64,000 bases of DNA from Heliocidaris erythrogramma (lineage: Eukaryota; Echinodermata; Echinoidea; Camarodonta; Echinometridae). Shown one piece after another: positions 1-64,000 of this stretch. Position 1 is the first letter of the stretch; each line of letters opens with the position of its first letter. A program made the position numbers and the translations under genes. The notes under the pieces are model-generated. The model saw nothing but the letters and a program-made list of their open reading frames with translations. It had not been told where the DNA came from and ran no database searches. The stretch spans positions 19,174,994-19,238,993 of the forward strand of contig CM046869.1 of assembly GCA_025617745.1 (NCBI GenBank), in the 5' to 3' direction.

Positions 1-822
1 CCTACCAGTCAAAAAAAAAGACAGGCTCCGAGGACAGTTGCCTGTGAAACTGTAAAGGAAACTTCTGCTCATGAATGGTAAAAGGGTTCAACAACAAAAA
101 TAAAAGCATATTAAACATTTTGAAGAAATGCACTTTGAAATGAAAACTCTTGAAAATTGTTCAGGGATGCTATAAAACTTTTTTTCTACTCACCTGGACT
201 AACGTAATAAATTCAAGCATTTTTTGTAAATTATAGAAAATCAAAGCATAAGTTATTAAGTCAAAAATTCTACATACATGTACAGTACAGTATATGCGTA
301 CATTAGCTATTTTGGCAACTTGAATCATAATTCTCTTATGACCATGCGAGACTGGGCAAGCAAAGGTGGGTGACATGTTCATTCATCTACAATGTTTAGA
401 CTGAGACAAATTTACCGTAAGCAAAACTCTTCTCACAGCAAGTCAGCAACTGAGCAGATCGAGAGCTAACTTGCGTCTGTGCAGGCAAACTACTCATTTG
501 CAGTGGTTCAGACGCCCCTGATGAATGGGCGATTATTAGAAGACCCAAAAGAGAGAGAGAGACAAGAGTCTGCACTAAAATACGGCAGAAATTGGGATTA
601 TTGGTAGTCTTTGAACATGGGCCTGGGCAGTCAGCTGAGATAGCAATCGGGCGATCGACCTAGTTATGACAAGTCTTTGACAAAAGGTTCCCTCCAACTC
701 ATACATCCTCCGGACGTGCAGGAAATCTCACTTCGTTTGGTCTGCTTGATTAAGTTGGAATTGCATTCGGCGCACGCATTCAAATTCCCCCTCCGATCAT
801 GATTGCCCAAATATCTTGTTTG

Positions 823-956
823 CTACTTTGCGATGACGGGAATATGAAAATCAGGGGGCTTAGTAATATTGCAGGCTGGTGTGATGAGGGAAGCATTGTA
901 TGCTAAGAGCTTGCAGTATGATGGGGATCCCCATGTCTGCAACCCTGAAGATTTGT
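823..956 (-). CDS. candidate second exon of a type II membrane protein (weak)
   Basis: Reading leftward, a polypyrimidine tract of about 13 bases and CAAG precede an open stretch starting at 956. Joined to the phase-1 donor at 4033, it gives an Asp codon and then 43 codons before a stop at 823-825. The stretch has two cysteines and two N-glycosylation sequons (NAS, NIT), as expected of a luminal domain. A usable donor would have to be the weak GTAGCA next to the stop, or the protein would be unusually short (about 84 residues). The phase match and acceptor are seen; the link to 4033-4153 is inference. No family is recognised. It may be chance. Confidence 0.25.
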
Positions 957-1030
957 CTTGAAAAAAAAAAGAAATTACATATACTTTGCATTCCTGGAAT
1001 GATTATATAAGAAATTCCTGATGTCCTTAA

Positions 1031-1272
1031 CCCCTTCCATGCCACAAGACTTTTGAGCAAATGTCAAAAATGAATTTTTAAGTGTTAAATAATAACTTTC
1101 AAAGAGTATTTTCTCGAGCAAACTGGGCAAAGTTATATTGCATAAGAATAAACATTATACTGATGGAACAGGTTTCTGTAAGAGGAAGAATTTTCAAGCC
1201 ATTCAGAGGCTAAACAAAATGTTCAACACTCAAAATTTTGGGCGAGATTTGCCCCCCACGGCATGCTAGGGG
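1031..1272. mobile_element. TTAA-flanked MITE (piggyBac-type target)
   Basis: A 242-bp non-coding segment has inverted ends CCCCTTCCATGCC and GGCATGCTAGGGG, and exact TTAA copies on both sides (1027-1030 and 1273-1276). The TTAA target and CCC-type ends are typical of piggyBac-derived MITEs. Similar elements lie at 12007-12378 and 21567-21952. Confidence 0.6.
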
Positions 1273-1691
1273 TTAACATAAGTACCAAAAATCTCTCTAA
1301 AATTTCAGCACGAAGATTAGAATGTTAAATTTCACAAGAGACCACCGTGTCATTTTGACAATTCAAACAAAAACTTGTCCGACAGGAAAAGGCTGCGAAC
1401 TCAATAATTTTACATTTGGGAATTTTGACAAGAAAGATGGCATTCATCAGGGCTTGTAAATGGAATTATTAAAACAAGACCTTTCCTCTTTACTTTTACT
1501 CAATCTTCGATCAAATGTACCATACGGTGAGTGAAGATTGAAAACTTACGTTTGTTGCCTACTTATATCTTGTTAGAAGTTCTCGGACACAAGCACTCTA
1601 GCAACACAACATACACTTTGTTGACGAGGAGGCGTAGGCTCCATGCATTCCCTTCATTTGCTTCACTCCAAAAAGAAACTATTGTCTACTA

Positions 1692-2043
1692 CAGTGAAAC
1701 CTGTATATAAAGGCCGCTCAAAGGAGACAAGAAAAGTGGTCTTTATAAGCAGGTGGTCTTTGTGTACAGGTTCCTTCAATACAGTGAAACCTGTATATAA
1801 AGACCGCTCAAGGGAGACAAGAAAAGTGGTCTTTATGAGCAGGTGGTCTTTGTGTACAGGTTCCTTCAATACATTGAAACCTGTATATAAAGACCGCTCA
1901 AGGGAGACAAGAAAAGTGGTCTTTATGAGCAGGTGGTCTTTGTGTACAGGTTCCTTTAATACACATTTCAATGAGAAACATTTTTCAAGGAAAACAAAAA
2001 TTGTGGTCTTTATAGACAGGTGGTCGCGAAAGCAGGTTTGACT
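1692..2043. mobile_element. TA-flanked MITE expanded into a 90-bp minisatellite
   Basis: The element starts CAGTGAAACCTGTATATAAA and ends in an inverted AGTCAAACCTGC-type terminus. Inside, a unit of exactly 90 bp begins at 1691, 1781 and 1871. Because 90 is divisible by 3 and the unit lacks stops, both strands show long apparent reading frames (1643-2041 plus and 1663-1971 minus). These are repeat artefacts. A one-unit copy of the family in the opposite orientation lies at 11362-11537. Confidence 0.75.
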
Positions 2044-3700
2044 TTATCTAAATGTACAAATACACATGAACTGTGATGTCTTTTTCCATGTGATACCAAA
2101 TAAATTGATATACATGTATGTCAATGTCATATGTCAATGTCATTTACATTACTAAATATATATGAATAAATCCAAGCACAGTCAACAAAAGTTAGACTTT
2201 ATTACATGTACATGCTCTTACATGCAGATAACTGATAAGGCCTAATGTACATCAAGCTTGTCAAGTAATTTTCCACTGTCATTTAAAACACTGACAGTCC
2301 TATTAAATTGCAATCATTAATCCTTATTCTTGACAGCCTGAAACTGAAAGGCACAGGATCATTTTTGCATACAATGTTGTGTACATTGTGTAAATAGATG
2401 TCCATGATTGGTTAACTGTGGAAATGTGGTCTGTCCCCTAGTTAAGGTATAAAGTATGCCACTGAATATACACATGTACATCCCTTAATTCCTTTAGTAC
2501 AAAACTGAAATTGTTACACCTACAGTGTATTACTAAAAAGAACTTGGTACCTGTAGATAAGATGACTTTCATTTTGAGAAAACAATATTTTTTTTTGTCC
2601 AATATTTTCTATCTTGTAGCGGATATCTTTTTTTCCCAAAGTGCATCAAAGAAGACAAGGTGAAGAGAGGAAACAAAAACGTCATATCTTTTAATTGTTG
2701 TTTTTTCATTTCCTATAAAAGATTAAAAGTGAAAGAAAAAGAACATGGGAGAGGACAGTGACTCAGGTCTTAGAAACTCTCAATCTAATATCATTATCCT
2801 TCTGATTTTTTGTAAAAACAAAAAAGAATAAAGCTCATGCAAGATTAGATAAAAATGACTGATGAAATTTGCAAATCCAGAAACAGCTCCTGTGAACAAC
2901 AACAACAACAAATTTTGCTCTGGAACTTGAGGGAAAGTGGAACCAACATATTAGCTGAGATGCTGATAGATCTGTGAAGGCTATAAACAGTACTCATATT
3001 GGTAGCAGATGGTCAAGCGAGATGACGAGATGCTACTCCTTCTCATGATTCAGAGGAGATGCTAATGCTGTAGAAATGTGTATCACCTTTATTTGAACAT
3101 CTCTTGGAAACAATACAACAAATGTATTGTTACATTATGTAAAGATGTGGCATGAGTCATTTGAAATGGGAAGGAGTCTCACCATCACATTATCTGCTGT
3201 CAATGTATGTAAGCAGCACGTTAAGAGGGCAGGTCCAAGCTATTTTGTTTATTAACTTAATAAGTTAATATAATAGCCCAACTAGAGTTTTTATCCGACC
3301 AGCTTACATGTATATACAGTGAAATGACACATTTGATATCAATATGTTCAGAAGTAGATAATACTACACTACCCTGTACTGTAGGTACAGTAGCATTTAT
3401 CATCATTACTATTATTTTCACAATTATTATTAATATTTTTATAAATTATTATTTATTTTTATCTGTTATTATAATTATTATTAATAATATTATTTATCAT
3501 CATCATCATAAATAAGCAAATCATACTGGACTCTTGATCATACTTGCAGAGATGCAGGGGTAACAACTGATTTGCAGAAGTTATTTGCTAGAGCTCTCAA
3601 TATTAAAGTCATCTTTTAAACTTTTAATGAAAGTTACACACCTTCCCTATGATATATTTCACAAAGTAATAAACAAGACTACATATTCAATGCAACTGCT
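2044..3700. other. unannotated AT-rich stretch
   Basis: No supported gene is seen. The stretch holds a short CAA run near 2895, a strongly AT-rich ATT/TTA simple-sequence block at about 3395-3510, and scattered TGTACATGTA words. Reading frames are short and of biased composition. Confidence 0.5.
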
Positions 3701-3717
3701 AGCAACCTAACAAAGCA

Positions 3718-3897
3718 TTACGAGGTCATTCTAGAAAATTGTTCCAAAGACGTTCCAGAACACAACTTACAGGCCACTTTTATAGTAATATAGTGGTCCA
3801 CCAGTGGAATAAACTTCCAGATGAAGTAGTGTCTGCACCCACAGTAGCAACTTTTAAGAAATTATTGAGAGCCCTTCCCTTTGGAGTTGAGGGCTAA
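3718..3897 (+). pseudogene. LINE 3' end: C-terminal tail of a reverse-transcriptase ORF
   Basis: An uninterrupted 59-codon frame ends with a stop at 3895-3897. It contains a GHSRKLFQRRSR segment, then FYSNIVVHQWNKLPDEVV and an ATFKKLL helix. This order (basic GHS-x-KLF, F-x-N-R/I-VV-x-WN-x-LP-x-VV, then F-K-x-x-L) is the familiar end of CR1/L2-like LINE polyproteins. The rest of the ORF is absent, as expected of a 5'-truncated copy. A (AAGT)n tail follows at 3906-3938. The LINE assignment is confident; the clade is not. Confidence 0.7.
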
Positions 3898-3905
3898 TCT
3901 ACCAA

Positions 3906-3938
3906 GTATACCAAGTAAGTAAGTAAGTAAGTAAGTAT
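3906..3938. repeat. (AAGT)n microsatellite, LINE tail
   Basis: A run of AAGT units directly follows the LINE 3' relic and probably derives from its tail. Confidence 0.7.
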
Positions 3939-4032
3939 ACATCATGACATTACAAATGCAGCTCAATTTTACAAGAAAATGAAAAAATAAAAATCTTTTT
4001 TAGTTTCTTAGACCAAGTTCACAAGATCTTAC

Positions 4033-4153
4033 CTCGCTCATCATGAATATCTTGCACTTGGAACTCCAGCAACAACACAGCTAAAATAAAGATGAAAATC
4101 AAGATGAAAAGTCCAGTCCTATAGTGCATCAGAGCTCGGAAAGGGATCATCAT
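4033..4153 (-). CDS. candidate first exon of a type II (signal-anchor) membrane protein
   Basis: From ATG at 4153 the minus strand encodes 40 residues and ends in a strong donor (GAG|GTAAGATC, phase 1). The N-terminus has a short basic cytosolic segment (MMIPFRALMHYR), then about 17 hydrophobic residues (roughly 14-30, GLFILIFIFILAVLLLE), then a hydrophilic stem. This is the layout of Golgi glycosyltransferases and sulfotransferases. No catalytic domain is visible, so the enzyme class is inference. The remaining exons would lie to the left (one weak candidate at 823-956) or outside the window. It lies downstream of NEU1 on the same strand. The second Met codon (4150) could equally be the start. 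Confidence 0.45.
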
Positions 4154-5115
4154 TATGGTTTCTTACAAAACAAGATGGGCCTCGATGTAACTTGGAACTC
4201 TACTCTTTAACTTAAGTTAGATTAGGCCTAGAGTCTTTCAATAATTCTCCACTCAGCTTTTCAATTTCACTGACAACAGCCAAGGGTAATCATGTTGATC
4301 CAATAATATCAATTAACCAAGACAATCATAAGTTTGATTTAATAATCAAGTTAGCACATGAAGACCTTATCACAAACTGAAAGTGAAGTGAAGACTGAAG
4401 TCCAGTAAGAAAATTATTGCGGTAGAGTTCAATTCTGTCTGACGTCTGCAAGACTGACACTATTTTCTGCTACCTTCTGTGCTGAGCAAATGGCAGAGAA
4501 CTTGCTGTAAAATTCTGCTTTTATGCCACAGTAATCAGGCCGTCATGTAATGGCAAGAACCAGGAATAAAAAAGTTAGAGCCGAGATTAAATGTTGAAGT
4601 CCATCTCAGATTTACGAGCATCTCGTTAAGCCAAGCACACGGAATTACATTATGAACACGGAGCACGTCCGCCGCATCCGCTATGATGATTGAGCTGCCA
4701 GCTCGCCGGGAGCCAAGGCGTTCTGCACGCTCTGCGTATCGATGAGATGAATGACCGAAGAAATGTTCTACGACAGGTGTAACTTGTTACATCTACATTT
4801 CAGCATATCTGGACATCTATCAAAATGATTTCCAGTGCATCAGTACAGTGTGAGATATTACAAAAATCGAATTGATTTCTGTTTTCCAATTCCTGCTTTT
4901 AATCATATCCCAAGTTCCCAACACGGAACGGAAAACGTCTTCCATCGCTAGCCGCAAGATCAATGTTGATGTGATGATGCGGCGCGCGCTGTACCGCTAC
5001 GGTACGCCGTATTAAAGTTTGTTGTATGTTGTTAAATTTTTCCTCAACGTTAGCGTCACGCTACAACGATCATCTGAAAAAATGGACTATTTTGCTCATG
5101 TTCGGATTGCAATGG

Positions 5116-5328
5116 CAGTGGCGGATCCAGGATTTAGTAACCAAGGGGGGGGGGGGGGGGGAGGTGGGGCACTCACCAAAAAAAAAAGGGTTTTTCCCTC
5201 CAAAATTCTCTGCCAAAAAAAAAAAAAAAAAAAAAAGTCCTCAGCATTTTAGTGCATCTCCTTTTCAGTCCGAAATTCTCTGACAAGCAAAAAAAAGTGC
5301 CCCCTGTGCCCCCCCGGATCCACCACTG
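5116..5328. mobile_element. MITE with CAGTGG(C/T)GGATCC ends
   Basis: Inverted termini CAGTGGCGGATCC (left) and GGATCCACCACTG (right) enclose long G and A homopolymers. The apparent reading frames here (5019-5283) come from those homopolymers. Confidence 0.6.
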
Positions 5329-5469
5329 GCTATGGTATCTGTAAGGTATATAACATATCAAAAGTACTACATGTATTCTAATTTTGGAGTTTATAACTTT
5401 CAGATCACAAGGATAAGATCCAAGGTGAAAATATATCATTAATTCACGAAAAAATATAATTCCATATCA

Positions 5470-5900
5470 CCAATTCTCCGTTCTCTTCATTGGCTGCCAG
5501 TTGACAAAAGGATTATCTTTAAATTCTGTTATTAGTGCATCGTTCAGTTTACTCTCTTTCCCCACATACCTGCGCAACTCTATTTCCAAATACAATCCCA
5601 CACAAAGTCTCCGCTCGTCATCAGACAAACTGTTCATACACTTAGTTAGAACAAAACTTGGGGGCGATCGGGCATTTTCAGTTATGGGTCCGAAACTCTG
5701 GAATCCCTCTACAATTACGTAAACTGTCGTCAACAACAGAAACATTCAAATCACAAGAGAACGTATTTGTTCTCTTCGCTGTAATTATTGCAATATTTTA
5801 ATTTACTATGTTTAGGAGAATTCTGTATTTTTCTCTAAGCGCCATAAGCACCTAAAGGTGGACCTGTGCGCTACACAAGTAGCCACTATTATTATGATAT
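5470..5900 (+). pseudogene. LINE relic: end of RT ORF plus 3' tail
   Basis: Plus-strand fragments in shifting frames match a second LINE C-terminus: a WLPVDKR-like start, an SLRSSSD segment (about 5608), and a DRAFSVMGPKLWN motif (about 5668-5707). It ends in an AAGCGCCATAAGCACC...GCGCTACACAAGT tail with an ATTATTAT end, the usual 3' end of L2/CR1-like elements in marine animals. Frame changes show it is dead. Confidence 0.7.
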
Positions 5901-7369
5901 AATACACACACCGGCGTAGACAGGGGGGCACCGGGGGCCATGCCCCCCCCCCCTATTCAGCCACTAAAAAAAAAAAAAAAAAGCGAGAGCGAAAGAGAAA
6001 AAGAGGGGGAAGTGAGAAAAAAAAAGGCCTAAAAGGGGGCTACAGGCCGTTCTGGCACTCAAAATTTGCTAAAACGTCAAAGTTTTCGCGCTTCGCGCGG
6101 GAAGAGGGGTAATAAGTCTCCTCTCCCTGCACCCACCCCTGTTACCATGGGTGTCGATCCCGGGGGGATTGGGGTATATATCCCAAAATAAATTGAGGTG
6201 GGGGATGGCCTGTGTTATTACCCCCGTCCAATTATGATACAATAACTTAAAACTAATAATTATCCAAAATCATGATGTTTGATCTTGAAATACCATCACA
6301 TTCTTTAATGATTAGAAGTAAGGAAATAAGAAATGCCATAATTTCAATGCGAAAATACTGAAGAAAATTCTTTCGCTCCCATTGTTATTCTCAATTAAGG
6401 GTTAAGGGGTTCCCATTGGCGTATAGATCCGTGCATTTCTTCTTTTCATTAAAAACCATTTTGGGATGCTCTAAAATGCAAGATTTATCGACAGATTTTT
6501 GAAAAATCCCTGATATAGGAGGGGATACCCCCTCCCACCCCCGCTCGGTCTCTTCGCTCAGTGGTGTATCTATAGGGGGCGGGGGGCACCTGCCCCGTGC
6601 AGCACTTGGAGATGGCGTAAAAAACGCAAAGGAGAGAAAGAAAAATAGGGGGAAATGAATAAAAATCATAATCTTTACGGATTAGCGCCCCAAATCTGTC
6701 GGGTAAATGCACTAGAGATCTAGTTTTTGAAGGTTTGAAATGCGAAAATTTTCCAAAGCTCGGTCGCTTTGCTCCCTCGCATAATTATTTTCCTTCAGGA
6801 TCTTGTAATTTCGCTCCCCCAGTATATAGTTCTTAAATAGCTTAAAGGGTTAAAAAAGTTTGAAAAAATAAAGATGTAATTGCTTTGCTCGCTATTATTA
6901 TGTAAGTTTCATATGACTCCTGCTAAATATTGCGCTCCCAATGTAGGATAAAGTGCATATAACAGCATTTGCAAAGGTTCAACTTCTGAAAGAAATCTCA
7001 ACTTCAGGTCGCCTTGCTGAATTTCTCGACTCTTTCTCAAACCTATATAGGGTTTTTGTTAGTTCTGCTCCCGATTGTAGAAGTGAGTGAATAGAAAACC
7101 GTTTATCAATGTATAAAATTCGAGCTTCTCTCTCGCTCAACTGCGGTCACCGTGGTCAAATGCAAATTTTCCTGGGTAAAATGCACAAGAAAATGCGTTT
7201 TTTAGTGTTAAAAATTGAAAAATTTATCGCTCGGTCGCTTTGCTCCCTCGCTTGCACAATAACGTAGATAAGTTTGGGCACTCGGGGGGAGGGGGGGGGG
7301 GGGGGGGGAGCGCCTAACTTCATTGTTTGCCCCGGGAGCCATAATCCCTAGATACGCATGGCTTCGCTC
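5901..7369. other. repeat-rich stretch without a supported gene
   Basis: Near 6050-6150 it carries one copy of the GCGCTTCGCGC-containing repeat that recurs at 7370-7745, 34020-34260 and 37420-37640. It also has G and C homopolymers and repeated TCGGTCGCTTTGCTCCCTCG phrases (about 6758 and 7221). No reading frame looks coding. Confidence 0.5.
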
Positions 7370-7745
7370 CTTCGCATGTGAAATGTTGCGTCCAAATATT
7401 TGAAAAGCGGTCCGGGCGTCGAACTATAACTTTCCGCCTCCAAAAATTGTTTTCTACAAGCCGTTATCTTTCTCGCAAATTTGCTAAAACGTCAGAGCTT
7501 TCGCGCTTCGCGCTGGAAGGGGGAAACTCCCCCTCCCTGCACCCACCCCTGTTACATACAGTGCGGTATTGCGTCCAAATAACTGAAAAGCAGCCAGGGC
7601 GTCGAACTAACTTTCCGCCTGAAAAAACAGTGCTACGAGCCGTTATATTTCTTTCAGATTTGCTGTAAAACGTAAGAGCTTTCGCGCTACGCGCGGGAGG
7701 GGGGGGGGGAACTCCCCCTCCCTGCACCCACTCCCTGGGGAGCAC
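7370..7745. repeat. tandem pair of a dispersed GCGCTTCGCGC repeat
   Basis: Two adjacent units of about 185-190 bp share a TGTGCG/TTGCGTCCAAAT start, a CGGGCGTCGAACTAACTTTCC core, and a TTTCGCGCTTCGCGC end followed by CCCCCTCCCTGCACCCA. Further copies lie at about 6050-6150, 34020-34260 (same strand) and 37420-37640 (opposite strand). Confidence 0.65.
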
Positions 7746-8379
7746 GCTCATCACCAATTACCCTAAATTGAAAACCTGGCTATGCGGTTGGATCCTTCAC
7801 GTCTGGCTACGCCTGTGACTACGCGGTACAGGGATAGCTTCCATCTAGTGATAAATTTACTCTTTACCAAAACCAAGCAAATGAACTTATATCTGAGATA
7901 AACAATGCACCCTTCCAAAAAGCATTTGTCTAAGTTGCTGGAGTAATAATTATTGCAGGGCCCTCAGGAAGAACAGCACTCGCTGATGAGGCTTCCCTGG
8001 GTAAACAAGCTATTATTATTATTATCAAATATCAAATATTACTTTAACTGGCTTGAATATGCTTACAAAGTCGCCTATTCTGGAATCAGGGCGTTTTATT
8101 ATTATTGGTTTTTTTAACACAGGATACAATTATTCTCAAATCTTCAACGCAAATCTTGCTGCTCATCAGTTTCGAGTTTCTATTAGAAATGGTCCATTTG
8201 GGGTCAAAGTGGTCATGATGATGGAAAAGACATTATAAACGCATTCAGTGAGATTGATTTTTCTGGAATCATTACATCCTTTTGATTCAAATTTGGATGT
8301 CAAAGTCCACTCATCAATAAATTGATTCTGATTTCGGATCAATAAAATGATACAAATTGTCATCAGTTTTTGCCTAAAG

Positions 8380-10566
8380 ATAACCACAATGACCAAAACG
8401 TTCAATGAGGTAAACAGGGCTGACATTGGGCATCAGCGCAAACTTTTACACGGAATAAGCTTTTCAAACCTTCCCCTCCATACTCTTACTAAATAAATGC
8501 CCGTCACACTAATTGCTGTTCTGTCAATTTCATTTTGTTCAAGAAATCGTCCAACTACACTTGTCAAACAGGCTCACATTTTCGAAAATGGTCAAACGGT
8601 ATATAGCCTCGTTACTTTGTGCTTTCACTAGCATGATTCTTGTACAGTCCACAAACGTTGCTACATTGTATTTGGGTGAAAAGAGCACCCATCGATTGAT
8701 TTTGATTAAAATTATGACTCTGATTTTCGGACCCCCCTAAAAATATATTGTTAATGGTCATTTGGGGCCAAAAAGTAAAAGAAAATACAAAAACGTTACG
8801 AGTGAGATCAATAAGACTGACATTGGCATCGGAGCAAATTATTGTACGCAGGGTAAGCTATTCAACCTTTCCCGCCATATTTCTGATTACTCGTTTAAAG
8901 CAAATTGCAATCCGCATGCACTGCTGACTTTGAAGTTTAAACGGTTATAGGATTCATGCAATTTGTCTTTTTGGGCCGATATGACCGAAATCGTCCAAAT
9001 GGTGTAAATTCATTCAATGAGATTTTTATTGCTCTGTGAAATCAGCAAACATTTTCATTTAAAATTTGAATGTCAAAATTCATCAGTTGACCCTAAATGC
9101 AATTTATCTGAGTTTGGACCCCCCAAAGTATGCAAATTGTTATTAAGGGGAAAAAGTGACCAAAATGACAACAATGTTGGCGAAGGGATCCAGTAAGCCC
9201 ACCTTATCTTAGCCTCATAATCACTCAGGGCACGTTTTACATAGGATAGGCCTATTAATTCTCCTTTCCTAATGATGATTGGAAAAGATCCCACTGAACA
9301 AAAGTGACCCCCACAAAAAATCGTGAGTGAGGTCAATAAGACTGACATTAATTTTTATGGAATCAGCACAAAACTTTACCTTGGATAAGCTATTAAAACT
9401 CTCCCCAACAACATCCTAATTAAAGTCCCTTTTTTTTTTTTTTTTTAATCTCAAAGACTATCTCGATCCTTGGTTTTCACTTTACTGCACAAGTCATGAT
9501 ACACTATTGACCGAATGGTCGATATGCCGCCCCCTCCGTTGAAAGACAACACAGTTTTTTCTTGTTTTTTTTTGTTAGCTTGTCGATCAAAAGTAAAACA
9601 AAACCATTCAAACAAAAAAACAAAAAACAAATAACATTCTGAATTTTTCACTTTCCAAGTATGAACATCATATGTATTCCTATTTAGTATCCCTTACTCT
9701 CCATGTTTAGACATGATATATTTAGAGAGAATAACTAACTATAAAAAAAGCAAAATGATTTCAATTATTTTTTGCATCTGGGATTAGCACCATAGCGTGA
9801 ATATGGGCGAGGTATGGGCCCCATTAGAGCAGCACATCCCAATATAAAATATCAGGTGAGTAAAAACAATGTTGCCGAAGGCATCCAGTAAGCCCACCTA
9901 ATCTTATAGCCTCATAATCACTCAGGGCAAGTTTTTACATAGGATAGGCCTATTAAATCTCCTTTCCTAATAGTAACGATTGGAAAAGATCCCACTGAAC
10001 AAAAGTGACCCCCCAAAAAATCGTGAGTGAGGTCAATAAGACCGACATTAATTTTTATGGAATCAGCACAAAACTTTACCTTGGATAAGCTATTCAAACC
10101 CTCCCCCAACATTATCCTAATTAAAGTCCCCCGTTTTTGTTTTTGTTTTATCTCAGACTATCTCGATCCTTGGTTTTGACTTTACTGCACAAGTCATGAT
10201 ATATTATTGACCGAATGGTCGATATGCCGCCCCCTCCGTTGAAAGACAACACAGTTTTTTCTTGGTGTTTTATGTTTATAGCTTGTCGATGAAAAGTAAA
10301 ACAAAACCATTCAAACAAAACAAAACTAATAACATTCTGAATGTTTCACTTTCCAAGAATGAACATAATATGTATTCCTATTTAGTATCCCTTACTCTCC
10401 ATGTTTAGACATGATATATTTAGAGAGAATAACTATAACTATAAAAAAAAAAAAGCAAAGTGATTTCAATTATTTTTTGCATCTGGGATTAGCACCATAG
10501 CGTGAATATGGGCGAGGTATGGGACCATTAGATGAGCACATCCCAATATAAAATATTAGGTGAATA
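8380..10566. repeat. tandem duplication (about 695 bp, two copies) beside older degenerate units
   Basis: The segment starting ACAATGTTGGCGAAGG at 9171 is repeated from 9866 with few differences and runs to about 10566. Shared landmarks are AGTAAGCCCACCT, GGATAGGCCTATTAA and GGCGAGGTATGGG. More diverged units with the phrase GAGGTCAATAAGACTGACATT occur near 8400 and 8800, so tandem growth happened at least twice. No coding content is seen. Confidence 0.75.
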
Positions 10567-11361
10567 AATCCCCCCCCCCCCCACCTTCCATCCCCTGATC
10601 CAGTATCAGAACATATTCAAGAAATGTAGATATCAATTAAGGGAGGGGCATTTATTTCATATCATCTTTTAAGAAGAATCAAGGAATTGACAATAATAAT
10701 TTAAAGATTAAAAAAGTATGGTGTGTAATGGGGTTAATAGAATCAAAAGTATGCATGTCTTCATTCATACATGGACATGGTTTTCATTTAAAAAAAAAAG
10801 AGAGAATTATAAAAAAAGGAATGCTTGAGGCTACCTTCCCCCTTCATTTTTCGAGTTCCAAACCTTCAGTGTGTAATTTGTTAGAACTATTGTTTAATAC
10901 ACGCACACAAAAAATAATCAAAACAAGTGATAAACAATGCCAGTTTCTGTTTAATAGCAATGGTGGTACAGGAATACATGTGATTGATAAAATTACATAA
11001 ATTTCATTTCAGTTTGTATACTGCAATTATTAACAATTAAACTCCTTACAAGAGAAGTCCATACAAATATTAAGATGATTTTAATATAACCAGAACAATG
11101 AGAGATACAGGCGAGAGAAAGCCTGAGAAATTCAAAAGAATAAGAAAATTATATATTTTTTTTATAGTTTTGAAGATCCCTACACAAAGTGGCAACTCCA
11201 TAATTTCCCATGAAAGCTACTGTTAGTTCATTTCATCAAAAAAACTTCTTTAATTCCCTTTTCACTCAAGTGAATTTTTCTCACACCTGTGCTTAAAAAT
11301 TAAAAATATATCACTAGAAACATGTTGTTATAAGAATCTCTTATATGAAAGAAATATACTA
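10567..11361. other. unannotated AT-rich stretch
   Basis: Nothing supported as a gene or a bounded element. It includes a C homopolymer near 10568 and AT-rich sequence. Confidence 0.4.
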
Positions 11362-11537
11362 GTCAAACCTGCTTTAGCGATCACCTGTCTATAAAGACCA
11401 CAATTTTCTTTCCCCTGAACAATGTTTCTCATTGAAATGTGTATTAAAGGAACCTGTCCATAAATACCACCTGCTCATAAAGACCGCTTTTCTTATCTCC
11501 CTTCCCCTTGAGTGGTCTTTATAGACAGGTTTCACTG
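11362..11537. mobile_element. TA-flanked MITE, single-unit copy of the 1692-2043 family
   Basis: The left end AGTCAAACCTGC and right end CAGGTTTCACTG are inverted, with TA on both sides (11360-11361 and 11538-11539). The interior is the reverse complement of the 1692-2043 element but has a single 90-bp unit. It therefore shows the state before expansion. Confidence 0.75.
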
Positions 11538-12006
11538 TATTACATGTAACCTCAAAGAAATTTGGTGTTGCTGATTTGTTTAGGGATCTTCAAGGTTTAA
11601 GAACCGACCAACTCTTAATTTTCATCAGATTTTTCTCAAACTGTCATTGATCCTTTTCTCAGATTTTTCTTCATTAAGAAGAAACAATATTTTTATTTTA
11701 AAACTCATCAACAAAAAACCAGTTTAAATGTACCTAAATATAATGCATATACATGCAGCAATAACTTTTTTATTGCAAATTATGGAATCATGGTTCACAT
11801 TTTAGAATAATGAATACTTACAGAAATCAAGTAAAACCTTCTACAAAAGGAAGTCATTCCATTTTTAGTCCAGTCCCATTGATAAAGAAAAATTGGAATG
11901 AATTTGATTAAGAAGATAATCTAGAGACTCTATTGTCCACAAGGCTTTAACATACATAGGTTGTAAACAACATCTTACCCTAGAAAGTAAGGTCATTCTA
12001 TATTAA

Positions 12007-12378
12007 CCTTTCATGACACATTCTGTTCTTCAAATTGGCAACAAAAATATTTTTCTTTTAATGCTACATGGTTCTAATTAAAATGTCATGTCTTCGAAAA
12101 CAACATTCATGGTTAGGAACTTTGTCGTAAAGTTGAAAAAAATTGCCAATCTCATAAAAACAGTCATTTTTAACCTCTCAATGTGTTCAAGGATTTTAAA
12201 GCTTATTCTCCTTTTTAAAATTTCTGGCATCAAACACAACATGGTCAAGCAACAAAAATAAACAGTGCGTGCCAGAATTTTTTGCTCTTTCTACTCATGC
12301 ATCTGGTATATTTTTTAGGGTTCTGAATATAAAGTTATTGGGCCAAACCACAAAATGGTCAATTGTCTCGGAAAGGTT
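12007..12378. mobile_element. TTAA-flanked MITE, homologue of 21567-21952
   Basis: TTAA copies at 12003-12006 and 12379-12382 flank a 372-bp AT-rich sequence. It shares long stretches (TTCTTCAAATTGGCAACAA, CATGCATCTGGTATATTTTT, GCCAAACCACAAAATG) with 21567-21952. The two are clearly copies of one non-coding TTAA-targeting family. Confidence 0.7.
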
Positions 12379-13187
12379 TTAAAGTATGTACCACTCTACT
12401 CCCTTCTATCCCTGACCCCCCCCCCAAAAAAAAAAAATCATCTTTCATTTCAGCACTCTTTTTTGTTTCTGAATAATAAATATATCTGCATAATGCTTCA
12501 AAGTTTTATAGTACAGATCCTGTGTAGATATCGTAATATTTTCTTCCAACATTAAATAATTGCATGCACACATCATTTTCACAAATCACATTAAATTTTA
12601 TGAACAATATTTCTCTTAATGACTGAATATACAAAGGCAAGTACAAACCAAAAATATCAAAATATTCTAGCTTATTAATAATTCTCAGCTTTCAGACAGT
12701 TCTACATGTTGCAGATTACTGGCCAGTTATGTTATGATCTGACCATATATAGAGATATTTGGTTGATTGATCTTACATGTACAACAGTGGTGTGTATATA
12801 TGTTTAAGGATGAGAGATACAATAATAAAACTATTAACTAAACCTTCTAACCTAGTACTGTTTTACAGTATATGTGACATTAATATTCAATCACATAATA
12901 ATAAAAATATGCTAAATGTATTTTGATGACAGAAAAACCTCTACTGGTGCACACACATGTGATTATAATCACATACAATGTAGTGTAAACTGTAAATTCA
13001 GTTTCACGACATAAAACTTTCACGATTTGTCGATGACAGCTAATTTCGCAGCAAGAAACTTTGGCAATTTGCAATGGTTTTATGTTTCAATTGTGATTTG
13101 GTTATTTTGAGGCACGAAACTATCACGAATCTTGACTCTCGCGAAATTCGCGAAAGTTTCATACACGCAAAAAATTCTGTTTGTACA

Positions 13188-13415
13188 GTATATATATATA
13201 TATATATATATAAGTGTAAGGAAATAACATTCCGAAACCACTAACCCGTCTCCGTGGTCTAGTGGTTAAGGCATTGGCGTTCTAAGCCAACGACCCGGGT
13301 TCGATTCCCGGCGGAGACATTTTTTCAGCCTTTGCAAAAATTTCAAAAAGGGAGGACAGCTCTGGGGAACTTTGATTGAGCTACGCAACGTTATTCTCGC
13401 AATTTCTTTCACATA

Positions 13416-13446
<31 letters not shown>

Positions 13447-13450
13447 TTAC
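13188..13450. repeat. (TA)n microsatellites on both sides of the tRNA
   Basis: A TA run at about 13190-13212 precedes the tRNA gene and AT runs at about 13412-13446 follow it. Confidence 0.8.
13248..13318 (+). tRNA. tRNA-Arg (anticodon TCT)
   Basis: A complete 71-nt cloverleaf. The acceptor stem GTCTCCG/CGGAGAC has seven perfect pairs. The D arm is GTCT/AGGC with loop AGTGGTTA. The anticodon stem TTGGC/GCCAA encloses loop GTTCTAA, so the anticodon is TCT (reads AGA). The variable loop is CGAC, and the T arm is CCGGG-TTCGATT-CCCGG. The internal A and B boxes are intact. A run of six T starts two bases after the gene and would serve as a polymerase III terminator. No intron and no encoded CCA are present. 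The D-loop resembles Glu/Asp tRNAs, but the anticodon position is unambiguous from the stem. Confidence 0.88.
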
Positions 13451-15543
13451 GATTGTACATATATATTACGTGGCAGTGATTGCTCTGCACTCAATTTCTT
13501 ACACCAATCAAATTCAGGACTTTAATCCAGGACTAAACGCTATAGCCCAAATTCATGAAAGAGGTTTATCATAACGGACGGTTGAAAACTACAGAAGTGT
13601 AGTAGTACGTGCTATGCACACAGCCTCATGTCCAATCAAAGGGCAATAAATGCTTATAGTAAATAGTGTACGTATAATACACGCTGTGATTGGTTAGATT
13701 CTCATCACATGATGTGCCAAAATTTTGTTATAGTACACGATCATGCATTTTAAGTTTGATTTTTGCACTGGGAATCCTGTGCTAAGTGAATAGATCTAGG
13801 GGGTTTACTTACTATAAAAATTAGTGCATGTTCTATTTATGCACCATTACTGGACTATATGAACTCCAAATGTTAAATTATCCCTCGTGCAGGTCTATTT
13901 CACAACAAAATTGCACTCGGGATAATTTAGTACTTGTTGTGCATATAATCCAGTATAGTGCATGTTATACAACATCTACAAAGATTCTTGGAACCCCATT
14001 GGTCAATTCTTAATCACATGACATCCGATAAAAGTAATGTTGAACAGTATCATTCTCCAGGCACGCAATTCCGTTTGATCTATTTGCACCATTGCACGCT
14101 GACGTCACTATCGATGTACACAGTATATTGTGAGGTAAGTGACATCACCGTGCACCGAACAAATGGATCAAACAAAATTGCACTCTGATGTCACAATAAA
14201 CATAAAGCATGGTACGCGCGACGTATTTTATGCAACGTAAAATATGCACTAGCGATTCGACAACGCAGGTCACACAGGCCGAGAGTGCTTAAATTTTAAC
14301 CTCCTTTGTAAATTTGGGCCTATATGTAAATATAACACTCATCCTAATGTTAAACATAGCCTAAAATTGAATTGCAAGCACAATCCTAACCCTCTCTATA
14401 GAAAAAAAGAAAGAAAAGAGAAAATGTTGCAACAGCAAATGTTTAATCATCATATATACTGCTATATCTTTACAAAGCAGATTTCAAATCACAGGTTAAG
14501 AAACAATAACTAAACATGTTCGATGCAGCTATACAAGTTAAAAGTATGTCAAATTTTGTGCAATTAATAATTTTTTTTTTTTTGCATATTGTGTTAAACT
14601 ACTCAAGAAAGAGGTCTACTTTTTTGTCCAGTCTGTAAGGCAGCATTAGAGTTATAGGTAGTGAATTGACTTCTGTTGTTATTTAGGTTATGCATACTGT
14701 CTATAGTAATGCAATGTGTACAAAGATTGGAAGTTTTAGAGTAATTAACATATATACAATGCGATGTATATTTCAGTAGTAAGTTTACATTTATAGGTAT
14801 ACATGTATAGACTGAATAAGATTAAAGAATACTCAGTAGAAACAAAAGATTAGTGATTCTTTGCACATAGGGCTTTATCAAGCTTTAAATAATTAAAAAA
14901 TCTTAGTCAGTTTCGTCTTTCCATCTACGTCTCTTTTGCAGACTTTTTTTTTTTAAACCAATGGTAAATCCAAGACTTGGAAGAATAATGCATCATAGCC
15001 AATTAATCAATTCATTGACTCATTACAAATCAATGTTGCTCTAATTTTTGACGCCCTGCATCTACTTCAAGAGTACATACTTCACAATGATTTGGTACTT
15101 TACAAATATTCAATTAAAAAGTTGTAGCGTGCATTCTCAAAAAGTTATTGTTTAGAAACCCTCGCGATAACTGCACATTGGCTCTGTACGGATGCAATGT
15201 AGATAGAAGTACTTCAATGTGATTCGCTGCTCCTTCACATGTATGTTCTGATTTCATCTGAACTGCTCACATGTGCTCTGAGAAGATTAGCTGTATAATA
15301 AATCCATCTTCAGCACATTCCTACAGCCTTGTTCACACGTGCTGCATAAACCACAGTGGCAAAATCAAATGCAATAATGAAGTGTAGTGCCCTTCAAATT
15401 TCTCTCTCATATAACAGCTTTATATATATATCTTTAATATATACACAGAAAAATAAGTACACTTAGTTCCTCCGTCACATGCAACTACTATGTTTCCCCT
15501 CCCCCCCCCCCCTTTTACACAGAGAAAAAATAATTGCTGGGGT
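13451..15543. other. unannotated stretch downstream of NEU1
   Basis: No supported gene. Partly repetitive sequence around 13510-14190 contains two similar phrases (TTAGATTCTCATCACATGATG near 13697 and TCAATTCTTAATCACATGACA near 14001), suggesting old repeat copies. A C homopolymer lies near 15500. Confidence 0.4.
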
Positions 15544-15549
15544 TTTATT
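15544..15549 (-). promoter_or_regulatory. AATAAA polyadenylation signal of NEU1
   Basis: AATAAA on the minus strand begins 53 bases after the NEU1 stop codon. It is the nearest canonical signal and is well placed for a short 3' UTR. Confidence 0.5.
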
Positions 15550-15601
15550 ACTGCATCATGTGTGAACAAGCTTTACGATAATGTAGCGTTAAAATAGAGT
15601 G

Positions 15602-15816
15602 CTACAGATCTCCCGTAAGGCTAATCTTAACCAGGGAGAGGTACTGAGTTGATGATTTCGGTCCCTTCTCATACAGGATGTATATGTACTTGCTGTCTTC
15701 CGGGTTGTTGGGAATGGCCGTCATGGTGCTGTAACCGCTGGGATTGGGCCAGATTTGGAGGGAGCCAGCCCAGGTGGTGCCGTTGTCGTAGCTCCATCGT
15801 AGCGTCAGGTTTATTC
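15602..15816 (-). CDS. NEU1: sialidase-1 (NEU1-like), exon 6 (last)
   Basis: This exon encodes residues 309-379 and the TAG stop (15602-15604). It follows an acceptor CAG|GAATAAAC and enters in phase 1, completing the Arg codon split with exon 5. It carries the fourth Asp box (SYDNGTTW, 317-324), the third active-site arginine (Arg315 in LTLRWS), and the PSGYS motif, whose Tyr338 probably matches the sialidase nucleophile. N-glycosylation sequons lie at 311 and 320. The C-terminal YIYILYEKG...SLVKIS strand is typical of NEU1, which ends here without extension. NEU1 cleaves terminal sialic acid from glycoproteins and oligosaccharides in the lysosome, where vertebrate NEU1 works bound to cathepsin A. 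Confidence 0.93.
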
Positions 15817-16750
15817 CTGTCACAACGAAAAGGTTTATGATCATTGTAAGATCTAAAAGACAATTTTTCTCTTTTTTTTTACAAAAAGAAGAATCTGCAA
15901 ATGACACAAAAGATATTACATGAGACAACTACCTCAACCTTGCATATAGTGGTACTTTTTTTTGTGTGTCGACTAGCTTTTAAGCTGCCTACGAATTCCA
16001 CAAAGGTAAAACTCATCATGTAAATGGACAGATGCAATATTATGGGGTTAAAATGTGTTTCATATATGCACAACAGTGGCTCCTACACCTACTTCCTGCT
16101 CGGAGTTTTGTAAGATAAAGAAAAGTGACGTGCACTATTTCTCATTTAAGTTGCTGCAGCTGTTTTTGAAGCAGTGTACTGCCCCAGGAGCTTCAAAATG
16201 GAACAACATTTACACCCACCTACATTGTATGTTTCTGCAGAATCAAGCTGTTAATGTTCCAATGACATAGAATACATATTAATTCCAAACCCATAACACA
16301 AAACTTTGAATTCTGTGTGGGATTTGGTACCCAAGTTACAAGCAAAGTGTTTTACGTTCAGGTGTGTGTATGCCATACAGGACATTTGGACAACAATTAC
16401 TACTGTACACACGATTGACGAAATATTTTGGTGTGGTCATTGTAATATCCTGCAGGTACATGTATATGCTGCCATCTGTGGCAGGAGGACACACATTTGC
16501 ACAGTATGGAAGTGCATGAAACTGATTGTCGAGATGTTGAATAAAGAAAGTGTTTTCCTGAATATCCTGATTCAATGTGTGAACGATAGAGATACGACAG
16601 TCATCATTATAGTGACAAAAGAAAAAAACATTAGTCAATTGTCGAATCAGGTGATTTTTTGTTGTTGTTGATAAAATATAACTTAAAATGAAAATGTCAT
16701 CAGGTACAAATTTTACAAAATCTCCTGTAAGCATTCATCTGAACATTATA

Positions 16751-16923
16751 GTGGAACCTCGTTAAAACAAACTCCTTGGGACCATTAAAATTACCTCTTT
16801 ATATTGAAACCTTGTTATATCAGGTCCAGAAAACAATAGAATATAAAGAAGCAGAACCAGCAAATTCATCTAGTTATAATGAGGGTTTGTTATAACAGTG
16901 TTCTTTATAACGAGGTTGGACTG
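16751..16923. mobile_element. TA-flanked MITE abutting the NEU1 intron 5 donor
   Basis: Inverted ends GTGGAACCTCGTTA and TAACGAGGTTGGACTG enclose 173 bp, with TA at 16749-16750 and 16924-16925. The right-hand TA is bases +6/+7 of NEU1 intron 5 (GTAAGTA), so the element begins at +8 of the intron. Ends of this type are common in mariner/Tc1-derived MITEs. Confidence 0.75.
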
Positions 16924-16930
16924 TACTTAC

Positions 16931-17150
16931 TGTGAGTATCATTTTCAGGATTTGTAAACAGGAGAACACCCTTGTGGTAGAGGATGGACGCCGCCACGGT
17001 GGGGTCGACCAAGGTCGTGTCAAAGCGGAGGTCGTCCGTCTTGAATGTGTCCGCTCCGTCGTAACTCATGAAGACCATTCGGCAGTGACAGTGGTACTGA
17101 TATTGGTTCCTGACATTCACCATAATGGAACCATCGGGAAGCTCCAAAGG
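16931..17150 (-). CDS. NEU1: sialidase-1 (NEU1-like), exon 5
   Basis: This exon encodes residues 236-308 plus one base. The acceptor is CTCAAG|CCTTTGG (phase 0) and the donor is CTCACA|GTAAGTACAG (phase 1). It begins PLELPDGS and contains NVRNQ (246-251, Arg249 being the likely second active-site arginine), YHCHCR (cysteines 256 and 258, as in animal NEU1), SYDGADTF, and VDPTVAAS. The first roughly 53 bases of this exon, with the adjoining intron, are repeated five more times upstream (next entry), at least two of them in frame without stops. The annotated start is the acceptor nearest the conserved exon. It makes the join DECQ|PLELPDG, which agrees with NEU1 relatives. Confidence 0.93.
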
Positions 17151-18395
17151 CTTGAGAATTAGAAGAAGAAAGTGAGTTGAGATTGAATTTAACTTAAATT
17201 GGATATGAAAATGAAAGCGTAGATGAAATAATGTAACTGAAAATAGTGGATGGTGGTGCTGATATTGGTTCCTGACATTCACTATGATGGAACCATTGGG
17301 AAGCTCCAAAGGCTTGAGAATTAGAAACAGAAACTGAGTTGAGATTAAATCAAACTGAAATTGGATATGAAAATGAAAGCGTAGATGAAATAATGTAACT
17401 GAAAATAGTGGATGGTGGTGCTGATATTGGTTCCTGACATTCACTATGATGGAAACATTGGGAAGCTCCAAAGGCTGAAGAAAGAGAAGCAGAAATTGAG
17501 TTCAGATTAAATTTAACTGAAATTGGATATGAAAATGAAAGCGTAGATGAAATAATGTAACTGAAAATAGTGGATGGTGGTGCTGATATTGGTTCCTGAC
17601 ATTCACTATGATGGAAACATCGGGAAGCTCCAAAGGCTTGAGAATTAGAAACAGAAATTGAGTTGAGATTAAATCATACTGAAATTGGAAATGAAAATGA
17701 AAGTGTAAATGAAATCACAGTTGTAATATAAATGAAAATAGTGAACGGTGGTATGGCTAGAGTGCCTATGTCTGTGCAGGGCCCTTGTCTTCACACATGT
17801 GTAACTGCGCGATTCTAATCAAACAAAACACGCAACTAACACAAACTTTTTTTCTTTATTAAATTGTTAGATATTAGTAAAAAAAACAAGTCAAAATATT
17901 GAAAAAGGTCTTAATTTACAAATTTTATTCACAACCCCCAAAATGTTGCCCTTCGTGTCAAAACATCTGAACTGCGTGTAAAATGAATGAGTCCGCAGAT
18001 ATGGGCACCATTGTTTTTTTCAATGTAAAAAAATGACACGGCTGCCATTTCTTGTAAACATGGCATTGTTCTTGCTCAAATTTTGATCAGATTTCTTGCA
18101 CACTTACTTTTTAGAATACCAGGAATAATATAAAATTAAGCAGAGGAATATTATAGACAAATCTTAGGTGCACAGACATAGGGCTCCCCATCATATTGGT
18201 TCCTTACAGTCTCTATGATAGAACCATCGGATATCTCCAAAGGTTAGAGAATTTAAAGTGAAAGTGACATAGAAATTGAGCTGAAACTGAATTGAAATGA
18301 AATTGGAAATAAAAGTTTAAATGTAAAAATGAAATGGGATTGGCAATGAAAATATGTAATGAGGGAGCCATCTGGAAGCTCCACAGGATGGAGAA
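17151..18395 (-). repeat. NEU1 intron 4: 162-bp tandem array of partial exon 5 copies with acceptors
   Basis: Copies of the exon 5 start (CCTTTGGAGCTTCCC plus the NVRNQ-coding part) with their upstream acceptor begin at 17312, 17474 and 17636. The spacing is exactly 162 bp from the real exon at 17150. Two decayed copies begin near 18242 and 18389. Removing the 17759-18187 element brings the 17636-18242 gap to about one unit, so the array predates that insertion. Units 2 and 3 have AG acceptors with pyrimidine tracts (unit 3: TTCTCTTTCTTCAG), and the frame is open from 17474 through the real exon. Unit 4 contains a TGA. Confidence 0.85.
17759..18187. mobile_element. DNA element with GAGTGCCTATGTCTGTGCA-type inverted ends
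   Basis: About 430 bp with inverted ends (left GAGTGCCTATGTCTGTGCA, right TGCACAGACATAGGGCTC), inserted between units of the exon 5 array. A full homologue at 59172-60019 carries a further insertion. The interior is AT-rich and non-coding. Confidence 0.7.
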
Positions 18396-18861
18396 GCAAA
18401 AATGAAAATGATAATGAAAACTGTGTTGACATCAAACTGAATCACTTTTTGACATGAAAGTGAAAAATAAAAAAAATTGAAACAATATTGGAAATTGAAA
18501 TTGATGGTAAAAATTTTAATTACTTCAAAAATAGCAGCAAATGACCAAGTAGTCTAAACAGTCATATATTTCATAAATGTATTGAAATAAAGGGGAAAAA
18601 GTAGAAATCTCTACTTCATCACAAACCATCTGCAGTCAGAGTGAATGGTGTTGAACAAGATAAAACAATCCTCCTATTTTGATCAAATATAAAGTGAATG
18701 CATCACACACTAACATAATCGTGGATTCTATTAGAGTATTTTCTGATCCTGATGATAATTCATAGTGTACTACAGTACTACTGACCTTGGGTCTTAAAAT
18801 GGAGAGCATGGGGCCAGTTATGCCCACCCCCTTAAATCTCCCAGAGCTATATATCACATAC

Positions 18862-19044
18862 CTGGCATTCGTCTGGAACAAAGTCTCCTGTGATCTTGTC
18901 GGTGTTGAAAGGGATGCTCTTGACCGTTCCACCATACCTCCAGGTATCACCATGGTCATCACTAAGAAGACAGAAAAGACCGTCACCAGGCAACGTACTA
19001 TGACCACAGAGGATCAGTCTTCCTATGTGCGGTGCATGCTTTTT
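18862..19044 (-). CDS. NEU1: sialidase-1 (NEU1-like), exon 4
   Basis: This exon encodes residues 175-235, exactly 61 codons, phase 0 at both ends (acceptor CACGCAG|AAAAAG, donor TGCCAG|GTATGTG). It contains [11 protein letters not shown], the [18 protein letters not shown] block with the third Asp box (SDDHGDTW, 202-209), and ends VPDECQ. The block is strongly NEU1-type rather than NEU2/3/4-type. Confidence 0.93.
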
Positions 19045-19204
19045 CTGCGTGATGAAAGACCAATGCAAAGAACATATCAAGACAATTGTAAGATCAAAGT
19101 TCAGAGTTTAGTTCAAAGTTCAAAGTTTATTTCCACATTTTCATAAAAAACAATATATCAACATGCTAAAATACATATGTAAAAGATGCATGCTCAAGCA
19201 ACAG

Positions 19205-19440
19205 TTGCTCTGGGTCATTTCTTTTGCACTAATGTCCTTTGGCAAGACATTAATCTACATTTGCCACTCTTCACCCAGGTGTAGTAAATGGGTACCTGGT
19301 AGGAATTTATTCCTTGAAATGCTTTGAGTGCCTTATAGGGCAGCTCGGCTACAGCCAGGGTAATATTGGAGCGCCTTGAGCACCATTGGTGGATACGAGC
19401 GCTATATAAATACCCAATATTATTATTATTATTGTCTAGT
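19205..19440 (+). repeat. short retroposon end with (ATT)n tail
   Basis: The sequence runs through TTTGCCACTCTTCACCCAGG, AAATGGGTACCTGG, and GGAGCGCCTTGAGCACC to GCGCTATATAAATACCC and (ATT)n. This is the widespread SINE/LINE 3' end of marine animals. It lies in NEU1 intron 3, antisense to the gene. Confidence 0.7.
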
Positions 19441-19735
19441 TTGAGTTTCACCTGTGGAGTCTGGACCAGGTAAGCAATTTCCATAATCCCAAAATCACAT
19501 ACACGCATGAAATTGTTTCCTTTAATAGTACCCTACGAAAAACTAAAACCCTATTAAATTAACCTCAGGAAATCTTGTGGGATTCCTATCCAATGATAAC
19601 GACAGCATAAATTTTGGAAAGTTGCAAAACAATGATTTGTGCCGACATGAAACTCCATAAGTGGGGTGGTAATATTAGAAGCAGACAACCCATTCCCTGG
19701 AAGATAATCCTTTGTCATGATTTCCCATAACTGAC

Positions 19736-19998
19736 CTGAATTCCGTAACCGGGACCCCCGGCAAACATCCTGGTTCCAATCTGTTTTGAGATGTTGTATG
19801 GTTTGGTCCACGTGATACCATCGTCCATGCTCTTGATGTAGTACTGGGTAGAGATGTTGCACTGGACGTAGTGACCGCAAACCTGGTAGAAGATGAAGAT
19901 GGTCGCCTTAATATCATCCACCAAGACTACACCCAAATTCAGGCCGTCCACGACCGGCCCGTCATTGAGGATAAACTCCTCGGGCTGCCATGATGCGC
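19736..19998 (-). CDS. NEU1: sialidase-1 (NEU1-like), exon 3
   Basis: This exon encodes residues 87-174 (acceptor TTTCAG|GCGCATC, donor ATTCAG|GTCAGTT). Two bases complete the Gly87 codon, finishing the first Asp box (SEDRGASW, 83-90), which the intron splits. The exon contains NDG...DGLNLGVV, the second Asp box SMDDGITW (143-150), and N-glycosylation sequons at 134 and 155. It ends in GGPGYGIQ. The order of motifs and the length match animal NEU1. Confidence 0.93.
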
Positions 19999-20896
19999 CT
20001 GAAACAGAATGGGAAATTCCTTGCATTCAATCCATGCTCCAGACAACAAAAACTATTGAAATCTGATTTCGAGTAAACATTACAAGGGGCATAAGAAGTA
20101 AGAAATTGTGATGACAACAAAATATATATAAGGAAGAAATGATTACATAAAGGTACCCTAGGGGTTCCAAATGAAAATCTGCCATTTTATGGAATTATCT
20201 TTTTTTTTCAGGGTATTGTAGCCTATCCTGGGCTACCAAAAGTGTGAAATTATTTTTGGTATGCTTTATTAACGTTCAAATGCTCGTCTTGTGCTCCACG
20301 TTCTTGTAAAAAGATCTCATAAATGCTACATTGAAAATAATACAAATAATCCTGACTGAGAAGGTTACCTACGTTCCTTACCGCGCACGTAGACTACATA
20401 CAACAAACCCGTACAGTATCTTCTGCATAAATTTTCACAGGCTGTAACTGTACGTATTAAAGCAATGTAATGCGTACAAAGCATCTAGCGAGCATTGAAG
20501 CCAGCAGCGCACACGAGTGTAATCCTGTAAAACATATGGTGGAGACCGGGGTAGCATGCATACAGTCAAGCGCTGTATACACAACGCAATGTACACCAGT
20601 GCTGCAGCACCATGATTGCTCTGCAATACGGTTGTACTTCGGGTGGACACAAGATGGCGCTACACATGGTACCCCGAGGTTACTGCGTGGTGCATCAAAT
20701 CTCTTTGCCTATATACATATACATAGAGCAATTCCATTACTCATGTTACATTTGAAGAGGTACTTCAGCTCTTATTCTCTTATTACAGGTATCCGCTAAA
20801 TCCACTTTAGGTAACACAATGCATACATATTGGAGTGCCTATATATAAAACCAAAAGTTTAGAAGAGGACATGCATAAATAGCAAAGAGGGCTTAA

Positions 20897-22226
20897 AGGG
20901 AGCCACCACTCGATATCCATGTACGTTCAATTTCATTTGCTTGCCCCTATGGCAAGGCCGTACATAACAACAATCTTGGAGCAGTGAACAAAATTGCTGT
21001 CGAGGGTGGGGTAGTTCGTCTGTCTTCGGTTGATGCGTATCACTGCAATTGCGCGCTCGTTTTACCGAAGAGATTCCTGAATATTACCCGAGCCGGGCCA
21101 AGCTACAAAACACGATTGGCAACTTTTCGGTCCTTTTCAATGAAAAGTGTGCCAATACAAGGCTTTCTTGAAAAACGATTTTACCCTTTTCACAGAACCA
21201 TGCTAGGGAGACCTCCAAGTGTGTAGAAATAAATGATTTTTACCATTTTCTCACTTTTCCTAAGTTTTTTTAAAAAGTAAATCACTGATGACAGGTTTTT
21301 CACTGTTTATGCAAGTTTCTGCAATTATGTAGCACAACAAAGATTATTCCTAGTTAAGTGAAACACCAAATTCAAATTTTAAGGTCCATGTCCATCATTA
21401 ATCAACCTGTGGAATTGCCCTCAAGACAACACAGAGATGATGGGTAATTGATAGAATTTTCTTTAGACAGTTCCAAAGAAAGTGGGATTTCTTGAAGAAG
21501 ATATCAAATAATTTTATGATCTTGTGCAAAGCTCTTTTTCAGCTACATGTACTGTAAATCTTTTAACCCTTTCAAGACAGGAATTATTTAAGGGCTAAAT
21601 TGATCATATTTTGTTCTTCAAATTGGCAACAATAATATTTTTATTTTAGTTCTTCAGGGTTCTAATAGGGTGTAATGTATTTGAGAACAATATACAAGGT
21701 TAGAAAATGTTTCGAAAAGTTTGAAAAAATTGCCAATTTTTATGAAAAACAATGATTTTGAATTTCTCAATGTGTTGCCAATTTATGGATTCCAAAGCTT
21801 ATTCTCGATTTTTAAATTCCTGGCATCAAATGCAATATGGTCATTCAATAAAATTTTAGCTCTTTCTTCTCATGCATCTGGTATATTTTTGGAGCTCTGA
21901 ATCAAAAGTTATTGAGCCAAACCACAAAATGTGGTCAATTTTCTCAAAAGGGTTAAAGGGAGCGAAAAGTCGCCAATCGTGGTGTTTTGGAGCTTGGCCC
22001 GGCTCGGGTAATATTCAGGAATCTCTGTACATCTTCGGTAAACGCATGAATTGTGTGTATGCAGCACGCATTCGACCAAAGAAAGACGAACTGAACAACC
22101 CAACCGACAAACTACCCCACCCTCGATGGCAATTTTGTTCGCTGCTCCAAGATTGTTATGCATGACCTTGCAAAAGGGGCAAGCGAATGAAACTGAACGT
22201 ACATGGATATCGAGCGGTGGTTCTCT
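20897..22226. mobile_element. TTAA-flanked element with inverted arms of about 235 bp (NEU1 intron 2)
   Basis: TTAA at 20893-20896 and 22227-22230 flanks AGGGAGCCACCACTCG (left) and CGAGCGGTGGTTCTCT (right). The arms run to about 21130 and from about 21960 and are clearly reverse complements (GATATCCATGTACGTTCA, AGCCGGGCCAAGCT). The interior has no coding frame and carries a nested MITE at 21567-21952. TTAA with AGGG ends suggests Kolobok- or piggyBac-type mobilisation. Confidence 0.75.
21567..21952. mobile_element. nested TTAA MITE with CCCTTT ends
   Basis: TTAA at 21563-21566 and 21953-21956 flanks CCCTTTCAAGACAGG and TTCTCAAAAGGG. It is homologous to 12007-12378. The CCCTTT terminus and TTAA target point to piggyBac. 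It is nested in the 20897-22226 element. Confidence 0.7.
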
Positions 22227-22364
22227 TTAAAGGCTACATTGCCCAGTACCTTCTGCCTATGTTTGCTCACTAGATTACATGAAAATCAAAACACTTTAAC
22301 CACCAGCATTTAAGTGGTATTCTTATTTGATAATGTTAGTTGTTAAGGATAAGTGGGCTACTAC

Positions 22365-22486
22365 TTCATCAAGTGTCTTGTTTGTGATTTTTACTGACAA
22401 ATGTGCTCTCAGCCAATCAGATGCAAGGATTTCAGTAGCTTTTAACAGTTATTGCAACTTGTCATTGATAACAAGTTTTATGAAAC
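22365..22486. mobile_element. small MITE, TTCATCAAG ends
   Basis: Imperfect inverted ends (TTCATCAAGTGTCTTG and CAAGTTTTATGAA) enclose an interior with CAGCCAATCAGATGCAAGGA. The copy at 46211-46342 is in the opposite orientation and has better-preserved ends. Confidence 0.6.
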
Positions 22487-22535
22487 AGGGCCCTGGTGAG
22501 TTTCAATAGCAATATCTTGGATCAGTATACACTAC

Positions 22536-22722
22536 CTCTATCCTCTGATCTCCTTGTGGCCAGAAACTTTGGTCCTGCATCACCTCCGCCATTTTTCCTG
22601 GCCTCGCAGATTGCGAGGAGATGACCCTTTGGGGTGTAGGTCAAGAGAGGTATCCGATAGATGCCAACATTATCCTGGCCAGATACCCATAACAGTTGTT
22701 CTTCTTCTATAATTGGGTTTAC
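22536..22722 (-). CDS. NEU1: sialidase-1 (NEU1-like), exon 2
   Basis: This exon encodes residues 25-86 plus one base if exon 1 is 48294-48365. The acceptor TCTGTTGCAG|GTAAACCC opens in phase 0 and the donor is GATAGAG|GTAGTG (phase 1). It contains EEEQLLWVSG, the YRIP motif (46-49; Arg47 is the first arginine of the catalytic triad), LLAICEARKN, and the start of the first Asp box. The sequence C-terminal to a signal peptide begins here in NEU1 relatives, so one short upstream exon is expected. Confidence 0.92.
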
Positions 22723-22935
22723 CTGCAACAGAAAGAAAGTATTTTGAATAGAGTAATTCCATTCATCTTTATAGGACATTTTGTCTGTTTGAAGTTAGAA
22801 GGGCGTGAACTCTATACAAATGATGGGACTTAACGCCCTTCTGGCTCCCAACAGACGATTTAATAGATAGGCTATAATCATGAATAATCACACTCACTCA
22901 CGTACAAGGTCTCTTACAAATAAATAACCTCACAC

Positions 22936-23250
22936 ATCCACTCATAGGCCCATGCCTACATGTGTATGTGGTACTGTGTCAAACATTCACTGTTGCAGTA
23001 GCCAAAAATAGACAACAAAATTGCCCTAAGCAAGATTTAATTTTTTAAATTGGCTAGATTGCCTGATTCAGGGACTCTTCAACTCTTACTGTGCTACAAA
23101 ATTGGGGTTTCAGAATTGAAAGTAAATTGTAAATAATTATTAATGACCTAGACTGGACCATTCCCTGCTAATACACACAAAACCTATTGATATCTGAAGC
23201 CTATTCAACTGTTAACACTGTTGTGGACTACAAGCTTTTAAGTCTCACAC
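22936..23250. repeat. interspersed repeat shared with 62950-63215
   Basis: Long identity blocks (CATAGGCCCATGCCTA, ACTGTGTCAAACATT, CTGATTCAGGGACTCTTC) are shared with 62950-63215 in the same orientation. The family is unknown. The other copy adjoins unrecognised reading frames. Confidence 0.65.
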
Positions 23251-25520
23251 ACCATACATCTGTACAGCAAGGATTGCATGCCATACGAGACTGTACATTC
23301 ATGATCTTATGTGAAAGTTTCCTAGGAAAAAGTAGAAGGAATTTTGATGCGCCAATACAGCCTGATCAAGATGATAAACAGTAGAGGTGCATGGGCTGCA
23401 GCCCATTGCCGAAGGGGGATGCCTTTTGCCCGATTATCAACTTTTAAATTTCTAAATTTTGCGAGCGAGCAAAATTTTCAAAACTTTTCCTACAGGAAAT
23501 GTACAGAAGTTATGCCTAGTTTACATTTGTCCTGGGCACGTACATGTACAATAAATTGGTCTACGATTTCCGTGTGAGCTTTCGGGCATCTTATGCGGCT
23601 ACGGGATACCGTGTTTGTGTTTATATTATCTACGAACAACTTCGTACGGAGGCTGTTTAGAGATTGTACGGAAATCGTGCAATTTCAGTGCCGTTGCCGT
23701 GCAGCCTCCGCACAGAGCCCATCTGAAAAATATTTAGCCCGTCTCAAGGCAGCTGCATGGCCATGGTGCGGGAGCTGAGGGGTTGCCGCGGGAAGACTGC
23801 TCACTATCGCAGGTACTGCAGGGGCACCTTGCGGCAACCTTGCAATAGCTGTGTGAATGTCCTACGAGTCTACAGTCTCTGTACGATTTTATTTTGCCCC
23901 CATGTTCACCAAAAAATTGTGCGTTTGCTGCACAATCAGTGGGAGGCTTCCACGTGATGCCCATGCGGGCATTGTGCAATGCCACCTATGACATGCCTAT
24001 GGGCTACGGGCTTAAGATTTTTTCAAATTTGTATAACCTCCCGTGAAAAGGAAAAGGGGATTCGGACAGAATACAGACTCTGTAGACCAATCGCAGACGA
24101 AATGTAAACTGGGCATTACACACAGAAGTTACATAATTATCTGGGAACCTCGCTGTCCAAATATGTGGATATTGTGGCACCTCACTCTGCTGCCCAAATA
24201 TGAAGTGTTAATTGGTTGTCATATAATATCAGAAATTTGAAATTCCTTGGGGGGGGGGGGCTGTAGCCTATTGCCGAAGGGGGACGCCTTTTGCCAGAAT
24301 ATTAACCCATAGACTCCGGGAACCAGGTGGCTCCTGTATTAAGTTAAAGAATTCAGTAGTCAATAGGTTGACTTTCCTGCGAGTGAGTGAGCAAAAAAAT
24401 TGGCCAGTTTTCCTTCTTTTTCTTCCCTTTTCATTTTTTTTTCCTTTCTTCTCTTTTCTCCTTTTTCCTTTCCTCTTCCTCTCCCTTTTTTTACCCCTCC
24501 CTTTTTTTTTTTGCAGACAGAGGTGGTGCATTTGCCGACAGCAGCCGACGCCCCTGATCATTTAACTATACACGCGACAGCACTGTACAAGCTGGCCCTT
24601 CTCTAGCGTTGCGATCTGCGACTACATGCTTTTCGCTGAAATTACATCTTTAACTAACAATTAAATTAAATAAAACGATTGATTGATTGCATACATTAAG
24701 TTGAATTTAGTTAACCAACTTACAACTTAACAAAAAAGATGATTTATTGCGTCGTCTGCCCACAGTCTGTAATGGCAGAATGTAATAGCGCTGCATTTTT
24801 TGAAAGGTCACACTCGTACATAACTATACACAGCGCTGTCGCAAAGCGGTACGGCGATAGACAGGTTTTGGCAATCAAAAGTTGAAATGTTATACCCTGT
24901 GGACATTGCCTTACGGCTTCCTGGGGATTGAACTTCAACAAATCCATCCAAGCAATCGATTTCATGTGAGTATAACCTAAAATTGGAAGTTTAACATCCA
25001 TTTTCAATTAATTTTGTACATTGTTTTTAGCACAATGAGGGGTGTCACATTGAAAGTGTACTGGGTCCTTCCTTGCCAGACGCCGTGCTTCACACAGTGT
25101 CTGGTCGGGCTACTGATCATCCTACATTTTTTTAATGTAAAAGGCAAGTATTTTCCCTGAATTCTGCTGGTTATTCTGCCTTTCTGGGATAGTTCTGTAA
25201 ATCCCTAACACTGTTACAGTGCATATGCACTGAGCTCTGTTGACCTCACACTCACGTAAAAAATATAAATCACAGGCACAATGCAATGCACAGCACAGGT
25301 AGTGCGCACAGACACAGAGTACAGCAACTTTCAGTTTCATTTTCAACACATATTATAACTAGAAACGTGCATTGCTGGTGCCGCGCAATGCGAAATGTAT
25401 CCCCCGGCACTGGCAGCGATTTGAAGGAGGGACAAAGACCCTCCCCCATCCCCTCCCTCAAACAAAAGGATGGTGTAGAAATTGCCGCCAGTGGCCCGGA
25501 ATATTGTCAACACTAGGAGC
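23251..25520. other. intron 1 stretch without a recognised feature
   Basis: A GCTG(C/T)AGCC(C/T)ATTGCCGAAGGGGGA phrase occurs at about 23393 and again at about 24260, marking a dispersed repeat. A pyrimidine-rich tract at about 24405-24512 produces lysine-rich or phenylalanine-rich sham frames. No coding evidence. Confidence 0.45.
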
Positions 25521-25529
25521 AGCATTACC

Positions 25530-26943
25530 AAAACGATTTGTGCAGATTAGAGTATAATGCATTTTTATAGAAAATTCTGAAGAAATATGACCTCAGAGCG
25601 CACATAAGCCATCCACTAAAATATGACCTTTGATCCTATGAAAGACGGAACACTAGAGGCAGCATCACCAAAAACTGTAGAGGTGTAATCTATAATGGAC
25701 CTACATACAAAATCTGAAAGAAATGAGTTAACAAATGTGTCCTCCAGAATGCATGCAACAAAAATATGACATTTGACCCTAACAACAACCTGAATATGAC
25801 ATTTGACTGTATAGAAAGTGGTACAGTGGGGGTAGCATCAGCAAACAATTTAGATGTGTAGGTTTCACTAAGACACATCTTCATATAAAATTTGAAAGAA
25901 ATCCATCAAGAAATGTGGCCTGCAGAGTGCACTCACGCCATGCCCTGAAGTATGACCTTTGACCCTATAAAGGACGGAACAATGAGGGCAGCATCACCAA
26001 AAATTAAATATGTGTAGATTATACCAAGATACATCTCCATACAAAATTTGAATGAAATCCGTCAAGAAATGCAGAAGTAAGAGTGCACAAAAGGGACAAA
26101 TGAGCTTTGACCCTATAAAGGACGGAACAATGAGGGCAGCATCACCAAACAGTAAAGATGTAAAGATGTGTAGATTATACCAAGATACATCTCCATACAA
26201 AATTTGAAAGAAATCCATCAAGAAATGTGGCCTGCAGAGTGCACTCACGCCATGCCCTGAAGTATGACCTTTGACCCTATAAAAGACGGAACATTGGTGG
26301 CAGCATCACCAAAAACTATAGGTTTTTAGATTACACCAAGAGACACCTTCATGCAAAATTTGAACGAAATCCGTCAAGAAATGCAGAAGTAAGAGTGCAA
26401 GAAATGGAAAAATGAGCTTTGACCCTATAAAGGACGGAACAATGAGGGCAGCATTACCAAACAGTAAAGATGTGTAGATTATACCAAGATACATCTCCAT
26501 ACAAAATTTGAAAGAAATCCATCAAGAAATGTGGCCTGCAGAGTGAACTCACGCCATCCCTTGAAGTATGACCTTTGACCCTATAAAAGACGGGACACTG
26601 GTGGCAGCATCACCAAAAAGTACAGGTTTTTAGATTACACCAAGGGACACCTTCATGCAAAATTTGAACGAAATCCGTCGAGAAATGCAGAAGTAAGAGT
26701 GCAAGAAGAGCGCACATAAGCCATCCACGAAAAATATGACCTTTGATCCTATGAAAGACGGAACACTAGAGGCAGCATCACCAAAAACTGTAGAGGTGTA
26801 ATCTATAATGGACCTACATACAAAATCTGAAAGAAATGAGTTAACAAATGTGTCCTCCAGAATGCATGCAACGAAAATATGACATTTGACTGTATAGAAA
26901 GTGGTACAGTGGGGGTAGCATCAGCAAACAATTTAGATGTGTA
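25530..26943. repeat. array of 150-165-bp repeats, left part
   Basis: Degenerate units share TATGACCTTTGACCCTATAAA, GACGGAACACTGGGGGCAGC, ATCACCAAAAACTATAGG and AAATTTGAAAGAAATCCGTC. They repeat about every 147-167 bp (GACGGAAC near 25646, 25973, 26121, 26285, 26431, 26756). The array continues at 30276 after the foldback insertion and ends in a hairpin at about 31088-31115. Internal tandem cores plus a terminal hairpin recall the Helentron-related HINE/pearl elements of molluscs, which is an inference. Confidence 0.75.
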
Positions 26944-29900
26944 GTAGAGTAGCGGTAAAGGCCCCCCAAAAAAGGTGCACCCCTACCGGAGGTATAACAA
27001 GCTGGGAATGGTCTCAATTTATTCGTATGGATCTCTAGTTTTTGAAAACTGATGTTGTAGTTGCAGCAACTCTGTACAAGAAAGTATTTTAACCCACACC
27101 ACGAATAGTGGTCATATTGACCACTACGAATACAATATGCAAAAAAAGTTGGTATTTTCTGTTGTGTGTAGTAAAGGTATGGGGGGAAAATAAGATAAAT
27201 ATTACTTGCTTTCAAATTCAGCCCTTAAAAATCTCACTCCTACCTCAAATGGCCGTTAGGAAGAACTTTTGATATTTTCATCAAAATCCAAAGTCAAAAT
27301 CTTGTCCAAAACCGGAGAAATCCCCGCCGATTTTTTTCGTGATCGAGGTTGTTTACATACTGCCGATGTCTTAGACTAAAATCGGCCAATAAAATTTTTG
27401 TCCACGAAGAAACTCGGGATCGCAAGCGCACATCGATCTTTACGATCGCGCACACAGAAAATCGGGACTTTTCCGTGTATGCCACAGGGACCGAATTTTT
27501 AAGGACAAAACTCTTTTGGGGAGATGTCAGCGCCCGCGGCGACCAGGAAATGTACACAATGACTCCGATAGCTCGTTTCGCGAGAATCAACAATAAATTA
27601 AAAATTTCATTTTTGGAAATATCTTTTCCAACATCGGTGAGTTGAATTTATTGTATTTCTTGGATATTTTGTGGTCGGTTTTTGTAAATTAAATGCCGAT
27701 TTTGAGTGAATGTTTGTGACTTTTGTGCAGTGGTGTTTTAAAAAGTTGAGGTGTATGACTGCCTACATTATACACACGCAGTATAGGAATGTAGCTATGA
27801 GTGTTTTAACCCTTTGCTTACTGACACCTAAAAAAACAGATATTTCAAACAAAATTTAAATCTCCTTTTTCTTTTGGTGAACACCTTTTTTTCGTTGGCT
27901 TGTCGGCTTAAAATGAGCGCATACAATGCAGAAATCAGACAAATTACACTTTTTGTGGTCAGTAAAATCGTGACATTTTTGTCGGTGAAAAATCAAACCA
28001 AAAATTCAACCCTGGCTACGTATGGGGTTAAAGCAGAAAGCGGTTCATTGGGAGAAAATATCGGTGCACATTGTGCTATTTTAGGCAATTTTGACCAAAA
28101 TTAAGCACATTCCATTGCATGTAACCAATAAAACATGGCATAACAGTGTTATACCTATTGTAGTCTATTAACCTTTTGTATGGTGAAACTTATTATTTGC
28201 TTCTAGTAGTTATTTTTATAAAATCAGCCCTGTTTTACCACTAATTTTATGACTGGTGTTATTCAAATAGGCCTACATATCGGTAGCAATATAGATATAA
28301 AAGTACATGTCATTTATATTTTAAGTACTATATCAAACATAATAATGTATGGACTTGATGCTTTCCCTTTACGCTGGTTGTTGGTAAAGGGGCCAAAAAT
28401 GGCAATTTTTGTTTTGCAAAAATTTTGTTCAGCACCCTGGATGTATAATTGAATTAAAATGTTGTTAATCATGCGGAAATGAGTACATCATGGTCCACTT
28501 ACCCAGCGTTTATGACGGCGCTTATACCACGGGTTCAAACAAAGTGGATTAAAAAACTGAAGAGCTGATGGTGTACTATTATTTTGTCCTTTATCATGTT
28601 TATGATAATTTCAGATACCAACTGTTTGAGGCACAGAGTTGAAGTGAGGCATGTCAGACACCGTTTTCACCGATTTATGTGATAAAACATCCACGTTTCG
28701 GACTTATAGGTTTTTGAAAACACGGAGTATATATTCTGTTAAGACTATGTTTGGTCAAAATACTGCAAACCTGTATAACATAAATCAAATGATTTGGGGT
28801 CACTACTCCTTCCTTAGCATATTCAAGGGCGTTAGTTTCTACTAAACAAACACAATGAAGCGTTGCTTCATGATAAGCCCACAATTAAAAAGTACCTTGG
28901 TGCGATTCAAACCGGTAAAAATGGTTTATATCGTATGTCATGATCACACGTACTTCAAAAAGTTGCAAATAGATTTGTCTGAAATGCTAACCAAGGAAGG
29001 ACAGATATTAAGTACACATATATCTTGTTTTTACTTCTATCTGCCACCCTTTTTTTGACTCCGTTATTTTGGGACACACGGTAGAACTGGGCTCATATCA
29101 CACCTAATAACATGTAACTATCTATATGTCCTCCTCTATTTCTTCATCTTCGGGTTTCTTATTCTGATTTTCACAGTTTGTACATGAAACATTGATTGTG
29201 TTACAACGAATTTCCAATTATAAATACTTAATTTTGGTCGAACTTACCCAAAAGAGCACAATACTGCATTTATGTTACCCCATTTAATCTCCTATCAGCT
29301 TAAACCTCATGTAATATTTGCTACAATGTCAATTTTTCTATAAAATGCATAGTTATAACCAATAGAATTAAATTTTAACAGGGCTGATTCCTTTAATTAG
29401 GCAATAATTGTGTGTATAATGTAGGCAGTCATACACCTCATCTTTTTAAAACACCACTGTATGCACAAAAGTCACCAATATTCACTCAAAATCGGCATTT
29501 AATTTTCAAAAACCGACCCCAAAATATCCAAGAAATACAATAAATTCAACTCACCAATGTTGGAAAAGATATTTACAAAAATGAAATCCGTAATTTACTG
29601 TTGATTCTCGCGAAACGAGCTATCGGAGTCATTGTGTACATTTCCTGGTCGCCGCGGGCGCTGACATCTCCCCAAAAGAGTTTTGTCCTCAAAAATTCGG
29701 TCCCTATGGCGTACACGGAAAAGTTCCGATTTTCTGTGTGCGCGATCGTAAAGATCGATGTGCCCTTGCGATCCCAAGTTTCTTCGTGGACAAAAATTAT
29801 ATTGGCCGATTTTAGTCTAAGACATCGGCAGTATGTAAGTTTACAACACGCGATCGCGAAACAAATCGGCGGGGATTTCTCCGGTTTTGGACAAGATTTT

Positions 29901-30275
29901 GACTTTGGATTTTGCTGTAAATATAAAAAGTTCTTCCTAACGGCCATTTGAGGTAGGAGTGAGATTTTTAAGGGCTGAATTTGAAAGCAAGTATTTAAAT
30001 TATTTATCTTATTTTCCCCCCCATACCTTTAGTACAAGCGACAGAAAATACTACTATTTTACAGTAATGTACCCGTGAGTGGGTTATTTGAAGTGTCAGC
30101 AGTTAAAGGGTTAATACACCATCTTGTACAGAGTTGCTGCAACTACAACATAACTTTTCAAAAACTAGAGATCCAGACGGTTAAAATAAAACCATTCCCA
30201 GCTTGTTATACCTCCGGTAGGGGTATCTCCTAAATTAGAGCCCTTTTTCAGGTTCGGCCGCTACACTATAGGTTT
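26944..30275. mobile_element. 3.3-kb foldback element with arms of about 850 bp
   Basis: Left (about 26944-27790) and right (about 29405-30275) arms are reverse complements over most of their length. Shared phrases are ATAACAAGCTGGGAATGGT, CTACCTCAAATGGCCGTTAG, and GCCGATGTCTTAGACTAAAA. The outer ends read GTAGAGTAGCGG and, inverted, TAGTGTAGCGG, next to TA. The flanks join cleanly: the GATGTGTA before and GGTTTCACTAAGACAC after are contiguous in the intact unit at 25855, giving the empty site. The 1.6-kb middle has only short unrecognised frames (27874-28104, 28249-28452, 28855-29058). The inner 680 bp of each arm also exists alone at 55870-56541 and 57456-58146. Confidence 0.8.
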
Positions 30276-31115
30276 CACTAAGACACATCTTCATATAAAA
30301 TTTGAAAGAAATGTGTTGAGAGATATACCAAGATACATCTCCATACAAAATTTGAAAGAAATCCATCAAGAAATGTGGCCTGCAGAGTGCACTCACGCCA
30401 TGCCCTGAAGTATGACCTTTGACCCTATAAAGGACGGAACAATGAGGGCAGCATCACCAAACAGTAAAGATGTAAAGATGTGTAGATTATACCAAGATAC
30501 ATCTCCATACAAAATTTGAAAGAAATCCATCAAGAAATGTGGCCTGCAGAGTGCACTCACGCCATGCCCTGAAGTATGACCTTTGACCCTATAAAAGACG
30601 GAACACTGGTGGCAGCATCACCAAACACTATAGGTTTTTAAATTACACCAAGAGACACCTTCATGCAAAATTTGAACGAAATCCGTTGAGAAATGTGACC
30701 GCCAGAGCGCACACAAGAGTACACACAAGACATCTATCAAAATATGACCTCTGACCCTACAAAAGACGGAACACTGGGGGCAGCATCACCAAAATCTATA
30801 GGGTTCCAGATTTTACCAAGAGACACCTTCATACAAAATTTGAACAAAATCCGTTGAGAAATGTCACCGCTAGAGCGCACACAAACTATCCCCCAAAATA
30901 TGGCCTTTTACCCTATAAAAGACGGAACACTGGGGGCAGCATCACCAGAAACTATAGGGGTCCAGATTTTACCAAGATACACGTCCACAGGAAGTCTGAA
31001 AGAAATTCGTCGAGAAATGTGACCGCTAGAGCGCACACAAGAATGTGACGCGGCCGCGGCGGCGGCGAAACGCTGCTGAATCCAAAGTATCCTCCGGCAT
31101 ACTGCCGGGGGATAC
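30276..31115. repeat. array of 150-165-bp repeats, right part, with terminal hairpin
   Basis: Four to five further units (GACGGAAC near 30433, 30597, 30763, 30920) lead to a GC-rich end (CGCGGCCGCGGCGGCGG). A near-perfect hairpin follows at about 31088-31115: TATCCTCCGGCA, loop TAC, TGCCGGGGGATA. Confidence 0.75.
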
Positions 31116-31204
31116 AATTAAAGTATCATGGATATTTGATTTATCAAACAGTTCAGTTCAGTTCAGTTAAGTTTATTCCACTTCAAGCAAACATACCAAT
31201 GCAT

Positions 31205-31304
31205 TATGCAGCCATAATAAATGATAATTATGCATAATGCATAATAAATGATAATTATGCATAATGCATTATACATGATAATTATGCATAATACATAATA
31301 CATG
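31205..31304. repeat. minisatellite of GATAATTATGCATAATGCAT units
   Basis: About three units of 33-37 bp, each with the palindrome ATTATGCATAAT. Confidence 0.75.
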
Positions 31305-32600
31305 AAAGTCCGATACATAGGCATATTGAAAAGGCTGCGAACAAATAAGTCGTTACAGGTTTTTTAATATATAATATACAACAAAAAGAAAATGTTCGCA
31401 AGTGGAAGGACCTAAAAAAAAGCTACGCTTGTAAACATAGGCCCTACTGGTTGAAAAAAAAAAAGTGTATACATTTAAGAATGAGACTGAAGGATAAATG
31501 ACACTTTGTTTGGAAAGGAGAGGGGGAGAGAGAGAGAGAGAGAGAAGAAAGACAATGATACTAGGCAGAGGGTGGCATAATTATATAGAAGAGGAAATAG
31601 AAGAGGAAGTGGAGAAAAAGAAAGAGAGAGAGAGGGGGGGGGGGGGGTGGCTTAGAGAAAACAAGCATGACAAGTGAATATGGAAATATACAAGACAATT
31701 AACACAACGTCACAAGTTTACATAAACCAGTAGTCAGTAGTACACACCATTACAAAGCCAACTACAACAATGAACAATGGAATATCAATATACAAAATTA
31801 AAATTATATTTATATTATAAATATAATTTGTAACTCGCTGTTTAGGCTTTAGCTATTAAAGCCTAAGATAAAAGTAAACAATTTAGCGATGACAACGGGG
31901 TCGCACTTAACACATTTCCTATTCTGCCGACGTGTTAAAATGTCAATTTTCATCGAAGCACTGTGGCTATATTTTTAGCTTTAAATTTTTTTTAAAATAT
32001 CAATAAAATGCACTATATATTACTAAAAACAAAAAGTTTAATTTGGCTCATCAAAATGATCGGGAAACTTGCATTTGATGACATTATCGCAGAGTTCCAC
32101 ATTACACGAAGTGTCTCATGCAAGTCGCCATCTTGAATAAAGTGACCCCAAATTATTTCTGCTCTCGGGTTGGTTTTTTCTCTCTAGCCTCGTTATATGA
32201 CGTCATTTTGAAGAGATATTTTCGTCATTTCATATACACATGTTGTACATGCGAAATGACCAGTCAAAACTTGACGACCAGTTCGTTTTCCCCCTAGAAA
32301 TCGTGTATTTTGGTAAATTTGGAAAAAGAGGCATCGATTTTGTAACTTTGGACCCTGTTTTCTATGGTAAGATCTCAGGGGTTTTTAAAAAACCGGTCTT
32401 TATTTGATTTTTGTGGACGTTTTTAACCTAGAAACCACTTGCATTTACAGTAAAAACCTGTTGCATTTTGTCGCAACTGGGGTAAACTAGTCGGTGTCAG
32501 GAGATCTCTCAGGCATCTTTCGGGACGCAGAATCACGGTTTCGGAGGTTCGCAGGTTCCTATATTTCAAGGCCACCTTACATTTTTCAAGCCTATACAAT
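31305..32600. other. unannotated stretch
   Basis: Contains purine-rich microsatellites (GA runs near 31520-31550 and 31625-31650) and a G homopolymer. No gene or bounded element is recognised. Confidence 0.4.
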
Positions 32601-32630
32601 GTACAGTTCCGCCCGCGGGCAACGTCACGC
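32601..32630 (+). repeat. left copy of a 30-bp inverted repeat (partner at 45596)
   Basis: GTACAGTTCCGCCCGCGGGC continues to AACGTCACGC. The reverse complement at 45596-45625 matches 28 of 30 bases. Both halves contain the palindrome GCCCGCGGGC. This may be one terminus of a 13-kb element or of a separate MITE copy. Confidence 0.6.
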
Positions 32631-34439
32631 CCGAAACAAAGAATGGACGAGACCTGCCCGCGCTTAGACGAAAATCGGACGCGTCCGGTACCCTCAAAGT
32701 CAGTCGTGCGTGAATGCGGAAATACTCGTATATTTGAGGGTACTTGGACTAAAAAATAACGCTACCTCAAGAAGAAAGATCGCGTGGCTTCGTCCGAAAA
32801 AATACAAAGAGTATTTCTCTTTGTAATAAAAAGGGTTTTATTTAATTTCCCGACAACCATTTAGATATATATGAGGACAATATGAGGAAATAATGTAAGT
32901 TGTCGAAGGTGTCGGGAAGTTCATTTCCGCATCCAAATTTAGGTCTCGACCAAAAATATGGACGCGGAAATTTTGCCCTCTCCGAAAGTGCGGAAACGCC
33001 GGGAAGTGTTTAGGAATGATAAAGACAGTGAACAGAATCTTTCAAGATTATGCGGATAGGTTGCTGAATGAACGCGGATCTACTTATTTTGCATTCTGCG
33101 TCCTGTCTGCGCCCTATTCTTCATATTGAATAGATAATAAACTGACGTACGCTGAGTTATTGTTTTAGTACCTTTTTTTATATGTTGCCTAGCAAAACGA
33201 CATCGCAATTTGAGATCGGGATATCCTTTATTTTCTTTAAAATTTAACTAGTTGCGCCCGTTTGAAGTCTTAACATTTTGCTTGGAGTTTGGTTTACTTG
33301 AAATTCTCTAGATTATGAGGAATCATGAATAAAATATAACATTTCTAAAATAATGAAATGTGCGCCAAGTTTGACAAAAATAATTGTCAGTGGTTTCTTT
33401 TTTTCTAGGATGAACACCTGTTAAAATTTACGTTTATCCGAATCAGCAAGATTATTGTAAATACGTCTTTTTTTAAAAAGTGAATTTACTAAATTATGGT
33501 ATATTTTTAAGTGTGTGGTGATATATTACCGTGAGGTATTTACTTTTTAAAGGAACAAACATGTACAAGAAGGAAAATACAAGAATGAATGTTTTAATGC
33601 TGTCATAAAATACTGAAGATCGTAAACTTTGATCACCAGTGCTTCATGTTTAATCGTTACGATCGTCGTACATTTTTTTCTGTTACGGTATACAGGGGGC
33701 ATATCTCACTCAAGCCCATTACTAAATTTTATTTAGGTGGTGTCCTGACTGTCCTTCATATGTCATAATGCATAGGGTTCGTTACTCCTACGGTTCGTAA
33801 TTCCGAAAATTCAATAGACTAAATAAATTTTCGGAATTACTAACCCTATTTTTAAAAGAATTTAGGCCTAAGCCTTTCTTTTTTTGTTGAATTATGCCGT
33901 AGTCATGGTAGTATTAGGGCGTCGCCTTCCGGCAAGGGGGCTGCTACTGCCATTCACTGCAGTCCTGGACTTCTTACAGGAAGCAACGAGGGCTCTGATT
34001 ATCAATATTTATATTATATACGAAACCCCGTTTTTTTTTCAGGCGGGTGGCTAGAAAGCGAGAACTCCTTGGAACTCCCCCTCCCCGCATCCACCACTTT
34101 TACATACAGTGGAAAGCAGTCCCGGCGACGAACTAACTACTTTACGTGTAAAAGGGTGCTACGAGCCGTTATATTTATCTCCAATTTGCTATAAAAACGT
34201 CAGAGCTTCGCGCGGGAGCCCCTCCCGGCGCGGTTCGTGCGCTTACAACCGCCCCTCCCATAAAATTTAATCCGGACTAAGCGGCTGCATTTTTCCTGTC
34301 TGAGCTTACATTGAAACCGGCATTTGGATTAACCAAAGACTTATCACAGAACTCCTTGGATTAACCAAAGAAACAAAGAGCGCTAATAATGTACATGATC
34401 TGATAGGCTTGATATTATTTGTATTTTCTGTTTTGTTTC
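32631..34439. other. unannotated stretch right of the inverted repeat
   Basis: No coding evidence. It includes local inverted repeats (TACCCTCAAA/TTTGAGGGTA near 32690-32740; TTCCGCATCC/GGACGCGGAA near 32926-32970) and a GCGCTTCGCGC-family copy at about 34020-34260. Confidence 0.4.
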
Positions 34440-35880
34440 GTGCTTGGAACAAAACTTGCCATACAAACTTGTCCATCCGTCTAGTAATGTACAGTATCAC
34501 ATTCAGAGGTGACGAGAAACAAAATGCATAAATTACTTGCCATGTTCTTTTCGCTCCGCAAAGCCACCGCCCTTTTATGGTGAAACCTAGTCTAGTTCTG
34601 GACTCTTTTTATTGATTTTTTTATTCGCCGACTATATACGCGATTTCAGGGAGAGCAATTAAAATTGGCCGCACCTCCCCATGCTAAAGCGCTAGTGAAC
34701 TTTGGACCCCTGACGTCAGCGTGGAGCAATTTCACTGGACTCTCTTTTGCTCGGGCCATCAGGTTTCCGGATCGCGCCAATCACTCGGCATAATACGTAC
34801 AGTCGTCGAAAAAAGAATTCAGTAAGAGAGTCCAGAACTAGACTAGGTGAAACCGACATTTTGCGCGCTATTGTAAACATGTCAATCATTCTGGTCAAGT
34901 GAATGGTGTCGTGTCCTCTTTTCGCCAACGCGCCTTATTCTTTCCACATCTACCGCACAAATACCGAATAAAAATGCCATGTCTTATTACTCCTAATTAT
35001 CCTGACTTAAACATAGAATATAAAATAAAACATTGAGTCATTTTGATTTGTCACTGGTGAAAATCATATTTCGCCAGTGATAAATGGTCGATAATAGAGC
35101 TTGCATGTAGTCACAGGAAGCAAAGGGACCTTTTAAAAATCAATATGAAGTAGCAGAATGGAACTCGAATTTCTAGAACAGAAAGGGAGAGGGAGTAGAA
35201 AGAGAAGGGTGAGCAGAGAGTAGTGAGAAGCGGGGAGAGGAGGAAAGTGGATGAGATTTTAAAACGAAGAAGAGGGGATTCAGGGAGGACGAGGGAGCAA
35301 AGACCGAGACAGAACAGATTACGAGTGTAGTAAGAAGCAGTGAGAAAGAGAGAAGATTGGGAGGGTGGGGAGCGATAGGGGGAAAAAACAGAACAGAGGG
35401 AGAGTGACCAGCGACCGAGAGAGAGAGAAAATAACTTGCGCTCCTCAAAGACACCGCCGCTTGATAGTGAAACTAATCTTGCGCACATTTGTCAATCATT
35501 CTGGTTGAATGCGTGGTATTGTGTTCTGATTTCTTCAACTTTTCCAAATCGTCTCCAAATCGTCTCCAATTCCCCCCTCTCGACAGTGGTTGTGAAATCC
35601 AAGATTTTGTACGCAACCGCATGTCCATCCGTCTCGTAATGTACAGTATCACATTCAGAGGTGACGAGAAACAAAATGCATAAATTACTTGCCATGTTCT
35701 TTTCGCTCCGCAGAGCCACCGCCCTTTGGTGGTGAAACCGACATCTTGCGCGCTATTGTAAACATGTCAATCATTCTGGTCGTGTGAATGGTATGTGACC
35801 TATTTTCGTCAGCGTGCCTTTTTCCTTCCACATCTACAGCGCACGAATAAAAATGTAATGTCTTATATTACTTCTAACAC
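34440..35880. repeat. partial tandem duplication, three unequal units
   Basis: The phrase ATGTACAGTATCACATTCAG...GCCACCGCCCTTT...GTCAATCATTCTGGT occurs from about 34480 to 34900 (with a MITE inside), partially at 35440-35530, and again at 35610-35790. The purine-rich block at 35160-35430 lies between units. Confidence 0.7.
34588..34845. mobile_element. 258-bp MITE with 19-bp ends and 9-bp target duplication
   Basis: Perfect 19-bp inverted ends TAGTCTAGTTCTGGACTCT are flanked by GGTGAAACC at 34579-34587 and 34846-34854. The related unit at 35732-35740 keeps a single GGTGAAACC without the element, which is the empty site. A 9-bp duplication suggests a MULE-type transposase. Confidence 0.88.
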
Positions 35881-35884
35881 ACGA

Positions 35885-36860
35885 TTATCGATTTTTCTCT
35901 CTCTCCTAAATCATGCACTTGTATGATAATCTCGGATGAGTTCACTTTCTCTCTGCTAAAGAAAAACAGTCTGTTTCCGCTCTATTTAGTGCAGTTTAAA
36001 AAAAAAAATCATAACTGCCTCTTGTAAAATTAACGCCCTGACAATTCTTTCTCTCCTTCTAAATCAAGTACATGTATCATAATGTCGAAAGTTCTTCTTA
36101 ATTCTGTTTTGAAATTTGTATACTCTTTCCTTTTTACTGGATTAAAAGCTATGGGAACAAAAAAGGCTAATGTGGATATTATTTTACCCTGCTCTAATTA
36201 TTTTAAAAATGTATCTACAGGTTTCTAAAAGCTAAATTTCTTTTCTTTTCCCCATGTCTGCATGTTACGGAGGTATAAAATCCGCCCCTTTCAAAGAACA
36301 AGAATTAATGAAGCACCTCCTCAGGCCCCTGCACGAGACGATTATTGATTTTTTTTTCTCTCTCCCCCTATGTCCTTCTAAATCACGCGTTTGTTTTATA
36401 ATCTCGACACATACATGTCCATTTGTTTCTGGTTATAAAGCTAACTTTCTTTTCTTTTCGGCTGTAATAAGAGTTACATAATTGAAATGTATCATCCTGA
36501 TGTTAAACAGCGGGACGAAGATAAACTGCGTTTATATATAGCTCGAATGTCAACGCTTCTCTCCGCTCTAGTTTACTCGAGGTTAAAATAAAAAATTCAT
36601 GCACTTGTTTCATAATCTCGAAAAAGATCCTTTTCTTTCTGGTCAAAATACTGACTTCCTTTTCATTTCAGTTGTTAAAAGAGTTACAGAATTGGACTCT
36701 TATCATCATCATGCTAAACTGCGTCCCAGCTCGCAAGCCATCGTTTCTCTCCGATCTATTTAACTGGAGCTTTAAAAAACAATTCTCTCTCTCCAACATC
36801 ACACACCTATATCATAATTTCGAACGCTCTTCATAATTCTGTTTTGAAAGCTTACATTTA
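35885..36860. repeat. degenerate tandem repeat, units of about 200-280 bp
   Basis: Five loose copies of a TTCTCTCTCTCC-TAAATCATGCACTTGT-TTCATAATCTCGA phrase begin near 35890, 36045, 36350, 36590 and 36785. Two copies share CTTCATAATTCTGTTTTGAAA or a close variant. No coding content. Confidence 0.55.
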
Positions 36861-37892
36861 CTTTCTGTGAGGGCATTTGAAGAGCAATCCTTTTCAGGGG
36901 ACTAATATGATAATCTTCCAAACGAACGTAGTAAGAGTAAGAAAGTTCAGAATTTTTTTTTTTTTAACCCTTTCCCAGAACTCCAGTTCCCCTTTACACA
37001 ATAGACGTGTGTCACCTTTTCATGGCATGGTCATTAATCTATCAATGGGTTCCGATTTCTAAGAACTTCCTGTCATAAATTGGAAGGCAGGGGTTTGACA
37101 CAAGGAGGGGAGTGTCGATACTGAAAAGAAAAGATCGTTTTTGTTGTAAATAATGATCAATAATCCATCAATGGACCTCCCGCTTTCTAAGAACCTCCTG
37201 TCTTTTTGAGGCACGGGGGAGGTCGTACATAGTAATAATTTGTAATTTCTAGCGCCTTTCACTATGAAGGTTTTTTTTTTCCTTTATTTTATGTGAGGGG
37301 TGGGGGACTTTGACACTGCTTTATACAGTTTAATGATTATTGATCCTAAATTTAACATCTCATAAGAACCTAGAATAGAGTCTAAGATTAAGTGAAAAAC
37401 ATTAGGGGCGGGGTGCAATATTGCACTGTATACATGTATGAAAGGGGTGGTGCAGGGAGGGGAAAGTTTTCCCCCTTCCCGCGCGAAGCGCAAAATCTGT
37501 GACGACTTGGCAAATTTGAGAGAAAAAAACGGCTCGTAGCAAACAGTTTATCTGGCGAAAAGTTATAGTTCGACGTCATGACTGCTTTTAACTATATTTA
37601 GACGGAAATTACTATGGGGCAATACTGCACTGTATGTTACGGGGCTGGCGGGGGGGGGGGGGGGTCCAAATATGTGACGTATTTTTGTGAAGATTCGTTA
37701 TTCAGAAGGTTCTTTACGTATATTTCGGAAACGATGTAGGCTACATGTAGGATTCGTAATTACGAAAATATAATAAAGCCCTATGACTATGTGACTTTTA
37801 GGAATAATTTAAGAACCTTCAGAAATATAAACATTTTTTTTCATTCCCGGAATTATGAACCCCACTTCATTTTCGGAATTATGAACCCAAAT
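36861..37892. other. stretch with short duplications and an inverted GCGCGAAGCGC copy
   Basis: A TCTAAGAACYTCCTGTC phrase repeats at about 37057 and 37184. The GCGCTTCGCGC repeat family appears in reverse at about 37420-37640. No gene is seen. Confidence 0.45.
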
Positions 37893-37958
37893 CTAGAAAT
37901 TTGGTTCGGCGCATAAATTACAAAGAATCTACTGACCAAATGAAACAACAAATAAATT
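37893..37958. repeat. satellite fragment left of the DIRS element
   Basis: TTTGGTTCGGCGCATAAATT through AACAACAAATAAATT matches the satellite array that resumes at 44144, showing that the DIRS element landed inside the array. Confidence 0.85.
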
Positions 37959-37999
37959 TGTAAAATCAGCACTGATTTTCTTATTTACTATATAAATCT

Positions 38000-38149
38000 A
38001 TATACCTACCTATTATGCCTGTAGTCTTGACTACAGGACCCCTTCGAGAATTATCACACATGTGTCACAATATTGTGCGCACCCCCCGTAATCCTATTGT
38101 CCCCTTCGCCACTCACGCGCGTCAATACGCTACGGCCATCTTCCTCTTT
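38000..38149 (+). repeat. DIRS left inverted terminal repeat
   Basis: Starts TATACCTACCTATTATGCCT and runs to TTCCTCTTTT. It is almost identical in reverse complement to 43973-44123. The outer 40-50 bases to its left (37959-37999) differ from the right terminus and pair instead with 38208-38266. Confidence 0.9.
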
Positions 38150-38207
38150 TGCGAGCAACCCCAAGAAGAAACATGTTGCTTGCAAGGAGCGGGGAAGGAG
38201 GGAGGGT

Positions 38208-38304
38208 CATAGGTAGGTATATAGATTTATATAGTAAATAAGAAAATCAGTGCTGATTTTACAAATTTACTGCAATAAATCATATATACCTACCTATTAT
38301 GCCA
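38208..38304. repeat. DIRS internal complementary region
   Basis: The first part (ATAGGTAGGTATATAGATTT onward) is the reverse complement of the left terminus 37959-38010. The second part (AATTTACTGCAATAAATCAT onward) is the reverse complement of the right terminus 44105-44143. Confidence 0.9.
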
Positions 38305-38370
38305 GACCAGCGCCAACTCAAAGACCGGGAGGCATGTTTCGAGCTGAAGGAAATAGGATTACACCAAAGA

Positions 38371-39390
38371 CTACAAAGAAGACACAGCGGCCTTCAAGGT
38401 GGCTGACGCAAACAAAGCTTCACCTGCGGGAATATCCCTAAGGTAGCAAGAGATGAAGGAATTGGGCGAACGCCAATAAGCAGCCTTCAAAATATCAACA
38501 AGCGCCACACCTTGAAACAGAGCCCAAGAAGTGCTGACACTACGAGTATCATGAGCACGAGGCTTACTGTCGGATAAAAGAGCCTCTGTGCCAGCGGCCC
38601 TAATAGCTTCAACGATCCATCTAGAAATGGAATCAAGAGAGGCAGGAGAAAAAGGCTCTCTAGTGATCAGGAACAACTGATCATCCTTACGATAAGACTT
38701 AGTCTTATCAATATACCATTTGAGAGCCCTAACAGGACACCAAACTTTGTCCTCACGCACCGAAGAAAAGTCAGAAAGCGGACAAAGAAAAATCTCAACG
38801 GGACCGGAGGTAGCTGTCTGATTCTTGGCAACGAAAGAAGCCCTAGGAATCAACCTAACACCTTTTCTCTCCCAGCGAACATGACCAGGAGTAAGACAGA
38901 GAGCATGAAGAGTACTGCGCCTCTGCCCAGAGGCAATAGCTACCAAAAAGAGCGTCTTAACCGTAAGATGATGAAGCGAAGCTTCACCTAACGGTTCAAA
39001 AGGAGGTTTCGCCAAGGCCTCCAGGACCTTAGGCAGACTCCAAGACGGCACTAACTTAGAAAACGAAGGTCGTTTCAGAAAGAACGAACGAATCAAACCA
39101 CTTAGCAGCGGGGAATTGGAAATCCCCGAACCATCCGAAAAACCCGAATGAATGGCCCCGATCGCCGAACGGTAGCCTCGGATAGTAGAAATAGATCTCC
39201 CTTTGTCAAATAACGAGATTAAGAAATCCGCAATTGAACCAATAGGAGCCTTAGAAGGGTTTGATTTCTCTCTTTGCACCAAAGGAAAAAGACCGAGAGA
39301 CGGGAATTGTAAATTTCCCTAGTAGAGACCCTACGACTGGACATTAAAAAGTCCGCGGCTCTATCAGAGAGACCCGACTGTCTTGCAGAT
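38371..39390 (-). CDS. DIRS tyrosine recombinase (one frameshift near 39270)
   Basis: The long open frame 38371-39282 holds the catalytic domain. The N-terminal core-binding helices (SDRAADFLMSSRRVSTREIY) continue upstream in another frame, so a one-base shift near 39265-39275 separates them. Catalytic residues are visible: the first Arg in SGQRRSTLHAL, the HDTR box in PRAHDTRSVSTSWA, and the Tyr nucleophile in FISCYLRD, close to the C-terminus. The SWALFQG...AAYWRS segment between box and Tyr is typical of DIRS recombinases. The enzyme would integrate a circular DNA intermediate into the nuclear genome. Confidence 0.88.
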
Positions 39391-41378
39391 TCCCTGACAG
39401 GGGCCAAGCAGTCAAATGAAGAGACTCCGGATTGTGGTGAAGAATCCCCGATAGGGGCTGTAACACCAGATCCGCTCTTAACGGGAGAACTAACGGTTGA
39501 GCCCTTAGAAGGCTCATAAGTTCCGGAAACCAATTCCTCCTGGGCCAAAAGGGAGCTATTACAAGCACCCTCGCCCGATCTTCCCTGATTTTCCGCAAGG
39601 CACGCGGAATCAGTTGGAAGGGAGGAAAGGCGAATCCCTGAAGGTTCTCCCAGCTGAGGGAGAAAGCATCGAGAGCCCATGCTCCCTGATCGCGAACACG
39701 GGAGCAATACTTCGGCAGCTGTTGATTTAGCACCGACGCAAATAGATCCACTTCCAGTGGACCTAGGCAACTGCGAATGCGGCAAAATACCTCCGGATGG
39801 AGCATCCATTCCGATGGAAGATACCTGCCCCGGGACAGAAAATCCGCAATGAGGTTTTCCCGACCGGGATGAAAGAGGCCACGGGTGTGATTGCCATGCG
39901 ACGACACCACCTCCACAGCTGAGCTGCTAGGGCATTCAAGGCAACCGAACGAGTGCCTCCCTGCCGATTGATATATGCCGCCACAGTAACGTTGTCCGTG
40001 AGAATCAGAACCGAACGACTGAGAAGTCGACTTCTGAAATGGAGCAAGGTCAACAGAACTGCCATAAACTCCAGGACATTGATATGAGGAAGAGTCCCAA
40101 GATGAGACCAATCCCCCGCAACCGTGCTGCCGTTGCAGTGTCCTCCCCACCCCAACCGAGAGGCGTCCGTCGAAACCGATATCGACGGAAGAGGGACAGA
40201 GAAGGACCTGCCTCGCGCGAGAAACACCTCGCTCGTCCAACAAGCGAGAAGAGACTTGATCTTTACTGGTACTGGAATCCAGACCAAAAGAGAGTCTTTT
40301 CCCGGCTTGAAGAACCTGAGGAGATGTCTCTGAAAGGGTCTCATGAGGAGCCGGCAGTCCTCTAAAACATCGACTAGACTGGCTAGATAACCTAGAAACT
40401 GAAGCCACTGTCTGGCCGAGACTCTTCTGGCCAGCAAGAGCTTGCGAGCCGCAGAGACAATGGTGAGAATCCTGTCTCGACTGGGCCGAGCTAACTGATT
40501 CCTTATGTCTAACACCGCCCCAGAAAAACTGGGCTGCGAGTGGGGACTAACTCTGACTTTTCCCAATTTATTAGGAAACCTAAGTCTTGAGTAAGAGAGA
40601 CGAGCAAACGAGTCTCGTCCAACAAACGATCGCGCGACTCCGCAAGGAGAAGCCAATCGTCCAGGTAACAAAACAACCGCAGGCCGCGACGCCTCAGAAA
40701 GGCCGCTAGCACCGCTACAGTTTGAGTAAAAACCCGAGGGGCCGGGCGCAGCCCGAAGGGAAGAGCCCGAAAACGAAAAGTCTCCGAGAGGAAGGAGAAC
40801 CCCAGAAGATCGCGAGATGCGCGATGAATGGGAATGTGAAAGTACGCGTCCTTGAGATCTATCGAGACCGCGTAGTCTTCCCTTTTGATCAACGGAAGAA
40901 TGGAGGCAAGAGTCTCCATCCGAAAATGAACCGGAGGAATAAATTTGTTTATCCTCTTTAGGTTCAGTATCAAACGAAGTTTTCCCGAGCGCTTGGGAAT
41001 AACAAATATTGGAGAAAGGGAAAGAGACGGCCTGTCTCTTACCCTTTCTATAGCCCTCTTTTCCAAAAGAGACTCGATCTCCTTCGAAGCATGAGACCGA
41101 GACAGGGCAGACATGGGAGGTGACCGAATTCTTATAGCCCCTCCGGGGAGCGAGGCGCAAAGATCTATGAAGAATCGGTCTCGCACGACGGAGAGAACAA
41201 ACACGTCCCCGGAGATGGCCTCCCAAGCGGGGAGAAACGCATGAAGTCGGCCACCTACCACATTCGGTCGAACAAGCGCTCGGGGAAAAACATCAAAATC
41301 CAGGCTTGGCCTTCTGCGAAGCCATCGCCTTACCACGAGAACCTCTCGAAAAGCCCCTGCCACGACTCCCTCTCCCAC
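39380..41378 (-). pseudogene. DIRS reverse transcriptase - RNase H, frameshifted
   Basis: The RT domain (frame ending at 40509) shows PIFVIPKRSGKLRLILNLKR, the SIDLKDAYFHIPI motif, FRALPFGLRPAPRVF, and the catalytic CYLDDWLL. Its start overlaps the gag end by about 86 bases. After a shift near 40516-40520 (a GGGG run), the next frame carries the linker and RNase H (STDASRLGWGG, NVLEFMAVL, LTDNVTVAAYINRQGG). After a shift near 39885, the third frame carries the rest (LIADFLSRG, LHPEVFCRI, EVDLFASVLN, WALDAFSLSW). Another shift near 39380 leads into the recombinase. All domains are recognisable in order. The breaks are consistent with single-base losses or assembly errors. Confidence 0.88.
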
Positions 41379-43552
41379 GAGACGGAGCTGGCTGAGGCTC
41401 AGGAGGCGGGACCCTAGACACGCGACTGCGTTGACCCGAAACAGGACCAGCAGGTCTACGCCGAACAGGGGCCCGCGTTGGCTTAGAGCTAGTGTGAAAC
41501 TGCTTAGTCATATCCGAGATCTGCTTTCGCGCATCGATCTCTCTTTGAAACACCGTAGCGAATTTACCACCAAAAAGCGAAGGACCCCGAGACGGAACAT
41601 CTCGGAGAAGTTGAGCAATGCCCGACTCTCTAACACCCAGTGCTGAGAGAGCCGAGGTCCTGCGACGGAACGTAGCCGAAGCAGCTGCTGTGGAAAGCTG
41701 CGACCACTGCAGACAAAAAAGAGTATGCAGCAAGTCGTCAATAATCAGCTTGTCACCATCGGTAACATTCAACTCCTCCGCCCTGGACCTAAGGTCGGAG
41801 AGAAGCCCTTGAAAAGCCGCCAAACGCATCCCTGACCTAATGTGGTTTTCAATATTAGACCAAATCTTATCCTCCGCCCTGAACGCAGCGGAGGTAAGCG
41901 GATTAGTCGCCCGCAAGCGACGACCAACCTCTAAAATCTCAGGAGAAAGAATCTTAGCCTTGAAAAAGCTGTCTTGGTCCTGAGAACAAAAGGCAAAGGC
42001 CTTACCCCTGACCGCATTAGATCGCTTAACCAACACCGCGGCCTCAATGCGGTCATACTCCAGCTTGAAAACCTCCTCAAGAGCAATACCCTCAGAGGAG
42101 ACCTGCTGCTTGAAATTCCAACGCGAAGTCGAACCCTGCGCGCGGGTTGACTGAACTTCAGGGAGATATTTGGACAACAAAGCAATCGCTTCCACTCCAC
42201 AGAGATTGAGCGATTGAGACTCCGCCTGCCCAAGCGATTCGGGAACCGAAGCTTGAGAGGACGCATCCAAATCTGGTTCCACCCGAGTGGAATGAGACAA
42301 AGGAACGCTAACAAAGGCCTCCGCAGGCGGGTCCCCGCATGGTTCACCAAAAGTCTCCTCGCCCGGCGGAGCCCCGAGGGCCGCGGGAATAGGAGGCACA
42401 TGCGAATCAGTCTCAGACAAAGAGGAATCAATCACAAAAGGCTGATTAGACTCAAAGCGAGATTCCTGAATAGGGACAGAAGTCAGGGTTGAAGAAGCCG
42501 GTACAAAGGACCAACCCTGATTCTGAGCAAAAGCCCGCATCATACTGAACATGTCAGCTTGAGAGGAGCTAGCCGGGTCAGCCAGGCCAGACGGGCAAGA
42601 GGCCGGCAAAGCCTTGCCGCTTTTCGCCTTCTTCTTGGCCTTTTTCTTGGCTGGCTCGACAATAGTCGTAGCCGAAACCCTTTTCTTAGAACGCTTAATC
42701 GGATTCGTTCGGATCCCCGAAGCCTCTTCGGAAACACGAACCGATTCCTCCGCGGAGGGACGTTCACTTCCCATAAAGGGATTGGAGCGCTCATGGCGTA
42801 AGCCTAGAGAATCGCCCAAATCACCCATATTGGCTAGGCAAGAAGATGCCATAGCCATGGGTTGGGAGCTAAAAGCTCCCAGTGCGTGGGCAGACCGAGA
42901 TGACTCGGTATGTGCCCGATGACTACTAAAGGCATGTGAACCCACTATTGGACCGCTCGAAAGCAGCAATAGGGGAGCACTAGTAGTCACGCACTCAGGT
43001 GAAAACACCTGTTGCTCCGAAGAGCGTCCATAATTGTTAGCTCGAGCATTCCCATCAGCTGGCAACTGAGACAGCCCAGAAAGTACTCGTTCCCCCATAT
43101 GGCGTTTGCCGGGGGCTAGGGTTTGAGAACCCAGACCAACATGGACTAAGCCCGTGGGTTGCCCTGCAGTAGTGGGGCGCGTCTCCCCTAACGGATCAGA
43201 GCGAGTGAACGCTACCGTACGGGAAACAACAGCCCCCCCCCTCTGGTCTCAGCGACCGGGGGATTGGATTCGAGATATCCAAACCACTAGAATCTGACGC
43301 CACCCACCCCGAAACCACAGGCTTCGGAGTTGACAATCCCGATTCAGTTAACGCCACCCGTCCCGAAGCCGCAAGCTCCGAAACTGGCAAACTCTGCAAG
43401 GGAACACCACTAGGCAACTTACCTTTAGCCCTCCTCCCTCCCCCGCGTACCGCTGTACTCGGGGGAGTTCTGGAAGGCCGAGTCGTCTTGCTAGACAACT
43501 CTTCAGAAGAAGCAGGTCTCCTTGACCCAGCTGCTTCTTCTTCCGAATTCAT
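41293..43552 (-). pseudogene. DIRS gag-like protein, frameshifted at a G9 run
   Basis: The main frame runs 41293-43098 and remains open upstream to about 43241. There a run of nine C (nine G on the coding strand, 43233-43241) joins it to a second frame whose start is most likely Met at 43552 (MNSEEEAAG). Together they would give about 750 residues. Features: a Ser/Pro-rich N-terminus, a lysine-rich stretch (EPAKKKAKKKAKSGK) like a nuclear signal, and an RG-rich C-terminal tail (RGRGSRGRGFSRGSRG) suited to nucleic-acid binding. No zinc knuckle is seen. The homopolymer shift may be a real mutation, slippage, or a sequencing error. Confidence 0.75.
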
Positions 43553-43972
43553 ACCACTGCAATAAAACAGACAATAAAGTATACTTTTCAAATTAAGAAA
43601 TACTTCAACTGAATGCAGTAAATAAAACTAAAGTTTATTTGGGAGATACGCACTAAAGAAATTTTCACAGCCTAAAAACCGTAAGAACAAACACCGAACC
43701 CGAAGGCTCGGTGACAAACGGAAACACCCGCAAACACGGAAATATCTACGTGGGGCTGACCGTGAAAGAGAAAAATAAATGCCAAGAAAGGGAATCAAAA
43801 AATCCCTTGCAATCGGCAAGAGTGACTAATAAAACACAAAGTACTATAATCTAAACGAATATAGGTACCTAAAAGTGCTTTAACTATGTGAAAAAGCGCA
43901 CCAAAAAGATACTATACGACCTGATTTCAGGAGCGCTGTGACTATACGTCCTAACTCGTCGGGGGCGAGCAA

Positions 43973-44123
43973 GAAAGAGGAAGATGGCCGTAGCGTATTG
44001 ACGCGCGTGAGTGGCGAAGGGGACAATAGGATTACGGGGGGTGCGCACAATATTGTGACACATGTGTGATAATTCTCGAAGGGGTCCCGTAGTCAAGACT
44101 ACAGGCATAATAGGTAGGTATAT
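43973..44123 (-). repeat. DIRS right inverted terminal repeat
   Basis: Reverse complement of 38000-38149 with only a few mismatches. The outer extension (44112-44143) instead pairs with the internal complementary region at 38263-38304. Confidence 0.9.
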
Positions 44124-44143
44124 ATGATTTATTGCAGTAAATT

Positions 44144-45175
44144 AGAACCTTAAGACGCAAAGTACATTTATCGACTTGAAAATTGGTTCGGCGCATAAAT
44201 TACGAAGAATCTACTGACCAAATGAAACAACAAATAAATTAGAACTAAGACGCAAAATACATTTATCGAATCGAAAATTGATTTGGCGCGTAACTAATGA
44301 ATAATATTCAACCCAAATAAAACATGAAATGAATGAAGTATACAACGCAAAATGTTTATATCGGATAGAAAATTGGTTCGGCGCATAAATTACAGAGAAT
44401 CTACTGACCAAATGAAACAACAAATAAATTAGAACTATAAGACTGTTAAAATTGATTTGGCGCGTAACTAATGGATAATATTCAACCCAAATAAAACATG
44501 AAAGGAATGAAGTATACAACGCAAAGTGTTTATATCGGATAGAAAATTGGTTCGGCGCATAAATTACAGAGAATCTACTGACCAAATGAAACAACAAATA
44601 AATTTGAACTATAAGACGCAAAATACATTTATCGAATCGGAAATTGATTTGGCGCGTAACTAATGAATAATATTCAACCCAAATAAAACATCAAATGGAT
44701 AAAGTATACAACGCAAAATGTTTATATCGGATAGAAAATTGGTTCGGCGCATAAATTACGAAGAATCTACTGACCAAATGAAACAACAAATAAATTAGAA
44801 CTAAGACGCAAATACATTTATATCGAATCGGAAATTGATTTGGCGCGTAACTAATGAATAATATTCAACCCAAATAAAACATCAAATGGATAAAGTATAC
44901 AACGCAAAATGTTTATATCGGATAGAAAATTGGTTCGGCGCATAAATTACAGAGAATCTACTGACCAAATGAAACAAATAAATTTGAACTATAAGACGCA
45001 AAATACATTTATCGAATCGGAAATTGATTTGGCGCGTAACTAATGGATAATATTCAACCCAAATAAAACATGAAAGGAATGAAGTATACAACGCAAAATG
45101 TTTTATCGAATAGAAAATTGGTTCGGCGCATAAATTACAGAGAATCTACTGACCAAATGAATTAGAACTATAAGA
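44144..45175. repeat. dimeric satellite array, about 188-bp higher-order unit
   Basis: TTGGTTCGGCGCATAAATTA recurs near 44184, 44374, 44551, 44742, 44931 and 45119, a spacing of about 177-192 bp. Each unit holds two related halves of about 95 bp, one with GGTTCGGCGCATAA and one with GATTTGGCGCGTAA, so the array is a dimer-based higher-order repeat. The apparent minus-strand frames (44211-44621, 44882-45091) are repeat artefacts. Confidence 0.85.
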
Positions 45176-45595
45176 CGGAAAATACAATATGTGGAATTTT
45201 CTGTAAATTTTCACTACAAAATTAGAAGCTCGAAAGTTGTTTTTTTGTGTGTCAAAGACATCGGAGCAATGAGACAAATGAGAAAATAAAGATGAAACAC
45301 AAATCATAAGGATGTTTTGGTAACATCGGCAACACCTTGTCTTTAACGTCTTGAAAGAGAAGGGACATTGCAGAATTATAAAATGGAATATAAACAAGAG
45401 AAAACAAAGATGAAACATAAATCAAAAAGATGTCGGACCCGTGCCGTTCTCGCGGCTCATCTCAAACATCACGCTTGCACACAAACCCTCGTCCGGCCGT
45501 ACTAGGGCATTTAGACTAGTCCGTTTACCCTAGTATGCCCGAACGCATTTAGTCGAAGTGCTGCCCGCAATGAGGACGCGTATATTTAGACGGAC
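45176..45595. other. unannotated stretch between satellite and inverted repeat
   Basis: Two related AT-rich phrases (AATGAGA(A)AATAAAGATGAAAC near 45277 and AAACAAAGATGAAACATAAATC near 45402) suggest a small duplication. The CpG-rich right part (45430-45595) has a local ACTAGGGCATTTAGACTAGT / ACCCTAGTATG inverted motif. No gene. Confidence 0.4.
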
Positions 45596-45625
45596 GCGTG
45601 ACGTTGCCCGCGGGCTGGACTGTAC
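45596..45625 (-). repeat. right copy of the 30-bp inverted repeat (partner at 32601)
   Basis: GCGTGACGTTGCCCGCGGGC continuing to TGGACTGTAC matches 32601-32630 in reverse complement with two mismatches, 13.0 kb away. Confidence 0.6.
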
Positions 45626-45758
45626 GTGCTGTACCGTTTACTTCATTACCCTGCCGTTTTTGCAATTGATTTCCACAATGATCTTTTCAAATATAAGTTT
45701 TCTTTGCTCAGTACTTGCAAAACATTTTTTTTCCTTCCAATTTAAAATGTGTCACCTT

Positions 45759-46941
45759 CAGGCCTCGAAAGTCAGCAATTTTAGGGGCAGGCAATATCTG
45801 GTTTTGGGGGCAGTCTCTTTCAATATTTTTTTAGGGGCATCAAGGCAAGTCAGTGGGGCCCGGCACCAAGGCAAAAAATAAAAAATAAATAACAAAACAC
45901 AAATGACTGACTTTACATGTAGGTACCATTAAAATTGCCATCTGTAAGCTTCCCAGTTTCTAGTGATACATTAATTGCCATATTTGTAATTTTCTTCCAA
46001 TGTGATCTTTAAGGAGAGCGGTAGGGGAGCAATGCAAAAAGCTCCTCTTCGCCATACAAGGGGCCGGTGAGCTTTTGAGTTTCGTATCCAGCGCAGCGTG
46101 CGATTGTGCACATGCACTGGACTCGGTCATCGGTCATAATTTGTCTATGGTCATATCATAGCACGCGCACCGCGCGTGAGCCTAGCCATATCTAGCCACG
46201 CGAGCCATGCGAGCGTTTCATCAAGCATTTTGTCAGTGATTTTCACCGACAGCTGTTATAAGCTACTGAAATCCTTGCACCTGATTGGCTGAGGGCAAAT
46301 TTGTAAGTGAAAATCACTGACAAGACGCTTGATGAAACGCTCCCCCGGGCATACACAACGTGCGAACGTATATGCAAAGACACCTTGAAAACATCGCTTA
46401 CTTCAGTTACGTTCAACACGCGGAAGATAGCTCGCTGGCGGGTGCGCGATTCATGTGCTTTTCTATGGGGAAAAAACCCTTTTCGTTCAAGCTCATTAAT
46501 ACTGAAGTTATCGACAATTTTCTTGCGCCAATTTGAAGATCGTACAATTGTACAGACTAAATACGGTGGTTGGTACATAGTGCACGCAGTACGCATATTA
46601 CATTGACCGGTGCAATGATTACCGTCGTCAAATTGGCAATTGATTGATCAATTACGGGAAATCCGTAGAAGTTGGCAGAGCTGCCTACCTCGAATGGATT
46701 AAGGCGCGCAGCAGCTCGCGCGCCTTAAAACTCACGTCCCTCTCGCACCTCGATGTCGCGTAGTGAGTTCCTCAACAAGCTATTGTTCGTGTATGTTTCG
46801 GGTGAAAGGGCATTACGGCAAAATAAAAAAAGGGGCACCCACAAGTTGCCGTAAGTATTGTAATATTTAGAGGGGCATCGCGGCAAGTTGAAGGGGCATT
46901 GCGGCAAATTGCCTTTTGCCGACCGGGTAATTCGAGCCCTG
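45759..46941. mobile_element. hAT-like non-autonomous element
   Basis: The ends CAGGCCTCGAAA (left) and TTCGAGCCCTG (right) are inverted. CACCTT occurs just outside both ends (45753-45758 and 46942-46947), which would be a partial 8-bp duplication. Repeated GGGGCAT-CGGCAA phrases lie near both ends. A TTCATCAAG MITE (46211-46342) is nested inside. No transposase frame is present. Confidence 0.5.
46211..46342. mobile_element. 132-bp MITE, GAGCGTTTCATCAAGC ends
   Basis: The inverted ends GAGCGTTTCATCAAGC and GCTTGATGAAACGCTC are almost perfect. The interior CTGATTGGCTGAGGGCAAAT matches 22365-22486 in reverse. Confidence 0.75.
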
Positions 46942-46947
46942 CACCTT

Positions 46948-48290
46948 AACAGTATTTTTCCTGAATGCAATATACATTTAGATAGGTCTAGTTATTGTTT
47001 CAGATCTTTAAATTCTAGACAAAGTCCAAGTTCTAATTCGGCAATTCAAATTCAATTCAATTCAATTCAATCTTGTCTTGAGTTTAATTATATTATGATG
47101 AAGAAGATGTTGGGTTTCGCCTTCGAAGTACTACAAATGTTTACAAATGCCCCTCTGCATGTATGTTTGTTGCAAAACTTATGAATTATAAATTATCATC
47201 ATTAATTAGTCTATTTAGAGAGGTTAATTATTATTATTATTATTTATTATTATTCATTATTAATATTAATATTAATAATATTAATGTTAGGCCCTAATCA
47301 GAACGTTGGCATATGCCTAATTGATGTATAAACTATAATAAAATTAAAGTTAATTATAATTAATTATTATGATTTGAATTGGAAATGTAATTTTGCAATA
47401 TTTTCAGGCCATTATGATATTATAGGAGCGGAGGGCCAAAATTCAATGTATTTTTGGCCTAATTCTATGACAGAACCCCCCCCCCCCCCCCCCCCTACCT
47501 TTGATAACTTTATTTTCAAATTATTACCACTCGACTTTTCGGAGTCTTCCTCGGTAACAATGTGAATGAAAAAAAAAAAAACGGATGAAAAACAATGGAA
47601 TAAGTTAAAATCAAGTAGGCTACATAAGTCAAATAATTGTCTAAGTCAAAGGTCTTTTAAAAGTCGATCTTCTCTTTAGACTTTAGATTCTATTGTTTTT
47701 AACCCTTTATAAGTCGAAGCTTTTTTCTTGAGTCCCAACTGATTTGACTTCGGGAAGGTTGACTGTATGAGATTAAGTGCGGAATAATCAAAGGAAAAAG
47801 AATGCATGGATTATAAAAATTCACATTTGTATGTTTCATTGAAAATCCAAATCTTGATCAGATTTGGAGCTCACTTTTCCCTCCGGTCACTTGAATTGTA
47901 AGTGATACAGCTTCTATTGGGAACTTGCTATTGTAATATTTTTTTGTCTCTACATGCCTTATAGAAACAGCTTCATTTTATTTTTGGTGTATAAAACCAT
48001 ATTTTTTTGTTCGGAAAACCTGCATAGGACTAATAGAGTAAGGAGAAGCAATTCTCCATAAATTGCCGCAGAAGACATACGGTTGAGTGCTACATTCAAC
48101 AAGCCATAACTCAGTAACGAAACATCCAATTTCAATTATCTCTTCACCATTGGATTTGTCTCGCCAAGACCTTTATTATGATGTATCATGTATAGTTTGC
48201 CCATATTTGATAAAAAAAAAAATTTGGTGTAACATAGCTATAAACATATTATTTACATGAAACATAACAACTTTACGATGCGTCTTTTCT
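46948..48290. other. unannotated AT-rich intron 1 stretch
   Basis: Contains (ATT)n and TTAATA-rich simple sequence at about 47225-47290 and a C homopolymer at about 47478. No coding evidence. Confidence 0.4.
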
Positions 48291-48293
48291 CAC

Positions 48294-48365
48294 CTGTATA
48301 CTACCTGACAGTAGTAAATTCATCAAAAGCACCGTCAGAGACAGAATAACCGTTGAGAATGCCAT
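48294..48365 (-). CDS. NEU1: candidate NEU1 exon 1 (signal peptide)
   Basis: From ATG at 48365 the minus strand encodes 24 residues. A short polar start (MAFST) precedes a strongly hydrophobic core (VILSLTVLLMNLLL, about 6-19) and a small-residue region SGS, a classical cleavable signal peptide. It ends at a good donor, ATACAG|GTGAGA, in phase 0, the phase NEU1 exon 2 requires. NEU1 is synthesised with an N-terminal signal peptide, and exon 2 lacks one. No other exon with these properties was noticed between 22723 and 48293. Joining the two makes intron 1 25.6 kb, long but possible given its insertions. The pairing is inference. The exon itself could belong to another secreted protein. Confidence 0.6.
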
Positions 48366-48500
48366 ATTAACATTGACAATACAGAGTTATCATTTCACGG
48401 AAAATGTCGCCTCTTGCATAATAATAGTACATACATGTACCATTTACATGCATGACATGTATGCTGCTGCGCTCGACGCTCCTATCCAGCGCTTCTCACA

Positions 48501-48527
48501 TCATGTGACCGATGTCAGATCATGTGA
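48501..48527. promoter_or_regulatory. paired TCATGTGA E-boxes upstream of candidate NEU1 exon 1
   Basis: TCATGTGAC occurs at 48501-48509 and again at 48520-48528, 136 and 155 bases upstream of the ATG at 48365. TCATGTGA is the M-box form bound by the MITF/TFE family, close to the CLEAR element (GTCACGTGAC) through which TFEB/TFE3 drive lysosomal genes. Promoter function is inference. Confidence 0.45.
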
Positions 48528-48528
48528 C

Positions 48529-50176
48529 TTTTTATCCCCCCCCCCCGACCACGCCAGCTCTCGCTCTTTTGGGAGGAGGGGGGGGGGGGGGGGGGTGAGG
48601 GGAGGAAAGGAGGGGAATGAGGGGAAGGTGGACGAGGACAAGGACGACGAGGACGAGGAGGAGGACGAGGACGATGAGAGGGGAAAGATTAAGGAATAGG
48701 ATTAGGAGGGTTAACAGGTAGGCCTATATGAATAAAACATACTTTTGTACAAGAAGGTTTAGGGGCGCCTCAACCGGTCGACTCGACAATTTTGTGACAA
48801 TGATGGAAAACTCTACACAAAGCATAGTTATAGACGGGTCTGTTGCAGGGGAGAAACGGGACCATTCTCCTATTGATTGACAGAAGAGAGAGATGAAAAA
48901 AAAAGAGGAGCAAAAAAATCATGCCGAGAGAAGGAAACTTGAAAAAAAGAAAACTAAAAGAACGGGAAATGGTGAAGAAAAGAATAGTAATACGGAATAA
49001 GAAGAAGAGAAAAGAAAAAAAAAAGTAGGAGGAAGAGAGATAAGGGGTAGAAGGGAAAGAGAGGTTCCCAGATAATTATGTAACTTCTGCATGTAAATTT
49101 TCACTACGAAAAAAATTGCTCGCTCGCAAACATTAGGAAATTGAAAAATTGATATTCGGGAAAAAGGCGTCAGCCCCCTCCTTGCGAAAATGGGCCTGTA
49201 TGATTTGCGATTTTCTTTCATTATCAGGGGGGGGGTATAGGGTGCACCATTTTTGTCGGCAAAATTGGGTGTCGCCCCCCCCTTCAAAATGTTCTAGCGA
49301 CATCCCTGCCTCTCTGTTTTGTTTGTTTGTTTTTTGTTATAGTATGTATTCATTTGCCAATTTAGGGGTCCACGTATACTATAAGGGTATTTGCTCTCTT
49401 TGTTGACCCATCATTCCCATAATTTGTTATTTTGTCTTTGATTTGTATTCTTTTTTAATATAAATGTACGTGTCGCCTTATACTGTTTAATGTATTTTTT
49501 TATATGAAGAATGGAAATAAAATTAAATTGATTGGAAATGAATTATTTTGGGACTGGGAGCCGGAAAGAATCATGAAAGGGACAAAGCTAATTTCTCACT
49601 TCAAAGTCTCAGTTCTAGGCTGGCCCTGGCCCTTGCGCTGCAAAATACGGACCGGTGAAAAAAAACCCAGATTGGTTTGGAAGGGGGTGTGCGGCTGAAG
49701 CCTTCAAACCTTTTTGACAGAAAAGGGTATACCGATACCCATAATTAGAGACTTTGCATGAAAGTGAAATGATTTCAATTATTTTTTTGTTTGTTTGGGA
49801 TTTGCACTTTGGCGAGAATCTCGGTGAGGTATGATTCTGAAGACCCATATTAAGGCCAATATCTAAAAGTGCACGGGACCATTTTTAGGGATTTCGTTTG
49901 TTTGTTTGTTTTTTGCAAAAAAGCGACCCATGCATTAGAGCGGCACACCCCTGTATACCGTAGTACACCCCGGTATAAATAAAAAGAAACATTGAGTGCA
50001 ACTGCTATACTTTATTTTTCTGAATTCATAGCGACGCTCATTTATCTCATCCAGTTTATTTGCATGGGAGGGGAGAGGGGAGGATTCCTTCAAGCGAGAG
50101 TTACCCAGTCGAGGCAAATGGCTTCACCGTATACGCGTCAAACTAAATGATTTCAGGGAAGGGCAGTCGGGGGAAA
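48529..50176. other. unannotated stretch with simple sequence
   Basis: Includes a C run and a G run (48535-48595), a GAGGAC-rich purine block (about 48600-48690) that creates an acidic sham frame, and a second purine block (about 48885-49050). No supported gene. Confidence 0.45.
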
Positions 50177-50359
50177 TATGAGGGGCGACTGAGCAGTTTT
50201 GAGCCTAACATAGAAAGGATTGAGATATGAAGACTAACTTTGGTCTATCAATTCTTTCCCATTCTTGATTCTATCCACTAAATTTCTTGGTCATAGCCAT
50301 TTTGATCATTGTTTTACATGCAGGTTCTTGAACTTTCCGTATCGGGTGTTTCATAAAAA

Positions 50360-51668
50360 TGGAGAAACTTGAGTATATAAAGCTGCCATCAAGTATCTGC
50401 AGCTGACAGGCATGACCCCAGCTGAGATCCATAAGGACATGACGGAAACGTTAGGGGAACATGCCCCTTCATATGCCACAGTGATGCGGTTGGTAAACGA
50501 GTTCAAAAGTGGCAAAGACAACGTTGCAGATGAACCAAGGACAGGGAGGCCAATGACAGCAAACATCTCCAGATAACATTGATCTTGTCCTTGACATGGT
50601 CATGGAGGGTCGCCGGATCTCAACTTATCAGATTTCCAAGAGGTTGGGCATCTCACAAGAGCGAGCAGATCACATAATCAGAGGCGAACTTGGAATGTCA
50701 AAGGTGTCTTTTGACTGACACTCTTTGATGCTAACCCATCCAATTTCTTGAAAGGATTTGTGACTATGGATGAGATTTGGGTTCAACTATCAGCCTGAGA
50801 CCAAGAAGAATTCAAAACAGTGGAAGCATACCATGCACACTTAGAAAAAAAGGTTCAGGTTTGCACCCTAAATGCAACACTGGCAGTACCTTTTTGGGTG
50901 CAATCTTGCACCCTACATGAAAAGGGTGCAAAAATGCACCTTTTTGTTCTTGTTTGCACCCTTTAATGCCCGTTTGCACCCTAAAAGGTGCAGAAACTTT
51001 TGCATCCAAAGGGTGCAAATTTGTACCTTTTCTAAAAGGTACAACTCTGCACCCTTTAAGGGTGCAAAATGTAGCTAACTGCACCCTTAAAGGTGCAAAA
51101 AGCTTCTTAGGGTGCAAAGTTGCACCCAAAAAGGTGCAAAATTGTACCTTTATTTCTAAGTGTGTGTCACCAACCCCAAAGGAGGCCAAGGCCTCTGTTT
51201 TCTGGGATGCACAAGGAGTGTTTATGGTGGACTATACCTCCAGAAGGGTTCTACCATCAATGGACAGTACTATACTCTGACCTACTGAAGTGCCTACGCG
51301 AGAACATCAAGAAAAAGAGGCTGGGAATGATCACGAAAGGTGTCTTGTTTCACCAGGACAATGCTCCAACACATTCATCACTGGTTGCGATGGCAACCAT
51401 CCGGGATTGTGACTTCCAAATTGTTCCTCACCCACCATATTCACCAGACCTATAGCCCCGTCGGACTTCCATCTCTTCCCGAATCTCAAAAAGAATTTGG
51501 CTGGACAATGCTACACCACCGATGAGAAGGTCATTGATGCCGTCGACTCCTACCTGGAGGACCAACCAAAGGACTTCTACTGCAGTGGTATTGAGGCACT
51601 CCGTCACCGCTGGAAGAATTGTGTGGACTCACAAGGGGACTATGTAGAAAATAGCGCAGTAAAGTACT
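50360..51668 (+). pseudogene. mariner transposase, multiply frameshifted and interrupted
   Basis: From ATG 50360 fragments appear in changing frames. An HTH region follows: AAIKYLQLTGMTPAEIHKDM, then VMRLVNEFKSG and EPRTGRP, then RRISTYQISKRLGISQERAD. The first catalytic block is DEIWVQ (normally DETWV). After the MITE at 50836-51165 the frame resumes with SPTPKEAKASVFWDAQG, then the second Asp in FHQDNAPTHSS and the third in PPYSPDL, about 34 residues apart (D,D34D). The C-terminal GQCYTTDEKVIDAV...DFYCSGIEALRHRW follows. Several frame changes and in-frame stops make it inactive. Confidence 0.88.
50836..51165. mobile_element. 330-bp MITE built of GGGTGCAAA words, nested in the transposase
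   Basis: The ends CACACTTAGAAAAAAAGGT and ACCTTTATTTCTAAGTGTG are inverted. The interior is almost wholly made of GGGTGCAAA/TTTGCACCC words in both orientations at short intervals, which could fold into many small hairpins. It splits the transposase between the codons for WKHT and SPTPK. Confidence 0.85.
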
Positions 51669-51852
51669 TCTTACTCTTACCACCTCTCGGAGGCTCAAAA
51701 CTTTTCAATCGCCCCTCGTATAGTTTAAAAAAAAATCATCACATAAATCATGTATCTCTCAGAGTTATTTCTTTTATAGTAAATTTATGCTTCGGATCAC
51801 ATGAAGAGCTCTTGACCAATCCATGAACAAGAATTTTTATGAGGGATATTAT

Positions 51853-51878
51853 AATGATGATGATGATGATGATGATGA

Positions 51879-51922
<44 letters not shown>

Positions 51923-51930
51923 TAGTAGTA

Positions 51931-51961
<31 letters not shown>
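51853..51961. repeat. compound microsatellite (ATG)n(ACT)n(AGT)n(AAT)n
   Basis: Runs of trinucleotide units, with ACT and AGT runs facing each other across CTATAG. Confidence 0.95.
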
Positions 51962-51962
<1 letters not shown>

Positions 51963-52149
51963 CAGTCTAAAACATAATAGCCTATTTGACAATGAAGGAT
52001 CGCGTCTACATGGGTAATTTTCATAATTTTCAGTGAAATGGGAGACGAGAGAATGAGAGAGTGGGAAAGAGAGAGGCTGAACGGAGAAGCAGGGAGTGGA
52101 AATTAACTGACAAAAATATAAAAGAGGGTGGGTGTATCATGGGTTACAG

Positions 52150-54025
52150 CCCTATAGCTAGAAAGTCCGATAGACCGACACCCAATAGATAGAAGGTTCG
52201 ATAGACCGAATGTACGAGAGGGTCCAATAGACAGACGGTTCTATCATAGACCGAATCGGCGGAGGGTCCGATAGTCCGAAGGTTCTATAGATGAATGTCC
52301 AACGGGGTCCGATAGTCAGAACGTCCGATAGACAGATGGTTCTATAGACCGAATCGGCAAAAGGGTACGATAGTCCGAAGGTTCAGTAGGGGTCCGATAG
52401 TCAGAAGGTCCGATAGACCGACAATAACGTAAAAACGGTAAAATAAGTGGATACAAGTTTTTAAAAAATGGGGAACTTATTTTAAAGTTTTGTTTTATAC
52501 ATTTTCAACATGTTAAAAGTATTTTTTATCAGAGCATCATCATCATCACCGTTGGGCGGGGGTGGTCCACCCATGCAGCTCAGCCCCCCCCCCCCCCGGT
52601 TAATTTTGCCACTAAACCGATGTATTGGCAATGGGGAACGCTGACCATTTTTGAAACATGGAAATTATATGGTGCACACTAAAGCCCCGAGGCCCATCAT
52701 GCCCGAAGCATTTTTTTTTTAGTGGAAAGGGCGTCCCCTTCTATAACACAAGTGTTATTTTTTAAACAAAGAATTTTTATTGGGTGCACACTTTATAGTT
52801 GAATTTTCATTAAAAGACAACAAAAGATAAGATTCTGACCGATAAAAATGAACTTGTTTCAATTAGGCCCTACCACCTTCTTGGGAGGGGGCGTTTCCAT
52901 TTTTTTTTAGGGTTGTCAGGTGATATTTTCCTACCAGCTATGATGTCAGCTTTTATACTTTCTTGAATGTTCACCGACTACACCCGTACTACAACCTTGT
53001 GGCAAATTTTAGTCTGTGGACTCTGTCGGGTAAATTATACCATTTTTTTGCCGGGGGGGGGGGTGGGGGCATTCGAGAATAGTCGGATACCTCACTTCCC
53101 GAATATTATGATATTCGGGCTTCTTGTTGCTGCAGGACGTAAGAGGTGCTTGCTGCAAGAAACAATCTAGGCCTAGTTTCTTGATTGTATGAGCGAGCAA
53201 AGCGAGCGAACGAGAGAGAGAGAAAAAAAGAAGAATTTTGTATCCTGAGAATAGGTTCTAGCGTATTGTTATTCCGTTCTTATAATCTGTGTAACATGTT
53301 GTCGGCATCTTCCGTTCTCATATTGGGAAGAGACTATTGGTCACAGGCCATTATTTCTGAAAATTCATCTCTTTAGCCCCTTTAGGTCAACTTGCCGCTC
53401 GATTCCTTTCAGTTATGTTGCTAACATTCTTTGAGTAGAAAAATAGCATAACAATAGCTAGAGATTCATGATGCAAACCAAATAACTTCCATAAGAATAT
53501 GACTTATTAATATAATTGGCATTGGTTTATATACATAACTATGGCGATTATATTAATAAGTAATATCAATAATGAAAATATAATGGGCATTGGTAAATAA
53601 CCCTAATAATGCTAGTGAGCGAAGTTTTTGAATTTTTGTTTTCTTCTCTTTCCTTTCTGATTTCTTCTTTTCTTTTCTTCTTTCCTTTTCAACCTCTTCC
53701 TTTTTTGCTTTTTCTTTGATTGGAACGCCCCCACTTATTTTAACCACTTATTTTTTACCCACTTATCATTTTATCCACTATTTTACCCTTTTTTACGTAT
53801 TTATGGTCGGTCTATCGGACCTTCTAACTATCGGACCTTCTGACTATCGGACCCTTTGGTCATTCGATCTATAGAACCTTCGAACTATTGGACCCTCCTG
53901 CCGATTCGGTCTATAGAACCTTCTGTCTACTGGACCCTCTCGTACATTCGGTCTATCGAACCTTCTATCTATTGGGTGTCGGTCTATATCGGACCCGTTA
54001 ACTATCGGACCTTCTAGCTATAGGG
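52150..54025. mobile_element. 1.9-kb foldback element with arms of short GGTCCGATAG repeats
   Basis: Arms of about 290 bp (52150-52435 and about 53790-54025) are reverse complements. Each is built from roughly 17-22-bp variants of GGTCCGATAGNC(A/C)GAA and GGTTCTATAGACCGAAT. Outer ends are CCCTATAGCTAGAA and its inverse TTCTAGCTATAGGG. The interior (52440-53785) is non-coding, with C, G, purine and pyrimidine tracts. Confidence 0.8.
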
Positions 54026-54298
54026 ATGACCCCGTATCATGTGTATAGGGCACCGACAAATTATTTGCCCATCTGTGGCGTTTCTGGACCTTGCATGGCT
54101 TCATGCTGGGGGTAGGGGACTAATCCGAGCCATTCGAATAAAATAAAATAAAATAAATTTATTGAACTAAAATCCACCATATTATCATCGTCAACGTAGA
54201 AATAGAAAAGGAAGATTGAAAATAGGTTACAGATGATCAAAGCGGAATATTAATCACTGAAAAATAACAAACAGTTCAGTTTCTACGTCGTAGTGGCA

Positions 54299-54730
54299 CA
54301 CTCTTAAAAAATTGGGTAAATTTTGTTGGGCAACACATTGTTGGTTAGAGTTTTGCCAAAAACTGCGCAAATCATGCCCAAACATGGTCAAGATCAATTG
54401 ACCAATTTGTGTATTCTTACCAACAGTTGTGGTCAAATTGATGTTGGGCAAAATTTACCTTTACATTTGGTAAATTCTTTATAATCTTGGGCAAACTTAA
54501 CCACATGTGTGTTAATCGTCGCCCAATAATGTGTGCTGGGTAATTAGTCCCTGGGCAATTGTTGGTCAATGAGAAACAACACATGTTGGGTAATTTTCAC
54601 TTACCCAAAGTTAGGTAATTCTATTGACCAACACAGTTTGGGCAATAAGTGCCCAAATGTTTAATGGACAGCATACGACCCAACGTTGGTTAAGAATTGG
54701 TTAAAAAAATGACCAACCATTTTAAGAGTG
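54299..54730. mobile_element. 432-bp MITE built of TTGGGCAAA/TTGGTCAA words
   Basis: Inverted ends CACTCTTAAAA and TTTTAAGAGTG. The interior is dense in TTGGGTAAA, TTGGGCAA, GGTCAATTGACC and their reverse complements. The architecture is like that of the 50836-51165 MITE but with a different word. Confidence 0.8.
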
Positions 54731-55390
54731 CAGGTGGGACATAAACGTTTATTAACTTCTAAACTTTGTGACGTCCTTGTTCTATCATTAATTTACTATT
54801 GCTTATTCTTATGCTTAGATAATTTTTGATATGTGACTTGTCTGTCTCTAGTAATGATCCACATATTTCAGTACTAAGAAAATCACTTCTCTGGGCCCAT
54901 ATATTCCCTTGTATGGAGGAGGGGGTGGGGCCGACGGACGTTTAGTTACCGCATGATCCCTTTTCGATCTCTCAGTATCAATTAAAAAAATGACAATCTA
55001 GCAAGGTTGATCACCTTTTTAGAAATAGAGACAATAGAGAGTTCGTGTTTTTGACATCATAGTGGTTGTCTGCTCAAATTTATTTATTTATTTATCTATT
55101 ATTTTTGTCCTGGCCATGTAAACAAAGATACATGTGCAAAGGCCATTTAAATATTGCCAATTTGATATAATGTAAACAATTGACAACATAATTTCTTTTA
55201 CAAATGTTTATCGTTAAAAGTAAAAATACATTTATATTTTCTACATAAAATAATTTGAAATAATGATTGAAATTTGTTACATTTTAAAAACTTTGGTAAA
55301 ACAATAACAGAAGAGAGATTTATCATCAAAAATAATTTTTGCAATCGGCACGACCTCGAGCCTCAGCAGCGCAGCGCAGCACAGCTCAGG
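54731..55390. other. unannotated stretch upstream of the 55459 exon
   Basis: AT-rich with a TTTA run near 55078. It turns GC-richer from about 55345 (CAGCGCAGCGCAGCACAGC), as expected near a promoter. Confidence 0.4.
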
Positions 55391-55398
55391 TCACATGA
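55391..55398. promoter_or_regulatory. TCACATGA E-box upstream of the 55459 exon
   Basis: TCACATGA, preceded by GG, lies 61 bases upstream of the ATG at 55459. It is the same MITF/TFE-type octamer, read on the other strand, as at 48501 and 48520. A single octamer can occur by chance. Confidence 0.3.
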
Positions 55399-55458
55399 AA
55401 GTTCGAGAGATACGCCCGCCGAGACACTTAAACTAGAACGTTTTTTGCTGAATTTAAG

Positions 55459-55514
55459 ATGAATTTCTCAACAGACGACGATGATGGTGACTTTGGATTC
55501 TCCCCTGGTCCTGG
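55459..55514 (+). CDS. candidate first coding exon of an unrecognised gene
   Basis: ATG at 55459 opens an acidic, glycine-rich peptide of 18 codons plus two bases (MNFSTDDDDGDFGFSPGP), ending at donor CCTGG|GTAATT (phase 2). The preceding 110 bases are locally GC- and CpG-richer and hold the E-box. No homologue is recognised. Downstream exons were not identified with confidence: a phase-compatible acceptor exists at 60895, but it gives only about 20 codons before a stop. Transcription would run away from NEU1. Confidence 0.35.
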
Positions 55515-55869
55515 GTAATTGTCTTTTTTTGTATAAATTCTGATGATATTCTGCATGTTTTCGATTTCGTTTCCGGTTTTTCTTTCGTTAGACACTAGTG
55601 ACAGGCGCTAGGCGCGCAGCTCTACAGATCGACTACAGCGGGCCGCCGGCACGGCTGGGCCCTCCTGTATGGTCGCGGACTGGCAGAGGCACCACACAGG
55701 CTGTCTTGTCACTGTCAGTGACACGTAACTTTTGTCTTGAACATCTTCAATTCTTGTATACTGATGTGATATTATGCCTTTAGAGATAAGAATATTGGGC
55801 AATCCTAGGTTTTAGCGGTCTAAATTATTTTAGGTTGCTAACTAGGGTTAGGGGTCACTCATAGGTACA

Positions 55870-56541
55870 TTCCTATACTTCGTGTGTATAATGTAGGCAG
55901 TCATACACCTCATCTTTTTAAAACACCACTGCACAAAAGTCACCAATATTCACTCAAAATCGGCATTTAATTTTCAAAAACCGACCCCAAAATATCCAAG
56001 AAATACAATAAATTCAACTCACCAATGTTGGAAAAGATATTTACAAAAATGAAATCCGCAATTTACTGTTGATTCTCGCGAAACGAGCTATCGGAGTCAT
56101 TGTGTACATTTCCTGGTCGCCGCGGGCGCTGACATCTCCCCAAAAGAGTTTTGTCCTCAAAAATTCGGTCCCTATGGCGTACACGGAAAAGTTCCGATTT
56201 TCTGTGTGCGCGATCGTAAAGATCGATGTGCCCTTGCGATCCCGAGTTTCTTCGTGGACAAAAATTATATTGGCCGATTTTAGTCTAAGACATCGGCAGT
56301 TTGTAAACAACACGCGATCGCGAAACAAATCGGCGGGGATTTCTCCGGTTTTGGACAAGATTTTGACTTTGGATTTTGCTGTAAATATCAAAAGTTCTTC
56401 CTAACGGCCATTTGAGGGTAGGAGTGAGATTTTTAAGGGCTGAATTTGAAAGCAAGTATTTAAAATATTTATCTTATTTCCCCCCCCATACCTTTAGTAC
56501 ATGCGACAGAAAATACCAACTATTTTACAGAAATGTACCCG
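55870..56541 (-). mobile_element. solo copy of the foldback inner arm
   Basis: About 670 bp bounded by TACATTCCTATAC and CAGAAATGTA. It is very similar to the right arm at 29405-30080 and the copy at 57456-58146. It holds the same 110-120-codon minus-strand frame (56041-56391) as the other copies. Confidence 0.75.
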
Positions 56542-56548
56542 GGAGTGG

Positions 56549-56570
56549 TTAGGGTTAGGGTTAGGGCATA
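56549..56570 (+). repeat. short interstitial TTAGGG run
   Basis: GGTTAGGGTTAGGGTTAGGG: three consecutive telomere-type hexamers next to the right end of an inverted-repeat element. A single GGGTTAGGGG also occurs near 55845. Confidence 0.8.
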
Positions 56571-57375
56571 GACGAGCTGAACTTAGCAACCTAAAATAAG
56601 TTTAGACCGCTAAAACCCAGGATCGCCAAATATTGGATATAATAGCTAATATTCCCAGTAATCCTCAAATTGGCAAAAATCCTACCTAAAGTTAGGATAT
56701 CAAAAAAAGTAGTGAGCAGAAAATTAAAGAGGTATTGAATTTCTATAGACATGATTGATAGAGTGGACAGTGGACGTCTTTTATGACGTTACAACACAAT
56801 TTGATAGATATACATTAAAAATGTAATATCAAATGAAGCAGAATATACCGTAAAATAATGTCATACAACAAATTTTTTATCTTATAAACTCTCATTTTAA
56901 GGCCAAATCCAGTCGCTTACCATCAGCTTTCGCTCACCACAGACGAGTCCATACTTCGCGGATTATGTTTGGCGCCCTCTTTTGGCCCTATTTGTGCATA
57001 TTAATTACGATAAATAATAAATAAGACGTCAGAATTTTGTGGAATGACCAAGAATTATTGAAAGTCGTTTGTGCTATTAGTTCTTCAAAAATATTTGTAA
57101 AAACCTTTAGAGCTGTCGCAATTTCCTTTTCAAGTGAATGACTTTACGTGGATAAGCTTATGGATCGTAATGGTAATGTTTTTTCGTCGCATTTTGCCTC
57201 TTTTGGGTTGTTTCCGTATTGTAGAACGATTTTCCACAGTCCCACATACAGTAGCGCGTATAATGTACTTTTTATCGCGTATTTAGTACTGATACGCGAA
57301 GTATGGACATCTGCGAAGTTTGGACACACTGCCATACTATAGGTATAAAGCCTTAAGAGCAACGAACTGTATCGT

Positions 57376-58366
57376 CAACTGCTCATGGTCTAGTGGTAAA
57401 GAAATCTGCATAGTCGAAGTATCCTTATTCTACACCGCACGCACTCATAGCTACATTCCTATACTTCGTGTGTATAATGTAGGCAGTCATACACCTCAAC
57501 TTTTTAAAACACCACTGCACAAAAGTCACCAACATTCACTCAAAATCGGCATTTAATTTGCAAAAACCGACCCCAAGATATTCAAGAAATACAATAAATT
57601 CAACTCACCGATGTTGGAAAAGATATTTCCAAAAATGAAATCCATAATTTACTGTCGATTCTCGCGAAACGAGCTATCGGAGTCATTGTGTACATTTCCT
57701 TGACGCCGCGGGCGCTGACATCTCCCCAAAAGAGTTTTGTCCTTAAAAATTCGGTCCCTATATGGCGTACGCGGAAAAGTCCCGATTTTCTGTGTGCGCG
57801 ACACAGAACTCTGTGGTGCGCGATCGTAAAGATCGATCGCGCTTGCGATCCCGAGTTTTTCGTGGACAAAAATTTTATTGGCCGATTTTAGTCTAAGACA
57901 TCGGCAGTATGTAAACAACACGCGATCGCGAAACAAATCGGCGGGGATTTTTCCGGTTTTGGACAAGATTTTGACTTTGGATTTTGCTGAAAATATGAAA
58001 AGTTCTTCCTAACGGCCATTTGAGGTAGGAGTGAGATTTTTAAGGGCTGAACTTGAAAGTAAGTATTTAAAATATTTATCTTATTTTTCCCCCCATACCT
58101 TTAGTACATGCGACAGAAAATACCAACTATTTTGCAGTAATGTAGCGTTGAGTGACCGCACGTTCTACAATCATGACAGTGTTGCTGGTTCGAATCCCGC
58201 TCTTCTTGACTGATATTTTTTTCAGTTATGAATTAACAATAGCGTTTATTCCGTTGAAAATGATCAGAATTTCAATAATAAAAACACAAGAAACTTGACT
58301 AAATATTCACTTGGTCAGGCGGATTTAATGGTGGCTGGGCATAATAACGACTTTGGCCAGAATATT
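57376..58366 (+). repeat. tRNA-derived SINE split by a foldback-arm insertion
   Basis: The left part (57376-57455) has an A-box-like TGGTCTAGTGGTA, and the right part (about 58147-58366) has the B box GGTTCGAATCCC followed by a body. The intact copy in reverse at 58411-58668 has both halves together, so the 57456-58146 insertion split this one. Confidence 0.75.
57456..58146 (-). mobile_element. second solo copy of the foldback inner arm, inserted in the SINE
   Basis: Bounded by GCTACATTCCTATAC and CAGTAATGTAGC, so its own ends form short inverted repeats next to TA. The minus-strand frames 57600-57869 and 57649-57966 correspond to the conserved arm frame but carry a frameshift. Confidence 0.75.
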
Positions 58367-58410
58367 TAGAGTGTATCATCAGGTGATTTAATTTTGATTC
58401 AGCTATAACC

Positions 58411-58668
58411 CCACTGGCCAAAGTCGTTATTATGCCCAGCCGCCATTAAATCCGCCTGAACAAGTGAATAATTAGTCAAGTTTCTTGGTTTTCATTGTTG
58501 AAATTCAGTTATTTATAACGGAATAAACGCTATAACTGAAAAAATTATCAGCAAGAAAGAGCGGGATTCGAACCCGGGATCTTAAACGCAAGTGCAGTGT
58601 AGAAAGAGAATACTCTGACAGTCTGACCAGATGCATTTACCACTAGACCACGAGCAATTGACAGCGAA
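58411..58668 (-). repeat. intact tRNA-derived SINE copy, inverted relative to 57376-58366
   Basis: On the minus strand: CTCGTGGTCTAGTGGTAAA (A box), then GGGTTCGAATCCCGCTC (B box), then a body shared with 58190-58366 (GGCATAATAACGACTTTGGC). With the other copy it forms a palindrome of about 160-bp arms and a 45-bp spacer. Confidence 0.75.
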
Positions 58669-58982
58669 TCTGATCTTGCTGCACTATATACCTCCGCTCC
58701 ATACAAATCCTATCTATACCTCCGTTTTTTTGATATCCTAGGTAGGATTCTTGCCAATTTGAGGATTACTGGGCATATTAGCTATAATAGCCACCCTACT
58801 GAGTCTGAACCTACCGGTATTCTTGAGTCTAGACTCTACTTCCCTCTAACAGTTCAGACTATTCCAGGCTCTAGACCATGTAGACAGAAAAATCTGTTCG
58901 GAATCAGAGAAGTTTTAAGTTTTGATCTAAAATTGTAAGCCCCTCAAAAAAAGTTTTGCAATTCAAGTTTGAGGGGTAATAT

Positions 58983-59097
58983 CAGAGGCGGCGGAACGTC
59001 GAGCTCAGACAATGGAAGTGGAGGGGCACCTTTTGTCCGCCAAACAAAAGGTGCACCCCAACTTTCATTGTCCGAGCCTGATGTTCCGCTGCCTCTG
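58983..59097. mobile_element. 115-bp MITE with CAGAGGCGGCGGAACGTC ends
   Basis: Inverted ends CAGAGGCGGCGGAAC and GTTCCGCTGCCTCTG, with a central inverted repeat around CACCTTTTGTCCGCCAAACAAAAGGTG. It would fold into one long hairpin. Confidence 0.8.
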
Positions 59098-59171
59098 GGT
59101 AATATATCTCCTGCAGCTTTATCATCATACTTGAATGTGGTATCATTAGAAAGCTTGATTATTTCTCTGTA

Positions 59172-60019
59172 TGGCTAGAGTGCCCAAGTCTGCGCAGTGC
59201 CCTTGTCAGTAGAGGCGCACGGCCGATATGGGAGACTATTTCCTATTTGGGATACCATCTCTATTATCAGAGACTTATGTCAGCATTCTTGATAGCCTAT
59301 TTGGGAGACAGACACTTAGGAGACCAATTTTTGTTTTTTTTTACATATGCGGCAAAGGGATTACCTTGGCTCAAAATGAAAATGTGATAAGCAGATTCCT
59401 CATGAAAAATTACCCCTTTTGACCGTCTACTTTTGTTTCCATAACAGTTTTTGTTTTGATCCACACACAAACAAATGGGCTTCTGATTTCTTAGGGGAAA
59501 AAATTCTATTGTCCTCTTGTTAGCAAAGTCTCCAATATCAGAGATCAGTGAGAGAGAGTCTCCCACATTGGCTGTGCGCCTCTACTGCTTGTCTGCGCAC
59601 ACGCGTAACTGCGCGATTCTGGTAAAACAAAACACGCAAAGAACAAAAACTTTTCATCTTTATCATTGTGATAGGTACTGTATTCATGCAAAAAAGAGTA
59701 AAAATATTGAAAAAAGGTCTTATTTCAGACTCATTATTCACAAGCCTCAAAATGATGCTTTTCACGTCAAAACTCCCAAACTGCGTGCAAAATGAATGAG
59801 TACGCAGACATGGGCACCATTGTTTTTTCAAATTTGAAATGACACGGCCGCCGTTTCTTGTGAAAATTGCATTGTTCCTGTTCTAATTTTCATGAGATTT
59901 TTTGTGAACTTACTCTTTAGAATATCAGGAATATATAAAATTAAGCTTTAGAGGAATATTAAAGAAATTCTTGTTCATTTTTAGATCAAAATCTTACGTT
60001 CGCAGACATAGGGCTCCCA
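59172..60019. mobile_element. homologue of the 17759-18187 element carrying a nested insertion
   Basis: GGCTAGAGTGCC...CTTGTC and CTTGTCTGCGCAC...GCAGACATAGGGCTCCCA align with 17755-18187. The 380 bp between the two CTTGTC copies is an inserted element. Confidence 0.8.
59208..59587. mobile_element. nested 380-bp MITE with AGTAGAGGCGCACGGCC ends
   Basis: Inverted ends of about 29 bp (AGTAGAGGCGCACGGCCGAT; right GGCTGTGCGCCTCTACT) are flanked by CTTGTC on both sides. The related copy at about 17787 has a single CTTGTC and no insertion. The target duplication is 6 bp, possibly 7-8 with a mismatch. Confidence 0.85.
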
Positions 60020-60112
60020 ATAATACAATGGTGTGTCAAACTCATTTGAAATGCTTATGCAATCGTGAAATGCACTGACCTGATGAATATGCCATGTATG
60101 CAGCAAGGTTAA

Positions 60113-60416
60113 AGGGATACGCCCCCGGGCGGCCGTGGGGAAAGTCAGGATTGCGTAAGCCCCATTCACTCGTACACAAAGTTTTTGCATCGAACGCGTC
60201 CGTTGGACTAAGTGGGATTACATTTCGACTGCACGAAGCCGACCGAATCTCGCACGAAAGCTCGAGCTCAGGAGGAGCGTGCATGTTGTGCGGCGACCGG
60301 TTTGGCTGAGGTTTGCGCCCGGTTTGTCTGAGGTTTTGCGCCTCACGTGATCAGGTAACGATCACGGTGCCCTCTCGCGGCATTAAAACGTCCACAATCT
60401 GCGGTTGAGTATCCCT
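60113..60416. mobile_element. TTAA-flanked CpG-rich MITE
   Basis: TTAA at 60109-60112 and 60417-60420 flanks AGGGATAC and GTATCCCT. The 304-bp interior is markedly CpG-rich compared with its surroundings. The AGGG end and TTAA target resemble the 20897-22226 element. Confidence 0.75.
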
Positions 60417-60420
60417 TTAA

Positions 60421-61200
60421 GTATGAAATGTTGCAAAATTTGTTGTTTTCAATAGTGAATTCACGTTCGATTTGAGGATTGATTGAGTTTGAATGGTGTT
60501 TTCTCATCGGCATACGTGGATGAAAGCTGTTTTGAATAATGTAGAGCCTGGTCATTTTAAAACAGTTTAAAATGTTAAAAGGTTTAAGATGTTGGTTTCA
60601 TTTTTTGTTAAATTTATGAAAGCTGAAATGTGTCTTCATCCACTAATTTGGGATAAATTATTCATTTTGAGTTTACTCTTATATGAGATTTTCAACTTTT
60701 CAAGGTTTTGCCCCAAACAAACCCCACTCTAGGAACCATCACAATGTGGGGCTGTGTCAATAAGTTGAAGAGGTAAAATCAGCAAAATTGTTAGAAATAC
60801 TTCCTTCTACATTTTACGAAGATATTAGATTATCTAATTTCATGCCAGATTCTTCAATAGGATCTTTATCATCTTGATCAAGTGAAATTTTCAGGCTGTT
60901 TTTGGCCGGTGATCCTGCTCCTTTCCAGCACATACCATCATTTGCAAAAGTTTAAGACCAGTATTCCAAAATGCAACAAGTCAAAGAAAGAAAAAATATT
61001 AAAGATCACATTGCAAGAAAATTCCCTCAAAATAAATATTGGCTTAATACTTATTATTGCATAGATGGCATAAATTATACAAGGTTATCCAAATTCAACG
61101 CTTGGAAACATTTGAATTAATGATTATTATCAATTATAAAACGGTAAAATACAGCCCCCGATATAGCAGCTGAAGAGCTCCTTGAACGCTGCTGAGATGT
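60421..61200. other. unannotated stretch
   Basis: AT-rich. A short phase-compatible open stretch after an acceptor at 60895 was considered as a downstream exon for 55459-55514 but is unsupported. Confidence 0.35.
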
Positions 61201-61757
61201 GTGACGACACACGAAGGACCAGTCCTGTCTAAGCAGACGATGTCCCATAACATCTTACACATTTTTCAGTGCCTGTTTTGTCATCTCCTCTTCACTTATT
61301 TCTCTTACTTGACTAGCGTCAGTCTTAATGTTAGTCCGTTGCCTCACTCTTAACTTCGTGTATGGTATTATTTTGATGAAAAATGCAGCGTTAAAAAAAT
61401 AAAGGAATCAGTCACTTGTAAACAAAATAAGACGCCATTGTATTTTCAGCTGCTTGCACCGGGGCATGTTCAGCGTTTCAAGAGGGAACGAATACAATCT
61501 GTGATATTATTCGGAGGGCTTTTCAATTTGAAAATGGGGTTTATTTCATTGATCATTGACCCTTCTCCTGTGTATTTACAATCAAACAGTTTTAGTTATC
61601 AGAATCAGTTTCACTTTCCCTTTTAGAATGGTGTGAAATAAGGTCATGTTAAATATACCAAACTCTTTATAATTTGATAAATAATTGCATTGCAATTACG
61701 TTCATTCATTATAGGACGTCGTCTGCTTAAGCAGGATCGATCCCTAGTGTGACGACA
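61201..61757. repeat. inverted repeat pair, GTGACGAC...AAGCAGACGA
   Basis: Imperfect inverted arms of about 48 bp (61201-61248 and 61711-61757) share TAAGCAGACGA and GTGACGAC. This is probably an old MITE. Just right of it, 61873-61950 repeats a phrase (TGCCATCTGTAAGCTTCCCA) also found at 45938. Confidence 0.5.
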
Positions 61758-62357
61758 TCACAACATCGCTATATTTCTGGCGAATCCTCGGATATTCCAG
61801 GTGCTTAGAAGAGCTTTTATTTATGTTGTTTTTATAATCATCAGATACGCAGTTGACATAAAACTTATACGATTGCCATCTGTAAGCTTCCCAGTTTCTT
61901 GTGATACATTAATTGCCATATTTGTGATTTTCTTGCAATGTGATCTTTAAAAACTTATTTTCAGACATACATTTATTTTCATGGCATAACCTATGTATCA
62001 TACTCGAACTATAGGCTTATACCATTACTCTTGTGCTAAGTACTGATCACTGTAGTAAACATGTTATGTAATCATTCAATGAGACAAAAGAAAGTATTCC
62101 AAATTATTGAAATACATGTACCCACAAATCCCGAGGTGGTGTTAAACTTTTGCAAATGATGGTATATGTGCAAAATATCACACACTTGCTATGAGAGGCA
62201 ATTCATCGCGGTATGAAAGTACAAAATGCAAGGTTATCTAAAATAAATCGCATATATGTGTGTGAGTGAACAAACCCTCAATCACGCATACAGTGCAAAC
62301 ACACTTTCTCTACAAAAACACAAACCATTCCATCCAACTAATGACACAAAAAAATGA

Positions 62358-62780
62358 AATGGAGTCAAAAGGGGCCTGAGCTTTCGATCTTAGCAGAATC
62401 TTCGTCAGAGGCAAAAAGACAAACTTAAAAAGCAAGACAAGCATATATATAGACTACAGACACAAAACAGTATACATGTAACAGGAACTGTAAGGGGGGG
62501 GGGGGCTTGGGGCACAAAACAATGGAAACAAAAGGGGAGTGTGGGGAGTCAAAAGCAAGGAGTCAAGTAGGTGTGGAGGGGGATTAAAGCAAATACAAAG
62601 GCGTGGAGATGCAAGGACAGTAATGAGCCCCTCCCTTAATACAGTTCCTGTTACATGTATACTGTTTTGTGTCTGTAGTCTATATATATATATATGCTTG
62701 TCTTGCTTTTTATGTTTGTCTTTTTGCCTCTGATGAATATTCTGCTAGGATCGAAAGCTCAGGCCCCTTTTGACTCCATT
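62358..62780. mobile_element. foldback MITE with arms of about 130 bp
   Basis: The left arm (62358-62491) and right arm (about 62640-62780) are reverse complements: GGAGTCAAAAGGGGCCTGAG, CTTGTCTTGCTTTTTA, GTTCCTGTTACATGTATACT. The spacer is G-rich and non-coding. Confidence 0.85.
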
Positions 62781-62949
62781 TTACTCCATTGGCTCGCTAT
62801 TATTGGATAAGCAGTTTTCAGCAGCTTGTTTTCCAGAAAAAAATGAAGACACAATTTTTTTTTCTCTCTCTCTCTCCCTCCTTCTTTTTAATGAGAAATT
62901 GTTTCATCTCAGTAAGTCAGTAGCGGTACATTGTGCTCACCCCCATTCA

Positions 62950-63215
62950 TAGGCCCATGCCTATGTGGGACTGTGTCAAACATTTACTGTTGCAGTAGTC
63001 AAAACAGCCAAGAAAGTTGTTCTAGCAAGATTTAATTTTCTTAAATTTGCTTGAATTACCTGATTCAGGGACTCTTCCAATCTTACTATATGTTACAAAT
63101 CTGCGGTTTCAGACTTTCAGAGTTGAAAGTGAAATTGTAAAGAATTAGTTTCCTCTCATATTCACCCCTTAAAGCTATTGTGGAGTACAAGCTTATCTTC
63201 AGATAAGCTTGTACA
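62950..63215. repeat. interspersed repeat shared with 22936-23250
   Basis: Shares CATAGGCCCATGCCTA, AGCAAGATTTAATTTT and CTGATTCAGGGACTCTTC with 22936-23250. It lies just downstream (minus-strand sense) of the unrecognised frames at 63230-63739, so it may be the 3' part of the same element. Confidence 0.65.
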
Positions 63216-63229
63216 TGTACACATGTAAG

Positions 63230-63383
63230 TGGCTCACCCCGAACCTGGCACCGACATTGTTTTGGGGTACACCTGCTTGGAGCAAGGAACTCCTTGCATG
63301 GAGACGGAGTTGTCCAATTGCTTGGGTCTTTAGGAGATTTGATAGGAGTGGCATCTTTACATCTTACAAATGACCACTCAGTA
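63230..63383 (-). CDS. unrecognised cysteine-rich reading frame (possible exon or element ORF)
   Basis: The minus strand reads ATEWSFVRCKDATPIKSPKD, then a Pro/Cys-rich part ending RCTPKQCRCQ. It follows a CTGCAG that could act as an acceptor and ends near a possible donor (CGGG|GTGAGC). The surrounding open frame spans 63086-63406. The composition looks like real coding sequence rather than repeat. No family is recognised. Its neighbour 62950-63215 is repetitive, so it may belong to a transposon. Confidence 0.35.
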
Positions 63384-63454
63384 GCCTGCAGTTCTACCTC
63401 ACACAAACATTACTCAAAGCAAATTTCATCTTCTGCAAACAAAAGCGGATAACA

Positions 63455-63739
63455 TCATTCATGGCTTTGGACTTCATCAATGACTACATGAACATCATCA
63501 AACACATACGATTGACATTCATGCAAGACATTCACTGTCACTTCAGCACTACTCAAAATACATTGCATCTTCAGAAGAAATGGAGACTTTGGTGTTGAAA
63601 ACAATGCATTTTTAATACAACACTTCACTTCTGACTTTGCCCTACAGTATGTTCGGGAGTACTGCACATTCCATGATTGCATAATCACGGCAAACGGCAC
63701 ATTATTGTAAAGAGGAATAATCAATCTTTTCAATACCAT
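63455..63739 (-). CDS. unrecognised 94-codon reading frame
   Basis: ATG at 63739 opens a frame of mixed, non-repetitive composition (IMQSWNVQYSRTYCRAKSEV, later SPFLLKMQCILSSAEVTVNV) ending at 63455. After the stop comes a TTTGTTTGCAG acceptor-like site, so it may be one exon of the same unit as 63230-63383, or an element remnant. No function is assigned. Confidence 0.3.
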   Translation of the reverse strand: MVLKRLIIPLYNNVPFAVIMQSWNVQYSRTYCRAKSEVKCCIKNALFSTPKSPFLLKMQCILSSAEVTVNVLHECQSYVFDDVHVVIDEVQSHE

Positions 63740-64000
63740 TTTCTTTTTTCATATATAAAGTAAGAATGATATCATCCCGCATACTTGAATTGCAGAACAT
63801 TTTTTAAGGGGTTTAGTAAACACGGTCTAAATAAAAGTTAGATCTAATGTGAAATATAGAATATTTTAATTTCTGCAGATTTCACAATTAGGAAGCTCTC
63901 ATTGAATTGTGTATAGGTTGCAACAATGGCAATTACACATGTTCAGCGAGGAACCAAACCTTGTTTCACATTATAACGAGGAAAAATTAAAATATTTTGT

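Follow-up and report, generated by a model that had tools for sequence, protein, structure and literature searches.

Tandem copies of intron-exon borders, termed "mirages", have been described in the lancelet globin, Adh, troponin C and PGBD5 genes (PMC3087553, PMC3902484). As characterized in the globin report, these arrays are minisatellite-like, with splice signals in many but not all repeats, and their units are homogenized inside a cluster and distinct at its edges (PMC3087553). In the amphioxus BflGb6 gene the array lies on the acceptor side, is built from units of 150-160 bp and varies in copy number between haplotypes, and the RT-PCR presented there suggests that normal splicing is undisturbed (PMC3087553). 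Splice sites are also contained in the PGBD5 repeats, of 60 and 108 bp, which reportedly leave splicing unaffected (PMC3902484). It has been suggested that mirages provide material from which new introns arise. In the potato RdRp gene, a tandem duplication over the border between an intron and the following exon is described as leading to intron gain, where branch site, pyrimidine tract and AG were copied and the upstream copy supplied the donor (PMC4974935).

Inspection of the NEU1 gene of the sea urchin Heliocidaris erythrogramma reveals head-to-tail units over an intron-exon border, in which units 1-4 carry the acceptor AG and units 5 and 6 do not. The array resembles that of BflGb6 in its side, the acceptor, and in its similar unit size. 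It differs from the lancelet globin mirages in coming from an echinoderm, in being seen in the sequence of one assembly and in having a transposon inside it, whereas haplotype length differences and RT-PCR are available for the lancelets. With the lancelet Adh, troponin C and PGBD5 mirages it shares tandem repeats that contain splice sites, while the genes, unit sizes and animals differ. Its duplication geometry is that of potato RdRp, in contrast to which the donor-like sites in units 2-4 score below all authentic donors. On the donor side, a minisatellite in human G1P3/IFI6 reportedly supplies multiple splice donors to the transcript, in work attributed to Turri in 1995; the NEU1 array is alike in that a minisatellite over a splice site offers several such sites in a row. 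Our search of the open-licence literature found no echinoderm mirage, the arrays so named there being those of lancelets. We infer that the NEU1 array is a fairly ordinary mirage in an animal where none was expected, that it is old and that it is mostly silent.

The NEU1 gene and its border array

The window analyzed is a stretch of 64,000 nucleotides (C17:19174994-19238993 of a 1.06-Gb genome in 26 contigs). On the COX1-bearing contig of this genome, four AAA codons of COX1, among them one in QIYNVVVTAHA, are read as asparagine, as in the echinoderm code. A 16S primer match, COX1, tRNA-Arg and frames recognizable by eye as ND4L and COX2 follow one another there in the order known from sea urchins, which points to an echinoderm and probably to a sea urchin. 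Five sialidase exons can be read from splice sites and translation on its minus strand between 15602 and 22722 (Table 1). Their combined product matches Sialidase-1 (PDB 8du5) over query residues 1-354 of 355 with E = 2.9e-125, where the second-best PDB chain reaches only 5.1e-31, and Pfam assigns it to BNR_2 (4e-32). On this alignment, which covers nearly the whole length, the gene is NEU1, as an earlier note on this DNA had called it. The alignment crosses DECQ/PLELPDG, the product of the 18862-17150 junction, without a gap. The published NEU1 layout has six exons (PMC3431349), of which five were located here, exon 1 not among them. Introns 4 and 5 are both long, at 1711 and 1114 nt, respectively.

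Read on the minus strand, the repeated unit comprises 60 nt of NEU1 exon 5 and the 102 nt of intron preceding it, at 162-bp spacing. TRF reports 17091-17715 with a period of 162, 3.9 copies, 92% matches and 0% indels, and a repeat finder returns three 300-nt copies spaced by 162 and 162, the other two being 93% identical to the first. Acceptor and exon sequence recurs at 17150, 17312, 17474 and 17636. This spacing and these four sites are as the earlier note gave them, while the exon share of each unit is 60 nt rather than its approximately 53. The repeat finder also recovers a 66-nt border segment in six copies (17100, 17262, 17424, 17586, 18193 and 18337), where copies 2-6 share 94, 88, 94, 80 and 62% identity with the first. 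Four units are well preserved, unit 4 carrying 9 extra nt in its intron part relative to units 1-3. The two older copies that had been suspected beyond them, unit 5 near 18242 and unit 6 near 18385, are real by the measure of dinucleotide shuffling (0 of 2000 shuffles reach the local score of either), and both have lost the AG. A DNA search of the same genome, which leaves out very common words, found the array unit nowhere else, its 4 matches all lying at the NEU1 locus.

Table 1. Positions in the window of the NEU1 exons, the array units and the inserted element; slashes mark the border.
Feature	Positions	Strand	Description	Evidence
NEU1 exon 2	22536..22722	-	187 nt	splice sites, translation, 8du5, own-genome protein search
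NEU1 exon 3	19736..19998	-	263 nt	splice sites, translation, 8du5, own-genome protein search
NEU1 exon 4	18862..19044	-	183 nt, ends ...DECQ, donor CAG/GTATGT	splice sites, 8du5, protein search, donor scores
NEU1 exon 5	16931..17150	-	220 nt, starts PLELPDG, acceptor CTCAAG/CC	splice sites, 8du5, paralog border
NEU1 exon 6	15602..15816	-	215 nt with stop	splice sites, translation, 8du5, protein search
Unit 1	17091..17252	-	60 nt true exon 5 and 102 nt intron, expected acceptor 17150	TRF, repeat finder, unit alignment
Unit 2	17253..17414	-	acceptor-like site 17312, score 5.8, would add 54 in-frame codons	
Unit 3	17415..17576	-	acceptor-like site 17474, score 13.9, would add 108 in-frame codons	
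Unit 4	17577..17751	-	acceptor-like site 17636, score 5.8, TGA reached if used	
Dispersed element	17752..18195		444 bp, between units 4 and 5, TA at both ends	family comparison, joined flanks
Unit 5	18196..18345	-	older copy, approximate limits, AG lost (CTCTAAC/CTTTGG)	repeat finder, shuffles
Unit 6	18346..18486	-	oldest recognizable copy, approximate limits, core 18364-18395, AG lost (CCATCC/TGTGGAG)	

The window holds further repeats. Upstream of NEU1 exon 2 lie two arrays of the same 156-bp unit type (25789-26703 and 30324-30947), separated by ~3.6 kb. A nested array at 44138-45161 combines periods of 95, 174 and 191 bp with 73-97% matches, and a 90-bp array at 1690-1963 (three copies, 97%) is open in one frame on each strand. 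Long overlapping, retroelement-like ORFs occupy the minus strand from 38374 to 43627, where ORF 40512-41507 matches RVT_1 in Pfam (E = 9.2e-21) and two scanned neighbor ORFs have no Pfam match.

Age of the array and repeats in related genes

The element between units 4 and 5 belongs to a dispersed family with at least 40 scored genome matches, the array copy included, from 2054 candidates. In the nine other copies compared, of 468-469 bp each, both ends are TA; their flanks are all different, except that two copies (L009 and L010) share one. TA ends of this kind are what duplication of a TA target would produce. When the flanks of the array copy are joined with a single TA kept, the resulting sequence, ...AACCAATACCACCGTTCACT..., is much like the junctions between other units, retaining CCACC and being shorter by 6 nt, which argues that the element entered an array in which unit 6, unit 5 and one or more inner units were already in place. 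Units 1-3 may have multiplied after this insertion. Compared with a majority sequence built from eight relatives, the array copy is 13.8% divergent, a figure that is a rough age guide only, since seven of the eight lie within 1.1% of the majority and form a young subfamily. The presence of a 444-bp transposon within the array indicates that the array is old and makes an artefact of assembly improbable. A second family member occurs in the window at 59170-59207 and 59590-60025, split by ~380 bp.

Across the four exon-like parts (E1-E4), 5 codons are variable and 4 of these are nonsynonymous; by this count the extra exon copies show no sign of protein-level constraint. E2-E4 differ from one another at 2 of 60 positions, with E1 set apart by 4-5. 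In the 5' parts of the intron sequence, 1 of 58 columns differs among units 1-3 and 8 do once unit 4 joins. These two parts fit the mirage pattern of a homogenized interior with distinct edges, from which the 3' intron parts deviate. There, changes among units 1-3 crowd before the AG (11/44 columns versus 6/118; Fisher P = 0.0007; 58/20000 permutations), and this clustering, for which the segment limits were picked after inspection of the data, weakens when unit 4 is added (P = 0.015; 1708/20000). A uniform array under plain drift would not be expected to show such clustering near the acceptors of units 1-3.

A protein search of the same genome for related genes scored 19 candidates and returned 11 matches, of which five correspond to the NEU1 exons. 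The other six, with identities of 39-46%, are located on C19 and are consistent with a cluster of three additional sialidase genes. This cluster (C19:20980205-21021377) would consist of NEU1-like genes with a long first matched exon (approximately residues 1-180) and the border DECQ/PLEL, and 148-bp repeat arrays lie between matched exons in two of the three. The paralog loci with this border (L024-L026) all have an acceptor-like CAG at the same place, with an upstream exon ending in Q seen in two of the three genes, and an array at the border was sought in these loci and is absent. Another paralog locus, L023:2024-2268 (C19:21014351-21014594), contains a perfect 2 x 122-bp tandem copy across an exon end and its donor, made up by eye of 42 nt of exon and 80 nt of intron. 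Judged by this layout, the duplication is a donor-side counterpart of the NEU1 array.

Border-spanning duplications are thus seen in two of four sialidase genes. We surveyed 39 exon loci from family searches (9 PF00083 matches and 30 of 100 PF00067 matches) for TRF arrays with a period of at least 30 and an extent of 15 nt or more on each side of the match edge, and after checking, 0 of the 39 held one. The survey is weak, in that its edges are those of family matches with unchecked splice sites and nine of its loci (L044-L052) are nearly full-length single exons; with 0/39 in other families, the two in four found for sialidases is no rate. One candidate, a 107-bp array over a family-match edge in L037, was rejected upon placement of the exon donor at 1576, with the array (1278-1556) wholly intronic. 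In L041 an array lies near the match edge and does not cross it.

Splice-site strength and the predicted insert

Acceptors and donors were scored with a generic weight matrix. On this scale the acceptors of NEU1 exons 2, 3, 4 and 6 score 12.8, 10.2, 7.3 and 7.9, respectively, and those of the array score 6.8 in unit 1, 5.8 in units 2 and 4 and 13.9 in unit 3. The unit 3 acceptor is the best of the 82 AG sites scored between 16935 and 18829, a range spanning intron 4 and exon 5, and it outscores every other NEU1 acceptor scored. The earlier note had judged its pyrimidine tract better than that of the expected acceptor at 17150, and the acceptor scores bear this out by 13.9 to 6.8. Over the last 20 nt, unit 3 departs from units 2 and 4 at five positions, all between -15 and -3. 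Since TTCTC is found in units 1, 2, 4, 5 and 6, the strong form in unit 3 is probably derived. Five random substitutions reach the gain of unit 3 in 0.02-0.06% of simulations, or in ~0.1-0.2% when four units are allowed for, in a post hoc test on one of four units that takes units 2 and 4 as the older state. The gain could be explained by selection on a used acceptor or by a conversion event. Although found after the fact, it is the best evidence in this sequence for a live isoform.

Position also bears on acceptor choice. The ALTssDB study finds that long introns favor the sites closest across the exon, and that among acceptors the upstream site is preferred overall, a preference that exon definition merely lessens (PMC9225289). 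With introns 4 and 5 both long, acceptor 17150 should be favored; the overall preference for upstream acceptors leaves room for unit 3.

The earlier note had further proposed that the duplication carries extra acceptors from which the protein would be extended in frame. Consistent with this, splicing at 17312 would add 54 codons and at 17474 would add 108, both open, while splicing at 17636 would encounter a TGA within the intron-derived part of unit 3. The chance that both intron-derived parts are open is ~8%, such that open frames alone are weak evidence. The insert is predicted directly after DECQ, ahead of PLELPDGSIMVNVRNQ. The aligned DEN...NSRD stretch carries, in related bacterial sialidases, a catalytic Glu and one Arg of the triad, and the Arg-bearing stretch would come again with each inserted unit. 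An enzyme extended in this way would be unlikely to be active. A search of the insert against Pfam gave no match, and against PDB only a weak one (E = 0.14), between an exon-derived part and Sialidase-1.

Explanations of the array and their consequences

We consider it probable that this is an old border array in which 18862-17150 splicing dominates and the other acceptors are mostly unused by-products. Tandem duplication of the acceptor end of intron 4 with the first 60 nt of exon 5 would have founded a minisatellite-like array, which would have grown and been partly homogenized through unequal crossing-over or replication slippage. The transposon would have landed between units 5 and 4 when units 6 and 5 and one or more inner units were already present. 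The outer units have decayed. Donor 18862 would mainly join the innermost acceptor, 17150, to give a product that aligns without insert to other NEU1 enzymes. Its use would be maintained in two ways, by pairing over the shortest exon with the donor of exon 5 and by selection that removes inserts close to the active site. The remaining acceptors would for the most part be unused by-products of repeat turnover.

Three observations count against this reading: the far stronger acceptor of unit 3 (13.9 versus 6.8), the preference for upstream acceptors described in PMC9225289 and the clustering of changes near the acceptors of units 1-3. The earlier note had left the choice between a live isoform generator and a silent array open. 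The sequence leans toward a mostly silent array, given the nonsynonymous variation, the lancelet analogy and the site of the insert, with the unit 3 acceptor weighing against it. That the third acceptor sees some use is a real possibility.

A live isoform generator, in which 17474 is used in part of the transcripts and yields NEU1 with 108 extra residues right after DECQ, is possible but less likely. Its product would probably be inactive or regulatory, or would reduce enzyme output. The first place of 17474 among the 82 AG sites and over all other NEU1 acceptors scored, its five changes at -15 to -3, rarely equaled at random and probably derived, and its 108 open codons all argue for such use. 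These are offset by an acceptor test that was post hoc, concerned a single unit of the four and used a generic weight matrix, by an insert with no Pfam match and a weak PDB match, by copies free of coding constraint and by lancelet precedents reported as silent (PMC3087553, PMC3902484). It is improbable that unit 3 is a regulated alternative 3' splice site strengthened by selection, an in-frame off-switch for a lysosomal sialidase in a mirage turning functional. If this were true, two extra copies of the exon-derived segment, together with intron-derived sequence, would be inserted beside DECQ.

It is very unlikely that a nascent intron or micro-exon is present, with a donor inside an exon-like unit (ATA/GTGAAT or AAT/GTCAGG) producing a small extra exon. 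The starting geometry is that described for potato RdRp (PMC4974935), and a unit 2-4 acceptor lies 30 nt, in frame, from ATA/GTGAAT. ATG/GTGAAT in the true exon 5 (5.8) and ACT/GTAAGG in unit 5 (5.6) even exceed the weakest authentic donor. However, the donor-like sites at the two exon-like places in units 2-4 score 3.7 and 1.9, below the four authentic donors (4.5-9.8), and unit 5 lacks an AG. With such weak donor-like sites, units 2-4 would hardly be exons of their own, and their acceptors would serve a longer exon 5.

An assembly or haplotype-merging artefact is scarcely credible: mis-assembly is common in tandem repeats, and the perfect 2 x 122-bp paralog copy could be one, but the intron parts of NEU1 units 1-4 differ by 7-16%, which makes them unlikely to be copies made in assembly, and the array holds a diverged transposon and decayed outer units.

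This echinoderm array, with a transposon and graded acceptors (dead, weak and strong) in one intron, offers a natural test of the choice that spliceosomes make between nearly identical acceptors and of whether border repeats ever turn functional. Should the third acceptor prove unused for all its strength, proximity at the exon level or signals of another kind would outweigh acceptor strength; should it be used, the array would yield protein variants.
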